Assembly (NCBI GenBank): GCA_029780075.1
Contig: JAKOZI010000085.1
Span: 1 to 64,000 of the forward strand
Reading direction: 5' to 3'
DNA: 64,000 bases
From: Pseudomonadota bacterium
GTDB taxonomy: Bacteria > Pseudomonadota > Gammaproteobacteria > Burkholderiales > Rhodocyclaceae
The translations under genes were made by a program, and so were the position numbers. The notes below the pieces were generated by a model that saw nothing but the letters and a program-made list of their open reading frames with translations, was not told where the DNA came from and did no database searches. The first letter of the stretch is position 1. Each line of letters begins with the position of its first letter. Shown piece after piece: positions 1 to 64,000 of this stretch.

Positions 1-1088
1 GATTCCAGGTACTCCGCCAGGACCTGTTGCGTGACCGGATTGGTGGCGCCGCTGGTAATCGTCTTCTGCAAGGCGATGCGTGCCCGATAGCGGCCGGCAG
101 CCACGAAGCCGATGCGTAGCGCCGGTGACAGGCACTTGGAAAACGACGAGCAGAGCATCACATTGCCGGCCGTGTCGAACGCCTTGATCGGTCGAGGACG
201 CTCATTGCAGAAGTGGAGATCGCCATAGATGTCATCCTCGATGACAGCCAGATTGCGTTCTGCAGACAGCCTGGCGAGGCGGCGCTTGTGCTCGTCCGGC
301 ATGATGCTGCCCAATGGATTGCTGGCGTTGGGCACCAGCAGACAAGCAGCAACCTTGCCTTGGCGAGTAGCCAGATCAAGGGCCTCGATCGACAGGCCGC
401 TGTGCGGGTCGGTGGGAATTTCGAGCGCCTTCAGCCCGAGCGTTTCGAGCAACTGCAGCATCAGGTAATAAGCCGGTGATTCAACGGCCACCGTGTCTCC
501 CGGTTGCGTTACCGCCCGCAGGCAGAGTCCCAGGGCTTCGGTACAGGAATTGGTGATCACGAACTCGCTCGCGGCCAGTGGTCCGGCCCAGCCTACCGAG
601 CGTAAGACAAGCTGACGGACCAGCGCTGGCGTATCCATGTTGACATGGCTGCCGCCTTCGAGCAGGTGGGGATGTCGACGGGCGACGCCGCCGTAGAGTC
701 TTTGCAGGGCGGCCAGTGGCAACAGGGAACACGCGGGCAGGGCAGCCGCCAGAGGAGCGACCCCGGGTTGCATGCTGGTTTGCAATACCCGCATCAGCCG
801 CTGGCTGACATCGACCGGTACCGGCGCTTCCGGGGTTGACCTGGCGTTCGGTTGTGATCTTCGTGCTGCCGTATGGCGCACGAAGTACCCCGACTGCGGC
901 CGCGCCTCGACCAGGCCTCGGTCTTCGAGCCGGCGCAAAGCCTGCAGCACGGTCGACACGGAGAGCCGCCGCTCGCGCGACAGGCGCCGCACCGACGGCA
1001 AACGCTCGCCGGGCCGCAGGTTGCCGGCCACGATGATGCCACCCAGATCCTCTGCCAGCCGTTCGTAACGCAAGAGTTCATTTTCCAT
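1..1088 (-). CDS. GntR/MocR family transcriptional regulator with PLP-dependent aminotransferase domain (partial, runs off window start)
   Basis: Minus frame from ATG at 1088 reads MENELLRYERLAEDLGGIIVAGNLRPGERLPSVRRLSRERRLSVSTVLQALRRLEDRGLVEARPQSGYFVR (GntR wHTH), then aminotransferase-like ...FVITNSCTEALGLCLRAV...LVPNASNPLGSIMPDEHKRRL...IEDDIYGDL. Not in ORF track because no stop lies within the window. Confidence 0.88.
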   Translation of the reverse strand, partial: MENELLRYERLAEDLGGIIVAGNLRPGERLPSVRRLSRERRLSVSTVLQALRRLEDRGLVEARPQSGYFVRHTAARRSQPNARSTPEAPVPVDVSQRLMRVLQTSMQPGVAPLAAALPACSLLPLAALQRLYGGVARRHPHLLEGGSHVNMDTPALVRQLVLRSVGWAGPLAASEFVITNSCTEALGLCLRAVTQPGDTVAVESPAYYLMLQLLETLGLKALEIPTDPHSGLSIEALDLATRQGKVAACLLVPNASNPLGSIMPDEHKRRLARLSAERNLAVIEDDIYGDLHFCNERPRPIKAFDTAGNVMLCSSFSKCLSPALRIGFVAAGRYRARIALQKTITSGATNPVTQQVLAEYLE

Positions 1089-1099
1089 TCGCCTCACCA

Positions 1100-1183
1100 G
1101 TACAGTTGTGACGCACGGTGGCCAGTACAATTCGCTGAATTCACAATTGTGCTGGTTACAATTGGATTATATTGTAACTGTAC
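1100..1183. promoter_or_regulatory. Candidate divergent operator/promoter region for the MocR-type regulator
   Basis: TTACAAT (1156-1162)/ATTGTAA (1171-1177) inverted repeat, CACAATTGTG palindrome (1142-1151), and outer GTACAGTT (1100-1107)/AACTGTAC (1176-1183) pair. Confidence 0.5.
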
Positions 1184-1235
1184 CCTTGAGGCCAGCTGCC
1201 CTACACTCCTCGACGTCAACACCAGGAGAAACGCC

Positions 1236-1574
1236 ATGGAACTCGACCTCTTCAACAGTGAGCTTTGCCTCGCCGACGACGCACCCATTCGCCTGCTCTC
1301 AGCCCGGGGGGTGCGAGTTCGCTGCACATCGGGCGTGGTGTGGCTGACCATCGCCGGAGAGGCCGGTGACATCTTCCTGGCTGCGGGTGATAGTTACCTC
1401 GTTCGCGGGCGTGGCCTGGCCTTGCTGGAAGCCATCGGCGGTGGGCGGGTGAGGTTCGAAAAAGCCAGCCTACCCCTGTCAGCCTTATTCATCACCATGC
1501 TGAAAGGATGTTGGCGCAGGATCTGCTACTTCCCGGCAGCAGGCGGCGAGGCGCACGTCACCCCATCAGCGTGA
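1236..1574 (+). CDS. DUF2917-like small protein
   Basis: ATG at 1236 within ORF 873..1574; MELDLFNSELCLADDAPIRLLSARGVRVRCTSGVVWLTIAGEAGDIFLAAGDSYLVRGRGLALLEAIGGGRVRFEK resembles DUF2917. Confidence 0.65.
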   Translation: MELDLFNSELCLADDAPIRLLSARGVRVRCTSGVVWLTIAGEAGDIFLAAGDSYLVRGRGLALLEAIGGGRVRFEKASLPLSALFITMLKGCWRRICYFPAAGGEAHVTPSA

Positions 1575-1647
1575 GTATAATGCGGCTCCGTCCAGGCGGG
1601 GAACGGCTGGAGGAACAGGCGAGGGTCGTTTCAGCGAGTACGCAAGA

Positions 1648-3933
1648 ATGCATGATTTCTCTTCCCGTCAGACTGCTGCAATGATCCTTGCCATGACCCT
1701 GGCCAGTCCGCTATCCAGTTTCGGAGCGGAGGCGCCGGCCAGGGTGACCATTGATCTGACCAGCGGACCGATCAACACCTTTGTGCCTGCGGTTGCGCTT
1801 GGTGCCGGGGTCGATGGGCACTCGCGCGGTGATGCGGCGGCCATCTACCGACCGACGAACCTGCGCGCCATGCGTTCGGTCGGCCTGCGCCCACTCAGCT
1901 ATCGTCTGCGTACCGAGTTGGGCGTCGAGGCCTGGCACTGGAATCCACGCGGCAAATGGAGCGACAGCGAGCGCGCGCAAGGCTACTGGACTTCAGACGA
2001 CCAACCCGGCGCGCCGATTCTGGCGTCGTTTGGCTACCGCTTGCCGCGCCGCGGAAACACCGTCGACCAGGCTGAAGACAATGGTTACTCGCGACTGGCC
2101 GACGGCGATCTGAACACCTTCTGGAAGAGCAACCCCTATCTGGACCGCAGCTTCACTGGTGAGGACAACAGCCGCCATCCACAGTGGCTGATCGTCGATC
2201 TCGGAAAGAAGATGCCGGTGGACGCGATGCGCATCGCCTGGGGAATGCCGTATGCCGTGCGCTATCAGGTGCAGTATTGGGATGGCGAAGACGCTGCCCT
2301 CCCGGACGAGTATCCGAGCGGGCACTGGCAGACTTTCCCCGAGGGAGAGGTCAGACAGGGTAGTGGTGGCGATGAAAATCTGCGATTGGCCCGGCACGCG
2401 GTGGCGGTGCGCTATCTGCGTGTTCTGCTGGAAGTCTCGTCCGGCAGCCCTGCGCCAGGTGCGCACGATGCGCGTGACGCACTGGGCTACGCGGTGCGCG
2501 AGGTCTATGTGGGGGTGCTCGACGCGAACGACCGGTTGCACGATGCCGTACGACACGCCGCCAGCCACGACGGCCAGACGCGGATGTTTGTGTCGTCGAC
2601 CGACCCCTGGCATCGCGCCGAGGATCTCGACCCGGAGGTGGAGCAGGCCGGCATCGACCGCGTGTTCACCAGCGGGCTTGGCCACGGTCTGCCGATGCTG
2701 GTTCCGGTCGGCGTGCTGTACGACACCCCGGACAACGCCGCTGCGTTCCTGCGCTACCTGCGGCGACGCGCTTATCCGATTCGCGGTGTCGAGTTGGGCG
2801 AGGAACCGGATGGCCAGTACGTGGCTCCGGAAGACTATGGCGCCCTCTACCTGCAGGTGAGCGATGCTTTGCGCGCGGTCGATCCGGACGTGATCCTCGG
2901 GGGGCCGTCTTTCCAGTCCTTGTGGGATGCACCGATGATGGCCTGGTCCGGGACCTCGGTCGCCCCCGACCGACCGTGGCTGGCCCGACTGCTCGACTAT
3001 CTGCGCGTGCGGGAGCGCGCCGCCGACCTCGGTTTTCTGTCTTTCGAATGGTATCCCTTCGACGAGGTGTGTACGCCGCCCGCGGAACAGTTGCGGCAAG
3101 CGCCGGGATTACTGGCGGAGGCGATGGCGGAGATTTACCGACAGGGCCTGCCTCGCGGCACGCCGCTACTGATGACCGAGTACGGTTACTCGGCCTTCTC
3201 GACGCAGACCGCAGTTGATCTGCCCGGCGCGCTGTTCAATGCTGACGTCGTTGGGACATTCCTGACCGAGGGCGGTGCCGTCGCCTATCTGTACGGCTAT
3301 GAACCCGGCCCCCTGGACAAGGGGCCGGATTGCGACACCTGGGGTACGAACACCCTGTTCCTGTCCGACCAGCGGCGAAAGATTCTGGCGCGCACCGCCA
3401 CCTATCACGGCGCCAGGTTGCTGGCGCGTCAATGGGCGGGAAGCCCGACGCAAGCCCACGCGGTCTATCGCACCCGGGTCGATGATGAAGCGGTGGGCGA
3501 CGTTTCGCCGGTGAGCGCCTATGCGCTGCGGCGTCCTGATGGCTTGTGGTCGGTACTGCTGGTGAATAAGGATCCGCAACGGCAAAGGACCGTTGCGCTG
3601 CACTTCTCCGGTCCCGAGGCGAACGCGCTCACCCCGCTGCAGGGCTCGGCGGATCTGTACCAGTTCTCGGCCGCCCAGTATCGGTGGCGGGCCAATGGGG
3701 CGTTCGGGCGCCCGCAGCGCAGTCTCCCGCCGCAATACCGCCTGCTGCCTGGCCATCAGGCGCCGCTGCATCTGCGGTTGCCGCCGTGGTCCCTGACCGT
3801 AGTCCGCAGCCGGGCGCCGCAAGCCGGACAGCCGAACCCGACCGCGCACCCCGGCCGAGCGCATGCCAACCCTCAGCGGCGAACACTGGCTGTCAGCAGG
3901 CAAGGAACTCATCATGTCGCAGCAGCGTCCTGA
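1648..3933 (+). CDS. Secreted protein with F5/8 type C (discoidin-like) segment and glycoside hydrolase-like TIM-barrel segment
   Basis: Signal-peptide-like N-terminus; NGYSRLADGDLNTFWKSNPY...HPQWLIVDLGKKMPVDAMRIAWG (discoidin-like); later ...RGVELGEEPDGQYVAPEDYGALYLQVSDALRAVDPDVILGGPS... and LLMTEYGYS glycosidase-like motifs. Confidence 0.6.
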   Translation: MHDFSSRQTAAMILAMTLASPLSSFGAEAPARVTIDLTSGPINTFVPAVALGAGVDGHSRGDAAAIYRPTNLRAMRSVGLRPLSYRLRTELGVEAWHWNPRGKWSDSERAQGYWTSDDQPGAPILASFGYRLPRRGNTVDQAEDNGYSRLADGDLNTFWKSNPYLDRSFTGEDNSRHPQWLIVDLGKKMPVDAMRIAWGMPYAVRYQVQYWDGEDAALPDEYPSGHWQTFPEGEVRQGSGGDENLRLARHAVAVRYLRVLLEVSSGSPAPGAHDARDALGYAVREVYVGVLDANDRLHDAVRHAASHDGQTRMFVSSTDPWHRAEDLDPEVEQAGIDRVFTSGLGHGLPMLVPVGVLYDTPDNAAAFLRYLRRRAYPIRGVELGEEPDGQYVAPEDYGALYLQVSDALRAVDPDVILGGPSFQSLWDAPMMAWSGTSVAPDRPWLARLLDYLRVRERAADLGFLSFEWYPFDEVCTPPAEQLRQAPGLLAEAMAEIYRQGLPRGTPLLMTEYGYSAFSTQTAVDLPGALFNADVVGTFLTEGGAVAYLYGYEPGPLDKGPDCDTWGTNTLFLSDQRRKILARTATYHGARLLARQWAGSPTQAHAVYRTRVDDEAVGDVSPVSAYALRRPDGLWSVLLVNKDPQRQRTVALHFSGPEANALTPLQGSADLYQFSAAQYRWRANGAFGRPQRSLPPQYRLLPGHQAPLHLRLPPWSLTVVRSRAPQAGQPNPTAHPGRAHANPQRRTLAVSRQGTHHVAAAS

Positions 3934-6900
3934 CGATTGCCCACCCAGCCGGGCGGTAAGCCTGCGCGCCGACAAACCGGTCTTCTTCGATCCGGCCAGC
4001 AAGCGCTGGCCGCGCCTGCGGCTGGGAATGACGCTGATTGGCCTGACCGTGTCATTATTGCTGGGCGCGCTGGTACTGAGCATCCTCGCCAGTCCGGTGC
4101 TCCCGGCGCTGAATCTGTCGGGGGTGAGCTTTCTGCCGCAAGGCGCACATGCCTTGCCAGCCGTGCCTGCGCTGGCTCCCGAGCGTCCACTCACCCGTCG
4201 CGAGCGCGCCCTCCGTAATGACCAGCACAGATTGGCGAGCGAGCGCGCGCGCGAGCTGAAACAATTGTTGCAGTTGCGTAAGGCGGGCCCGGTTGCCCGT
4301 CGTCAGGCTCTGGCGATCGGGTTCTTTGTCAACTGGGACGACTCCAGCATGAGTTCTCTCAAGGAAAACCTGGGCAGTCTGGACATGGTGATCGCCGAAT
4401 GGCTGCATCTGGCAGCCGAGGATGGATCGCTGCGGGAGAACGATCCGACGCGAACCGCACAGGTGACCGAATACGTCCGTGCCCGTCGCCCCGAGGTGTC
4501 GATCGTGCCCCTGGTCAACAACTGGAACGGGCACGACTGGGAGGGTGCCAAGTTGGCGCGCATGTTGGCCAAGCCGGCAGCGCGGGCGCGGACCATCGAA
4601 CAATTGGTCGACTATGTGGAGCGAAACCGCTTTGCCGGCATCAGTATCGACTTCGAAAACGTGTCGACCAAGGCCCAGCCTGATTTCCAGCGTTTCATGG
4701 CGGAACTGTACGCCGCCATGCACCCGAAAAACCTGCTGGTCTCGGTCAATGTTCCGGCCAGTGACCCGGCCTTTGATTACCGCCGCCTGGTGCGTAGTGC
4801 CGATTACCTGATTCTGATGGCCTACGACGAACATTGGGCGACCAGCGCGCCCGGTCCGATCGCCAGTTTGCCGTGGTTCGCCAGCGTGCTGCGGCAGCGG
4901 CAGCGCGACATACCCGCCGAGAAGATGATCGTGGCCATCGGCAATTACGCCTATGACTGGCAATCAGGCCAGCCCGCCGAGGAGCGAACCTTCGAGGAGG
5001 CGGTGCTGGTGGCCAAGGAGTCGGAAGGCAAAATCAGGCTGGATCCGGCTTCCCTGAACCCGACTTTCGCTTATGCCGACGACAACGACCGCATTCACCA
5101 CGTGTGGATGCTCGACGCCGTGACCGCCTTCAACCAGTTGCTGGCAATCCGTAGCCTGCAGCCGCGCGGCGTCGCCCTGTGGCGGCTGGGCAGCGAGGAT
5201 CCGGCGTTGTGGCAGATCTTCGGCAAGGACACCCCCCTCGATGCGGTGCGCGCCGCGGAGCTCGGCAACATCCGCTTTGCCTACGGCGTGGACTATGAAG
5301 GCAAGGGCGAGATCCTTGAAGTGACGGCAAAACCACAGACCGGCAGTCGGATCATCGAATTCGACGCCAAGCGCGGGCTGATCAGCTCCGAGCGGTTCAC
5401 GGCTTTCCCTTCGCCCTACGTCATCACCCGTCACGGCGGCGCGGAGCGCAAGGTTGTGTTGACCTTTGACGATGGTCCCGATCTTCAATACACCCCGCAG
5501 GTGCTGGATGCCTTGCGCCTGGCGGGAGTGCCGGCGGCCTTTTTCATCATGGGCGTGAATGGTCAGATGCATCCGGAGCTGCTGCGCCGCATGCTCGACG
5601 AAGGCCACGAAATCGGCAATCACACCTTCACGCACCCCAATATTTCGACCATCTCGCCGCTGCAGTTCCAGCTCGAACTCTCGGCGACCCAGCATCTGCT
5701 GGCCAGCGTGGTCGGCCGGCATTCACTGCTGTTCCGCCCACCCTACGCGGTAGACGCCGAGCCGGAGACCATCGACCAGGTGCGCCCCATCGAACTGGCC
5801 GCCGAGCAGGGTTATCTCGTGGTCGGCATGCAGATCGATCCGGATGACTGGAAACGCCCGGGGGTCGCCGAGATCGTTCGGCGTACCGTCGAGCAGGCGG
5901 AGCGCGGTGAAGGCAACATCGTGCTGTTGCATGATTCCGGCGGTGATCGCAGCCAGACGGTGCAGGCGATCCCCCGCATCGTCGAGGAATTGCGGCGACG
6001 GGGCTTCCAGTTCGTCAGCGTTTCCGAGCTGCTCGGGCGCAGCCGCGACGCGGTGATGCCGCCGGTGCCCCCGGAAACCCGCTGGCGGATCTGGCTGGAC
6101 GGTGCCGCTTTCGGGGTGCTCAACTGGTCGGCCGCGACGGTCCATTGGTTATTCCTGCTGGGCATCGTGCTGGGCATTGCACGTTTGTTGTTTGTCGGCG
6201 CGCTGGCCATTTACCAGCGTTGGCAGCAGCGTCGCGAGGTCTTCGATCCGGAATATTCGCCAACGGTGGCCCTGGTGATCCCGGCCTACAACGAGGAAAA
6301 GGTGATCGTACAGACCATTGCCTCGCTGCTCGCTTGCGAGACGCCCCGGAAGCTCGAGATCATCGTCGTTGATGACGGTTCCAGCGATGCCACCTATCGT
6401 GTGGCGCGCGAGGCTTTTGCTGGCGACCCGCGCGTGCGGGTGTACTCGGTGGTCAATGGCGGCAAGCCGGCGGCGCTCAACTTCGGGATGGCGCAGTCCG
6501 ATGCCGAGATCGTGGTGGCCCTCGATGCCGACACGGTGTTTACCCGTGACACAATTGTCAAACTGGTCAGGCATTTCGTCGATCCAAAGATCGGCGCGGT
6601 CGCCGGCAACACCAAGGTCGGCAACCGGATCAACCTGCTGACCCGCTGGCAGGCGCTCGAGTACATCACCAGCCAGAACCTGGACCGGCGGGCCTTCGAC
6701 GTTCTCAACTGCATTACCGTGGTCCCCGGCGCCGTGGGCGCCTGGCGGCGAGAACTGATCGAGCGGGTCGGCGGCTTCACCGACCTGACCCTGGCCGAGG
6801 ACGCCGATCTGACCCTGGCGATCCGCAAGCTGGGCTACTCGATTGTCTATGAGGACGAGGCGGTGGCCCTCACCGAGGCGCCCGATACCGTGCGCGGCTT

Positions 6901-7417
6901 CATCCGGCAACGCTACCGCTGGATGTACGGCACGATGCAGGCGGCGTGGAAGCATCGCGACGTGCTGTTCAGGCCCCGTTACGGCGCGCTGGGCTTTGTC
7001 GCCCTGCCGAACGTGATCGTGTTCCAGGTCCTGTTCCCGCTGGTCTCACCGATCATGGACCTGCTGCTGATCGGGTCGCTGGGATCGGCGGCGTTCAATC
7101 ACTGGCAACACCCGGAAGAGTATTCCCCGGACGCCTTGTGGCGGGTATTGTTCTACTACGCGCTGTTCGTGACCGTGGACTACCTGGCGGCCATTCTGGC
7201 TTTTACCCTGGAGCGCAAGGAAAGTTGGTGGCTGCTGATCTGGTTGTTCTGGCAACGCTTCTTCTACCGGCAGCTGATGTACTACGTGGCCATCAAGAGC
7301 ACCCTGACCTCGCTGCGCGGGGTGCTGGTGGGCTGGGGCAGAATCGACCGCAAGGCGACCGTGCAGGCGGTGAGTGGATCGCGGATCCGGGAAACGGGCG
7401 CGGCAGGCGTCGATTGA
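3914..7417 (+). CDS. Triple-domain membrane enzyme: GH18-like glycosyl hydrolase, NodB polysaccharide deacetylase, family 2 glycosyltransferase
   Basis: ATG 3914 in ORF 3863..7417; N-terminal TM; GISIDFENV (GH18-like); VVLTFDDGPD...HEIGNHTFTHPN (NodB); VALVIPAYNEEKVI...VVDDGSSDAT...GGKPAALNFG...QRYRWMYG (processive GT2). Confidence 0.9.
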   Translation: MSQQRPDDCPPSRAVSLRADKPVFFDPASKRWPRLRLGMTLIGLTVSLLLGALVLSILASPVLPALNLSGVSFLPQGAHALPAVPALAPERPLTRRERALRNDQHRLASERARELKQLLQLRKAGPVARRQALAIGFFVNWDDSSMSSLKENLGSLDMVIAEWLHLAAEDGSLRENDPTRTAQVTEYVRARRPEVSIVPLVNNWNGHDWEGAKLARMLAKPAARARTIEQLVDYVERNRFAGISIDFENVSTKAQPDFQRFMAELYAAMHPKNLLVSVNVPASDPAFDYRRLVRSADYLILMAYDEHWATSAPGPIASLPWFASVLRQRQRDIPAEKMIVAIGNYAYDWQSGQPAEERTFEEAVLVAKESEGKIRLDPASLNPTFAYADDNDRIHHVWMLDAVTAFNQLLAIRSLQPRGVALWRLGSEDPALWQIFGKDTPLDAVRAAELGNIRFAYGVDYEGKGEILEVTAKPQTGSRIIEFDAKRGLISSERFTAFPSPYVITRHGGAERKVVLTFDDGPDLQYTPQVLDALRLAGVPAAFFIMGVNGQMHPELLRRMLDEGHEIGNHTFTHPNISTISPLQFQLELSATQHLLASVVGRHSLLFRPPYAVDAEPETIDQVRPIELAAEQGYLVVGMQIDPDDWKRPGVAEIVRRTVEQAERGEGNIVLLHDSGGDRSQTVQAIPRIVEELRRRGFQFVSVSELLGRSRDAVMPPVPPETRWRIWLDGAAFGVLNWSAATVHWLFLLGIVLGIARLLFVGALAIYQRWQQRREVFDPEYSPTVALVIPAYNEEKVIVQTIASLLACETPRKLEIIVVDDGSSDATYRVAREAFAGDPRVRVYSVVNGGKPAALNFGMAQSDAEIVVALDADTVFTRDTIVKLVRHFVDPKIGAVAGNTKVGNRINLLTRWQALEYITSQNLDRRAFDVLNCITVVPGAVGAWRRELIERVGGFTDLTLAEDADLTLAIRKLGYSIVYEDEAVALTEAPDTVRGFIRQRYRWMYGTMQAAWKHRDVLFRPRYGALGFVALPNVIVFQVLFPLVSPIMDLLLIGSLGSAAFNHWQHPEEYSPDALWRVLFYYALFVTVDYLAAILAFTLERKESWWLLIWLFWQRFFYRQLMYYVAIKSTLTSLRGVLVGWGRIDRKATVQAVSGSRIRETGAAGVD

Positions 7418-7501
7418 CCAATTGACCAGCTCCGGCTTGAACATCGAAACCGCAGCGGTCATAATCCCGAACTGTTCACCAGACGAGTCGCCGGCAGCGC
7501 C

Positions 7502-8554
7502 ATGAACGCACAAAAAGCAAGCACGCTTCTCGAAAAGGCCGCGCAAGCATTGCGCGGACACGGCCTGATGGTTTCGGTACAGAAACAGGAAGGTAGCGAA
7601 GGCCGCTGGCGATCGGCGACCTGCCTGGGTGTGCGCAAGGACAGATGTGGCACCGATTACGCCGCCGAAGTCCGATGCAAGGTCACGTCCGACAGCCTTG
7701 GGGCTATGGTGACGCAATTGCGACAGCCGGTTGACGTCGGCGATCCGCCCCTGCTCCTGATCACCGATCATGTCACGCGGCCGGTTGCCCACCGGTTGCG
7801 GGAACAGGAACAACAGTTCGCGGATGCCGCGGGTAATGCCTATCTGGAAGCTCGGGGTCTTTTCGTCTATGTCAGTGGGCGGAAGCCTGACGACCGGCGG
7901 AACTCCGTGCGCACCGCCAAGAGCTTCACCGCCACCCGGCTGAAAGTTCTTTTTGCGCTGATCTGTGATTCCGAGTTGGTGGCAGCGCCCTATCGCGTAC
8001 TCGCCGGTGCGGCAGATGTCTCCCCACGGACGCTGCCGGAGGTCCTGGCCGATCTGCAGCGGGATGGAACACTGACGGTCGTCGATAGGCGGCGGCGGTT
8101 CAACGCCAGCAAGCGACTACTCGACGACTGGGCACAGGCTTATGCCCTTGGCCTGCGCGGGAGCACCTTGAGCGGTCGTTATCGTGCCGCCGGTTTTGCT
8201 TCCTGGGCCGACTGGCCACTGAATCCGGCGCTGGCGCGCTGGGGCGGCGAGCCAGCGGCAACGCTGCTTGCCTGCGACCTGCAGCCGAGCGTGCTGACGC
8301 TTTATGCCGACAAATTGTCGGCGCGACTGGTGGCCCAGCAGAAACTCACAGCGGCAGGCCCCGTCGCGTACCAGAACCTGCTTGAAGTGCGCAAGCCGTT
8401 CTGGGGTCGCTCCCTGTCCCTCATCGGGCAGCGCGACACGGTCCCGCCGGCTCTGGTCTATGCGGACCTGCTGGCTACCGGCAACCCGCGCTGTCTGGAA
8501 GCTGCCCGAGCGATCTACGACGTCCGACTGGCGCGGCTCTTCCCGGAGTCTTGA
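7502..8554 (+). CDS. AbiEi-family (type IV TA antitoxin-like) protein, orphan
   Basis: FTATRLKVLFALI...RTLPEVLADLQRDGTL...RWGGEPAATLL...PSVLTLYA...PPALVYADLLATGNPRCLEAARAIYD pattern typical of AbiEi_2/COG4861 proteins. Confidence 0.65.
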   Translation: MNAQKASTLLEKAAQALRGHGLMVSVQKQEGSEGRWRSATCLGVRKDRCGTDYAAEVRCKVTSDSLGAMVTQLRQPVDVGDPPLLLITDHVTRPVAHRLREQEQQFADAAGNAYLEARGLFVYVSGRKPDDRRNSVRTAKSFTATRLKVLFALICDSELVAAPYRVLAGAADVSPRTLPEVLADLQRDGTLTVVDRRRRFNASKRLLDDWAQAYALGLRGSTLSGRYRAAGFASWADWPLNPALARWGGEPAATLLACDLQPSVLTLYADKLSARLVAQQKLTAAGPVAYQNLLEVRKPFWGRSLSLIGQRDTVPPALVYADLLATGNPRCLEAARAIYDVRLARLFPES

Positions 8555-9459
8555 GTTTTGCCTGCAGGTCTCGGTGAGGATTGGAGCGCTGGCTGATCTG
8601 GCGATGCCGACGACCGTGTAGCCGGACTGCCGGGCGAGAAATAAGTGGCGGCAAGACCGGAGATCACGATCATTACCATTGCCAGCCAGGTCCAGCCGTC
8701 ATGCGCCTCGTTCCAGAGCAGAATCCCGAACACGCTGGCAAATACGACCGTGCTGTAGGCCAGGGCGGCGGCGAACAGCGTCCGGCTACCGGCGTAGGCA
8801 TGGGTCATCGCCAGTTGGGCGGCGGTGGCGAAAGCCGCCACACCGAACAGCAGTGCGCCGCTGCGCAGGTCCAACGGATGGATCTCGCAAAACAACAGCC
8901 AGAAGCTGGCGCATACCGAGGACACCAGTGAAAAATAGAAGACCGTGCGCGTTTCCGGTTCGCCACGCGAACCCAGTTCGCGGACGCTGAAATAGGCCAT
9001 GCCGGCAAGAACGCCGGAAGCCAGACCAATCAGGCCGCCGACCCACAGTTCGGCGTGCAGGGTCGGTTTCAGGAGCAGACCCACACCGCCCAACCCGAGT
9101 GCCAGCGCGGCGACAATTCCCACGTTCAGGCGCATGCCGGAGAGTGCCAGATATACGGCGAGAAAGATCGCCGAGGTATAGTTGAGCGTCACTGCGGTTG
9201 CCAGCGGGAGCAGGGTGATGGCCCAGAAATAGGCACACAGCGCGGCGAAGCCGATCGCGCCGCGGCTGACCTGCCAGCGCCAGTGCGCTGTCTTCAGCGG
9301 CACGCCGCGCAGCCGGACCAGGGCATACATCAGCAACAACGACAGGATGCTGCGGAAAAACACGATTTCCACGGCGGAGTGCGTGGCGGCGGCCAGTTTC
9401 ACGCACACCCCCATGCAGGCAAACAGGAGGCTGGCAAGGAGCATCCACAGGGATTGCAT
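8515..9459 (-). CDS. EamA/DMT superfamily transporter
   Basis: Multi-TM protein MQSLWMLLASLLFACMGVCVKLAA... with two EamA repeats. Confidence 0.88.
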   Translation of the reverse strand: MQSLWMLLASLLFACMGVCVKLAAATHSAVEIVFFRSILSLLLMYALVRLRGVPLKTAHWRWQVSRGAIGFAALCAYFWAITLLPLATAVTLNYTSAIFLAVYLALSGMRLNVGIVAALALGLGGVGLLLKPTLHAELWVGGLIGLASGVLAGMAYFSVRELGSRGEPETRTVFYFSLVSSVCASFWLLFCEIHPLDLRSGALLFGVAAFATAAQLAMTHAYAGSRTLFAAALAYSTVVFASVFGILLWNEAHDGWTWLAMVMIVISGLAATYFSPGSPATRSSASPDQPALQSSPRPAGKTQDSGKSRASRTS

Positions 9460-9629
9460 CGGTGGGTTTCGCGGCAGGATAAGCGGCGGATCTTACCCCC
9501 AAGCCGGCGCGCGCGGGTTTCCGTTGCCAGAGCCACGCGTCGGCCAGGTGACGCGTACCGCTCTCGATCGCGTTAGACTGTGCGCTTCGCCAATTACAGG
9601 CCGGCATTCAGCCGCGCCAGGCCGACGCC

Positions 9630-10262
9630 ATGGATTTCCCGATCAAACCGCTGGTCACGCTGCTGGCGATCGTCAACCCGATTGGCGTGATTCCCTTCTT
9701 TATTCATTTCACGCGCAATTTCAGCCTTGAGCAAAGGCAGAGAACGGTCCGCGTCGCGTCATTTACCGCCTTTGTCGTCATCGCGGTCAGTGCCCTGGCT
9801 GGCCTGCGGGTGCTGGAGTTCTTCAGTATCTCGCTGGCGTCATTTCAGGTCGGCGGCGGCTCGCTGTTGCTGATCAGTGCCATGCACATGCTCAACGCGC
9901 AACCCGCCGAGTCGCGGGCGCAGGACGTCGACGAGGGCGCCAGTCGCGCCGATTCCGGTGCGAGCATTGCCGTGGTGCCGCTGACCATTCCGCTGCTGAC
10001 CGGCCCGGCTTCGATATCGACGGTGGTGATCTACGCTGAAAAAGCCCGCCACTTCTGGGAACTCGGGGTGCTCGTCGGCTATGGCCTGGTGATCGGTATG
10101 GCGACCTGGCTGGCGCTGTCGGCGGCCGGTCGCATTGGCAGGTTCATGGGTCAGACCGGGATCAACGTCATGACCCGACTGATGGGCCTGATCCTGGCGG
10201 CCATCGCCGTCGAAGTGATGGCCGACGGGCTGATCAAGCTGTTTCCGGTACTTGGGCGCTGA
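9630..10262 (+). CDS. MarC family (UPF0056) integral membrane protein
   Basis: KPLVTLLAIVNPIGVIPFFIHFTRNFS...VPLTIPLLTGPASISTVV...NVMTRLMGLILAAIAVEVMADGL. Confidence 0.9.
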   Translation: MDFPIKPLVTLLAIVNPIGVIPFFIHFTRNFSLEQRQRTVRVASFTAFVVIAVSALAGLRVLEFFSISLASFQVGGGSLLLISAMHMLNAQPAESRAQDVDEGASRADSGASIAVVPLTIPLLTGPASISTVVIYAEKARHFWELGVLVGYGLVIGMATWLALSAAGRIGRFMGQTGINVMTRLMGLILAAIAVEVMADGLIKLFPVLGR

Positions 10263-10388
10263 GCGCCGAAGAGATACTTTCAGCTTCTTGGCAATGAGGT
10301 GGCGAATCGTTTTGGGAGTCAGGCGTGGATAACACGAAGGGCGTTCGTCAGGTGGATACTGGCCGCATCCTGATAGTCGGCTAGAGGC

Positions 10389-13300
10389 ATGTCGCCTGTC
10401 CGCTCACTCTGGCTGTGGCTGGCCTTGCGCTTCGTGCTGGCGGGGATGCTGCCGCTGTTGCTCGTAGCCGTGATTTTGTCATGGGTATTGCTGCCGCAGG
10501 TTCTCGCAGACATTGAGACACGTCACCAGGCCTTGGCGCGTGCCGTTTCCGGTCAGGTCGAGGGGCACCTGCGCAGTGCCGGGCGGGAGTTGTCCGCGGT
10601 CGCCGAGTATCTCCGGCATCGAGGTGATCAGCCGGCTCCGTTCAGGTTCGAGCCGATCCTCGATGCGCATGCCGGCAGTGGCGAAGTCTTCACAGCGATC
10701 TACATCGCTGATGCGGCGAATGTGGTGCATGCGCTTGGACTGCCTCAGGGGGAGCGCCAGCAACGTGGGGATCGGATCGATATCGACCTTTCGCGCTGGA
10801 CCGTCGTACGCGAGGCGCGGCAACGACGAGCGCCCGTGTGGTCGGAGATCGTCGAATCCGCGGTCAGCAGCCGGCGGGTGGTCAGCCTGGCCATTCCGCT
10901 GAATGATCAGGTGCTGATCGGCGAAGTCGCGATTGACCGGCTCTCGGAGTTCCTGGGCAGCCTGCCCACCGAAGCCGACATGTGGACCATGATCCTCGAT
11001 CGCCGGGGGCAGGTGGTTGCTCACTCGCAAGCCAGCCTTGACGGCCTGCACGCCAACCTTGGGTCTCTGCCGATCGTTGCCGACGCGCTGCCGGGACGTA
11101 TTGCAACGCATGACCTCGCCATGGGCGGGGAAAAGCTCATCGCGACGCTGGTCAGCGTGCCGCAACTCGGCTGGACGGTTCTCGTCGCACAACCCCGCAG
11201 GGACGCGCTGAAGCCGTTTGTGTCCACCCTGTGGGCCCTCGCTGTCGCCGCTCTGGTGGCGCTGCTATTGGCGACGATAGCCACGCTGTTGCTGGCGCGT
11301 CGGGTTGCGCAGCGCATCGGTCGTTACACGGCGCAGACGCACGCCATCGCCGAGGGCGACTACGAGCAGCGCTGGCCGATTTCGCGGATCAGGGAATTCG
11401 ACGAGCTGGCTGAGGATCTCGATCGCATGTCGCTCGCCATTCGTCAGCGCGAGCGCCAACTGGCGACCAGTGAGGCGCGCTACCGGTCGGTGGTCAGCAA
11501 TGCCCCGGTGGTGATCTTTCAATTCGATGAAATGGGAGTCTTCCACTTCAGCGAAGGCAAGGGCGTAGCGGGTGCGGGTTTCGAGCCGGGCCAGGCAATG
11601 GGCCAGTCGCTGTTCACACTCTACGGTCAGTATCCGGAGATCTGCGCGCATGCGCGTCGGGCGATCGATGGCGAGACGCTGCAGTTTGTCTCCCGGATCG
11701 GCGACACTTATTTCGACACCCATTTCAATTCCGTTCGGGCGGATGACGGCACGGTGCAGGTGATCGGCGTTGCGTTGGACATTACCGAGCGCATTCGCGC
11801 CGAAGAAGCGTTGCGGGCCAGTGAAGCTCGCTTCCGTGATCTCTCGGCAATGGCTTCGGACTGGTTCTGGGAGCAGGACGAGCAGTTCCGGTTCACCTAC
11901 TTCTCTTACGGCGGGGCCATGTCCACTCTGGCGGAAAGCGGTTTTGATCATCACCAGATGATCGGCAAGACGCGCTGGGAATTGCCCGTCCACCTGACGG
12001 CCGCGGAATGGGAGGCGCACCGGGCAGTGCTTGACGCGCATCAACCCTTTCGCGATCTGGAGTATCGGATCGGTTCGGCGACCGGCGGGGATCGCTGGTT
12101 CAACGTCAACGGCCAGCCGTTGTTCGACACTGCCGGATGTTTTGCCGGCTATCGTGGCACGGCGCGCGACGTCACCGGGCGCAGGCAGGCAGATCAGGCC
12201 TTGCAGGAAAGCGAGGCGCGCTACCGACTGCTCTTCGACAGCAATCCGCACCCGATGTGGGTATACGATCTGCAGACGCTGACCTTCCTGACAATCAACG
12301 ACGCGGCTGTCGCCAGCTATGGCTATTCCCGCGATGAATTTCTGAGTATGCGAATCACCGATCTCAGCTCCGACGAGGATACCCCGCTACTGGTCGAGGA
12401 CATCGTCGCGGTCGAAGAGAGCACCGACTACTCGGGGTTCTGGCGACATCGCCGGAAAGACGGCACGACCATCGACGTTGACACCATCTCGCATGCACTC
12501 TCGTTCGAGGGGCACCAGGCGGTATTGGTCCTGGCCGATGACATTACCGAGCGCAGGCGCGCAGAGCAGGCCTTGCTGGAGAGCGAGCGCAAGTACCGCG
12601 AACTCGTGGAGAACGCCAACAGCATCATCCTGCGCTGGAACCCGGCGGGCCAGATCACCTTCATCAACGAATTCGGCCTCAAGTTCTTTGGCTATGCCGA
12701 GGAGGAACTGCTGGGTCGGCACGTGGTCGGTACCATCGTTCCGCTCACCGGCAGCAACGGCCGGGACATGCGTCCGTTGATGGAAACCATCTGTCTCAAT
12801 CCGCAGGCGTTTGAACACAACACCAACCAGAACATGCGTCGCGATGGCGAGCGGGTCTGGGTATCCTGGACCAACAGGGCAGTCTTCGATGCGAATGGCC
12901 AGGTCGTCGAGGTGTTCAGCGTCGGTTCGGACATCACCGAGCGCAAGCGGGTCGAGGACGAACTGCAGCGGCACCGGGAACACCTCGAAGAACTGGTGAG
13001 CGAACGCACCTCAGAGTTGCGGCAGGCGATGGCACAACTGGTTCAGACCGAAAAGCTGGCCGCACTGGGCAATCTGGTTGCCGGTGTGGCGCACGAACTG
13101 AACACCCCGCTGGGCAACAGTCGCGTCGTCGCCAGCCTGTTGGGAGAGCAGTTGCGCAACTTCGCCGAGGCTGTCGAATCGGGGAGCCTGCGCCGCTCGC
13201 AGTTGGAGGGCTTCCTCAACCGTGGTCGCGAAGCGGTCGATCTGCTGGAGCGCAACAGTGCCCGCGCTGCCGACCTCATCGGCCACTTCAAGCAGGTGGC

Positions 13301-13808
13301 GGTGGATCAGAGCAGCGCCCGACGCCGCGTCTTCGACCTGCGCCAGACCGTGGAGGAGATGTTGGTCACCTTGCGGCCGACCTTCAAGCGCAGCCAGCAT
13401 CGAATCGAAGTGGACATTCCGCTCGGCTTGCTGATGGACAGCTACCCGGGGCCGCTCGAACAAGTCATTGCGAACCTGATCGCCAACGCTCTGGCCCACG
13501 GGCTGGCGGCGGTCGAGCACGGCTGCATCGAGTTGCATGCCCATACTGAAGACCAGACTCAGATAGTCCTGCGTTGTGCAGACAACGGGGTGGGGATCGC
13601 CACGGCTACGGCCCACCGCATCTTCGAACCGTTTTTCACCACGCGTCTGGGGCAGGGCGGCAGTGGGCTGGGGTTGTACATCGTCTACAACCTGGTGACC
13701 AGCGTGCTTGGCGGAAGCATCGTGGTCGACAGTTCCCCGGGTCACGGTGCATGCTTCACGCTGAACTTGCCGCGCGCTGCGCCGAACCGGGCAACGTCAG
13801 TTCCCTGA
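10389..13808 (+). CDS. Multi-PAS sensor histidine kinase (periplasmic sensor, HAMP, several PAS, HisKA-like, HATPase)
   Basis: Two TMs, HAMP-like segment, repeated PAS ends (DITERxRAEEAL), AALGNLVAGVAHELNTPLGNSRVV H-box variant, ADNGVGIATATAHRIFEPFFTTRLGQGGSGLGLYIV. Confidence 0.92.
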   Translation: MSPVRSLWLWLALRFVLAGMLPLLLVAVILSWVLLPQVLADIETRHQALARAVSGQVEGHLRSAGRELSAVAEYLRHRGDQPAPFRFEPILDAHAGSGEVFTAIYIADAANVVHALGLPQGERQQRGDRIDIDLSRWTVVREARQRRAPVWSEIVESAVSSRRVVSLAIPLNDQVLIGEVAIDRLSEFLGSLPTEADMWTMILDRRGQVVAHSQASLDGLHANLGSLPIVADALPGRIATHDLAMGGEKLIATLVSVPQLGWTVLVAQPRRDALKPFVSTLWALAVAALVALLLATIATLLLARRVAQRIGRYTAQTHAIAEGDYEQRWPISRIREFDELAEDLDRMSLAIRQRERQLATSEARYRSVVSNAPVVIFQFDEMGVFHFSEGKGVAGAGFEPGQAMGQSLFTLYGQYPEICAHARRAIDGETLQFVSRIGDTYFDTHFNSVRADDGTVQVIGVALDITERIRAEEALRASEARFRDLSAMASDWFWEQDEQFRFTYFSYGGAMSTLAESGFDHHQMIGKTRWELPVHLTAAEWEAHRAVLDAHQPFRDLEYRIGSATGGDRWFNVNGQPLFDTAGCFAGYRGTARDVTGRRQADQALQESEARYRLLFDSNPHPMWVYDLQTLTFLTINDAAVASYGYSRDEFLSMRITDLSSDEDTPLLVEDIVAVEESTDYSGFWRHRRKDGTTIDVDTISHALSFEGHQAVLVLADDITERRRAEQALLESERKYRELVENANSIILRWNPAGQITFINEFGLKFFGYAEEELLGRHVVGTIVPLTGSNGRDMRPLMETICLNPQAFEHNTNQNMRRDGERVWVSWTNRAVFDANGQVVEVFSVGSDITERKRVEDELQRHREHLEELVSERTSELRQAMAQLVQTEKLAALGNLVAGVAHELNTPLGNSRVVASLLGEQLRNFAEAVESGSLRRSQLEGFLNRGREAVDLLERNSARAADLIGHFKQVAVDQSSARRRVFDLRQTVEEMLVTLRPTFKRSQHRIEVDIPLGLLMDSYPGPLEQVIANLIANALAHGLAAVEHGCIELHAHTEDQTQIVLRCADNGVGIATATAHRIFEPFFTTRLGQGGSGLGLYIVYNLVTSVLGGSIVVDSSPGHGACFTLNLPRAAPNRATSVP

Positions 13809-13828
13809 GTCGAGACCACCGCCAGTGG

Positions 13829-14812
13829 TCACTGCGGCAACTTGAGTTGCAGGTATTCCGGCCACTGTGCGGCGCTTTCCAGGCGGACATAGGCGACTCC
13901 CGGCAGCCCGGCCTTGAGTTGCTCCTTGTACTTCCGGAGCAATACCGGGTCAATTTGCGCCTTGCTCCGGAAGGCGAGCCGCTGGCGCTGGACGCTGAAC
14001 TGAGGGCCGCCCTCGACTGACGCAACGCGTGCCGGGATCACGTATTGAGGCACGGCATCCAGCACCAGTCTGACCTCGGATCCGAGCGCAACTTTTCCGG
14101 CGCTGCTTTCCGGCAGGAAGAAGGTCATTGCAACATCCGCCGGATCGACTACGGTCAGCAGTTTGCCCCCTGCAGGCAGCAATTCCCCCGGCTCGGTCGC
14201 TCCCGACTGCACCCGGCCGCCTCGCGGTGTCCTGAGGGTGGCGTCGTCAATGTCGGCCCGGATCTTCTCCGCTGCCGCAATGGCGACTTCGATCGGCGAT
14301 TCAGGGTCGGTCACCGGCGATTCCAGGGACCGAGCCGGCGGCGGCAGTTCCGGTGCCTGCGCGGCTTCAATCGGTGGCACTGCGGCCACTTTCCCGGGAC
14401 GTCTCTGGGCCAGCACTGCGAGCACGCTGCTCCTGCTCTCCGGCTTCTGCGGAGCTACCGCGATCCCCAGCGCAACGGAGCTGCCGGCCTGCTTCACTCT
14501 GGCCTGCAATTGCTGGAGCTCAAATTCCAGCGCCTGGGTGTCCATGCGGGCAACGATCTGGCCCGGCTCGACACGCTCACCGCTCCTGACCAGAATTTCC
14601 TTGACTCGCCCGGCAGTCCTGGTGGTAATGTCGATTTCCGCAGACTCCAGACGCCCACTGCCGACGACAAAGCCCGCCGGGAGAGGGGGAGGGCGTGCGT
14701 TCTGCCAGGCAAGCATTCCCGAGAGCAGGGTGATCATGGTGACGACGGCGAAAAACGCGACGCGCCCAGAGTTGCTGTTCATGACTCGATGTTCCCGATC
14801 CTGTCCGAGCAC
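13829..14812 (-). CDS. HlyD/membrane-fusion-protein family periplasmic adaptor, orphan
   Basis: N-terminal TM; GSGRLESAEIDITTRTAGRVKEILVRSGERVEPGQIVARMDTQALE; RTPRGGRVQSGATEPGELLPAGGKLLTVVDPADVAMTFFLPE. Confidence 0.82.
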   Translation of the reverse strand: MLGQDREHRVMNSNSGRVAFFAVVTMITLLSGMLAWQNARPPPLPAGFVVGSGRLESAEIDITTRTAGRVKEILVRSGERVEPGQIVARMDTQALEFELQQLQARVKQAGSSVALGIAVAPQKPESRSSVLAVLAQRRPGKVAAVPPIEAAQAPELPPPARSLESPVTDPESPIEVAIAAAEKIRADIDDATLRTPRGGRVQSGATEPGELLPAGGKLLTVVDPADVAMTFFLPESSAGKVALGSEVRLVLDAVPQYVIPARVASVEGGPQFSVQRQRLAFRSKAQIDPVLLRKYKEQLKAGLPGVAYVRLESAAQWPEYLQLKLPQ

Positions 14813-14922
14813 GACCTGGTGCGTGAACTCACGGATCGCAGTGGCGACGGTCCGGATTGTAACTCAGCAGCGCGAGCCGGGGGTTGTTTGCGGCCGTCCG
14901 GCAGGGGGCGCAGCCCCAGCTC

Positions 14923-15168
14923 TCAAGGCAAGGGGACGATCAGCTTGTCCCACCCTGAACCGTGTCCATGGAGGCTGCCTGCGCTTTGTCGAATCGCGGT
15001 GGCGACGCGCATTTCAAACTCGGCAAACTGCAGATCAGGTGACGACGAAGACAGCATGCGTCTCTCCGCCTGATTCCGACGATCGCTTCCCATGCGGCGC
15101 TCGGCCCCGGCGCGGCGATCCACTCCGGTTCGGTGATCAGCGTGGTCTGCTCGGGCTTCATCGCACAT
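14923..15168 (-). CDS. Small hypothetical protein with repeated DRR/ERR motifs
   Basis: ATG at 15168 (inside ORF 14923..15294): MCDEARADHADHRTGVDRRAGAERRMGSDRRNQAERRM... Confidence 0.4.
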   Translation of the reverse strand: MCDEARADHADHRTGVDRRAGAERRMGSDRRNQAERRMLSSSSPDLQFAEFEMRVATAIRQSAGSLHGHGSGWDKLIVPLP

Positions 15169-15435
15169 GTAAGGCTTTCTCGAAGTCAGGCGAAAGACAA
15201 TCTCCCACGGCGACCGGGTCTGGTGCCGAACCTTTGGGGCACCATTGCCGGTTCGCTCGGGACGCGTGCGGCGAATCCGCTCGTGGAGCAGCAAGACCAG
15301 GCAGTGTTTTCGATTGAGGCAGTATCATGGCGATCGTCGGTAGGCCGTCTGAAAGTTAGCAACGACCAGCATGCTAGTACAAAGTGCGCCGCTCGGCGAA
15401 GAACATGAAGCCGGTTTTACAATGGAGTACTGGCA

Positions 15436-17709
15436 TTGCGTGCAGGCGAAGAAGCCATTCTCAGAGATATCGTGCTGGTCGGCGGCGGACACAGCCACGT
15501 CGGGGTACTCAGGCAGTTCGGCAGGCGGCCGCTGCCCGGCGTACGCCTGACGGTAATCTGTACGGATACGCACACTCCCTATTCGGGGATGTTGCCCGGC
15601 TATATCGCAGGACACTACAGCTACGACCAGGTGCATATCGACCTGCGCAGGCTGGCGATGTTTGCCGGTGCCCGATTTTTTCGCGACGAGGTGGTCGGCC
15701 TGGATCGGGAGCGGCGCAGAGTCTTGTGTCGCGATCGACCACCACTGTCTTATGATCTCCTGTCGATCAACATCGGCTCGACACCCCGGCTGGACGGTGT
15801 TGCCGGCGCCGCCGAGGAGGTGCTGCCGGTCAAGCCGATCCGCCGCTTCAACGAACGTTGGCTGGCATTGTTGCAGCGGGTCTGCGGACATCCTGGAGGA
15901 ACCACCATTGCCGTGGTCGGTGCGGGTGCCGGCGGCGTCGAACTGACGCTGGCGATGCAGTATCGCCTGCGCCGGGAACTGCAGGCGCTGGGGCGCGGCC
16001 CCGACGAACTGCGCCTGCATCTGTTCTCCGCGGACCGCGAGATCCTGAGTACACACAATGCACGCGTGCGGCGTACTTTCGAGCGCGTCCTGGCCGAGCG
16101 CGGAGTCGTCGTGCATCGCCATGCCGAAGTCAGCTCGGTGTCGCACCTGCAGCTTGCGACACGCAGCGGCGAGTACCTGTCTGCCGACGAAATCATCTGG
16201 GTGACCCAGGCCGGTGGCGCCGGCTGGCTGCGCGATACGGGTTTGTCGTTGGACAGCGGCGGTTTCATCCTGGTGAGCGACACCTTGCAGACGGTCAGCG
16301 ATCCACTGGTCTTTGCCGCCGGCGATTGTGCGGCGATGATCGACGTGCCACTGGAAAAAGCCGGCGTCTTTGCGGTCCGGCAGGGGCGACCACTGGCCGA
16401 GAACCTGCGTCGATCGCTGATGGCCATGCCCTTGCGCCGCTATCGCCCACAAGCTCGCTGGCTGGCGCTGATCAGTACCGGTGACCGCCGCGCGGTGGCT
16501 TCACGCGGTGCGGTGTGTGCCGAGGGCGCCTGGGTGTGGCGTTGGAAAGATCGCATCGACCGTCGCTTCATGGCTGGATTTCAGGATCTGCCGCCAATCG
16601 ACGAGCCAGCGGCGCCACTGATGCCAGCGATCTCCCTCGACGCCAGTGAAACTGCGCAGGCGCGCGCGGCGGCTGCGATCCGCTGCGGTGACGTCGCGCC
16701 GGTCGCGGCCACACTGCTGCGACAGGTGGTCAGGATGCTGCGCGCGCACAACTGCGGCGAGGTGTGGCTCGGTCTGGAGGATGGCGAGCACGCGGCCATC
16801 TTGCAGGTGCCGCCGGGCAAGGCCATGGTGCAGACCCTGGCCTCCTGCGGCGCGTTCATCGACGATCCCTGGTTGTTCGCGCGCATTGCGGCGAATGATG
16901 CGCTCGACGACATTTTCGTGCTGGGTGCCGAAGCATATTCGGCAAGCATTGTCGCGACACTGCCGGCAGGCCTTGATGATAAGGTCGAAGACACACTGTT
17001 CCAGCTCCTGTCCGGAGCCGCCGAGGTGTTCACTGGCACCGACTGCGTGCTGGCCGGCGCGCGTGCCGTATGGGGTCCGGAACTGGCCCTTGGCTTTGCC
17101 GTGAACGGCCTGATCGGTGCGCAACTCACCGGCGTGATGGGCAAGGGCAGCATGCGGCCAGGCGAGGTGTTGATCCTGAACAAGCCGATTGGCAGCGCGA
17201 CCCTGCTCGCTGCGCATCGCCGTCTGCGGGCCACGGGCCGCTGGATCGATGCGGCGCTGCGATCGATGCTCCAGTCCAACCGGCTGGCAGCCAGCTGTCT
17301 GAACACCTACGCCGCCAGTGCCTGCACCAGGATCAGCGCTCTTGGTCTGCATGGCCAGTTGCTCGCGATGACCCGCCGTGCGGGCGTGGCTGTCGAACTT
17401 GATCTGAACGCCTTGCCGGTTCTCGTTGGCGCTGCAGAGACTGCTGCTCTGGGTTTCCCGAGCCGGCGGCCAGCGGACAGGTCGTGCACGAGCCGCACTC
17501 CAAGCGCGTCTGATCCTGCTTGCCGTCACCCGAAGCATGCGTTGTTGTTCGATCCGGAAACGTCAGGAGGGCTGCTGGCCAGCGTACCTCCAGAGACTGC
17601 AGAGGCGTGTCTGCAGGCGCTGCGCGCTCTCGGTTACCCTCGGGCCACCAGCGTGGGGCGGGTGTTGCCGGCCGGCCAGGGTCCCGAGCCGATCCTGCTC
17701 AAGCTGTAA
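15436..17709 (+). CDS. Fusion of NDH-like FAD/NAD(P) oxidoreductase and SelD-like (selenide, water dikinase) domain
   Basis: N-half: IVLVGGGHSHVGVLRQFG...HTPYSGMLPGYIAGHYS...VFAAGDCAAM. C-half: SelD/AIRS-like ...LFARIAANDALDDIFVLGAEAYSASIVATLP...LALGFAVNGLIGAQL...LFDPETSGGLLASVP. TTG start. Catalytic SelD motifs degenerate. Confidence 0.88.
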   Translation: MRAGEEAILRDIVLVGGGHSHVGVLRQFGRRPLPGVRLTVICTDTHTPYSGMLPGYIAGHYSYDQVHIDLRRLAMFAGARFFRDEVVGLDRERRRVLCRDRPPLSYDLLSINIGSTPRLDGVAGAAEEVLPVKPIRRFNERWLALLQRVCGHPGGTTIAVVGAGAGGVELTLAMQYRLRRELQALGRGPDELRLHLFSADREILSTHNARVRRTFERVLAERGVVVHRHAEVSSVSHLQLATRSGEYLSADEIIWVTQAGGAGWLRDTGLSLDSGGFILVSDTLQTVSDPLVFAAGDCAAMIDVPLEKAGVFAVRQGRPLAENLRRSLMAMPLRRYRPQARWLALISTGDRRAVASRGAVCAEGAWVWRWKDRIDRRFMAGFQDLPPIDEPAAPLMPAISLDASETAQARAAAAIRCGDVAPVAATLLRQVVRMLRAHNCGEVWLGLEDGEHAAILQVPPGKAMVQTLASCGAFIDDPWLFARIAANDALDDIFVLGAEAYSASIVATLPAGLDDKVEDTLFQLLSGAAEVFTGTDCVLAGARAVWGPELALGFAVNGLIGAQLTGVMGKGSMRPGEVLILNKPIGSATLLAAHRRLRATGRWIDAALRSMLQSNRLAASCLNTYAASACTRISALGLHGQLLAMTRRAGVAVELDLNALPVLVGAAETAALGFPSRRPADRSCTSRTPSASDPACRHPKHALLFDPETSGGLLASVPPETAEACLQALRALGYPRATSVGRVLPAGQGPEPILLKL

Positions 17710-17733
17710 ACATTCGGTGGCGAGAAACGCCAT

Positions 17734-17766
17734 CCGTACCCCGCGGGTACGGCACGATCTCGTGCC
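17734..17766. repeat. Two overlapping perfect short inverted repeats
   Basis: CCGTACCC-cgc-GGGTACGG (17734-17752) and GGCACGA-tc-TCGTGCC (17751-17766), sharing the GG at 17751-17752. Confidence 0.6.
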
Positions 17767-17899
17767 CTGAGGAATGCGACGACGTTTCCCTGCTGTTCTT
17801 GCCGGACACGCTTTCTGCTAAGCTTCCGGGGAACAGGTCGTGGCGATTCGGGAGTTGCGCCCGCGCAGCCCTGTACCGCAACCCTCTGATGGCCGCCCC

Positions 17900-20467
17900 A
17901 TGTTCGACAACTTGCGAAAGTATGCCGCCGCCTACGCTGTGGCGATCGGTGGAGTTCTCCTGACCTGCCTGTCGTCATGGAACGTACGGCAGGAACTGCA
18001 GACCAGCCACTTCAAGGAGTTCCAGTGGGCAGCCGGTGACCGCATCCAGTCTGTGCGAGCGGTGGTCGACCAGGGCCTGGACGCACTGCTGGAAATTCGG
18101 GGCCTGTTCTACGCGGCGCAGGGAGTCGACGAAAGGGAGTTCCTGGTTTTTACCGATTCGATTCTCAAACGCCGCCCGTATATCGACAGTCTTTTCTGGG
18201 CGCCGCTGCTGACCTCGCCGCGGCAAGCCCTGCCTGGATCGGCACCCGGCAGCATGGCGCGGGCGGCGCCGGTTGCAGGCCAGGCGGAGGCTGCCGGCAC
18301 GTTGCGGGTGCCAGTACTGCTTTCCGCATCGCGTTCGGGAACCGGTCTTGCGCGGGGTGTCGATCTGAACGCGATGCCCGAACTGGCCGCGCTGTTCCAT
18401 AAGGCAAGAGCGAGCGGCAACGTCGCGGTCAGCGGACGCATGGAAATGGCACGACCGGGAAGGGAATCGGCGTTTGTCATCTATGCGGCACTGCCCGTCT
18501 ATGCGCCGGGCGCCACGGGCACTGCCGGAACAACGAAATACCGGGAACCGCTGGGATTCGTGATTGGTGTGTACGACATCGAAGAACTGGTGCATGTGGC
18601 CATCAGCCTGCTTGAGCCGCGCGGCGTCGAAGTACTGGTGCGTGACGATTCGGCGGCCGGTGATGCGCAGTTCCTCCACTTCTACGCCAGCCGCCTGGAG
18701 CCACGCGCTGCGGCAACGGCTAGCGGTCTGATGCCGGAGGGCGACGAGGATCAGCCGCGGATGGTGGTCAGGATTCCCGTCGGCGATCGTAGCTGGACGG
18801 TGACCTGCGTGGCAACCCATACCTTTCGCAGTGCCGAAGTCTTTACCAAGGCCCACTGGTCGGTGCTTCTGGGAGGTATCCTGTTCACGGCGCTGCTCAC
18901 CTTCTACCTGGTGCGCAGTCGCCGCGAGCTGGAAAATCGGATCCAGTTGACGCAGACCATCTACGAGCGCGAAGAGCTGTTTCGCCAGTTGGCGGAAACG
19001 GTCGACGTCGTTTTCTGGGCGACCAACGCTGCTGCGACGCGGCTCGAGTACATCGGCCCGGCGTTTCGCCAGATCGCCGGGCGCGAGGCCAGGCTCGATG
19101 GCGCCGCGCCTTCCCTGATGCTCGACGTCTTCGAAGCCGACGACCGACGCAACCTGATTGCGGCCATCGGCCAGTTGCAGACTGAAGGTGTACGTTTTAC
19201 CGTCGTGCTGCCGGTGGCACGTGCCAGCCAGGGGGTGCGCTGGCTGCGCGTCTGCGGTTTCCCGGTGCGCGAGCCGGGTTGCGAGCTGAGCCGCATCGTT
19301 GGTTTTCTTGAGGACATTACCGATCACAAGCTGGCCGAAGATGCGCTACGCGACTCCGAAGCCAAGTTGCGTACCCTGTTCAACCATTCGCCAGACCTGA
19401 TCTTTACCGTCGATGGCGAGGCCAATATCCTGCTCACCAACCGACCCTTGCCGTATCCTGTCGGCGGCGCCGGCGAAAAGCGATCGGAGCTGATTCTCCC
19501 GCCTGATGTGCGCGGTGGTTACCTGCATAAGCTGCGTCAGGTTTTCGAGAGTGGACGCATCGAGCATTTTCAGTACCGGTCGAGCGACGCCACCTGGTGG
19601 GAAATCCGGATGGTGCCGATCAGTTCGGCGAAGGCGGTAATGGCCGCGATGGTGGTGATTACCGACATCACCGAGAACCGCAAGCTGCAATGGCAGGCCA
19701 TCCGCAGCGCGCGTCTGGCCTCGCTCGGGGTGCTGTCGGCCGGCATCGCGCACGAGATCAACAACCCGAATCACGCCATTCTGGCGAATGCCTCGCTGTT
19801 GACGCGGATCTGGCAGGATGCCTTGCCGATACTCAACGAGTACGAGCACGAGCAGGGCAGCTTCGTGCTTGCCGGCCTGGGCTTCGAGCGGGCACGGCAA
19901 ACCATCGCACGCGGTATGAGCGACATTGGCGAGAACGCCAAACGTATTCAGAAGATCGTCGATAACCTCAAGCACCTGGGCAAGCAGGATCGTGGGCACA
20001 TGGACGAACTGGCCGACGTCGGGAAAATCCTCAATGCCGTGGTGACACTGCTCGATACCCGCATTCACAAACACACCGACGCCTTTTCGCTGGAGTTGCC
20101 GGCGGCGCTGCCGCTGGTCAAGGGCAACGTGCAGCAACTGGAGCAGGTATTCATCAACGTCATCGTCAATGCCCTGGAGTCGTTGCCGGACCGCAGCCGG
20201 TCGGTCAAGGTTTCGGCAAGGGCGGAGACCGCCAGCGGCCGGATCGTCGTGCAGGTCGAGGATCAGGGAAAAGGGATCGCCGAGGACGTCATGGCGCAGA
20301 TCGGCGAACCCTTCTTCACCACCAAGGCGGAAAGCGGTGGCACCGGACTGGGCCTGTCGATTTCGTCGTCGATCGTCGAGAGGCACGGTGGAATATTGCG
20401 CTTCGAGTCGAACAACAATCCCGGCACCACGGTGAGCATAGACCTGCCGGTGAGCACGGAGGAGTGA
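17900..20467 (+). CDS. CHASE/PAS-type sensor histidine kinase
   Basis: MFDNLRKYAAAYAVAIGGVLLTCLSSW...; ALLEIRGLFYAAQGVDEREF CHASE-like; PAS; LASLGVLSAGIAHEINNPNHAILANASLL; VQVEDQGKGI...GEPFFTTKAESGGTGLGLSIS. Confidence 0.92.
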   Translation: MFDNLRKYAAAYAVAIGGVLLTCLSSWNVRQELQTSHFKEFQWAAGDRIQSVRAVVDQGLDALLEIRGLFYAAQGVDEREFLVFTDSILKRRPYIDSLFWAPLLTSPRQALPGSAPGSMARAAPVAGQAEAAGTLRVPVLLSASRSGTGLARGVDLNAMPELAALFHKARASGNVAVSGRMEMARPGRESAFVIYAALPVYAPGATGTAGTTKYREPLGFVIGVYDIEELVHVAISLLEPRGVEVLVRDDSAAGDAQFLHFYASRLEPRAAATASGLMPEGDEDQPRMVVRIPVGDRSWTVTCVATHTFRSAEVFTKAHWSVLLGGILFTALLTFYLVRSRRELENRIQLTQTIYEREELFRQLAETVDVVFWATNAAATRLEYIGPAFRQIAGREARLDGAAPSLMLDVFEADDRRNLIAAIGQLQTEGVRFTVVLPVARASQGVRWLRVCGFPVREPGCELSRIVGFLEDITDHKLAEDALRDSEAKLRTLFNHSPDLIFTVDGEANILLTNRPLPYPVGGAGEKRSELILPPDVRGGYLHKLRQVFESGRIEHFQYRSSDATWWEIRMVPISSAKAVMAAMVVITDITENRKLQWQAIRSARLASLGVLSAGIAHEINNPNHAILANASLLTRIWQDALPILNEYEHEQGSFVLAGLGFERARQTIARGMSDIGENAKRIQKIVDNLKHLGKQDRGHMDELADVGKILNAVVTLLDTRIHKHTDAFSLELPAALPLVKGNVQQLEQVFINVIVNALESLPDRSRSVKVSARAETASGRIVVQVEDQGKGIAEDVMAQIGEPFFTTKAESGGTGLGLSISSSIVERHGGILRFESNNNPGTTVSIDLPVSTEE

Positions 20468-21898
20468 ATGAAAGAGAAGTCGTTTGCCAGCCTTCCCGTT
20501 TTTCTTGTCGATGATGAGGAGTCGGTCCTGCATGCCACAGCCGCGGTACTGCACAGCGCCGGGGTGGCCAACATCCAGATGGTGGGCGATAGCCGCGACC
20601 TGTTGCCGGCACTCGAGCGGCAGCAGGCCAGCGCGGTGCTCCTGGATCTCTTCATGCCGCACATCACCGGCAACAAACTGCTGCCGGACATCGTCCATCT
20701 CTATCCGGAGGTACCGGTGATCGTCATGACGGCTGCCCAGGATGTCGAAACCGCCGTCCGCAGCATGAAGGAGGGGGCCTTCGATTATCTCGTCAAGCCG
20801 GTTGAAGAAAGCCGGCTGGTAGCCAGCGTTCGGCACGCGCTCGAGGTCCATTCGTTGCGGCGACAGATGGGCGTGCTGAAACATTATCTGCTCTCCGACT
20901 GCCTGCAGAACAACGAGGCCTTTGCCGGCATCGTCACCAACAGCCGCAAGATGCGGGCGCTGTTCCAGTACCTCGAAGCGGTGGCCGTCTCCGCCGAGCC
21001 GGTGCTGATCTCCGGCGAGACGGGCGCCGGCAAGGAAATGTTCGCGCACGCCCTGCACAAACTCAGCGGCCTGACCGGACAGTTCGTGCAGGTCAATGTC
21101 GCCGGGCTCGACGACACCCTTTTTTCGGACACCCTGTTCGGTCACAAGAAGGGGGCCTTCACCGGCGCCGATCAGTCGCGCGCTGGTTTGATTGCCCAGG
21201 CCGGCGGCGGCACCTTGTTCCTGGACGAAATCGGCGACCTGTCGATGGCCTCGCAGGTCAAACTGCTGCGCCTGCTCCAGGAACACATGTATTTTCCGCT
21301 GGGCTCCGATGTCGCCCGCCCCAGCGATGCGCGCGTGGTCTGCGCGACCAACTGCAATCTGGCGCAGATGATGCGGCAGAGTCAGTTTCGCTCCGACCTA
21401 TTCTTCCGTCTCTCGGTGCACCAGATCGAAGTGCCGCCGCTACGCCAGCACAAGGAGGATATCCCGCTGCTGCTGCAACACTTTCTCGACGAGGCCGCGG
21501 CGTCGATCGGCAAGCCGGCTCCCGAACCTTCGAACGAACTGATCACGCTGCTCTCGAACTATCATTTTCCCGGCAATGTTCGCGAGCTGCGGGCGATGGT
21601 GTTCAACGCCATGGCCCTGCATCGGGGAGGGGCGGTACTGGCCATGGACAGTTTCCGTCAGGCCATCCAGAAGCAGCAGAAGGCGACTGCGGATTACCCG
21701 GCGGCAGAGCCCTCCGACGGGCTGCCAGTGGTCATCCCGGGACGCTTTCCGACACTCGACGAAGTGGAAGAGGCGCTGGTCATGGAGGCCCTCAAGCGGG
21801 CAAAGGGCAATCAGGGCGTTGCCGCAACGCTGCTTGGACTGTCGCGTCCAGCACTCAACCGACGCCTGGCGCGTCGAGCCATGCATTCGGAGCCCTGA
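20468..21898 (+). CDS. Sigma-54-dependent response regulator (NtrC family)
   Basis: Receiver VFLVDDEESVLHATAAVL...VLLDLFMPHITGNKL; AAA+ ISGETGAGKEMFAHALH, GAFTGADQ, GGTLFLDEIGDLS, FRSDLFFRLSVHQIEVPPLRQHKEDIPLL; C-terminal Fis-like HTH. Confidence 0.95.
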   Translation: MKEKSFASLPVFLVDDEESVLHATAAVLHSAGVANIQMVGDSRDLLPALERQQASAVLLDLFMPHITGNKLLPDIVHLYPEVPVIVMTAAQDVETAVRSMKEGAFDYLVKPVEESRLVASVRHALEVHSLRRQMGVLKHYLLSDCLQNNEAFAGIVTNSRKMRALFQYLEAVAVSAEPVLISGETGAGKEMFAHALHKLSGLTGQFVQVNVAGLDDTLFSDTLFGHKKGAFTGADQSRAGLIAQAGGGTLFLDEIGDLSMASQVKLLRLLQEHMYFPLGSDVARPSDARVVCATNCNLAQMMRQSQFRSDLFFRLSVHQIEVPPLRQHKEDIPLLLQHFLDEAAASIGKPAPEPSNELITLLSNYHFPGNVRELRAMVFNAMALHRGGAVLAMDSFRQAIQKQQKATADYPAAEPSDGLPVVIPGRFPTLDEVEEALVMEALKRAKGNQGVAATLLGLSRPALNRRLARRAMHSEP

Positions 21899-21995
21899 GC
21901 CGGGGAAGTTTCCAGAATTGGCGAGCACGACTTAATTTCAGACACCCGTCGTGGGCACAACTCGTCTGCTCCGACGCATACCTTTGCTGGGTCGG

Positions 21996-22014
21996 CCTTG
22001 CCGCGGTGGCAAGG
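21996..22014. repeat. Inverted repeat CCTTGCC-gcggt-GGCAAGG downstream of response regulator
   Basis: Perfect 7-bp arms; no clear U-tract, so terminator status uncertain. Confidence 0.5.
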
Positions 22015-22233
22015 TTGAGCAGCCAGCGTCGCACCGGGTGTTACGTTTCGACGCTTTGAATGAAATCCAGTGCATCTATGTAACTTATTGCCATAATTAA
22101 TAAAAAGATACATTTATAAAACATTGGTATTTTGTGGTGTGCATTTTGTAACACCCCTTCAGAAGCCCGCGAGTACTTCAAAATCCGGATTTAACCTGTT
22201 GTATTTTCAACATTATAAAAAATTCCCTGGTTG

Positions 22234-22249
22234 CGGCACGAATATTGCT
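22234..22249 (+). promoter_or_regulatory. Candidate sigma-54 promoter (-24/-12)
   Basis: CGGCACGAATATTGCT: GG-N10-GC spacing, near match to TGGCACG-N4-TTGCW, in an AT-rich intergenic region directly after the sigma-54 activator gene. Confidence 0.72.
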
Positions 22250-22595
22250 ATCGAGATTTAGCTAAACGTCGCTGGACGCGTCGCTACTTGTTGTCGATGA
22301 CCGCCGTCTGCGTTTGGCGACAGCAAGAGTCAGTCTGATATCTGGGGGGATGTCATTTGGGAGCACAACACGAACTGGACGGTACTTTGCTGCCCGACGC
22401 CGCTTGGCGAACGGTGGCGCGTCGTCGTGCTCCCGGAATCTCTCGGTTGCTGCAAGTTACGGCAAGGAGGGTCAACAGTACGCGAATACGAATCCAGGCA
22501 TATGGCCAGTCGCAACCCGGCTGGCGCACTTCGCGGCATAGACATTCCTCAAACCACCGCGCTTCAATACACGACAACCACCACAGGGCCGCTGC

Positions 22596-23636
22596 ATGAG
22601 CACACTACTGATATTGACGATAATAACTGTCGCCATCGTCCTTTTTTTCGACTACACCAACGGCTTTCATGATGCCGCGAACATCGTGGCGACGATTATC
22701 GCTTCGCGTGCGATGACCCCTGTGCAGGCAGTGATCATCGTCGGCACTTTCGAGTTTCTCGGCCCCTTGCTGGGCGGTACGGCGGTCGCCAACACCATCG
22801 GCAAGTTCGTCACCCTGGGAGACGTCCAGGCCGTCCTCTCGCTGGCCATCCTGATCAGCGGGCTGATGGGAGCCATTGTCTGGAATCTGGCTACCTGGTA
22901 TTTCGGTATCCCGTCTTCGTCGTCGCACGCGCTGGTGGGGGGGTTGATCGGCGCGGTGGTCGTTTCTGCCGGCGTGGACAATGTCGTCTGGGGTTTCTCG
23001 CAAATGATGCACGGCCAGTTGACCGGTATCATGAAGGTGTTGGCCAGTCTGGTTCTGTCCCCAATCATCGGTTTCTGGGCCGGTTTCCTGATGTTGCGCT
23101 TGCTGCACATCGCTTTGTTCACCGCCAAGCCGTCGGCCAATACCGGGCTACGCTATGCGCAGTTCGTCACCGCCGCCGGGCTGGCTTTTTCGCACGGCGC
23201 CAACGACGCCCAAAAGAGTATGGGCATGCTGACCCTTGCGCTGCTGCTGGGCGGCTTCATCCCGAGTTTTGAAGTTCCCTTCTGGGTCATGCTGGCGTGT
23301 GCCGCGGCGATTACCCTGGGGATTCTCTCCGGTGGATGGCGTATCGTTCGCACCCTCGGCTTCGCGATCTACCGCGTTCGCCCGATTCACGCCCTCAGTT
23401 CGCAACTGACCTCGGCGATCGTCATCATGACCGCGTCAGTGATCGGCGCGCCTGTGTCGACCACCCACGTCGTCGCGACCTCCATCATGGGCATCGGCTC
23501 TTCTGAGCGACCGAAAGCCGTTCGCTGGAAAAAGGCCAAGGACATTGCCATCACCTGGCTGATCACCATTCCCGGCTCGGCCCTGGTTGCCATTCAGACA
23601 TTCGCTCTCGTCAATCTCTTTATCGGAAAGGTCTAA
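22596..23636 (+). CDS. PiT family inorganic phosphate transporter
   Basis: DYTNGFHDAANIVATIIASRAMTPVQAV...FGIPSSSSHALVGGLIGA...FSHGANDAQKSMGMLTL...APVSTTHVVATSIMG. Confidence 0.95.
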   Translation: MSTLLILTIITVAIVLFFDYTNGFHDAANIVATIIASRAMTPVQAVIIVGTFEFLGPLLGGTAVANTIGKFVTLGDVQAVLSLAILISGLMGAIVWNLATWYFGIPSSSSHALVGGLIGAVVVSAGVDNVVWGFSQMMHGQLTGIMKVLASLVLSPIIGFWAGFLMLRLLHIALFTAKPSANTGLRYAQFVTAAGLAFSHGANDAQKSMGMLTLALLLGGFIPSFEVPFWVMLACAAAITLGILSGGWRIVRTLGFAIYRVRPIHALSSQLTSAIVIMTASVIGAPVSTTHVVATSIMGIGSSERPKAVRWKKAKDIAITWLITIPGSALVAIQTFALVNLFIGKV

Positions 23637-23638
23637 AC

Positions 23639-24292
23639 ATGTCCGCAAGCACCGCTTCACCCTCAATCACTCGCCGGATCCTGCATCGGGTTTTTCCGAA
23701 AGTACCCAACTTCTTCGCACTGCTGGCAGAACAAAGCGCTCAAGTAGGGGTTAGCGCCGGTCTGCTCGTGGAATACATGGGCTCCGGGAGCTCCGAGGTT
23801 GCCAAGAGGGTCATTGACGCCGAGCACGAGGGCGACCGCCTCAAGGTTCGCAATCTGACGCTGCTCAACGAAGCGTTCTCGACACCGATCGACCGCGAAG
23901 ACCTGCACCGCGCGATCATCAATCTCGACGAGATCATCAACAGTTGCAAGACGGTCGTTGCCGAAATGGACGCCAACGTGCTGGCCCTGAAAGCCGACAA
24001 ATATTGCCTGGAAATGGCGGTGTGCCTGAAAGACGGCGCTGAGGCGGTGGCCGCAGGTTATGGTCGCCTGGGGAGCGATCCGAAACTCGGACGTGCCGAC
24101 GCCGAGAAGTCCGACAAGGCGGTGCGCAACCTGACCAGAACCCATCGCCGCGCGCTCGCGGAGCTGTTCAACGATACCGATTTCCAGAACATCTTCCGTC
24201 GCAAGGAAATCTACGGCCAGCTCCTGCGTGCAGGCGATCGTCTGAACGTCTGCAACAGCACGCTGCTCGACATCGTCGTCAAACTCTGCTGA
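23639..24292 (+). CDS. DUF47 family (PhoU-like) protein, Pit accessory
   Basis: FFALLAEQSAQVGVSAGLLVEYM...VIDAEHEGDRLKVRNLTLLNEAFSTPIDREDLHRAIINLDEIIN; directly follows PiT gene. Confidence 0.92.
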   Translation: MSASTASPSITRRILHRVFPKVPNFFALLAEQSAQVGVSAGLLVEYMGSGSSEVAKRVIDAEHEGDRLKVRNLTLLNEAFSTPIDREDLHRAIINLDEIINSCKTVVAEMDANVLALKADKYCLEMAVCLKDGAEAVAAGYGRLGSDPKLGRADAEKSDKAVRNLTRTHRRALAELFNDTDFQNIFRRKEIYGQLLRAGDRLNVCNSTLLDIVVKLC

Positions 24293-24357
24293 GCAGCGCG
24301 TAACCTTCTTCGCTGGCCGGCTTCTGCCTGGAGTCCGGCCGGCGGGGCATGCTGAAG

Positions 24358-24402
24358 GGCGCCTCACCCACTCCGTTGCGAGTGCGTGAGGCGCCTTTTT
24401 TT
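24358..24402 (+). terminator. Rho-independent terminator after PiT-DUF47 operon
   Basis: GGCGCCTCACcCACTC-cgttgc-GAGTGcGTGAGGCGCC followed by TTTTTTT. Confidence 0.93.
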
Positions 24403-24788
24403 CGACCATCGCCGGCGCGCTTCGATCGGCCCCTCAACCATACGGCGAACACCGCGCAACCGGCTTGCGCCCCGCGCGTTATCCCTGCCCCCTTCCGTTA
24501 CCTGACGCCGGGTTCGATCTCGGCAAGCGTCTGGCAAGCGCTCTGGCACGCAACATCAGGATTGACTCTGGGAGGATCATTCCGCCCGGCAGGTGTAACG
24601 TTTTTGTCCCCCACCAAAAGCCTGGGTTGAGATTCAACAGACTGTTTTTTTTATACAAAATGAATTCCCGGCGGGCTCTACGGTGTGCCGCACATCCGTT
24701 TTGTTGCACCCGCTCCGAACTGGAAGAGGTTTTCACACCAGTGCCTGCAGCCTTGATTTTCCGGAGGAATTTTTATAGTCAAGAGGGA

Positions 24789-24804
24789 TGGCATGGCTTG
24801 TGCT
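24789..24804 (+). promoter_or_regulatory. Weak candidate sigma-54 promoter upstream of CYTH-CHAD gene
   Basis: TGGCATGGCTTGTGCT: GG-N10-GC with one mismatch in each box; about 106 nt upstream of the ATG at 24910. Confidence 0.35.
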
Positions 24805-24909
24805 TGAACTGGCAATATAAATGTCCCGTCGGCTGGGTTCGCTATTGATGGCTGTCCGGGGCAATTTGATGCTGATGTGGTGTCAGTTCATTTCTCAGGA
24901 GCTAGTCAG

Positions 24910-26388
24910 ATGGGTGTCGAAAACGAACTCAATCTCTCACTTACGCCCGGAGTGGCGAGCCGGCTGGTCAAGCACCCCCTGCTGACCGATGCCAAGCCAA
25001 TTCGCCAGCGGGTCATCAATACCTACTACGACACCCCGGACCAGCGCCTACGGCGGGAACGCGTCGTGGTTCGCTACCGCAAGAAGGGTTCGACCTGGCT
25101 GTCTTCGGTACGGCGGATGACGGTGTCGGAGGGCAGGCACACGGAACCCAGCGAGTGGGAAACGGTTGTTGCACCGGGTAAACTCGATTTCTCGCATGTC
25201 GCTGACGGAACGCTGCGGGAATGGCTGGAGTCACTGCGCGACGAGTTGCGGCCGGCGTTTACGACCAGTTTCACTCGCAATGCCTGGCTGCTCGAACCGC
25301 GCGACGGGGTGCGCATCGAAGTCGCACTGGATCGCGGCTGGATAGAAGCCGACGGGCGGCGGCAGCCGATCTGCGAGGTCGGACTCGAATTGCTGTCGGG
25401 CGGCGTGGCTGATCTGTTTTCCGCGGCGGGGGACCTGCAGACCGATTTGTCCCTGCACCCGGAAACCACCAGCAAGTTTCAGCGCGGCTACAGCGTTCTG
25501 GCAGATGAATCGTTGCAGCCGGTCAAGGCACTCCCCATCGCGACCACAGCCGAAATGACGGACATGGCCGGTTTTCGCGCTATTGCACTGGCCTGTCTCA
25601 AGCATCTGCAAAGCAATGAGCAAGGGCTTTGCGAGAGCGACAATCCTGAATTCGTGCACCAGGCACGCGTTGCGATCCGTCGGCTGCGATCCGCGATTCG
25701 TGTCTGGAAACCGCGCTTGCCAGCGGAATTTGTGGCCAGCTTCGATCCGCGCTGGCAGGCCCTGGCCAGGCAACTTGGCGAAACACGCAATTGGGATGTG
25801 TTTCTTGCAGAGACCCTGCCGGCGGTCGTCGTTGCCTTTCCAGAAGGTGTCGAAGTCGGTCGTCTGTCGCACTACGCCGTGCGGCGTTGTGCGATCAATC
25901 GTGCGGCGGCACGCAGTACCCTCAAGTCGGCAGACTATTCGCGCCTGCTGCTCGAATTCACTGCCGCCGTGCTGGCTCTGCCCGAAGTTGCAGCGCGTCC
26001 GCTCGGGACCTTTGCCCCGCGTCGTCTCGACAAACGTGCCAAGCAGGTCAGACAGTTGGCGGGCGAGGCTCTGGCCAGCGATGCGCCTGCCCGCCATCGC
26101 TTGCGCGTGGCCTATAAGCGTCTGCGCTACGCCCTTGAATTCTTCGCTCCACTCTTCCCTGCCGACCGGTTGCGTGCCTACCACGTGTCTGCCAGCAATC
26201 TGCAGGAAATGCTCGGTCGCCTCAACGATCTTGCCGTGGCCGGCGAGTTGATCAAAGAAGCGCTTCCAGGGGAACAAGGGGAAGTAATTCAATACTGGCT
26301 GGAAGGGCAGACGGAGCGGCTGTTGCCGGAACTTGGCGGCTTGCTGGAAGACTTCGGTCGTCAGGCAGTGCCCTGGAAGGCAGTCTGA
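24910..26388 (+). CDS. CYTH and CHAD domain-containing protein
   Basis: MGVENELNLSLTPG...RQRVINTYYDTPDQRLRRERVVVRYRKKG (CYTH); FVHQARVAIRRLRSAIRVWKPRLP...HRLRVAYKRLRYALEFFAPLF (CHAD). Confidence 0.92.
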   Translation: MGVENELNLSLTPGVASRLVKHPLLTDAKPIRQRVINTYYDTPDQRLRRERVVVRYRKKGSTWLSSVRRMTVSEGRHTEPSEWETVVAPGKLDFSHVADGTLREWLESLRDELRPAFTTSFTRNAWLLEPRDGVRIEVALDRGWIEADGRRQPICEVGLELLSGGVADLFSAAGDLQTDLSLHPETTSKFQRGYSVLADESLQPVKALPIATTAEMTDMAGFRAIALACLKHLQSNEQGLCESDNPEFVHQARVAIRRLRSAIRVWKPRLPAEFVASFDPRWQALARQLGETRNWDVFLAETLPAVVVAFPEGVEVGRLSHYAVRRCAINRAAARSTLKSADYSRLLLEFTAAVLALPEVAARPLGTFAPRRLDKRAKQVRQLAGEALASDAPARHRLRVAYKRLRYALEFFAPLFPADRLRAYHVSASNLQEMLGRLNDLAVAGELIKEALPGEQGEVIQYWLEGQTERLLPELGGLLEDFGRQAVPWKAV

Positions 26389-26404
26389 TCGTCACTGCAG
26401 CACT

Positions 26405-26430
26405 GTTGTGGGAGCCTGCCGGCAGGCGTA
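26405..26430. repeat. REP-like palindrome
   Basis: tgttGTGGGAGCCTGCCGGCAGGCgta; perfect 14-bp palindrome GCCTGCCGGCAGGC (26414-26427) preceded by GTGGGA as in REP sequences. Confidence 0.4.
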
Positions 26431-26509
26431 ACCCGGCCGAGCTCCGTGCTGTCGACCCAGCGTTCGACCATTTCATTGCCGCTCCAACCTCCCTCCCGGA
26501 AACCTGCCC

Positions 26510-26986
26510 ATGTCCCGTAAAGCGAAGACTTTGACCCTCACTGCGGAGCAACGCCGCCAACTGAAGCAGATAGACGAGAGCGGCAGCGACTGGCGGGAGC
26601 GTCGCCGAGCGCGGACGGTGCTTCTACTCGGCGAGGGAAGGTCGGTTGCGAGAGTAGCGGTAGAGCAGAGTATTCACAAGGAAACCGTAGCCTGTCACCG
26701 GGATGCCTGGCTGGCAAGGAGCTTTGAAGGATTACGCGACCTGCCGCGTAGCGGCGCGCCTCGCAAGCTGTCCGAAACCCATAGGCAATTGCTATGCATC
26801 TGGGTACAGGAAGGTACCTGTACGGCCCCTCAGTTGAGAACACGATTATCGGCGGAGCACGGCGTGCAAGTGTCGCTGTGGCTGGTGCAGAGTGCCTTGA
26901 AGGAGCAGGGTCAGGTCTGGAAAACGAATCCGCACGAGCGGGCACGCCGGAAGCAACCCACTTCTCCGACGCCCATGCCGGAATAG
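26510..26986 (+). pseudogene. IS630-like transposase N-terminal (HTH) fragment without DDE domain
   Basis: LTAEQRRQLKQIDESGSDWRERRRARTVLLLGEGRSVARVAVEQSIHKETVACHRDAWLARSFEGLRDLPRSGAPRKLSE is IS630-type HTH; no DDE catalytic segment follows in any frame. Confidence 0.6.
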
Positions 26987-27071
26987 AGGAAAGCAGCCAG
27001 GCTGCAGGCCCCAAGCCTCGCGAAATCAAGCGCCCGGAGTGGACCCAGGCTGATCGCGCTCACTTTCGGGC

Positions 27072-27135
27072 AGGTCATGGGGTTAGGTCAGAGGGTCTAG
27101 GTCATAGAGTAGGTCATAGAGGTCATAGGGTCAGT
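27072..27135. repeat. Imperfect short tandem repeat of GGTCATAG(AG)-type units
   Basis: aggtcatggggttaggtcagagggtctaggtcatagagtaggtcatagaggtcatagggtca immediately upstream of the RAYT pseudogene. Confidence 0.7.
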
Positions 27136-27169
27136 TCTAACATTCCAGCATTTCTGTTACACTCCACAG

Positions 27170-28053
27170 ATGGCTAGACCCTTGAGGCTGGAATTTCCGG
27201 GTGCTGTATATCACGTCACCTCGCGCGGTGATCGTCGGGAAGATATTTTTCTGAGCGACGATGATCGCAGGGATTGGCTGGAGGTGCTGGGCCTTGCTTG
27301 CGCGCGGTTCAACTGGGTGGTGCATGCCTATTGCCAGATGACCAATCACTTTCACCTGCTGGTGGAGACTGTGGACGGTAATCTGTCGAGTGGGATGCGG
27401 CAATTGAACGGCCTTTATACGCAGCGTTTCAACCGCCGCCATGGCCTGGTTGGCCATCTCTTTCAGGGGCGCTACAAGGCGATTCTCGTACAAAAGGAAG
27501 CCCACTTGCTGGAGTTGACTCGCTACGTCGTGCTGAACCCACTGCGCGCCAAGCTGGTGGAATCGCTCGAGGACTGGCGCTGGAGCAGTTACCCTTGCAC
27601 TGCCGGCCAGGAGGCACCGCCGCCGTGGCTGGATACGGATGGGTTGCTGGGTCAGTTTGGTCCAAACCGCGGCGAAGCGCTCAGGAGCTATGGTCCTATG
27701 GTCAGTTCGTGATGGCGGGCGCGGGCTTGCCTAGTCCGATGTTGGCCACTCGCCATCAATTGTTGCTGGGTGACTAGGCGTTCGTGGGGCGCCATTCGCA
27801 GACCAGAAACGCAGAGGATCTGCGCGAAGTTTCCAGGGCGCACCGACGATCGATCGCCTTGTCGCTGGAGGAATACGGGGCGCGCCACGCCGATAGAGAT
27901 CAGGCGATGGCAGAGGCTTACCTTTCCGGTGCTTATACGATGGCAGAGATCGGGCGCCACTTCGCGGTCCACTACATGACCGTAAGTCGCGCGGTGCGGA
28001 AGTTTGAACAAGACCGAAAGAACAGGATCTTCAAACAGGCGCCAGCGGAATGA
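27170..28053 (+). pseudogene. REP-associated tyrosine transposase (RAYT, Y1_Tnp family), disrupted
   Basis: MARPLRLEFPGAVYHVTSRGDRREDIFLSDDDR...VVHAYCQMTNHFHLLVET...HGLVGHLFQGRYKAILV...RYVVLNPLRAKLV; 8-bp tandem duplication CTATGGTC (27688-27703) shifts frame; in the restored frame an in-frame TAG at 27775-27777 precedes the C-terminal HTH (MAEIGRHFAVHYMTVSRAVRKFE). Confidence 0.9.
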
Positions 28054-28694
28054 TGCAGGAAGATCTCGAAGCCTCTGCCGCGACGGTAGCTGCCAGTCCC
28101 GACCTGTCGGCCCTGGTGATTCCCCTGCTCAAGGGCGTGATCTACCAGGACGCCGACGCCGGTCTCTGGAATGCGCTGCTGACGCTGCAGGCGCGGGTGC
28201 GCGACTACGTCGCGGTGCTCAATCTCGAACTGGTGCTCGACGAAGCGGAAGGTTATGCCTTCCTGCGCTCGCGTCCGGAACCTGAGGACGGTTCGACGCC
28301 GCGCCTGCCGCGCTTGGTGGCGAGGCGCCCGCTGTCGTTTCCGGTCAGTCTGTTGCTCGCACTGCTGCGCAAGAAACTGGCCGAGTTCGACGCCAGCGGC
28401 GGCGATACGCGCCTGGTACTGGCGCGCGACGAGGTCGTCGAGCTGATGCGGGTTTTCCTGCCCGAAGGCAGCAACGAGGCGCGGCTGATCGACCAGATCG
28501 ATGCCCATCTCGGCAAGGTCATCGAACTCGGGTTCCTGCGTCGCCTGAAGGTCGGCACTGGACAGCCGGCGATGGTCGAGGTGCGGCGGATTCTCAAGGC
28601 TTTCGTCGATGCGCAATGGCTGGCCGAGTTCGATCAGCGGCTGGCCGGCTATCGCGCGCTGCTCGCCGGGCAGCCGGGCGTTGCCGATGAGTGA
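28050..28694 (+). CDS. jetB: Wadjet component JetB-like (DUF4194, KITE/MksE-like)
   Basis: [57 protein letters not shown]...[22 protein letters not shown]; overlaps start of SMC-like jetC. Confidence 0.87.
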
Positions 28695-31600
28695 GCCGCA
28701 AAGTCTCGGACTGGATTTCATGGCCGATGACACGCTTTCGGGTTTCCGCCTGCAGCGTCTCGAAGTGTTCAACTGGGGGACTTTCGACGGCCGTGTCTGG
28801 ACGCTCAATCCGGAGGGCAGGAACGCCCTGCTGACCGGCGACATCGGTTCGGGCAAGTCGACGCTGGTCGATGCGGTGACGACGCTGCTGGTGCCGGCGC
28901 AGCGCATCGCCTACAACAAGGCCGCCGGTGCCGACAGCCGCGAGCGCACGCTGCGCTCGTACGTTCTCGGCCACTACAAATCCGAGCGCAACGAACTCAG
29001 CGGTACGGCCCGCCCGGTGGCGCTGCGCGACCACAACAACTACTCGGTGATTCTCGGTGTCTTTCACAACGCCGGCTACGACCAGACGGTGACGCTGGCG
29101 CAGGTATTCTGGATCAAGGACGCGCAGGGGCAGCCGGCGCGTTTCTTCGTCGCCGCTGAACGCGACCTCTCGATCGCCGGCGACTTTGCGCATTTCGGCA
29201 CGGACATCGGGGCTCTGCGCAAGCGGTTGCGGCGACCCGGCGGCGAGGTCTTCGACAGCTTTCCGCCGTACGGCGCGTGGTTTCGCCGCCGCTTCGGCAT
29301 CGACAACGAGCAGGCGCTGGATCTCTTTCACCAGACGGTGTCGATGAAGTCGGTCGGCAACCTGACCGACTTCGTGCGCAGCCACATGCTCGAACCTTTC
29401 GATGTCGAGCCGCGCATTGCCGCGCTGGTGGGTCATTTCGACGACTTGAACCGGGCGCACGAAGCGGTGTTGAAGGCCAAGCGACAGCTGGCACTGCTCT
29501 CGCCGCTGGTCGCCAACGGCAACCAGCATGGCGCACTGGCGGTGCAGGTCGAGGAACTGCGCAATTGCCGCGAGGCGCTCAAGGCCTACTTCGCCGGCCT
29601 CAAGCTCGGCCTGCTCGACAAGCGCATCGCCGGCCTGGCCGAAGACTGGCGCCGCCAGGACGCGCAGGTCCGGCGCGGCGAGGCGCAGTGTGACACGCAG
29701 CGCGCACTGGAGGCTGAACTCAAGCAGAACATTGCCGACAACGGCGGCGATCGGCTCGAACGGCTGGCTGCCGAGATTCGTCGGCTCGATCAGGATTGCC
29801 AGGGGCGCCAGCGCAAGGCGCAACGTTATGCCGAGCTGGTGCGTGCCATCGGCGACAGTCCCGGCGCGGATGAGGCGGCTTTTCTCGACCAACGCCAGCG
29901 CTGCTCGTCGCTGGCCGACGAGGCACGCGAACGCGAGGCGGGCTTGCAGAACGCGCTCACCGAGCACGGAGTCAGCCTGCGCCAGGGCAAGCTCGAACAC
30001 GACGAGCTGGCATCCGAGATCCGCAGTCTCAAGGCCCGGCGCAGCAATATTCCGGCTGAACAGGTGGCGATGCGCAGCGCCCTCTGCCAGGCGCTGGCGC
30101 TGTCCGACGAGGCGATGCCGTTTGCTGGCGAGTTGCTGCAGGTGCGCCCTGAAGAGCGCGACTGGGAAGGCGCGGCCGAACGCCTGCTGCGCAACTTCGG
30201 ATTGTCGCTGCTGGTGCCCGACGACGATTACGCGCGCGTCGCCGAGTGGGTCGACAAGACCCAGCTCAAGGGGCGTCTGGTCTATTTTCGGGTGCGTCGG
30301 AGTGCGCGCAACGAACTCCCCGATCTGCACCGCGACTCACTGGTGCGCAAACTTTCGGTCAAGCCGGATTCGCCGTATTACGACTGGCTGGAGCGCGAAC
30401 TGGCGCATCGCTTCGACGTCGCCTGCTGTGCCACCCAGGAGCAATTCCGGCGCGAGTTGCGGGCAATCACGCGTGCCGGCCAGATCAAGGCGCCCGGCGA
30501 GCGGCACGAAAAGGACGACCGCCATCGCCTCGACGACCGCAGTCGCTATGTGCTCGGCTGGAGCAACGCGGCCAAGATCGCGGCGCTCGAAGCGAACGCC
30601 AGAATACTCGAAGCGCGCCTCGCCGACCTGGGTAGCCGCATCGGCACGATCCAGTACGAGCAGAACGCGCTCAAGGCACGCCTGACGGCGTTGTCGCGGC
30701 TCGACGAGTACGCCGATTTTCATGAGCTCGACTGGCAGTCGCTGGCGACCGAGGTGGCTCGGCTGCAGGACGAGAAGCGGAATCTGGAGTCCGCCTCCGA
30801 CCTGCTCAAGCAACTCAGCGAGCGCTTGCGTGAAGTCGTCGCCGCGCTCAAGGTACTCGAAGGCCAACTGGCGGAGCACCGCGACAAACGCTCACGACTC
30901 GAGCAGCGGCAGAGCGATGCCGCGGCCCTGCACGCGCAGACACAGGCGCTCTTGCTTGAGCCGGGGATGGCCGCGCAGGCGCCGTACTTCGAGCGCCTCG
31001 ATGGCGTGCGCCACGACGCGCTCGGCGAGCATCAGCTCAGCGTCGAATCGTGCGAGAACCGTGAGCACGAGACGCGCGTCTGGTTGCAGACGCGCATCGA
31101 AGCCGAGTCGCGCAAGCTCAACCTGTTGCGCGACAAGATCATCCAGGCGATGGTCGCCTACAAGGAGGAGTTCAAACTCGATACCGCGGAAGTCGATGCC
31201 AGCATCGAAGCGGTCTTCGAATACCGCAACATGCTCGACAAGCTGCAGGCCGACGACCTGCCGCGCTTCGAGGCCCGCTTCAAGGAACTGCTCAACGAGA
31301 ACACCATCCGCGAAGTGGCGAACTTCAACGCGCAACTGGCAATGTGGCGCGAGACCATCCGCGAGCGCATCGCGCGCATCAACACCTCGCTGACGCAGAT
31401 CGACTACAACCCCGGCCGCTACATCGCGCTCGAAGTGCAAGCGACGCCCGATGCCGACATCCGTGACTTCCAGAGCGAGTTGCGGGCGTGTACCGAAGGG
31501 TCGCTGACCGGCTCGGACGATGCCCAATATTCGGAAGCCAAGTTTCTGCAGGTCAGGCGGATCATCGAGCGCCTGCGCGGTCGCGAGGGCCTCTCCGAAG

Positions 31601-32061
31601 TGGACCGCCGGTGGACGGTCAAGGTCACCGACGTGCGCTACTGGTTCGTCTTTGCCGCCAGCGAGCGCTGGCGCGAGGACCACAGCGAGCACGAGCATTA
31701 CTCCGATTCGGGTGGCAAGTCGGGTGGCCAGAAGGAGAAGCTGGCCTACACCATCCTGGCGGCGAGCCTCGCCTACCAGTTCGGCCTCGAATGGGGCGCC
31801 GTGCGCTCGCGCTCGTTCCGCTTCGTGGTCATCGACGAGGCCTTCGGGCGCGGCTCGGACGAGTCGGCGCAGTATGGCCTGCGGCTGTTCGCCCAGCTCA
31901 ACCTGCAACTGCTGATCGTCACGCCGCTGCAGAAGATCCACATCATCGAACCCTTCGTCGCCAGCGTCGGCTTCGTGCATAACGAGGAAGGCCGCACCTC
32001 GAAGCTGCGCAACCTGACGATCGAGGAGTACCGCACCGAGAAGGCGCGGACCGCCGGATGA
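28687..32061 (+). CDS. jetC: Wadjet component JetC-like (SMC/MksB-like ATPase)
   Basis: [51 protein letters not shown] (Walker A), long coiled coil, [23 protein letters not shown] (signature), [25 protein letters not shown] (Walker B). Confidence 0.92.
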
Positions 32062-33233
32062 GCTGGACGCGGCCGGCGGCGCTGCGCGCGCAGGTGCAGA
32101 AGCTGTGGGAGCGCGGTGACCTGCTGGCGAGCGTCGTCACCGGTGAGGCGTATTTTCCGCGGCGCCTGACGCTGCGCGGGCCGAGCTCGCAGGAGATGAC
32201 CGAGCGCTTCGCCGAAGTGCGTGCCTGGATCGGCGAACTGCGGGCAATGCCGCACTGCCGGGTCGAGCTGCGCGAGTTCAGGCACCGCCTGTTCGGCACC
32301 AACGCGGTGCCGCAGGAAGTATGGATCGATAGCCTCGACGACGCCCTGGCGATCGTCGGCAAGCGGCGCGAGGCCAGCCGTTTCGGCAGCCTGCTCGAAG
32401 CGACGCGTGCCCGCCAGCCGGAACTCCTGGCATGGCTGGCGAAGCGGCCGCTGCGGGCGCTCGAACTGGCCGAAGAATGGCGCCGACTGCTCGACATCGT
32501 CACCTGGCTGCAGTGCCATCCTCGCCCCGGCGTCTACCTGCGGCAGGTGGATATCCCCGGCGTACACAGCAAGTTCATCGAAGCGCAGCGCGGCGTGCTC
32601 GGCGAGTTGCTCGATCTCGCCCTGCCGCCCGCGGCAATCGATCCATCGGTCGCCGGAGTGAGCCAGTTCGCCCGCCGCTACGGCTTCCGCGACAAACCGC
32701 AGCGCATCCGTTTCCGGATTCTCGATCGCCGGCATGCCCTGCTGGCCGGCGACCCCGAGCAGGACCTCACCCTCGATGCCCGGAGCTTTGCGCGGATCGA
32801 CCCGCAAGTCGAACGTGTCTTCATCACCGAGAACGAGATCAACTTCCTCGCTTTCCCGGCGGTGCCGCACAGCCTGATCCTCTTCGGCGCCGGGTACGGC
32901 TTCGAGATGCTGCGCGAGGCCGCATGGCTGTCGCGCTGCCGCATCCACTACTGGGGCGACATCGACACCCACGGCTTCGCCATCCTCGACCAGTTGCGCG
33001 CCCATTGTGCGCACGTCGAATCGTTCCTGATGGACCGGGCGACCCTGCTGGCCTTCGAGACGCACTGGGGCGAGGAGGACAGGCAGACGCTGCGCGAGCT
33101 GCCACGCCTGAACGCGGAGGAGGGCGCCCTGTACGACGACCTGCGCGACAACCGCTTGCGCAGGAATCTGCGTCTTGAGCAGGAAAGGATCGGTTTTGGC
33201 TGGGTCGAGGCGGCGCTGGCGGATTTGGCGTGA
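32058..33233 (+). CDS. jetD: Wadjet component JetD-like (DUF3322/DUF2220, Toprim-like)
   Basis: DUF3322-like N-terminus; [31 protein letters not shown]...[21 protein letters not shown] (Toprim-like acidic motifs). Confidence 0.9.
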
Positions 33234-33315
33234 CAGGTTGCTGCAAGTCCGCCTGATCGATCCTCAGGTTTGCTCAGACCCGCGCCAGCGCGACCCGCAG
33301 TCCAGCCCGAGTAGC
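33149..33315. repeat. Direct repeat copy 1: 3' end of jetD plus 82 bp of flank
   Basis: Aligns without gaps to 36485-36651; 3 mismatches over the 85 bp coding part, about 19 over the 82 bp flank (counted by eye). Confidence 0.93.
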
Positions 33316-33321
33316 CGTGCT
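33274..33321 (-). pseudogene. C-terminal remnant of XRE-type gene (copy 1)
   Basis: Minus strand reads ...STATRAGLRVALARV* versus TLATQAGRRVELALG* in copy 2. Confidence 0.55.
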
Positions 33322-33404
33322 GCCTGCCTTGCGGTTAACTATACGGCCCGAATTCCCATGTGCCGCCTCAGCGCCCGCGCGCACTGCCTTCTATCGCCGC
33401 CGTC

Positions 33405-33941
33405 TTATGAGATCGGCTTGAAGCGTGCGGCGATCAGGTGATCCACCGACACCGCGCCCGGTCCGCGGGCGATCAGGAAGACTAGCACGCTGGCCCAGAC
33501 GCCGTGGGTCGGATAGGCGTCGGGGTAGACCAGGAACTGGATCGCCAGGGTCATTACCAGCAGAGCGATCGCGGAGAAGCGTGTGGCCAGGCCGAGCAGG
33601 ATCAACAGTGGAAACAGGTGCTCGGCGAAGGCAGCCAGCGGCGCCGCGAGTTCCGGCGCTACCAGCGGTAGCCGATATTCTTCGCGAAACAGACTCAGGG
33701 CAGAGTCCGAGAGCTGCGGCACGCCGAAATGAAACTCGCCGCTGACGATGTCGATGACAAGGCCCTGTACCTTGGTTTGTCCCGACTTCCAGAAGATCGC
33801 CGCTATGGAAAAGCGGCCGAGCAAGGCGATCAGGCTATCGGGGATGCGCCCGAACACGGCGATCAGCTTGAGCACGAGGCAGATTGGACCGCTACTCCCA
33901 GCCTGGCTGGTTGCGTTAACGGTGGCGATGGAATTCATCAT
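33405..33941 (-). CDS. DoxX family membrane protein of bufferin operon
   Basis: [15 protein letters not shown]...LIALLGRFSIAAIFWKSGQTKVQG...LAAFAEHLFPLLILLGLATRFSAIALLVMTLAIQFLVYPDAYPTHG. Confidence 0.88.
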   Translation of the reverse strand: MMNSIATVNATSQAGSSGPICLVLKLIAVFGRIPDSLIALLGRFSIAAIFWKSGQTKVQGLVIDIVSGEFHFGVPQLSDSALSLFREEYRLPLVAPELAAPLAAFAEHLFPLLILLGLATRFSAIALLVMTLAIQFLVYPDAYPTHGVWASVLVFLIARGPGAVSVDHLIAARFKPIS

Positions 33942-34729
33942 GCCGGTTCTCTTCTTGGCTGACTCAGGTTGATGATGGCTCCGCCGCAGATCAGCATGCC
34001 GAGCACGGCGGGCAGATCGAAGGCGGGCTCGATGTCCAGGGCAAATTGGGCTGCGGCACCGAAGACCAGGCCCTGCTGCATATGCAGGATGAATTGTGCC
34101 GTGGCGCACGGAATCCGCCTAATTTCGACGTCGAGCCCGATCCGCAGGACGAGAGCGGATTCGGGCAGCGCGGGATCGACCGCCGCCAGGTCGGGCGTTC
34201 CATCTTGCGCCTGGTGCGCCGCCCACAGCGAAACCACGGCGTGGGCCGAACGCAGCACCGCCAGCGAGGGGTGGAGGTCGAAACTTGTTGCCGCCAGTGC
34301 CGGCGCATTCTCCAGCAGGGCCGCAAAGTCCGCGAGGCCAAGCGGCGCCGCATCGGCGGCGTGCCAGGCCTGCACGCGGAGCATCTCAAGCCGGGCGACG
34401 TCGGCCAGGTAGGGCAGGACGGCTGCCGGCGCAAAACCTTCGATGAATTCCGCCAGACCCGCGCCGTAGAGCGCCAGAACCGGCGAGCGCGGCGGATGGG
34501 TGCGGACGAACAGGCGCGCCATGGCGCGGAAGAATTCCTCGCCGACCAGATCCTGCGTCACCGGATAGCTGTTGGCCAGTGCGTCGATCAGCGAGACCAT
34601 GACATTGTTGCGGTAGACGGCGAAACGCCGCGCCGGGTCCGAGCCGTTCCAGGCCATCAGGCCCGGTGGGCATACCGGATCGGCAGCCAGCACGGCCTCG
34701 GCGAAGTGCCGTTGCGCGCTCACGCGCAA
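33938..34729 (-). CDS. bufC: DUF2063 (putative DNA-binding domain / BufC-HvfC-like) protein
   Basis: [66 protein letters not shown]. Confidence 0.88.
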
Positions 34730-35637
34730 GCCTCAGCCGGAGCGGTAGCGGCCAACTGCTGGCGCATGATCCGATCCGCCCGCTGCGCCTCGGCTAGCAG
34801 GACCGGAAACACAGGTATGTCGTCGTCACGCTCGATCAGGGTTGGCTGCGGACCCAGCAGGTCCAGTGCGAATGCATAGAGATCCCAGACCACCTGCGCC
34901 ACCGGCGCGTCGTGGCTGTCGATCAGCAGGGGATCGCCCGCGGCGTCGATGTCGCGGGCGAAGCCGGCCAGATGGATCTGGCCCACCGCCTTCAGCGGCA
35001 GGGCGCGGATATAGGCGCGCGGGTCGCGGTTGTGATTGACGCTGGCGACATGGACGTTGTTGACGTCCAGCAGCAGGCCGCAGCCGGTGCGGCGCACGAC
35101 TTCGCCGATGAAATCGGTTTCGGTCATGGTCGAGGCGGCGAATTCGACATAGGTCGCGGGGTTCTCCAGCAGCATACGCCGCTGCAAACGCTCCTGCACA
35201 TGGTCGATATGCGCGCAAACCCGCGCCAGAGTGCCGACGTGATAGGGTGCCGGCAGCAGGTCGTTGAGATAGACCCCGCCGTGGCTGGCCCATGCCAGGT
35301 GTTCGGAGAAGGATTCCGGCTGGTAACGCGCCAGCAGCGCGGCCAGCCGGTCCAGATGCGCGGCGTCCAGGGGCTCCTCGCCGCCGATCGACAGGCCGAC
35401 GCCATGGATCGAAATGGGATGGCGTTGGCGAATGCGGCCCAGGTAGTGGTGGAAGGGTCCGCCGTTCACCATATAGTTCTCTGCATGCACCTCGAAGAAG
35501 CCGACATCCGGCGCTGTGTCAAGGATCTCGCGAAAATGTTCCGGTTTGAGCCCGACCCCGCCGCGCGCGGGCAGGGTCGTGACGGGGAGCGCGGGGGCAT
35601 CACCGTGGGATGGCCGGCGATTGCCAGGGATCGTCAT
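34720..35637 (-). CDS. bufB: DUF692 family multinuclear iron enzyme (BufB/MbnB-like)
   Basis: [36 protein letters not shown]...[12 protein letters not shown]...[23 protein letters not shown]...[15 protein letters not shown]...GQIHLAGF. Confidence 0.93.
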
Positions 35638-35665
35638 GGCGGATGCTCCGCGATCCGGATTTCGA

Positions 35666-35968
35666 TCAGGCCTTCTTTTCTTTGAACTCGGCAAGCTGGC
35701 CCTTGCCGGTCGGCGAAGTCGAGGAAACAGTCTTTTCGCAGGTCCCCTTGGGCACCAGGGTCCAGGCATTGCCTTGGTGGTCGGTTTTCGAGGTACCGGC
35801 ACACGAGGTGCCGGCGCCAGCCTTGCAGTCATTCTTGCCTTTGAGGGAGACGCCGTAGCATTTTTCCTTGTCGGCCGCGCTATCGGCGGCGAAAGTCGGG
35901 CTGGCGGCTACCGTCAGGGCGGCGCCGAGCGCCAGGGCCAGCGAAGCTGTCGTCATTGTCTTGTTCAT
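35666..35968 (-). CDS. bufA: DUF2282 bufferin precursor (BufA-like, four cysteines)
   Basis: [80 protein letters not shown]: Sec signal and CYG...DC...SCAG...TCE pattern, next to DUF692 gene. Confidence 0.93.
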
Positions 35969-36040
35969 CGGTACACTCCTTGTTTGGGTTGGATGGCTTG
36001 GTTTTCCTGCAGTCACCCGAAGTTTCTCGGGCCTGCTGGA

Positions 36041-36071
36041 CGATAGTCGGAGTCGCAGCCGATTCCTTACA
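36041..36071 (-). promoter_or_regulatory. Candidate ECF sigma-type promoter for the bufferin operon
   Basis: Minus strand TGTAAG-N16-CGACTA (TGTAAGGAATCGGCTGCGACTCCGACTATCG), about 73 nt upstream of the bufA ATG. Confidence 0.5.
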
Positions 36072-36331
36072 ACAGTCCGGGTGTTTCTTCTCTCATAATT
36101 TCGCCCAGCAGCAGAACGCGCGGAGCCCCAGACAAATTTCGAGCGCAACGAGCAACTCAGCCGCGTCGTACAGGCGCGATGTGTCGGCAAGGAGCACTTT
36201 ACCGACAACTATCGCCATGTCCATCAAGTGCCATCGCGCAACAAGGACAATGCCGTGACGGCCAACTGCAGAGGTGGGTGCGCTGAACGCTTGCGCGCTG
36301 CCGCCCCCCGGCCACGCCGCCAGGCAACCAC

Positions 36332-36478
36332 TCAAGGCTTGATCTGGATGTGCTTCTTGCCGCCGCCTTCATCCTTGCACCAGAGGACGGTCTTCCTGGC
36401 GCGAGTCGCCCATTCTCGCACGTCCTTTTCGAAGGTCGAGCAATCGGCAACGATTTCGAGAATGTCTCCCGGTTTCAT
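36332..36478 (-). pseudogene. TusA-family sulfur-carrier C-terminal fragment
   Basis: MKPGDILEIVADCSTFEKDVREWATRARKTVLWCKDEGGGKKHIQIKP*; the N-terminal CPxP half is missing where the jetD tail copy begins. Confidence 0.7.
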
Positions 36479-36484
36479 TCTGGT

Positions 36485-36569
36485 CAACCGCTTGCGCAGG
36501 AATCTCCGTCTTGAGCAGGAAAGGATCGGTTTTGGCTGGGTCGAGGCGGCGCTGGTGGCTTTGGCGTGA
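36485..36569 (+). pseudogene. jetD C-terminal remnant (copy 2)
   Basis: [27 protein letters not shown] versus [27 protein letters not shown] of jetD. Confidence 0.93.
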
Positions 36570-36651
36570 CTGCTTGCGGCAAGCCAGCCCGATCGATGTT
36601 GAGATTCGATCAGCCCAGAGCCAGCTCGACACGCCGTCCGGCCTGAGTAGC
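36485..36651. repeat. Direct repeat copy 2 of the jetD-tail/XRE-tail segment
   Basis: Gap-free 167-bp alignment with 33149-33315. Confidence 0.93.
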
Positions 36652-36753
36652 GAGCGTCAACAGTAGGTCGGGTCCGAATTTGTCGTACGTGTTGCGCATC
36701 AGGTCAGCAACACGCAATTGCCCAATGCCAAGCCGCTCTGCCGCTTGCCCCTG
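36610..36753 (-). pseudogene. XRE/HTH antitoxin-like C-terminal fragment (copy 2)
   Basis: QGQAAERLGIGQLRVADLMRNTYDKFGPDLLLTLATQAGRRVELALG*; upstream part is reverse complement of IS91-like sequence. Confidence 0.65.
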
Positions 36754-36761
36754 TGATTCAG

Positions 36762-37005
36762 CCTGATGCTCACGCCGCTCGAACTGATCGAGCTTCTGGC
36801 GGCGCTGATTCCGCCGCCGCGCCGGTATCGCCATCGCTACTACGGGGGGCTGGCGCCGAACGCGCCGCTGCGGGCACAGGTCATTGTGCTCGCTGGCGTG
36901 CCAGACGGTACGCCAGCGGCAGCCGAGACCGAGTCAATCGCCGCGACCGCTGCGCCAAGCGTCACGCCAAGCCGGTCGTCTGTGAGCGGGGCGGGATTCA
37001 GATGA
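36762..37005 (+). pseudogene. IS91-family transposase C-terminal fragment
   Basis: LTPLELIELLAALIPPPRRYRHRYYGGLAPNAPLRAQV is the characteristic C-terminal block of IS91-like (Y2) transposases. Confidence 0.8.
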
Positions 37006-37123
37006 GTTTTCAAGAGATTTCAAGGGCCATCGGGGCGAAATTCTAGATTGACGCCCCTTGATGGAGGCTCATCTACTCCTGATGGTACCGTTGGATTTCT
37101 TATCCTTCAGAAGCCAGAAACAA

Positions 37124-37555
37124 TCAGGCGTGGACTGGGCCCAGCGCCTCCACCGCAGCCTGAAGTTCCTTGGCAACTGCAATCAGTTCCCGGATCAACG
37201 GCTCATCTTCCTCATAGTCGCCATCGTAGAGGGCACGGTTACGCTTCTGGTGGCAGTTGTCCAGGAAACGCCACTTGGCCAAAGGCAGGGACACAGTGCT
37301 GCCCAGAATCTGGAAGACGATATAGCGGTTCTCCGATCGATACCCATGCCAGCGCAGGGCTGCCAAGGCGAGACTGTGTGCTGCGTCGTAGGCCAGGCTG
37401 AAACGGCTTTCGGGGTTCAGTCCAGGGTTCTGCGCGTCCGGCAGTCTGTTCCTGGCGGATCGGAGCAGTCCGTCGAACTCGGCCTGATCCGGGGGTTCAG
37501 CCTTGAGCTTGCCGATCTTCGCCAGATTCTGCAGAGTTTCCTGTGGGGAGGTCAT
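37124..37555 (-). CDS. HEPN-domain-like protein (partner of nucleotidyltransferase)
   Basis: AEFDGLLRSARNRLPDAQNPGLNPESRFSLAYDAAHSLALAALRWHGYRSENRYIVFQIL...CHQKRNRALYDGDYE; overlaps MNT gene. Confidence 0.75.
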   Translation of the reverse strand: MTSPQETLQNLAKIGKLKAEPPDQAEFDGLLRSARNRLPDAQNPGLNPESRFSLAYDAAHSLALAALRWHGYRSENRYIVFQILGSTVSLPLAKWRFLDNCHQKRNRALYDGDYEEDEPLIRELIAVAKELQAAVEALGPVHA

Positions 37556-38141
37556 TGTCGTCGCCGATGAGCATGATCTTTGGTTGCTTGATTACGCGTG
37601 TCAGGAAGTGGTTGTCGCTGCGCAGCTTCTTTGAGAAATCTTCTGCTGCGTAGAGGGTTGGGTTCACCTTGCGACCCAGCACCTCCTCGGCCTTCGCCAG
37701 AACCTCGAAGAGATGACTGTAGCTCAAGCCCTCGGCGATGACCATGACGTCGATGTCGCTCGCCGCCGTATCCGTGCCCTTGGCCACGGAACCATAGATG
37801 AAGGCGCAACGAACAAGATCGGCAAACTCGGACAAGGCGGCACGCAAGACGTCGGCCAGCCCGAAGGTCTTGAGGACAATCCCTCGGAGTTCCGTGAAGA
37901 TCGGCGAATTCCGGTTGGCCTGGTAATGTTTCTGGCGGCCGATGGGAGTCATGGTGATCAGACCGGAGGAGGTCATTCGTTCCAGTTCACGCTGCAGCGC
38001 GCCGCGCCCGGTCAAGGCAAGCTTTGCAATTTCGTTGGCGTAGAAAGATCGGTCCGGTTGACCAAACAACAGCCCAAGTACCCGCTGCTGGCCTCCAGAG
38101 AAAAGCACATCTGAAATCGACACAGAGTCTTTGTTCCCCAT
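37497..38141 (-). CDS. wHTH plus minimal nucleotidyltransferase (MNT) domain protein
   Basis: RVLGLLFGQPDRSFYANEIAKLALTGRGALQRELERMTSSGLI (wHTH) and FIYGSVAKGTDTAASDIDVMVIAEG (MNT GSxxxG...DxD). Confidence 0.87.
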   Translation of the reverse strand: MGNKDSVSISDVLFSGGQQRVLGLLFGQPDRSFYANEIAKLALTGRGALQRELERMTSSGLITMTPIGRQKHYQANRNSPIFTELRGIVLKTFGLADVLRAALSEFADLVRCAFIYGSVAKGTDTAASDIDVMVIAEGLSYSHLFEVLAKAEEVLGRKVNPTLYAAEDFSKKLRSDNHFLTRVIKQPKIMLIGDDNDLPTGNSAESGEDRQAQG

Positions 38142-38159
38142 AATGGGTACTATGGTACC
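38137..38159. promoter_or_regulatory. Possible autoregulatory operator of the wHTH-MNT gene
   Basis: CCCATAATGGG (38137-38147) palindrome overlapping the start codon, next to GGTACTATGGTACC (38146-38159). Confidence 0.4.
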
Positions 38160-38469
38160 TGATTTGGGGATCAGCGCACTACACTGAGGGAAACTCTTGT
38201 TCCCCTGATTGCGGGAAACTTGCTTGCTTGCTGGCGTTCCCGAACAGTTGCGCGCCCACGTCTAAACCTTCCTGATGGATCGTTTGACCTTGCCGGCTTT
38301 CGAAACGCACGGGGCCCAAAGGCTCATCGGCGCATGCGGGCCGTGAGAAAATCCCCGAAGCGGGGGAACATGCCGATACACTGTCCTCTGAATGTTGCTT
38401 CCCCCTCCCGAAGAATCCTTGGCAAGAACGCTTGCGCACGTGCCCATTCGTGCTTGATACGAACCTTTC

Positions 38470-40869
38470 ATGGCCTCAATACGTTCCCTGCTCGGTGAAC
38501 TGAAACAGTGGGCGACCCGGATTGCCCCGGGCCTTTCAAGCCGTCTCGCCGGCACGCTCGACTCTTGCCGCCATCCCACCCGGCGGGGGGTCATCCGGAC
38601 ACTGCTGGCGGTGCCTGCGCTGTTGCTGCTGTATGTGTTGATCCTGATTCCCTTCACGCCAAGTATCAGCAACATCCGCAAGGCGTCATCGGAGCAACCG
38701 GCGCAAGTCCTCTCGGCGGATGGCAGGAAACTGGCCGAGTTCAAGCAATCCAACCGGCAATGGGTGGCACTCTCCGAGATTTCGCCACAGGTCATCAACG
38801 CCCTGATCGCCACGGAGGATCACCGTTTTTACGACCATTTCGGTCTCGACTGGCGACGCACCGCGGCTGCCGCGCTGAACACCTTCCGCGGCGATCGCCA
38901 GGGGGGGTCGACTCTCACCCAGCAGCTTGCCCGCAACCTCTACCCGGAGGCGATCGGCCGGGATCAGACGCTGACGCGCAAGATCAAGGAGGCGATCACG
39001 GCGTTGAAGATCGAGGCCATCCACAGCAAGGACGAAATCCTCGAAACCTACCTCAACACCGTGCCCTTCCTCTACAACGCCTACGGCATCGAGATGGCGG
39101 CACGCACCTATTTCGATACCTCGGCCGACCAACTCGATGTACTGCAAAGCGCCACGCTGGTCGGCATGCTCAAGGGCAACAGTTACTACAACCCGGTGCT
39201 CAATCCCGAGCGATCCTTGCAGCGCCGCAACACGGTGCTGAAACAGATGGTCAGACGCGAGAAATTGACTCAGGCGCAATTCGACGCGCTCAGCAGGAAG
39301 CCCTTGCGTATCGACTTCGAGCGGCAAACGGAACCTCCGGGACCGGCTCCGCATTTCGCCAGGCATCTGCGCAAGTGGCTGATCGCCTGGGCCGACCGCA
39401 ACGGTTACAGCATCTATGGCGACGGGTTGGTGGTACGCACGACCATCGACTCCCGGCTACAGGCAGCGGCCAACCAGGCCGTGGCGCGCCAGGGCAACAG
39501 CTTGCAGAACATCGCCAACGCGGCCTGGGGAAAACGCTCGGCGTGGAGCACCGACTCCAGCCTGGTACAGGCCTTCATCCGCGAATCGCCGGAATACGCC
39601 GCCGCCATCGCCAAAGGCCGGACGCCTGAGCAGGCCAGGCAGGAATTGTCGGCCGACAAGGCCTTCATGCGCGCGCTGCAGCGGCAAAAGACGCAGATCC
39701 AGATCGGTTTTCTGGCCATCGATCCGCGCAACGGTCATGTCAAGGCGTGGGTCGGCAGCCGCGACTTCGAGCAGGAAGCCTTCGACCATGTCGAGCAGGC
39801 GCGCCGTCAACCCGGTTCGACCTTCAAACCCTTTGTTTACGGCGAGGCATTCCGCCAGGGCGCCAGCCCGGACGACCGATTGATCGACCAGGCAGTGGAA
39901 ATCCACGTCGGCGGCGCGGAGATCTGGCGGCCAACGGATGGCACGCCGCCAAGCGGCGAGGCCATGCGCCTGAGCGATGGGCTCGCCTATTCGAAGAACA
40001 CCATCACCGCGCAACTCATTCAGCAAGTCGGTCCCGCCAAAGTGGCCAAACTCGCCCGCCACATGGGCGTGCGCCAGAGCAAGCTCGAAGCCGTGCCATC
40101 GCTCGCCCTGGGTACCAGCCCCGTCACCCTCAAGGAAATGGTAGCCGCCTACGGCACGATCGCCAACGGCGGCGGCTACCTCGAGCCGCTGCTGGTCAGC
40201 CGCATCGAAGACCGCGACGGCCGGGTCATCGAAGAATTCAGCCCGCCAGCCCCCGATGTTGCGCTCGAGCGCGACGTCGCCTACACGCTGCTCGACAGCC
40301 TGCGCGGGGTCATCAACCGCGGCACCGGCAAGGATATCCGCGGCCGCCATGGCATCCGCGCCGACGTCGCCGGCAAGACCGGCACGACGCAGGACAACGC
40401 CGATGGCTGGTTCATCCTGATGCACCGGCAGTTGGTGGCCGGGGCGTGGGTCGGTTTCAACGACAGCCGTGTCACGCTGCGCAGCGACTACTGGGGGCAG
40501 GGGGCGCACAGCGCCCTGCCGGTGGTCGGCGACTTTTTCGGGAACGCCTTGCGCGCCCGCCTCATCGACCCGCGTGCCCGCTTCGCGGCGCCGGAGGAGA
40601 CCGGCCTCTGGGCACGCATCAAGGGCTGGTTCCGGAGCCTCTTTTCGCAGGAACCCGCCGCCGAAGCCAGGACACAGCGGATCGTCAAACCCGCCCGAAA
40701 ACAGGAGCCTCCCCAGGAACCGGCAACGCCTGCGCCGGTTGTCTCGCCCCCACAAGCTCAGGGCGATCCGCTGCAGGAGAAAATCGATCAGATCATGAAG
40801 GAGAGCGACGAAGCCGAACGACCGCCAACGGATCCTTCACCGGCAGCGACGGCGGAGGAGGCCCGTTGA
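38470..40869 (+). CDS. Penicillin-binding protein 1 (transglycosylase/transpeptidase)
   Basis: VINALIATEDHRFYDHFGLDWRRTAAAALNTFRGDRQGGSTLTQQLARNLYPE (GT51) and GSTFKPFVYGEAF...SKNTITAQL...AGKTGTTQDNADGWFI (transpeptidase). Confidence 0.95.
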   Translation: MASIRSLLGELKQWATRIAPGLSSRLAGTLDSCRHPTRRGVIRTLLAVPALLLLYVLILIPFTPSISNIRKASSEQPAQVLSADGRKLAEFKQSNRQWVALSEISPQVINALIATEDHRFYDHFGLDWRRTAAAALNTFRGDRQGGSTLTQQLARNLYPEAIGRDQTLTRKIKEAITALKIEAIHSKDEILETYLNTVPFLYNAYGIEMAARTYFDTSADQLDVLQSATLVGMLKGNSYYNPVLNPERSLQRRNTVLKQMVRREKLTQAQFDALSRKPLRIDFERQTEPPGPAPHFARHLRKWLIAWADRNGYSIYGDGLVVRTTIDSRLQAAANQAVARQGNSLQNIANAAWGKRSAWSTDSSLVQAFIRESPEYAAAIAKGRTPEQARQELSADKAFMRALQRQKTQIQIGFLAIDPRNGHVKAWVGSRDFEQEAFDHVEQARRQPGSTFKPFVYGEAFRQGASPDDRLIDQAVEIHVGGAEIWRPTDGTPPSGEAMRLSDGLAYSKNTITAQLIQQVGPAKVAKLARHMGVRQSKLEAVPSLALGTSPVTLKEMVAAYGTIANGGGYLEPLLVSRIEDRDGRVIEEFSPPAPDVALERDVAYTLLDSLRGVINRGTGKDIRGRHGIRADVAGKTGTTQDNADGWFILMHRQLVAGAWVGFNDSRVTLRSDYWGQGAHSALPVVGDFFGNALRARLIDPRARFAAPEETGLWARIKGWFRSLFSQEPAAEARTQRIVKPARKQEPPQEPATPAPVVSPPQAQGDPLQEKIDQIMKESDEAERPPTDPSPAATAEEAR

Positions 40870-41000
40870 GGCGGGCCGTGCGGCGCTTCTCTTTCCGTTG
40901 GAGCGGCGACCGGGCAAGCGGGCTGGCCCTTGTCGGCGTGGCGCTGGTGACTCACCGTTCCCGGCTCCTTGAGGTCATTACCCTCATTACGGGGGCAAAC

Positions 41001-43685
41001 TCAACCAAACTTTGCCGCAAACCCCTCAAGCGTAATGTTCTCAGCGATCGCGTCATGCGGAATCAGCACGTAACGCCAAGGCTTGCCACCGTAGCTTGCT
41101 GCATGGTCCGAGGCATTCGCGCACCACTTTACGGCGGCTTCCTTCTTGGCGACGACAATCGGGTCTTCAAGCTCCGTGCGCTTCTTGGGTTCCAGCATGT
41201 AGATCGTTGCAGCAGTTTCGGCAACGAAGTCCGGCTGGTATTCCGGATGATCCGCGCCGTTCTGGTAGTAAATCTGGAACTGGCCCTTGGCAGGCTTGAA
41301 CCATTTGAGTGAATCACGTTCCAGAATCACCGCCAACTTGCGTTCGGAGTCGGAATCAAACTTCTGCACCGGATACAGACACTTCTGGAAGCCACCGAAC
41401 AGGTACTTGGCCATGTTGCTCTTGTCGGCCGGCTCCACTCGGTAGTTGGCGGGCGGTTCCTGCACGGAATAAGTGTAGGCGCTCTGCTTCAACTCGGTAA
41501 AGCCCTTGCTGATTCTTACCTCGTAGCCGGCCACGTCCTCCCAGTAATGCGCCTGCATCTGGACATGAATGAACCGCGCGATGTCGCGCTGGTAACAGCG
41601 CAGTACCTTGCGGGTGTCCTCATCGGACAGGTAGCCCTTGAAATGCTGCACGGTCTGGGCAGCCAGGTCGTAGAGCAGATCGGCGTGTTCGTCGTAGGAA
41701 ATATCATCGAAATCCACCAGGCCGCTGACCACGTAGTCTTCCAGCCGCACTTCCTCGATGCCACCATGGCCTAGCGACACCACTTCCAGTTGATTGGTGC
41801 GCAGGTGCTGAATCCAAAGCTCGTCGGATACCGCCGGGTACTTGAGCGTGGAGAGCTCGAGTGTGAAAGGTTTGAAGCCGGATTTCACTTCGCCCCTGGG
41901 CACCACCAGAATACGCGGAATGTCGATGGTCTGTTGCGTGACCAACTCGACGGTTTTCGCCACCACGGCGGCGAAGTCCGGCTTCTCCGTCACCCCGTCC
42001 AGTTCCAGTTGAGTCGGCTGGTGCAGTTCCTCGACGGCCTTGACGATGGCGGCCTGGATATCCGGCTTCCTCAGGTACTCGATGGTGGGCAATGTCTGCG
42101 GCTGGTTTTCCAGTCTGCGGATGACTTCATAAGTGATCTGCGCGATCTTCTGCTCCTCCGGCCTGGTGAAGACAGGCGCCTGATCCTGCCCCGCCATCGT
42201 CGTGCTGCTCGTCGCGTGGGCAGGCTTCAAACCCAGCTGGGTCGCCAGTTGCGATTGCGACACCACCGTGGTTGTTCTCTGCCCGAGCGCATCCGCATCC
42301 AGTACGAGGGTCTGCAAGTGGATCGCCGACTCCGGCTTGTTGGCCTCGGCGATGATTTCCTGAAACCTGTCATGCGCGACGATGTTCAGCCGATCCACAG
42401 CCGTTACGCCAGTGCGCTTGCCATAGGGCAGGCGCAGGCCACGCCCGATGGATTGCTCGATGAGGATACGGGCATTCGCCGCCCGCAGCGGCACTATGGT
42501 GTAGAGATTGGTGACGTCCCAGCCTTCCTTGAGCATGTTGACGTGAATCACGATCTCCGTCGGCTCGTCGGTGTGTTCCACCTTGAGCAAGCGGCCGATC
42601 ATCTCCTCTTCTTCCGCGCCGGTCTTGCTCGAATCGACCTGGATGACCTTGTCGCGGTAGCGCCCCTCGAAGAAGTTGTCGGACTTTATCAGCTCGGAAA
42701 GTTGCCCAGCATGGGTGGTATCGCGGGCAATCACCAGCAGGAAAGGTTTGACGATGGGGTTGTCGCTCGCGCGTGCGTAGGTCTCCAACTCCACTTTCAC
42801 GCTTTCGTGCAGGCGCACGCCGTCTTCCAGCTTCAGGCGCTCGATCTCCTCCACCGACATGCCGGCCGGGTTGAAGTTCTTGCGCGTCACGACGGCCGGT
42901 TCCTTGACGAAGCCGTCCTTCATCGCCTGCCCAAGCGGGTAGTCGACGATCACGTTCTTGAAGGCCAGCGCGCCGCGCGGCGTCTCGACAAAGGGTGTGG
43001 CGGTCAGCTCCAGCCCGAGGATCGGCCTCAGTTCGTTGATGGCGCGAATGCCGGCGCTGGCGCGGTAGCGATGCGATTCGTCCATCAGCATCACCAGGTC
43101 CGGCAAGCCAGCCAGATAGTCGAAGTAGCTCTCGCCAATGTATTCCGAAAGCCGTTTGATGCGCGGCGACTTGCCACCGCGCACTTCGGAATTGATTTTG
43201 GAAATGTTGAAGATGTTGATCCGCACACCGCCGAAGAGCGTACCGCTGCGCGGGTCATGCTGGTCGTAGTTGTCGCCGGTGATGATCGAAGGAGCATCGA
43301 TGGCGAATTCCGCGATGCCGCGGAACACATACTTGGGATGGTTGCGGTCGCTGAAGTCGGCGATCAGCTTGTTGTAGATGGTCAGGTTCGGTGCCAGCAC
43401 GAAAAAGTTGTCGATACCGTGCGCCAGGTGCAGGTAGCTGATGAAAGCGCCCATCAGCCGCGTCTTGCCCACGCCGGTGGCGAGCGCGAAGCACAGCGAG
43501 GGAAAGCCACGCTCGAAATCCGTCACCGAGGGGAACTCGCAGCGGATCGCTTCCAGCATTGCCGGGACATCCGCCCCCTTGCCGGGCGGGGCAATCTCGG
43601 TGATGCGGTCGAGGATTTCCAGCGAGTGACGCTGCGGATGACGCAGACTGAGCCGGCCGGCGATGGCGTTAACGTGGCGGTTCAT
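41001..43685 (-). CDS. Type III restriction enzyme Res-like DEAD/DEAH helicase-nuclease
   Basis: LCFALATGVGKTRLMGAFISYLHLA...LMDESHRYRA...LELTATPFVE...NMLKEGWDVTNLYTIVPLRAANARILIEQSIGRGLRLPYG; C-terminal PDFVAETAATIYMLEPKKR PD-(D/E)xK-like. Confidence 0.92.
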   Translation of the reverse strand: MNRHVNAIAGRLSLRHPQRHSLEILDRITEIAPPGKGADVPAMLEAIRCEFPSVTDFERGFPSLCFALATGVGKTRLMGAFISYLHLAHGIDNFFVLAPNLTIYNKLIADFSDRNHPKYVFRGIAEFAIDAPSIITGDNYDQHDPRSGTLFGGVRINIFNISKINSEVRGGKSPRIKRLSEYIGESYFDYLAGLPDLVMLMDESHRYRASAGIRAINELRPILGLELTATPFVETPRGALAFKNVIVDYPLGQAMKDGFVKEPAVVTRKNFNPAGMSVEEIERLKLEDGVRLHESVKVELETYARASDNPIVKPFLLVIARDTTHAGQLSELIKSDNFFEGRYRDKVIQVDSSKTGAEEEEMIGRLLKVEHTDEPTEIVIHVNMLKEGWDVTNLYTIVPLRAANARILIEQSIGRGLRLPYGKRTGVTAVDRLNIVAHDRFQEIIAEANKPESAIHLQTLVLDADALGQRTTTVVSQSQLATQLGLKPAHATSSTTMAGQDQAPVFTRPEEQKIAQITYEVIRRLENQPQTLPTIEYLRKPDIQAAIVKAVEELHQPTQLELDGVTEKPDFAAVVAKTVELVTQQTIDIPRILVVPRGEVKSGFKPFTLELSTLKYPAVSDELWIQHLRTNQLEVVSLGHGGIEEVRLEDYVVSGLVDFDDISYDEHADLLYDLAAQTVQHFKGYLSDEDTRKVLRCYQRDIARFIHVQMQAHYWEDVAGYEVRISKGFTELKQSAYTYSVQEPPANYRVEPADKSNMAKYLFGGFQKCLYPVQKFDSDSERKLAVILERDSLKWFKPAKGQFQIYYQNGADHPEYQPDFVAETAATIYMLEPKKRTELEDPIVVAKKEAAVKWCANASDHAASYGGKPWRYVLIPHDAIAENITLEGFAAKFG

Positions 43686-44887
43686 GACTGCGCGCTCCCG
43701 GAATCGAGTTCTTCCATCTCGCGTTTGATTTCAGCGCGCAAGACGTCTTCGCTGGGCAATTCGAACTGGTAGCGGCTGGCAAAGATCTGCTTTGCCTTTT
43801 CGTCCAGCACGTAACGCACCATCGCCTCGTTCTTGTCCGCGCAGAGAATCAATCCGATGGTCGGCTGATCCCCTGGCTCGGCAATCTCGCGGTCGTAGTA
43901 GTTGACGTACATCTGCATTTGACCCAAGTCGCCGTGGGTCAGCTTTTCGACCTTGAGGTCGATCACCACGTAGCATTTCAGTTTCGCGTGATAGAAGACC
44001 AGGTCGGGATAGAAATGATCGCCGTCCAGCGTCAGCCGCACCTGCCGGCCGATAAAGGCGAAGCCGCTGCCCAGCTCCAGCAGGAAGTCCTGCAAGCGTG
44101 AAATCAGCGCTTCCTCGACGCGGGATTCGACGAGACGATGCGACTCGGGCAAGTCGAGAAACTCCAGCACGTAGGGGTCCTTGATGGCGTCCGTTGGGCG
44201 CGTTGTTACCAGCCCCTCGTTGGCCAGTGCCAGGACGCCAGCCTTGTCACGACTCTTGAGCAGGCGATCGAACAGGAAGGTGTTGATCTGCCGTTCAAGT
44301 TGCCGTGCCGACCAGCCGTTACGGATGGCCTCGATTTCGTAGAAGTCGCGCGCTTCATGGCGCCTGACCTTCAGAAGGGTCCGGTAATGGGTCCACGCTA
44401 GCCCGGCATGCAGGCGGCCCGGCTGCCAGTCAGCCTCGGTGGCCGATACGGGAAGGTCACGCAGTGCGTGACTTTTCGCCTCAGGGCTTTCTTCTGCCGA
44501 TTCAACACGCACCGCGTGTTGAATTTCCGATCCAACACCCGCCAGGTGTTGAATGTCCAGCAATGCCGGATAGCCAAGGTAAAAGGCCCGCATATATTGC
44601 AACGAACTGACGGAAAAACCGTTGCCATAGTCTTTCTCCAAGGTTTCGGACAAGGTGTTCAGCAGCCGGCTGCTGTAGGCCGCGCGCGATTTTCCCTTCT
44701 GATCGGCCTCGACGACCTGCCGGCCGATCAGCCAGTTGGCCTGCACCAACGCCGAATTGACGGATCGTGCAGCCTGCACGCGCGCCGATTCCCAAATGTC
44801 TCGAATAGCCGCGAGCAGCTCGACCGTACCCGCATCGTTCCTCGCCACGGCGCTGGGCGTGTCCTTGGTTCGTTTCGGGGTAGCCAC
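43682..44887 (-). CDS. DUF1016/YhcG-family PD-(D/E)XK nuclease
   Basis: ALVQANWLIGRQVVEADQKGKSRAAYSSRLLNTLSETLEKDYGNGFSVSSLQYMRAFYLGYP...YPDLVFYHAKLKCYVVIDLKVEKLTHGDLGQMQMYVNYYDRE. Confidence 0.92.
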   Translation of the reverse strand: MATPKRTKDTPSAVARNDAGTVELLAAIRDIWESARVQAARSVNSALVQANWLIGRQVVEADQKGKSRAAYSSRLLNTLSETLEKDYGNGFSVSSLQYMRAFYLGYPALLDIQHLAGVGSEIQHAVRVESAEESPEAKSHALRDLPVSATEADWQPGRLHAGLAWTHYRTLLKVRRHEARDFYEIEAIRNGWSARQLERQINTFLFDRLLKSRDKAGVLALANEGLVTTRPTDAIKDPYVLEFLDLPESHRLVESRVEEALISRLQDFLLELGSGFAFIGRQVRLTLDGDHFYPDLVFYHAKLKCYVVIDLKVEKLTHGDLGQMQMYVNYYDREIAEPGDQPTIGLILCADKNEAMVRYVLDEKAKQIFASRYQFELPSEDVLRAEIKREMEELDSGSAQS

Positions 44888-44890
44888 GAG

Positions 44891-46513
44891 TCAAGCCTCC
44901 TCGCCAAAGAGCATCTGCTGTCCCGGCTTGGGCGGTTCCTTTGGGAGGTTCTCCACCTGCAAGGAATAGTCGTCATGGCCCCATTCGCAGCGCGACAGCA
45001 CCTGCCTGGGAATCTTCTTCACCGTCAGGTTGGGATACGCATCCGCCTTGGCGCGGAAGGCAGTGCACAGGACCAGCAGCGAGCGATCCGGTCCCACTTC
45101 GTCGGAGATCTGCTGCAACTGCTCGTGAGTCAAGATGGCGGTGGTGACATAGACAAAATCCCGCTCGGTGGAATGGCCGTGCTGCCAATACACCGCGTCC
45201 GAAGGTGCATAGCTGAAGCCCTCCAGCTTGCACAGCGCCTCGGCCAGCATGGCGGCGTTGTAGTCGTGGTTGATGACCCAGTTGCCCCACTTGTCCTTTT
45301 CCAGCAGTGAGGGCGCCAGGCGGTAATAGCGGAAGCCGCCGCCGCCTTTCCAGTTCACCGCCTTGCTGATACCGCCCTGGTCTTCGCCGTCGATGACCTT
45401 TCGCAGACGCGGGATGATGTGGGTGTGGCAGTGCTCGCCCAGTTCGACCATGATCCAGCACCGGCCCATCTTGTGGGCAACGGCGCCGGTGGTGCCGGAA
45501 CCGGCGAAGGAGTCGAGGACAAGATCACCGGGGTTGGTGGCAAGTGTAAGAATTCTCTGAATCAGTTTTTCCGGCTTGGGATTCTGAAATACATCATCTC
45601 TATCACCAAACATTCGCTTCAAGTCGATACTTGCTTCTTTATTGCTGCCGACCTCTTCGTGCAACCACCAAGTACTTGCGGTTAGGCCATCCAGCATTTC
45701 CACCAAGAACTTCTTCAGCATCGGCCTACCTTCACCACTTCGACCGAACGTAATGCGATTATCGCGAAGCCAAGCTTCGTATTGCTGCTGGTTACATCGC
45801 CAGTATCTACCTTTTGGCGGCCGGAACTCATCTCCGTTCGGTCCAATTATTGGAAACTGTCCTGCCGCATAGAATTTTCCAGCCGAGAGATTTTCTGCTT
45901 TCCAGGCTCCGCGGGGGTCGTTGTCCGGATTGCTGAACGCATTCTTCTGTTCCTCAGTTCTAGGTACCTTGCCAATTTGAAACGCGCTAGCATTTCTGGC
46001 AAACACAAGAACATGGTCATGTGTGTTCGAAATGTGCATAGCCGTCTGGTTCGAGGTGTAGGCCTTCTGCCAAACTACGTTCGCCACAAAGTTCGCCCGC
46101 CCAAACACCTCGTCGCACAATACCTTCAGGTAGTGTGCTTCGTTGTCGTCGATGGTGATCCACAGCGAGCCATCGTCGGACAGCAGCCGCCGGATGATCT
46201 CTAACCGGTCGCGCATCAGCGACAGCCAGATCGAATGCTCCACCCCGTCGTCGTAATGCGTGAAGGCACTGCCGGTGTTGTAGGGCGGGTCGATGAACAC
46301 GCATTTCACCTTGCCCGAAAACTCACCCTCCAGCGCTTTTAACGCCAGCAGGTTGTCGCCGAAGATCAGCCGGTTGTCGAAAAAGTCGGCTCTAGCCACA
46401 CGGTGTTTCGCGTGATAGGACTTCGTCGGGTCTTCCAGCAGGATGCGCGGCTCCAGCTTCGGCCGGTTTTCCTTACCGATCCAGGTGAGTTCGAGTTTTT
46501 TCTTCTTGCTCAC
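44891..46513 (-). CDS. Type III Mod-like site-specific adenine DNA methyltransferase
   Basis: VKCVFIDPPYNTGSAFTHYDDG...DGSLWITIDDNEAHYLKVLCDEVFG...LVLDSFAGSGTTGAVAHKMGR. Confidence 0.94.
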   Translation of the reverse strand: MSKKKKLELTWIGKENRPKLEPRILLEDPTKSYHAKHRVARADFFDNRLIFGDNLLALKALEGEFSGKVKCVFIDPPYNTGSAFTHYDDGVEHSIWLSLMRDRLEIIRRLLSDDGSLWITIDDNEAHYLKVLCDEVFGRANFVANVVWQKAYTSNQTAMHISNTHDHVLVFARNASAFQIGKVPRTEEQKNAFSNPDNDPRGAWKAENLSAGKFYAAGQFPIIGPNGDEFRPPKGRYWRCNQQQYEAWLRDNRITFGRSGEGRPMLKKFLVEMLDGLTASTWWLHEEVGSNKEASIDLKRMFGDRDDVFQNPKPEKLIQRILTLATNPGDLVLDSFAGSGTTGAVAHKMGRCWIMVELGEHCHTHIIPRLRKVIDGEDQGGISKAVNWKGGGGFRYYRLAPSLLEKDKWGNWVINHDYNAAMLAEALCKLEGFSYAPSDAVYWQHGHSTERDFVYVTTAILTHEQLQQISDEVGPDRSLLVLCTAFRAKADAYPNLTVKKIPRQVLSRCEWGHDDYSLQVENLPKEPPKPGQQMLFGEEA

Positions 46514-48345
46514 GTGAGATTTCCAATCTGCGGAGCTTTCGAGACGAGATATTCAAAGAGGTCTACTGGATAGAGTTGCCCCATCTTGTACAACTTTCTC
46601 TTGTGCTCCAACACAGGATCAGCGCTAAGCCCATAGTTAGACGCCAAGATAGCTTGCAGGAGCTGTACGACATGGCTCTGATTGCGGAACAGCGCCAATG
46701 GTCCCATCGAATAGCCAGGCGGTGGCCCTGGCCAGAGCAGCGTGGCATTGTGCGTAGCATCCCATAAGGTCTGGCGCAACTGATCGAACGGGGCACTCAA
46801 GCCTGACCGGATCTTCGAAGCGTCTAGCAGCGCTGCCCCATTGACGGCAACAATAACCCGCTTGGCCATGACCCAAGCCAACGCATAGCCCCCGTGCTTG
46901 TAGGCAAGCCGTTCTTGCCCTGACGCGCTCCGCGCCTCTACAGCCATTCGATTCTGGATATAGCGGTTCAGACGTACGGCGTTGGCTAGTTGAAACGCGG
47001 TAACGGTAGGCGCGAATAGCGCCTTGTATTGGGCTGACGTAGTATCCAGAAGCTGCGCCGGCTCCTTCTTGAGCCACACCACGAAGCGTGGATCAGGCTG
47101 GAGCATCGCTAAGGCCTGAGCAGCCTCATCAATGCGGATTCGATTGTCATCATTGACTCCATCAGCGGCTTCAGCCTTATACGCATAGTGAATGCCAAGG
47201 TGCGCGAGTTCTCTCCTTAGCCGTTCCTGTTCATCGTCCAAGGCAGCGAAGTTAGCCAGCAGTACAGGGTTTTGGTGGTTTCTGGCCCGAGTAACAGATT
47301 TGCCAAACTCGCCATCTGCATCCGCTTTAATTAACGTTAGCGACACCTTGGCTTTGCTGATGTCACTTCCCGCGTTGTCAGCGAGAAACTTTGCAGAGGA
47401 GGCAATGGTCTGGGCACCATTGATGACGGAGAATCCTCTCAATCTGAGACATTTCTTTCCGCCCTGTGCCTGCTTTGCCCCCTTGGGAAAAATTTCTTGG
47501 CAAAGCGCCGTAACCCCATTGTTAAGGTACATGAACTCCTGCGGCTTCGCTGCCAAGGTCTGTTGAATTGCAGTGTTGACCTCCGTCTTGTGGCCGAGAA
47601 AGGTTCGAATATTTCTCTCATACAGTGCCGGCCCATGCGCTTCGTGAAGCTTTATGAGGTCTTGCAGTTGAACGAGCCCGAAGTAGGTTATCTTCGGCTC
47701 TTCTACCATTGAGCATTTCTGAATAAATAGGTCGGCATTGACCTGTATATATGCCTTTGCCGCACGAAGATCGACTACGACACGATTGGCGTCGTAGTCG
47801 ATCGCATTGGGTTCCAATCTCTCCTCCGCATGGTCTTCGTCCGCAAGAAGGTCGTCTATAGCCGTTTTTGCGTGCTTGCTGATGCCGGAGCCAGTATGTG
47901 CAATCACAAGTTGGATGTGGCTGCAATTGTCCAGCGCGTCCTCTATCTCGGCTTGCCTATCCTGTACATTCTTGTTAAACCCGCTGAAATCCTGCTTGAT
48001 TAGTTTGCGTACGCCCTGGCAATAGGCCAACGCTTCCTCTTGGCTAAACAGCTCAGCGGCCTTCATCTTGGACTGAACGAGATATAGCGTTTCCGCGGGT
48101 GCAAAGTAATAAATCGCGTCCACTCCATAATCGTCGAAGTCGTCAATAACAGCTCTCGCCGCATCGGACTTCGAAACGCCGCAAATGTTGTGAAGCGCGA
48201 ATGCACTAAATGACCGTGATCGGTTCTTTTTCTTCTGCTCGTCTGCAGGCCTCGTCTTGTCCACCAGCGGCGGGAGGCTTGCCAGAAACTCGGTATCAAG
48301 GACATGCTCAAGCATGACCGAATGTTCTTGTCCTAGTGCGCTCAT
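46510..48345 (-). CDS. AIPR-family (abortive infection phage resistance) protein
   Basis: DDYGVDAIYYFAPAETLYLVQSKMK...NIRTFLGHKTEVNTAIQQTLAAKPQEFMYLNNGVTALCQEI...LRGFSVINGAQTIASSAKF. Confidence 0.9.
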   Translation of the reverse strand: MSALGQEHSVMLEHVLDTEFLASLPPLVDKTRPADEQKKKNRSRSFSAFALHNICGVSKSDAARAVIDDFDDYGVDAIYYFAPAETLYLVQSKMKAAELFSQEEALAYCQGVRKLIKQDFSGFNKNVQDRQAEIEDALDNCSHIQLVIAHTGSGISKHAKTAIDDLLADEDHAEERLEPNAIDYDANRVVVDLRAAKAYIQVNADLFIQKCSMVEEPKITYFGLVQLQDLIKLHEAHGPALYERNIRTFLGHKTEVNTAIQQTLAAKPQEFMYLNNGVTALCQEIFPKGAKQAQGGKKCLRLRGFSVINGAQTIASSAKFLADNAGSDISKAKVSLTLIKADADGEFGKSVTRARNHQNPVLLANFAALDDEQERLRRELAHLGIHYAYKAEAADGVNDDNRIRIDEAAQALAMLQPDPRFVVWLKKEPAQLLDTTSAQYKALFAPTVTAFQLANAVRLNRYIQNRMAVEARSASGQERLAYKHGGYALAWVMAKRVIVAVNGAALLDASKIRSGLSAPFDQLRQTLWDATHNATLLWPGPPPGYSMGPLALFRNQSHVVQLLQAILASNYGLSADPVLEHKRKLYKMGQLYPVDLFEYLVSKAPQIGNLT

Positions 48346-48385
48346 TGCATGCAGTCCATAGTGGTTTCGGATTTCAAGACGACTA

Positions 48386-48559
48386 TCAATCTATTGCCCA
48401 ATACGAGAAAAATAGCCTATTGCGCCGAGAATCGGCGCTGGCAACACGGAGTTTGGCGAAATAAGTCGATGCGTTCGTTTTCAGAAGGATACGCGGCTCT
48501 ACCTTAGACTGGATCTCCTTGCTAATCCATGTGAGGTCAAGTTCTTGCGGGCCTGCCAT
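48386..48559 (-). pseudogene. N-terminal remnant of a second, diverged mod gene
   Basis: MAGPQELDLTWISKEIQSKVEPRILLKTNASTYFAKLRVASADSRRNRLFFSYWAID* aligns with intact Mod N-terminus LELTWIGKENRPKLEPRILLEDPTKSYHAKHRVARADFFDNRLIFGDN. Confidence 0.85.
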
Positions 48560-49056
48560 CAAAACGTCCATCCTTGCTGGTGCATGAATTCTTCTAGGTC
48601 GATGCAAGGGATCTTGAAGTGGGCGCAGACGTTGGGGATCTTGGCGGCGTTGGGCTTGAGCGCAAGCGACTTGACCCCGCGCTGCCATCCTTCTTCCGTT
48701 ACCACAGTAGCCTGATTGATCCTGGCGCAGGCGATAACGAAGGGATCGGCGACGGGCGTTCCTTTTAAGCGTTGTTGCGCACCGATCAAGCCCTGAAAGT
48801 GCGTGATCTTGAATATCTCGGCAACGAACAGGAGTTCAGCTCCCGTCGGCGTGGAAAACATGGCCTTGTGGTTCTTTGCCCATTTCAGGACTTCATCGCT
48901 GACAGCCTGCCTTTCTAGTTCGTTGAATACCTCGCGCGTGGAAAACAATTCGTTCTGAGCGACGAGCTCGTCCAGGCCGTCCCAGACGCTTTTGAACACG
49001 CGCGGATAGAAGTGCTGGAGGGAACGAATGGAGCTGGTATCGAAGACATAGCTCAT
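48559..49056 (-). CDS. DUF4411 (PIN-like) protein, putative toxin
   Basis: MSYVFDTSSIRSLQHFYPRVFKSVWDGLDELV...TPVADPFVIACARINQATVVTEE; acidic PIN-like residues; overlaps ImmA/IrrE gene. Confidence 0.85.
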   Translation of the reverse strand: MSYVFDTSSIRSLQHFYPRVFKSVWDGLDELVAQNELFSTREVFNELERQAVSDEVLKWAKNHKAMFSTPTGAELLFVAEIFKITHFQGLIGAQQRLKGTPVADPFVIACARINQATVVTEEGWQRGVKSLALKPNAAKIPNVCAHFKIPCIDLEEFMHQQGWTF

Positions 49057-50240
49057 GCTTCGGCCCCATGCAGGACACGTTCCTCGAATCCCGCATAGCT
49101 CCTGGGCTTGATCCCCAGAAGATCGGCGGCATGTTCCAGAGTGATCTGATGCCGGTAATGACGGCTGACGACCTCCTTGGCGAAACGATCGCTGATGTAC
49201 GCGCCCTGGTTGAGATACCAGTTACCCCCACCGGCCTGCTGCTTCTGCGCCGCCCAGAACCTGGCCTTGCTTTCATAGAAAGCCTTGCTGACTCGTCCCA
49301 TATCGAGAAAGCGCCGCAAGATCGCCTCCCGACTGACGCCATATCGATCCGCGAGGTTCGAGAAGTGCGCTTCGTTTGCGTTCTCCACGTCAGTTGGAAA
49401 TTGCTTCGCCTGGGTCGCAAAGTCCGTTCCCGGGATAAGCACCTCGGCGGCGATGGCGTTGCAGAACCGCTCAATCTCTTTTTCCCTTTTGGTCAATCGC
49501 TCGATATAGCTCGTATCGAACTTGCTCAAGCCGTTCATGCTTAACAACAGATGCGCGAGTTCGTGCAGCAGGCTGAATATCTGGCGGGTCTTGGTTGTGC
49601 TGTTGTTCAGATAGATGACCGGCAGATGCTCGTCCATCAGGCAGAAGCCGGAGATGTCCTTCTGCTTGAAAGCTGCCTTGAAGATGAAGACGCCGCATCC
49701 TTCAATCGTCTTGCGCCACGCTTTCAGCGCCTGCTCGTCGCTTTTCCAGGCCGTTTGTTGATCGAGCGAGATGCACAGGTAATCGCGAATGACTGCTGCT
49801 TGCGAGGCGACGTCTTGCGATTGCGAAAGCGTGATGGCTTTCCAGATATGGCGCTCAGCGGGGTTGTGGCCGTCGAACAACTCCTGAAGTCCGATCTGGT
49901 AGGCGTGGGCGCGGCGGATGTGCAGATAGGTGTCGCGCGCCAGAGTTTGCATATCCGCGTTAGGCAGGGTGCGGAACTCCCGCTGCGGAAGGGCTTCTTC
50001 CGGCGGGGAGGGCAGAAAAAAAATCGCCAGCGGTCGCTTGTATATCTGGTACGCCAACTTTTCCAGTTGCGGATAGGTCGGCGCAGCCCTGCCGTCTTCC
50101 CATGCCTCGATCTCTTCGGGATGCCGCTTGAGCATGTCGGCAACATCGGTAACGGTCAGCCCGACCGATTTTCTGGCCCAACGAAGAATCTCCGGCTCAA
50201 CGCCCGTAACAGAATCATGTTTCATAGGTGGTGTTCCCAC
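49053..50240 (-). CDS. XRE HTH - ImmA/IrrE metallopeptidase domain protein, putative antitoxin
   Basis: ILRWARKSVGLTVTDVADMLKRHPEEIEAWEDGRAAPTYPQLEKLAYQIYKRPLAIFFLP (XRE) and IFSLLHELAHLLL (HExxH). Confidence 0.93.
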   Translation of the reverse strand: MGTPPMKHDSVTGVEPEILRWARKSVGLTVTDVADMLKRHPEEIEAWEDGRAAPTYPQLEKLAYQIYKRPLAIFFLPSPPEEALPQREFRTLPNADMQTLARDTYLHIRRAHAYQIGLQELFDGHNPAERHIWKAITLSQSQDVASQAAVIRDYLCISLDQQTAWKSDEQALKAWRKTIEGCGVFIFKAAFKQKDISGFCLMDEHLPVIYLNNSTTKTRQIFSLLHELAHLLLSMNGLSKFDTSYIERLTKREKEIERFCNAIAAEVLIPGTDFATQAKQFPTDVENANEAHFSNLADRYGVSREAILRRFLDMGRVSKAFYESKARFWAAQKQQAGGGNWYLNQGAYISDRFAKEVVSRHYRHQITLEHAADLLGIKPRSYAGFEERVLHGAEA

Positions 50241-50617
50241 GTTACCAATTCCCTCAAATTCGAGAGAATTAAACTATCGTAATCCAGGGGTTATTGTTTT
50301 CCTCTCCTGCTGGGGGAGTGATGCTCGCCAACCATCCGGAAAACCTCGTTGACGACTTCGACCATCTTGGCGGCGCCGAGAAAACGGCATCCAGGGTCGA
50401 TTTCCAATTAGCGACGCCAAGGGCCAGTATTTGATTGCTGTTCATCGTTGCTGCTCCCGGTGGTTTGCGGCGGCTGGGCTTGCAAATGACATGGCAAGTG
50501 TACCCAAAGTGAGGCTCACTAGGCGAGCCTTTCGGTCGTACGCCGAAAGTCGGTCCTGGCGATACGGCGCGGCGCACGACAGCAGTTCCCTTTCCCTCGG
50601 CTCGGGCGTGGTTGCCA

Positions 50618-53600
50618 TCATCGGTGAAGCGCCCAGCGCAGCATGAACAACTGCTTCAGGTTGGTAGTCTGATTGAGCTTTCCTTCGATGACCGCAATCA
50701 GTTCCTCGCGCTGTTTGTCTACCTGATCCTGTGCGTCGAACAGCGAGCGGCGTTTCTGATTGCGGTGCGCTTCAAGGGCCTTGATCTGTTTCTGCCCGGC
50801 GAGCTTCTCTTCCAGGGTAAGTGCTGTCGTCGCGGCACGGCGCGCTTCCTTAATCTGGCGGTCGATTTCTCTGATTTCGCGTTCTAATCCCACCTTTAGG
50901 TCATCGGCCCAGCCGTCGAGCTTGTCGGCTTCGGCCTCGAAGAAGCGGGCGTTGCGCTCCGATATGTGGCGCTGAATGGCGGTTTGGTGATGTTGGGTTA
51001 ATGCCGCCAGGATTGCCTGAGCCCCGTCCTCAACCCACCCCATTTTCTGAGGGCGAGGGGGCGAAGTGACCGGCAGCGTCAGCAGGCGCTGCGCGACTTC
51101 GTTGTCCAGTGTTTGGCCATCGTCGGTGACGGACGAGAAGATCAGATGATCTTCCGCCTGATCGAGCGCTTCCACGCTGAAGAACGAAAGGGCAAGCCAG
51201 CCGGTCTTGCCGATAAAGGGTTCAAGAGTCGTGACCTTGCCGTCATGCTGGCCGTAGTCGTAGTCGATTACGGCCGGCGGCAGTTCGCGGCCCTTTGCCT
51301 GCGCGACGATGGCTTCGGCCAAGGGATGGTTGAGACGATAGAGATGGGCCTCGCTGGAGCGGCGCGGTAGTTCGTACAGGCCCAAAGGGATTGAGGCAGC
51401 TTGCTGCGCAAAAGGGTTTGTCGTCAGGCGAAACGAGGCATCCCCCAGAAAGTCGGCCTGGCCGTCCAGTTCATGCCGTGTGAGCTGCATCAGCAGGCGT
51501 TCGTAGCGGTTGAGATAGGCACGCGAGGCTTCGTCGCGCACCTTGAGTTTTTCGCGCACCTCATCATCGAAGTTTTCCAGCAATTGTTGGCGCGTGCGCG
51601 TCATGGATTCGTTGATCTCCAGACTCAGTTCGAGCTGAAGCTGGTTGAAGGCGGTTGCGATCTCCTCGGGCTTGCGGCAGTTCTGGTAGATCGCCGCGAT
51701 GCGTTTCTCGAAATCGACACCAGATTCGATAGCACCCAGCACTTCGTCGCTGGTACCGAAAACGCCTTCGAAAAGCTGGAATTTCTCCGACAGCAATTCG
51801 AAGACGCGTTGGTCGGCGGCATTCTTGCGGTTGAGGAAATTCACCACCACGACATCGTGCTTCTGGCCGTAGCGATGGCAGCGGCCGATGCGCTGCTCGA
51901 TGCGCTGCGGGTTCCAGGGCAGGTCGTAGTTCACCACCAGCGAGCAGAACTGCAGGTTGATGCCCTCGGCGCCCGCCTCGGTGGCGATCATGATGCGGCC
52001 CTGCTCACGGAAGTAATCCACCAGTGCCGAACGCATGTCTGCCGTGCGCGAACCGGTGACGCGGTCGCTGCCCTGATGGCGCTCCAGCCATTGGTTGTAA
52101 ATCAGCTTGGAACTGTCGTCGGTATTCGAGCCGTTGAACAGGACAATGCCTTCGCTAAACGGGCTATCCGCCAGCACGCGCAACAGGTAACTCTGGGTAC
52201 GCCGGGATTCCGTGAAGATGATGGCCTTTTCAGCGCCGCCGTGTTCCTTTGCCTTGGCAAAGGCGATGTGCAGCGCCTTCAGCAGCGCCTTGCCCTTGGC
52301 ATTATGCTCGATGGACGCGGCCAGTTGGGCGAAGGCATCGAGGTCGGCGATTTCCTGCTCAAGTGCGCGGCGGTCGTCTTCGGTAAGCAGCGGACCTGGT
52401 TCGTCGTCCGTCCATTCGTCGGCCGTCTCGTCAAGGGCTTCGTAGTCCTGATCCAGTTCGTGTTCCAGCGATTCGGCTGGTTCGTGCTTGTGCAACTTGG
52501 CCTTGAGGCGGTTGGAAATCGAGGTCAGCGCACCCGCAATGGCAAAGGTCGATGAGGCCAGTAGCTTGCGCAACACCAGCGTCATCAGGGACCGCTGGCC
52601 GGCCGGCAGGGCCTGAAGATTGTCCCGTTGCAGGTATTCGGAGACGAGATGGTAGAGCCGGTCTTCGCTTTCCTCCGGCGTGAACTCCTCGACCAGCGGC
52701 AGGCGCTTGGTGTACGGGATGTAGGCCGTGACTTGCCGGCGTAGCGTGCGATGGCAGACGGGCTTCAGTCGCGCTTTGAGCGTCTGAAACACCTGCTCCT
52801 GATTCAGATTGGCGAACTGTTCACGGAAACTTTTCAGGTCCCCGAAGGTGTGTTCGTCGATGAAACTGACCAGCCCGAAAAGCTCCAGCAGCGAATTCTG
52901 CAAGGGCGTTGCCGTAAGCAATAGCTTGTGCTTGCCGGCCAACGCCAGCTTGAGCGTGTTGGCGATGACATTCGACGTCTTGTAAACGTTGCGTAGCCGG
53001 TGCGCCTCGTCGATTACCACCAGATCCCACGGCATGGCCTGAACGTCGCCGGCCTTGCTCTTGGCGAACTGATAGGAGCAGATGACGATTTCCGGCACTT
53101 CAAATGGGCGGAACTGGCCTTGCCTGATCGCGGCGTTATAGGGCTTGGCTTCGAGAATCCGGCAGGGCAGGAAGAATTTTTCGGCAAGCTCCTGAAACCA
53201 CTGCTTGCGCAAGTTGGACGGCGTGATGACCAGGATGCGCCGCTTCCGCTCCGCCCATTTCTGCGAAAGCACGAGGCCCGCCTCGATGGTCTTGCCCAAG
53301 CCGACCTCGTCCGCCAGCAGCGCGCCTCTGGATAGCGGCGAGTTGAAGGCGAACAGGGCTGCATCGACTTGATGCGGATTCAGGTCCACCTGCGCATCCA
53401 CGAGCGCGCCGGCCAGCTTCTCGACGCTGTCCGGCGGGCAGCGGCGGGTCAACTCGTAGGCGAAGTACTTCGTGTGGTAGGCAGAAATCACTGGCGGGTT
53501 AGCCTGATTTGTTCGGGTAGATTCCCTGGCAGAAACCCAATTCTGCAAGTTGGCTCCGGTCGCCACCTTTCCGCGGGCAGCACTCAATTTGGCGGTAACG

Positions 53601-53638
53601 CGGTAATGGACGGCTTGGTCCAAGTGGATCAAGCGCAC
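50618..53638 (-). CDS. SNF2/RapA-like helicase of defence island
   Basis: LNPHQVDAALFAFNSPLSRGALLADEVGLGKTIEAGLVL...WDLVVIDEAHRLRN...LLLTATPLQNS...MIATEAGAEGINLQFCSLVVNYDLPWNPQRIEQRIGRCHRYGQ. GTG start; exact N-terminus uncertain. Confidence 0.93.
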   Translation of the reverse strand: MRLIHLDQAVHYRVTAKLSAARGKVATGANLQNWVSARESTRTNQANPPVISAYHTKYFAYELTRRCPPDSVEKLAGALVDAQVDLNPHQVDAALFAFNSPLSRGALLADEVGLGKTIEAGLVLSQKWAERKRRILVITPSNLRKQWFQELAEKFFLPCRILEAKPYNAAIRQGQFRPFEVPEIVICSYQFAKSKAGDVQAMPWDLVVIDEAHRLRNVYKTSNVIANTLKLALAGKHKLLLTATPLQNSLLELFGLVSFIDEHTFGDLKSFREQFANLNQEQVFQTLKARLKPVCHRTLRRQVTAYIPYTKRLPLVEEFTPEESEDRLYHLVSEYLQRDNLQALPAGQRSLMTLVLRKLLASSTFAIAGALTSISNRLKAKLHKHEPAESLEHELDQDYEALDETADEWTDDEPGPLLTEDDRRALEQEIADLDAFAQLAASIEHNAKGKALLKALHIAFAKAKEHGGAEKAIIFTESRRTQSYLLRVLADSPFSEGIVLFNGSNTDDSSKLIYNQWLERHQGSDRVTGSRTADMRSALVDYFREQGRIMIATEAGAEGINLQFCSLVVNYDLPWNPQRIEQRIGRCHRYGQKHDVVVVNFLNRKNAADQRVFELLSEKFQLFEGVFGTSDEVLGAIESGVDFEKRIAAIYQNCRKPEEIATAFNQLQLELSLEINESMTRTRQQLLENFDDEVREKLKVRDEASRAYLNRYERLLMQLTRHELDGQADFLGDASFRLTTNPFAQQAASIPLGLYELPRRSSEAHLYRLNHPLAEAIVAQAKGRELPPAVIDYDYGQHDGKVTTLEPFIGKTGWLALSFFSVEALDQAEDHLIFSSVTDDGQTLDNEVAQRLLTLPVTSPPRPQKMGWVEDGAQAILAALTQHHQTAIQRHISERNARFFEAEADKLDGWADDLKVGLEREIREIDRQIKEARRAATTALTLEEKLAGQKQIKALEAHRNQKRRSLFDAQDQVDKQREELIAVIEGKLNQTTNLKQLFMLRWALHR

Positions 53639-53846
53639 CGGTCAGAAGCTCTACAAGAGTTCCCCGAAGTTGAACATTCTGTGTGTCGGCTCCTGCCAAC
53701 TTACCGACCAACGCCATCCTACACCCTTTGACTGCTTCCCGCGGGGTAGGGGCCGGTCAGGCGGGAATCCTCAGATCGGCAGTCGAGCCCTGCATCGGGG
53801 CGTAACTCGCAGCCAGCTCGGCGCTATGACGACTGGCCTGAACGGA

Positions 53847-53876
53847 TTTTCGGCCGCCACAGCCGGCGGCCGAAAA
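53847..53876. terminator. Bidirectional terminator-like inverted repeat
   Basis: TTTTCGGCCGCC-acagcc-GGCGGCCGAAAA perfect 12-bp arms. Confidence 0.85.
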
Positions 53877-53922
53877 CGGTTTCTACATGTTTTTACGTTC
53901 TGGCCGCCTCGCGCGGCGCTTA

Positions 53923-54825
53923 CTATATCTGCTGGATACCGGCCAGAACCCAGCCGCTCCTGCCATCGCGTGGCTTGACCATGTGCCAGATCTCGTCGAG
54001 CGGCTCGGCGGTGGCGTTCTTGTCTTCGCGGATCAGGCCGTTGAAGCGCACGCTGACCACGTAGCGGTTGCTCTCTTCGGTGACCTCGACGACCTCGGCG
54101 TTGAGGGTCACGACATCGGTTTCCTGTTCAGCGTCGCCGCGCTCGGCAATGTTCATCCTGATCTCGGCAAACATCTCCGGGGTCGTGAATTCGCGAATGT
54201 CGTCCAGGTTGCGATGGTCGTTGGCTGCCTGCAGGCGGATGAAGCTGAGCTTGGCGTTGCGCACGAAGCCGGCGGCGTCGAAGTCTTCCGGGATATGGCT
54301 GTCGGTGCTGGAGCCCGTTGCCGCGGCACTCGATGCCGGCAGCGCAAGTTCATGTGTGCCGCGGTTTGGTGGGTGGCCATCGGCACCGACCGCCGCGTAC
54401 TGCAGGCCACCCGCTTCGGCCGTCGCCGGCTGCTGAGCACCGGCGCGGCGGCGCAGGACGAAGCCGATGACCAGTACGACCGCCATCACCAGCAACCCGA
54501 TCATGAGCATCGAGGCGAGTTCTTCACCGAAACCGAAGTGCGAGGCGAGGGCGGCGAGTCCGAGGCCGGCGGCGAGGCCGGCGAGCGGCCCCATCCACGA
54601 ACGCTTGGGTTGGGCTGGCGGTGCGGCCGCAGGCGACGGGGCTTTCGCGGCACTGGTCGCGGTAGCCGGCGCAGGTGTCGTGGTCAGCGATCTTTCCGCG
54701 GTGGTTTCGCGTTGCATGCCGCTCGACTTGCCGGCACCAAAGCGCTTGCTGGCTGCCTCGGCGTCGCCGATTGCCAGCGTGAGGGCGAACGCCAGAATGG
54801 CGGTGAGTAGTGAGAAGGTCTTCAT
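53923..54825 (-). CDS. Tim44-like domain-containing membrane protein
   Basis: Signal peptide, low-complexity linker, TM pair, and EDFDAAGFVRNAKLSFIRLQAANDHRNLDDIREFTTPEMFAEI. Confidence 0.88.
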   Translation of the reverse strand: MKTFSLLTAILAFALTLAIGDAEAASKRFGAGKSSGMQRETTAERSLTTTPAPATATSAAKAPSPAAAPPAQPKRSWMGPLAGLAAGLGLAALASHFGFGEELASMLMIGLLVMAVVLVIGFVLRRRAGAQQPATAEAGGLQYAAVGADGHPPNRGTHELALPASSAAATGSSTDSHIPEDFDAAGFVRNAKLSFIRLQAANDHRNLDDIREFTTPEMFAEIRMNIAERGDAEQETDVVTLNAEVVEVTEESNRYVVSVRFNGLIREDKNATAEPLDEIWHMVKPRDGRSGWVLAGIQQI

Positions 54826-55043
54826 CGTGGTCTCCTGGGGGTCTGTGGTCGTACAGGGGCAACCATAAACGCTCTGTCTCCGTTATAAAATCAGAATTAT
54901 CGGGACCAATAATTCGTGGAAAACTGATGTTTTACTGTCCGCGGCCAATCTCCGTCAGGCAAGCGTCGGGCCAACATGCCGGCAACGCAGCGCATCCGGG
55001 GGATTTCCTCGGCTTTGTGTCACGCGGGAACGGCCCGGTTGGG

Positions 55044-56063
55044 TTACGGGAGGGGCTTCCTGCGCGGCCTGGTTGGGCCGGCGGCTTGCCCGTTGCGACC
55101 CGCGACCGTCGGTTCCCGGTGATGGGCGCCGCCGTCGGCGCCTGTGCTGCGCGCCGCGTCGCCGAAGACCTCGTTGCGCGCGACCTGGCTGATGGCGACG
55201 ATCGCCGGGTGTGTCAGCCGACGCTCGGTGGTGATCGCGAAGAGCTGTTCGGCGATCGAATCAATGCGCCCCAGGGAGGTGACGCGATACTGTTCGCAAA
55301 CGTAGGCGGCGATTGCCGTCGGTGCGACGAAGAGGCCGTCACCGGCCTGTCCGAAGGCCTTGAGCAGCGCGCTGTCGTCGAACTCCCCGATGATCCGTGG
55401 ATGCAGGCGCTGGGCTTCGAACCAGTGTTCGAGGCGGGGCCGAATGGCGACGTCTTCGCCCGGCAGCAGAAAGGGAGCGCCGTCGAGCATGGCCGGGAAG
55501 CTGTCGTTTGGTCGCAGCGTCTCGACCAGCGTGGCGGCGCCGAAAACCGTCAGCGTGCTCTCGCCAAGCAGATGGTTGTAGCCGCGCACGTTGAGATTGG
55601 CGGGCATCGGGCGGTCGGCGATCACCATGTCCAGCCGATGGATGGCCAGTTCCGCCAGCAGTGCGGTCAGACGGCCCTCGCGACAGATCAGCCGTACCGG
55701 CTCCGGCAGGTGCAACGCGGGTTCCACCAGCCGGTGGGCCACCGACTTGGGCACCGAGTCGGCTATGCCGACCGCAAACGGCAGGCTCTTCGTTGCCGTC
55801 TGGTCGCGCACGGCGTCGAGCAGTTCGTCGCCGAGCGCAAAGATCTCTTCGGCGTAGCCGAGGATGCGGCGGCCGCTGTCCGTGAGTTCCAGGCCACGCC
55901 CGACACGGCGGAACAGGGCCACCCCGAGGGCTTCCTCGAGTTCGCGAATTTGGCCGCTGATCGACTGTGGCGTGAGATGCAACTGTTCGCCGGCGCGTGC
56001 GATGGCGCCGGATTTGGCGACCACCCAGAAGTAGCGCAGGTGTTTGTAGTTGAGTGCGGCCAT
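55044..56063 (-). CDS. nhaR: LysR family regulator, NhaR-like
   Basis: LNYKHLRYFWVVAKSGAIARAGEQLHLTPQSISGQIRELEEALGVALFRRVGRGLELTDSGRRILGYAEEIFALGDEL. Confidence 0.85.
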   Translation of the reverse strand: MAALNYKHLRYFWVVAKSGAIARAGEQLHLTPQSISGQIRELEEALGVALFRRVGRGLELTDSGRRILGYAEEIFALGDELLDAVRDQTATKSLPFAVGIADSVPKSVAHRLVEPALHLPEPVRLICREGRLTALLAELAIHRLDMVIADRPMPANLNVRGYNHLLGESTLTVFGAATLVETLRPNDSFPAMLDGAPFLLPGEDVAIRPRLEHWFEAQRLHPRIIGEFDDSALLKAFGQAGDGLFVAPTAIAAYVCEQYRVTSLGRIDSIAEQLFAITTERRLTHPAIVAISQVARNEVFGDAARSTGADGGAHHREPTVAGRNGQAAGPTRPRRKPLP

Positions 56064-56174
56064 GTCTTGAAAAACATCCAGATTATCGATTTATTGATCA
56101 ATTATATTCGATTTGTTGGATTGGTTGCCGTGCGCTAAAGTTTTGCCCGTTGCCAACCCACAAGGAGTTCCTCC

Positions 56175-56576
56175 ATGCACATCATCATCCAGGCCGCAGG
56201 TTTCGATCTCTCCGCCGGTTTGCGCGAGCACGTCGAGAGGCGCATCCATTTCGCGCTTGATCGGGCCAGTCAGTACGTGCGCAAGGTTTCGATCCGTCTT
56301 TCCGATGTCAATGGTCCTCGCGGCGGGGAAGACAAACGCTGCCGCATCCAGGTGACGGTTGCCGGGGCTCCCGACATGCTGATCGAGGATACCGAGCCCG
56401 ACCTTTATGTTGCCATCGACCGGGCGGCCGACCGGTCTGGACGGACGCTGACGCGCCTGTTGGCGCGACTGCGCGAACATCGCCACGAAAGCCCGCGTGG
56501 AACCCGGTCCAGGGGCGTGGCGATCGCCGGGAAAGTCGAAAATGGCGGAGCGGCCCTCAACGGGGGCACGGCATGA
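56175..56576 (+). CDS. HPF/RaiA family ribosome-associated protein
   Basis: [64 protein letters not shown]. Confidence 0.75.
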
Positions 56577-57454
56577 AAAGGACACTTCTGCTCATCGGCA
56601 CCAACCTGGCAATCATGCTGGTGCTGGGTCTTGTCACCACCTTGACCGGTGCCCACAGGTTCTTCTCCGGCGCCGGGCTTGACCTCGGCAAGCTGCTGTT
56701 CTTTGCATTGATCATGGGTTTCGGTGGCGCCTTTATCTCGCTATGGATGTCGAAGACCCTCGCCAAGTGGAGCACCGGAGCGCAGGTGATCGAATCGCCG
56801 GGCAACTCCACGGAGTACTGGCTGTTCGAGACGGTGCGCCGATTCTCCGAGCAGGCGGGTCTGCCGATGCCCGAGGTGGCGATCTACGAGGGCGAGCCGA
56901 ATGCCTTCGCGACGGGCGCTACCCGCAATCGTTCGCTGGTCGCCGTCTCTACCGGCCTGCTGCAGAACATGACGCGCGCCGAAGCGGAAGCGGTGATCGC
57001 CCACGAGGTGGCGCACATCGCCAATGGCGACATGGTGACCTTGACATTGATCCAGGGGGTGGTGAACACCTTTGTCGTGTTCATCGCCCGCGTCGTCGGC
57101 TGGCTGGTGGATTCGGCGCTGCGCAAGGGAGATGCCGAGTCGTCGGGGCCGGGCATCGGCTACACGATCACGGTGGTGGTGTGCGACATCGTTTTCGGCA
57201 TCCTGGCCAGCATCATCGTCATGTACTTCTCGCGCAGCCGCGAGTTTCGCGCCGATGCCGGAGCCGCGAAGCTCCTGGGCACGCCGCGGCCGATGGTGGA
57301 TGCGCTACGTCGCCTCGGCGGCATGGAAGCCGGCGAACTGCCGCAGAATGTGGCGTCCGCCGGCATCAATGGCCGGCCGGGCTGGATGGCCCTGTTTTCC
57401 AGCCATCCGCCGATCGAAGAGCGCATCGCGGCGCTGGAGGGCGGCCGTCGTTGA
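56573..57454 (+). CDS. htpX: Protease HtpX
   Basis: [21 protein letters not shown]...[31 protein letters not shown]...[15 protein letters not shown]. Confidence 0.97.
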
Positions 57455-57582
57455 AACCGGCTGTTTGCCCGGCACGCGGGTTGGTCAAACGCGAAATGCC
57501 GGATCGTACGATACACTGACCGCCTGTCCGCCAGGGGCGCGGTCAGTTCTCGCGCCTCCGCGCGGCAGCGGTCAGTCTCAGC

Positions 57583-58494
57583 CTAATTTGCGGCCACCGG
57601 CTCGCCACCGAGTGCGACCAGCAGATCGTCGAGCAGCTGCGCTACTTCTCCGGTCATCAATGTGAAGTCGATATCGAAGCGCTCGTCTTCGTTCTCCCCC
57701 TGGCCGTCCGCCTGCTCCTTGAGGATGTCCAGGAAGGCGAGGCGCTTGATCTGCAGGAGATCGTTGAGGACGAAGGAAATGCGGTTGTTCCAGGTCATTG
57801 CCAAGCGAGTGACGATCTTGCCGGTGGCGATGTGCTGGCGGATCTCCTCGCCATCGAGCGTGTGATTGACGTAGCGCACGGTCGCTTTTTCCGTCGAGCG
57901 CAGTTCCAGGTCCTGGTCGAGAGTGAAACCGGCCGGCGCTTCGCCGCTGGCCACCCAGCCGGTCATCGCCGCCGAAGGCGATTGTATGACCTTGAGCACC
58001 CTGGCCGGCAAACCGTCGACCGACTTCTGCAGTTGTTCGAGAAATTCTTCGGCTTTTGCCGGCGAGGCGGAATCGATCACCAGCCAGCCGTTGAGCGGGT
58101 CAATCCAGCCGAAGGTGCTGCGGCTACGGATGAAGGCGCGCGGCAGCAGTTCGAGAGTCATCGCCTCCTGGATCTCGCGCATCTCGCGGCGCCCGATGCG
58201 CCGGCCTTCAGCTTCTTCGATCTCCTTCGCCTTGTCACTGGCGAAACGCTTGACGATCGACGCCGGAAGGAGCTTTTCCTCGGCACCGAGGGCGAGCAGC
58301 CACTGCTGGTTGACGCTGTGAATCAGCGTACCGCCGGCACGTGGCGGAACCCAGCCGATACTCTTCGGATCGGTGGCATGACATCCTTGCAGGGTCAGTT
58401 TGGCGAGTTGCTCTTCAAGCAGTGCGGTGTCGGTCGCCCAGTTCCTGGGCAGGCGGTAGAGATGAAGATTCTTGAACCACATAATCGGACCCAA
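57583..58494 (-). CDS. rdgC: Recombination-associated protein RdgC
   Basis: MWFKNLHLYRLPRNWATDTALLEEQLAKLTLQGC...GWVPPR...LLLALGAEEKLLPASIV... Confidence 0.95.
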   Translation of the reverse strand: MGPIMWFKNLHLYRLPRNWATDTALLEEQLAKLTLQGCHATDPKSIGWVPPRAGGTLIHSVNQQWLLALGAEEKLLPASIVKRFASDKAKEIEEAEGRRIGRREMREIQEAMTLELLPRAFIRSRSTFGWIDPLNGWLVIDSASPAKAEEFLEQLQKSVDGLPARVLKVIQSPSAAMTGWVASGEAPAGFTLDQDLELRSTEKATVRYVNHTLDGEEIRQHIATGKIVTRLAMTWNNRISFVLNDLLQIKRLAFLDILKEQADGQGENEDERFDIDFTLMTGEVAQLLDDLLVALGGEPVAAN

Positions 58495-58644
58495 AAAAGT
58501 CGAGGATTATAGGCCGGAAAGGGGGCGACCATCGGGTTGATCCCGAACCTGCCGTCGGCAACCTGGCCGCAGGCTGCGCCGATATTCGCCGCTGCGGGCC
58601 TGGCCTGGCTGAACGTTCACAACGGGCCGGCAGGGGTTGCGGTA

Positions 58645-59733
58645 TCACGGGACCATGGCCAGAAAGACAAATACGGCGAACACCACCAGGTGAACGGCAC
58701 CCTGAAGAATTGTCGCGCGTCCTCCGGACAGTGTCGTCGAGGTCAGCAACAGCGTCAGTGCCAGCAGGGCCACTTCCTTGGGAGGCAGTCCCAGGTCCAG
58801 CGGCAGACCGAGCAGGATGGATGTCGCGGCCACGGCAGGAATCGTCAGACCGATGGTGGCGAGCGCCGAGCCCAGCGCCAGGTTGAAGCTGGTCTGCATC
58901 CGGTCGCTGCGCGCCGCGTGCACGGCTGCCATCGTCTCGGGCAGCAACACCATCAGCGCGATGGCGATACCCACCACGGCATGCGGCATGCCCGCGCCAA
59001 CGACCGCGGCCTCGATGCCGGGTGCGAGCACCTTGGCGAGGCCGACCACCGCGACGAGAGCAACGAGCAGCAGCACCAGGCTGATCAATGCGGTTGCCGC
59101 CGAGGGTGGGGCTGCGTGCGCGTCTTCGGATTGGTCGTTCACAGGCAGGAAGTAGTCTCGATGCCGAACCGTCTGGACGAAAACGAACACGCCCCAGAGC
59201 ACGAAGGAAACGACGCCGGCGAAGGCAAGTTGCGGTGCTGAAAAAGTCGGACCCGCCGTGGACGAGGTGTAGGTGGGAAGAACCAGGGTAAGGGTGGTGA
59301 GGGTGGCCAGTACCGCCAGAGCGGGGGTGGTGCCCTCGACGCGAAAGCCGATGGTCCGATGCCGGATACTACCCATCAGCAGACAAAGACCGATGACGCC
59401 GTTGCAGACGATCATCACCGTGGCGTATACGGTGTCGCGTGCCAGAGTACTGGAAACGTTGCCACCAGCCCGCATCAACGAGACGATCAACGACACTTCG
59501 ATGACGGTTACCGCCAAAGCGAGAACGAGCGTTCCGAACGGTTCGCCAAGTCGGTGCGCAATCACTTCGGCGTGATGAACTGCGACCAGCACCGACGCAA
59601 TCAAGGTGGAACCGGCAATGGCAGACAGGAACCATCCGGGAGCGAGCCCCCAGATCGCGGCGAGCAGGATGCAGGCCAGAACCGGTACAGCAATACTCCA
59701 GACAGGCACACTGGCAAACCGTCGACGGGTCAT
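58645..59733 (-). CDS. Calcium/proton antiporter (ChaA-like)
   Basis: AVHHAEVIAHRLGEPFGTLVLALAVTVIEVSLIVSLM...LPETMAAVHAARSDRMQTSFNLALGSALATIGLTIP. Confidence 0.92.
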   Translation of the reverse strand: MTRRRFASVPVWSIAVPVLACILLAAIWGLAPGWFLSAIAGSTLIASVLVAVHHAEVIAHRLGEPFGTLVLALAVTVIEVSLIVSLMRAGGNVSSTLARDTVYATVMIVCNGVIGLCLLMGSIRHRTIGFRVEGTTPALAVLATLTTLTLVLPTYTSSTAGPTFSAPQLAFAGVVSFVLWGVFVFVQTVRHRDYFLPVNDQSEDAHAAPPSAATALISLVLLLVALVAVVGLAKVLAPGIEAAVVGAGMPHAVVGIAIALMVLLPETMAAVHAARSDRMQTSFNLALGSALATIGLTIPAVAATSILLGLPLDLGLPPKEVALLALTLLLTSTTLSGGRATILQGAVHLVVFAVFVFLAMVP

Positions 59734-59944
59734 GGGAGGCAGCCTCAGGTTGATGAAGAGCGCGCTTCAGCGCGGCGGCTCGCAGCGAAGTTTAATGTGA
59801 AAGTCGCGCCAGCGACTCACGAACCTCCCATCGCCTGTTTGCGGGAGAGCAACCGCAGGACGGTGCGGAAGAGCGATCGACGAGTGCAGGAGCGCAAACA
59901 GCCACAGACAGGAAACCGGCTTCGACGCCTCGCACATTCCGCCG

Positions 59945-60883
59945 TCACTGCGCCGCTGCCTTGCGAAAGACGTAAAACAGATTGCGCTCACTGACCAGGT
60001 ACAGGTTGCCGGCCTCGTCGAGGGCCACGCCTTCGGCCTGCGGAATAGTGTGGTCAAGGCCGTTCAGACCGCGTAGCAAGGCGATGAAATTGCGTGGATC
60101 GTAGTGCTCTCCCAACTCGACCAGCAGGTGCGACTCCTGCGACAGCGCGACGATATGGCCACTGCGCGGGTCGACGGTGAGCGCCGCGAGATCGGTCATG
60201 TGATCGCCCAGATCGACAAGCGCGTGCAGCTCTCCGCTTGCCCGGCAGCCATCCGAAGCCAGGCCATAGACCATCACCGGATGTTTCTCCTTGCCCAACA
60301 GCAGGCGCCGATGACGCTTGTCCCAGGCAAGCCCCTCGAAACCTTTGTTCGGGGGATCCGGATGGCCGAGTTCGATCTGCTGGACGAACTCTTCCCGGCG
60401 CAACTCCTTCGTCTCGGCAGCGATGCGGAAGAACGACAGCCGGTCCTGACGTTCGTCGGTGATTGCCATGCAGTCGCCTTCCAGTACCGCCACACCTTCC
60501 AGATTCGACGCGCCGTTCACCGGCATGCGACGCAGAATTTCTCCCGCTGTGGAGATCTCGATCAACAGCGGCGTCTTGCCACTGACCGCAAAAAGGGTGC
60601 CACTTGCCGGGTTGTAGGCCAGGTCGGAGAGTTCCTCGCTCTCGAGTCCGGGGAGTGCGACCTGCAGGACCGCACGGTAGCCCGGCAACCACAGGCTCGC
60701 GGCACGCTCTGCGGGCGCGCTGCGCAACTCCTGGAACCAGAGCAGAGCGCGCGCATCCAGGCGCAGGCCATGCAGGGTGCCGGCAAGCAGGGCCGCAAGA
60801 GCGACCAGGCTCCAGAGACGAACGGCTCTCGACATGCGCACAAAAACAATCGGGCGTTTTTTCATCGCCGTGATCCTCTGCAA
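59945..60883 (-). CDS. SdiA-regulated domain-containing protein
   Basis: EELSDLAYNPASGTLFAVSGKTPLLIEISTAGEILRRMPVNGASNLEGVAVLEGDCMAITDERQDRLSFF...FEGLAWDKRHRRLLLGKEK. Confidence 0.88.
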   Translation of the reverse strand: MQRITAMKKRPIVFVRMSRAVRLWSLVALAALLAGTLHGLRLDARALLWFQELRSAPAERAASLWLPGYRAVLQVALPGLESEELSDLAYNPASGTLFAVSGKTPLLIEISTAGEILRRMPVNGASNLEGVAVLEGDCMAITDERQDRLSFFRIAAETKELRREEFVQQIELGHPDPPNKGFEGLAWDKRHRRLLLGKEKHPVMVYGLASDGCRASGELHALVDLGDHMTDLAALTVDPRSGHIVALSQESHLLVELGEHYDPRNFIALLRGLNGLDHTIPQAEGVALDEAGNLYLVSERNLFYVFRKAAAQ

Positions 60884-61130
60884 ACCCGGTCTGACTTCTG
60901 GTCACGGTTCGAGCACAAAAGAAGAGAGTAGAACCGATTTTTTCCGGATTTGAAAGATGACGCGATACCGGCCAGTCCTTTGGCGGCATCCGCCGGCATC
61001 GACGCCTGATCCGGTCGCGACGCGGAGATGATGACGCACGGTTGTCGCCGACTTCCGTCGTACCGGCAAGCAGGCGTCCTTTGAGTGTGGGACAATTCGC
61101 GCCTCACCATTCAATTCTGCGGGCTGACCC

Positions 61131-62159
61131 ATGAAGATTGCCGGCTGGAAATGCTGCTCCGCGTTGATTGCCGTCCTGGCGCTGGCCCCACTGACGGCGC
61201 ACGCCGGCAAGACCCTGGATTCGGTCCGCCAGCAGGGCCGCGTCGCCTGCGGGGTGAGCACCGGCCTTGCCGGGTTTTCCGGGGTGGACAGCAAAGGAAA
61301 CTGGAGCGGGCTCGATACCGACATCTGCCGCAGCATCGCGGCGGCGGTGCTGGGAGACCCGGGCAAGGTGAAATGGCTGCCGCTCAATTCACAGCAGCGC
61401 TTCACCGCCCTGCAGGCGGGTGAGGTGGATGTGCTGTCGCGCAACACCACCTGGACCCTGACCCGCGACGCCTCGATGGGCCTGCATTTCACCGCCATCA
61501 CATACTACGATGGCCAGGGGTTCATGGTCCCGAAGCAGTCGAAAGCGAGCAGCGTCAAGCAGCTCAGGAACGCCGAAATCTGCGTCCAGTCCGGCACCAC
61601 CACCGAAAAGAACCTGAACGACTACTTCCGCGCGCAGGGGGCGAAGGTCAGGCCGGTGGTTTTCGAGAGCTTCGAAGCCTCCCTCAAGGCGTTCTTCTCC
61701 GGGCGTTGCCAGGCCTATACGACCGATGTGTCCAGCCTGGTGTCGATCCGCGACAAGGAGGCGCCGAAACCCGGCGACTATGTGATCCTGCCCGAAGTGA
61801 TCTCCAAGGAACCCCTGGGCCCGGCAGTGCGGCGCGGCGACGACGAGTGGTTCGCGATCGTCAAGTGGCTGGTCTTCGCGCTCATCGAAGCCGAGGAACT
61901 GGGAATCACGCAAGCCAACGCCGACAGTTTGCGCAACAGTCCCAACCCCGCCGTGCAGCGGCTGCTCGGTAGCGGCGACGATAGCGGCCGCCTGCTCGGC
62001 CTTGATCGCGAGTGGGCGCTGCGGGCGATCAAGGCGGTGGGCAACTACGGCGAAATTTTCGAGCGCAATCTCGGATCCGGTTCGTCGCTCAAGCTGCCGC
62101 GTGGGTCGAATGCGCTGTGGACCAAGGGTGGCCTGATGTATGCGCCGCCCGTTCGCTGA
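61131..62159 (+). CDS. Amino-acid ABC transporter substrate-binding protein (AapJ-like)
   Basis: KTLDSVRQQGRVACGVSTGLAGFSGVDSKGNWSGLDTDICRSIAAAVLGDPGKVKWLPLNSQQRFTALQAGEVDVLSRNTTWTLTRDASMG. Confidence 0.93.
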   Translation: MKIAGWKCCSALIAVLALAPLTAHAGKTLDSVRQQGRVACGVSTGLAGFSGVDSKGNWSGLDTDICRSIAAAVLGDPGKVKWLPLNSQQRFTALQAGEVDVLSRNTTWTLTRDASMGLHFTAITYYDGQGFMVPKQSKASSVKQLRNAEICVQSGTTTEKNLNDYFRAQGAKVRPVVFESFEASLKAFFSGRCQAYTTDVSSLVSIRDKEAPKPGDYVILPEVISKEPLGPAVRRGDDEWFAIVKWLVFALIEAEELGITQANADSLRNSPNPAVQRLLGSGDDSGRLLGLDREWALRAIKAVGNYGEIFERNLGSGSSLKLPRGSNALWTKGGLMYAPPVR

Positions 62160-63111
62160 GTTTCGGCGCCACGTTTCATCGCGCGCTTTCTTCTATCAGC
62201 TACTGGTCGCCGGGCTGGCGCTGGCCCTCGTCTGGCTGTTGGTCGAGCAGACCGGCGCCGAACTGCGGACGCGCGGCATACGCAGCGGTTTTGCCTTTCT
62301 CTTCGAGCCGGCCGGCTTCTCGATCGGCGAGAGCGTGCTCGACTTCGACGCCGCGCAACCGTATTGGCGTGCCTTTCTCGTCGGCGTACTCAACACCCTG
62401 CGGGTGGCGCTGGCGGCCATCGTCCTGGCGACCGTCCTGGGCCTGTGCCTCGGCGCCTGCAGCCTGACCAGGAATGTCCTGCTGCGCGGACTGTGCCGAG
62501 CCTACGTCGAAGTCTTCCGCAACATCCCCTTGCTGCTGCAACTGCTCACCTGGTATTTCCTGCTGGCCGAGAAACTGCCAGCGGCGGACGCTGCGCTGAA
62601 CCCGCTGCCGGGGGTTTTCCTGAGCAAGAGCGGGCTCGCCTTTCCCTGGGGTGGGGAAGTGCCGGCCGCGGGTGATTTCGGCATCGCCGGCGGTGGCGCC
62701 GTGACGCCGGAGTTTCTTGCCCTGCTGCTCGGCCTGAGTTGCTATGGCGCGGCCTACCTGGCTGAAATTGTCCGTGCCGGCATCCTTTCGGTGCCGCGCG
62801 GCCAGGTCGATGCGGCCGCAGCACTCGGCATGACGCCGATACAGCGCCTGCGCGCGGTGGTCCTGCCGCAGGCCCTGCGTCTGATGATTCCACCGGCGAC
62901 CAACCAGTTTCTCAACCTGACCAAGAACTCCTCGCTCGCCGTCGCCGTGGGTTATCCAGACCTGGTATCGATTGCCAATACCAGCCTCAACCAGACCGGG
63001 CAGGCCATCGAGTGCATCAGCATCCTGATGGCGGTCTATCTCGCATTGTCGCTGCTGACCGCCGCGGCGACCGGCTGGTATAACCGGTGGCAGTTGCGCA
63101 GGGGACACTGA
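62140..63111 (+). CDS. Amino-acid ABC transporter permease (AapQ-like)
   Basis: AYVEVFRNIPLLLQLLTWYFL...AAYLAEIVRAGILSVPRGQVDAAAALGMTPIQRLRAVVLPQALRLMIPPATNQFLNLTKNSSLA. Confidence 0.94.
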   Translation: MRRPFAEFRRHVSSRAFFYQLLVAGLALALVWLLVEQTGAELRTRGIRSGFAFLFEPAGFSIGESVLDFDAAQPYWRAFLVGVLNTLRVALAAIVLATVLGLCLGACSLTRNVLLRGLCRAYVEVFRNIPLLLQLLTWYFLLAEKLPAADAALNPLPGVFLSKSGLAFPWGGEVPAAGDFGIAGGGAVTPEFLALLLGLSCYGAAYLAEIVRAGILSVPRGQVDAAAALGMTPIQRLRAVVLPQALRLMIPPATNQFLNLTKNSSLAVAVGYPDLVSIANTSLNQTGQAIECISILMAVYLALSLLTAAATGWYNRWQLRRGH

Positions 63112-64000
63112 TGGCCGGTCGGCGATCAGCGCTCGCGGTGATCAGCCGCCAGTTTCGGCCACTTCTTGATGGCTGGGGTAACGCGCTGGCGACGCTGGGT
63201 ATTCTCGTTACCGCCTGCGTGCTGCTCCCGGGCGTCTTCGAGTGGAGTGTTCTGCGTGCCGACTGGCAGCCGGATGCGGAGCGTTGCCGTGCGTTGCAGG
63301 GAACCGGCGCCTGCTGGGGGGTAATCGTCGAGAAATATCCGCTGATCCTCTTCGGGCGCTATCCTTTCGACCAGCACTGGCGGCCGGCGCTGGCCTGCGG
63401 ATTCTTGCTCGCTGCGCTGTGGCTGGCCGGCAGTGGTCAGCTGCGGGTTCGTCCGGCGCTGGTCTTGCTGAGCGCGGCGCTGCTCGGTTTTCTTGCCCTG
63501 CTGCACGGCGGCAGACTCGGATTGCCGATCGTCGACAGCCAGCTCTGGGGCGGCCTGCCGCTGACCTTGCTGCTGGCCATCGGCGGCATGGCCGGCGCCT
63601 TGCCTCTGGGAATCCTGCTGGCCCTCGGCCGGTGCTCAAAGTTGCCGCTGCTGCGTAGCTGCTGTGCCTTTTATATCGAACTGGTCCGCGGCGTGCCGCT
63701 GATCTCGGTGCTGTTCGTGGCGGCCTTCCTCTTCCCACTGTTCCTGCCCGACAGGGCGGGCGGCAGCGCCTTGTGGCGGGTGTTGCCGGCGATCGTCGGC
63801 TTTGCTGCCGCCTACCTCGCCGAAGTGGTGCGTGGCGGACTGCAGTCGGTGCCGGCGGGGCAGGGCAATGCCGCTGCGGCCCTGGGCTTGAGCCCCTGGC
63901 AGTGTCTGCGTCATGTGATCCTGCCGCAAGCCTTGCGGGCTGCCCTGCCGGCGCTGGTGAACACCTTTATCGGCCTGTTCAAGGACGTCTCGCTGGTGAC
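63111..64000 (+). CDS. Amino-acid ABC transporter permease (AapM-like), partial at window end
   Basis: ATG 63111: MAGRRSALAVISRQFRPLLDGWGNALATLG...AFYIELVRGVPLISVLFVAAFLFPLFLP...AAYLAEVVRGGLQSVPAGQGNAAAALGLSPWQCLRHVILPQALRAALPALVNTFIGLFKDVSLV; runs off the end. Confidence 0.92.
   Translation, partial: MAGRRSALAVISRQFRPLLDGWGNALATLGILVTACVLLPGVFEWSVLRADWQPDAERCRALQGTGACWGVIVEKYPLILFGRYPFDQHWRPALACGFLLAALWLAGSGQLRVRPALVLLSAALLGFLALLHGGRLGLPIVDSQLWGGLPLTLLLAIGGMAGALPLGILLALGRCSKLPLLRSCCAFYIELVRGVPLISVLFVAAFLFPLFLPDRAGGSALWRVLPAIVGFAAAYLAEVVRGGLQSVPAGQGNAAAALGLSPWQCLRHVILPQALRAALPALVNTFIGLFKDVSLV

Follow-up and report, generated by a model that had tools for sequence, protein, structure and literature searches.

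An NDH-SelD fusion of Candidatus Accumulibacter with a relaxed, probably inactive SelD half

Background

NDH-SelD fusions are widespread. Among fusions of SelD, that with NDH is the most frequent by a wide margin, and it was predicted to keep selenophosphate synthesis (PMC4561486); a CxxC motif was reported in all fused SelD sequences then known (PMC2398784). What becomes of such a protein when the active site of its SelD half is lost? The question is raised by a locus in a 64,000-nucleotide stretch of DNA from the genus Candidatus Accumulibacter (hereafter, the window). An earlier note, made from the letters of the window, described there an intact fusion gene with several active-site losses in its SelD half, and proposed that this half had been repurposed rather than randomly decayed. 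We report here a computational analysis of the gene, of its relatives in 28 genomes of the genus and of the selection acting on its two halves.

Results and discussion

The fusion gene and its active site

The single uninterrupted frame announced in the earlier note is present, with no stop or frameshift. The gene and its parts are as follows.

15424..15427, + strand: GGAG, Shine-Dalgarno-like, 8 bases 5' of the start codon, from direct sequence reading
15436..17709, + strand: NDH-SelD fusion gene, 757 aa, with matches to TIGR03169 and TIGR00476 and a TTG start that aligns to ATG in relatives
15436..16590, + strand: FAD/NAD(P)-binding half (type II NADH dehydrogenase / pyridine nucleotide-disulfide oxidoreductase-like), with 129 of 130 invariant columns retained and an omega of 0.09-0.11, equal to background
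16636..17706, + strand: degenerate SelD half (predicted AIRS fold), with a TIGR00476 match, 94 of 147 invariant columns retained and an omega of 0.32-0.38 versus 0.08

In hmmscan searches, the N-terminal half scores 495 bits against TIGR03169 (cut-off 310; residues 11-382) and the C-terminal half 170 bits against the selD profile TIGR00476 (cut-off 125). In the PDB, the FAD half is related to NDH-2-like flavoproteins, and its description as well kept is justified by the invariant columns. In domain order, length, FAD half and predicted SelD fold, the window protein is like other NDH-SelD fusions; unlike them, it lacks the CxxC motif and five of six catalytic residues.

We compared the SelD half with 88 intact homologues, numbering residues after E. 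coli SelD (chain 3u0o). The six E. coli positions C17, K20, D51, D68, D91 and D227, which we take to be catalytic and metal-binding sites from established SelD structures, align as follows.

16693..16695, + strand: Cys17 position, Val420; catalytic Cys lost and the next Gly codon (G18) deleted
16699..16701, + strand: Lys20 position, Pro422; lost
16789..16791, + strand: Asp51 position, His452; metal Asp lost
16840..16842, + strand: Asp68 position, Ala469; metal Asp lost
16909..16911, + strand: Asp91 position, Asp492; metal Asp kept
17329..17331, + strand: Asp227 position, Arg632; metal Asp lost

Each motif loss that had been read from the letters is confirmed by this alignment: the Cys and Lys of the RCGGCGAKV-type motif, the Asp pair of DDAAV (D50D51 replaced by E451H452), the Asp of the TTDFF-type motif, the GGHT/S motif (G139H140 replaced by A542R543) and the Asp of TDVTGFGLLGH. 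The RCGGC of fused SelD proteins reads RCGDV here, and neither the Cys/Sec17 nor the Lys20 of TIGR00476-type SelD is found. One correction concerns the metal Asps, of which three of four are lost and D91 is kept; the retained D492 sits in 'ANDALDDIF', a segment that the earlier note had counted as fold-type. In the best 80 named homologues, a list ordered by similarity and hence no unbiased survey, the motifs are kept throughout, barring isolated single-motif pattern misses. C17 is the selenide-binding residue, and the E. coli Cys17Ser variant is catalytically inactive, with about 12% of ATPase activity remaining (PMC3956282). Judging from these replacements, the SelD half of this genuine NDH-SelD fusion has probably lost the ability to synthesise selenophosphate. 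A TIGR00476 match above cut-off is no proof of selenophosphate synthesis.

The AlphaFold model of the C-terminal half (pLDDT 81, pTM 0.81) has E. coli SelD 3u0o as its top PDB match and is least confident around the loop that once held Cys17 and in the DDAAV segment; the full-length model reaches a pTM of 0.85, with the lowest confidence at residues 414-460. Since the input alignment was made of intact homologues, the models indicate compatibility with an AIRS-like fold and not stability.

Selection on the two halves

Selection was estimated with a custom branch codon model (GY94 type, F3x4, fixed topology), whose values are to be read with synonymous sites near saturation on some branches, an uncertain topology around the window copy and limited optimiser iterations. 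With the halves modelled separately, the window SelD half has an omega of 0.318 versus a background of 0.083, and both omega = 1 (2dlnL 12.1) and omega = background (2dlnL 21.2) are rejected; the FAD half shows no difference (0.108 versus 0.100). A joint model in which the synonymous rates of the halves are tied gives the SelD half an omega of 0.375 (0.335 with another topology) versus 0.082, rejects omega = 1 (2dlnL 25.3) and omega = background (2dlnL 68.8), and places the FAD half at 0.093 versus 0.105. Selection on the window SelD half is relaxed, not absent, and the FAD half is under full purifying selection. The dN/dS near 1 that would betray neutral evolution of the C-terminal half is rejected in favor of values of about 0.3-0.4, an average that might mix a constrained period with a later, short neutral one. 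For two other degenerate copies in the genus, L022 and L024, omega of the SelD half is 1.05 on the stem and 0.19 and 0.28 on the tips, where omega = 1 is rejected for both (2dlnL 132); some constraint therefore persisted after the loss.

We also compared the degenerate copies with neutral simulations matched for identity. In the window copy, they leave an expected 3.5-4.2 of the six catalytic residues, against the one observed (P 0.01-0.06). When the five degenerate copies are pooled, 16-20 of 30 catalytic cells are expected and four observed; whichever of five starting sequences is used, such a deficit has a probability below 1 in 300. The test is somewhat biased in that copies were classed as degenerate by motif loss. 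A simple Fisher test agrees (p = 2e-7) but is confounded by codon degeneracy, so that the simulation is what counts. Loss of catalytic residues faster than neutral decay predicts is thus supported. In the same identity-matched setting, HMM scores do not consistently separate real from neutral sequences, and the severity of accepted substitutions is near neutral. In a follow-up decided on once the first result was known, which left out the motif columns, the window z ranges from -0.1 to 4.8 depending on the starting sequence. Two to three stops would be expected in the window copy under neutral decay and none is observed; stop-free runs make up 5-17% of simulations. The argument from five open frames is weakened by survivorship, as copies with stops would count as truncated.

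Intact, degenerate and missing SelD halves in one genus

The fused SelD half is intact in 12 of the 28 Accumulibacter genomes (one with a frame break near the N terminus), early-degenerate in one (L019, genome G024), and degenerate but in frame in five (the window, L020, L022, L024 and L025). Eight genomes, probably nine, keep the FAD half without SelD; in the ninth (G020), contig ends split the gene. A search of one of the 28 (G016) yielded no copy of the fusion gene at all. In L019, the motifs read GGC-AKV (one Gly of GGCGAK deleted), DDVAV and GLGLLD. No new motif common to the degenerate copies was noticed when the alignment was read by eye.

Synteny at the window locus is anchored by two downstream genes.

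17840..20467, + strand: CHASE/PAS histidine kinase, syntenic in G005, G017 and G019
20468..21898, + strand: sigma-54-dependent response regulator (AtoC/NtrC type), syntenic and 91-92% identical in G005, G017 and G019

This synteny rules out paralogy in place of orthology. Across the four species, the SelD half at this locus is intact in one (G005, Accumulibacter sp. SCELSE-7, whose NDH-SelD fusion is the syntenic orthologue of the window gene), dead in two (the window and G017) and cleanly excised in the fourth (G019), whose protein terminates in ...ADLPAKTWPA, with the kinase gene next in line. That the same half is intact in one relative and excised in another indicates that, over the long term, the dead half can be dispensed with. 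From the clean loss in L026 and the FAD-only copy L027 it follows that those relatives do not need a folded SelD half. The degenerate L020 (G007; region L159) shares its flanking genes on one side with intact members of the L007-L009 clade and so also looks like degeneration in place.

On the other side of the window fusion from the CHASE kinase lies a Cache/PAS histidine kinase (10389-13808). The placement of the fusion between two histidine kinases, the second of them followed directly by the sigma-54 regulator (kinase and regulator together 17840-21898), is common to four species of the genus. Comparison of neighboring genes gave no functional clue.

How many times was the SelD half lost? 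The FAD-half tree pairs L020 as sister with an intact copy and groups L022 and L024 with an intact copy from another genus. A single ancient origin of all five degenerate copies was rejected (AU p = 6e-7); holding the window, L025 and L020 together was not (AU p = 0.063). The C-half tree unites all degenerate copies; as the FAD-half tree disagrees, we attributed that union to long-branch attraction and did not rely on it. From the AU tests and the FAD-half tree, at least two origins are secure, and three or four are likely.

Selenium genes in the genome and genus

Besides the fusion, the genome that contains the window carries a standalone, canonical selD (GGGCGCK, DDAAV, TTDFF, GGHT, TDVTGFGLLGH), one of the genes that the earlier note had proposed to look for, together with mnmH (selU). 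Another gene on that list, selA, was not found: it exceeded the cut-off in none of the 28 genus genomes, that of the window included, in searches where an E. coli control worked. Standalone SelD matches occur in all 28 genomes; of 12 such loci that were read, 11 show the full set of canonical motifs, and the twelfth lacks part of its N-terminal end. mnmH exceeds the cut-off in 25 of 28 genomes. With a separate selD, mnmH and no selA, the fused SelD appears redundant: selenophosphate is presumably needed for tRNA selenouridine and would be supplied by the standalone enzyme. In the more distant genomes G039 and G052, where the fusion is the only SelD found, the fused SelD half is intact. The genome with the early-degenerate L019 (G024) is one where mnmH was not found.

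What the degenerate half may be

The reading that we consider best, and rather likely to be right, is that of a SelD domain that is catalytically dead and under relaxed selection, whose frame and, in part, fold are still maintained on a working flavoprotein, and which is dispensable in the long term. The standalone SelD, as the supplier of selenophosphate for tRNA selenouridine, would have freed the fused domain from catalytic constraint, leaving the flavoprotein half as the presumed working part of the fusion. A dead domain in frame would still have to reach a fold that leaves the flavoprotein unharmed, and it may still bring about its dimerisation; eventually, a deletion ending near the inter-domain linker may remove it, as in the syntenic relative. 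Such a structural appendage accounts for the data with fewer assumptions than repurposing does.

Plain pseudogenisation, in which selection on the SelD half ended recently and the frame survives by luck, would agree with the roughly fourfold rise in average omega, the near-neutral severity of substitutions and the absence of the SelD half from eight or nine relatives. Remnants of broken SelD C termini are also found at other loci. We nevertheless hold it to be rather unlikely, as omega = 1 is rejected both on the window branch and on the L022 and L024 tips, neutrality does not predict the preferential loss of catalytic positions, and all five copies are open, subject to the survivorship noted above. 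A still active SelD with a rewired active site seems very improbable: D91 is kept, as the fold seems to be, and the TIGR00476 score is above cut-off, but C17, K20, D51, D68 and D227 are all replaced, and the E. coli Cys17Ser variant is inactive (PMC3956282).

There remains repurposing, which the earlier note had proposed. In this reading, the dead SelD domain would have come under selection for another task, be it ligand sensing, partner binding or scaffolding, in the manner of animal SPS1/SEPHS1. Catalytic loss without frame damage, and by something other than plain neutral decay, is supported: the frame is open, omega is 0.3-0.4 on the window branch and catalytic residues were lost preferentially. 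In favor of a new role itself are the retention in frame, the omega below 1 after catalysis was lost in the L022/L024 pair, the same preferential loss and the two-component neighborhood conserved at the syntenic locus. Precedents exist in SPS1, a SelD without Cys/Sec that can have another function (PMC4561486), and in the SEPHS1-QRICH1 complex (PDB 9hjt). Against it stand the clean excision of the SelD half at the same syntenic locus in a relative, substitution severity near neutral and the lack of any new common motif noticed by eye; multiple losses within one genus that has a standalone SelD in every genome fit relaxation better. The earlier interpretation is thus supported in part. We regard repurposing as decidedly unlikely for the window protein. 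The wider idea, with the same SPS1 parallel, that the fused SelD of Accumulibacter repeatedly became a non-catalytic domain (regulatory, dimerising or ligand-binding) serving the flavoprotein independently of selenophosphate made in cis, strikes us as unlikely too, if by a shade less.

Relation to known families

SPS1/SEPHS1 of animals resembles the window protein in combining a SelD fold, predicted in our case, with the loss of the catalytic Cys/Sec, and in having an active paralogue alongside. It differs in being defined by replacement at the Cys/Sec site and in having a demonstrated selected function, whereas the window protein has also lost metal Asps and is fused to a flavoprotein. Closer to our case by name is TIGR04369, 'oxidoreductase/SelD-related fusion protein' ('fusion_not_SelD'), with which curators already designate such fusions as not SelD. 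Membership of the window protein was rejected on its hmmscan score of 338 bits (cut-off 700); the protein is unlike that family, being a recent derivative of intact beta-proteobacterial fusions. No member of TIGR04369 over cut-off was found in 229 genomes from the class or in 399 from the phylum, and our literature search returned no mention of the family and nothing relevant on selenium in Accumulibacter. The existence of dead-SelD fusions is thus already hinted at by TIGR04369; the series within one genus and the repeated origin seem, from the literature searched, to be new.

The case illustrates how one domain of a fused enzyme can be inactivated and, at times, lost. The genus offers natural separations, with syntenic orthologues whose SelD half is intact, dead or missing and a standalone SelD throughout, so that whether the NDH half works for selenium only in cis becomes directly testable.

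Two further kinds of relatives were encountered. At unrelated loci lie two short pieces of a fused SelD C terminus of the intact type with broken frames (L177, G022:C58 ~9621-9821, + strand; L176, G023:C104 ~3790-4019, - strand); they represent genuine pseudogene decay, unlike the in-frame degenerate copies. An older clade of stand-alone FAD halves (L030-L035) occupies a different locus in six Accumulibacter genomes, and in these proteins the invariant Cys42 is replaced by Ser.
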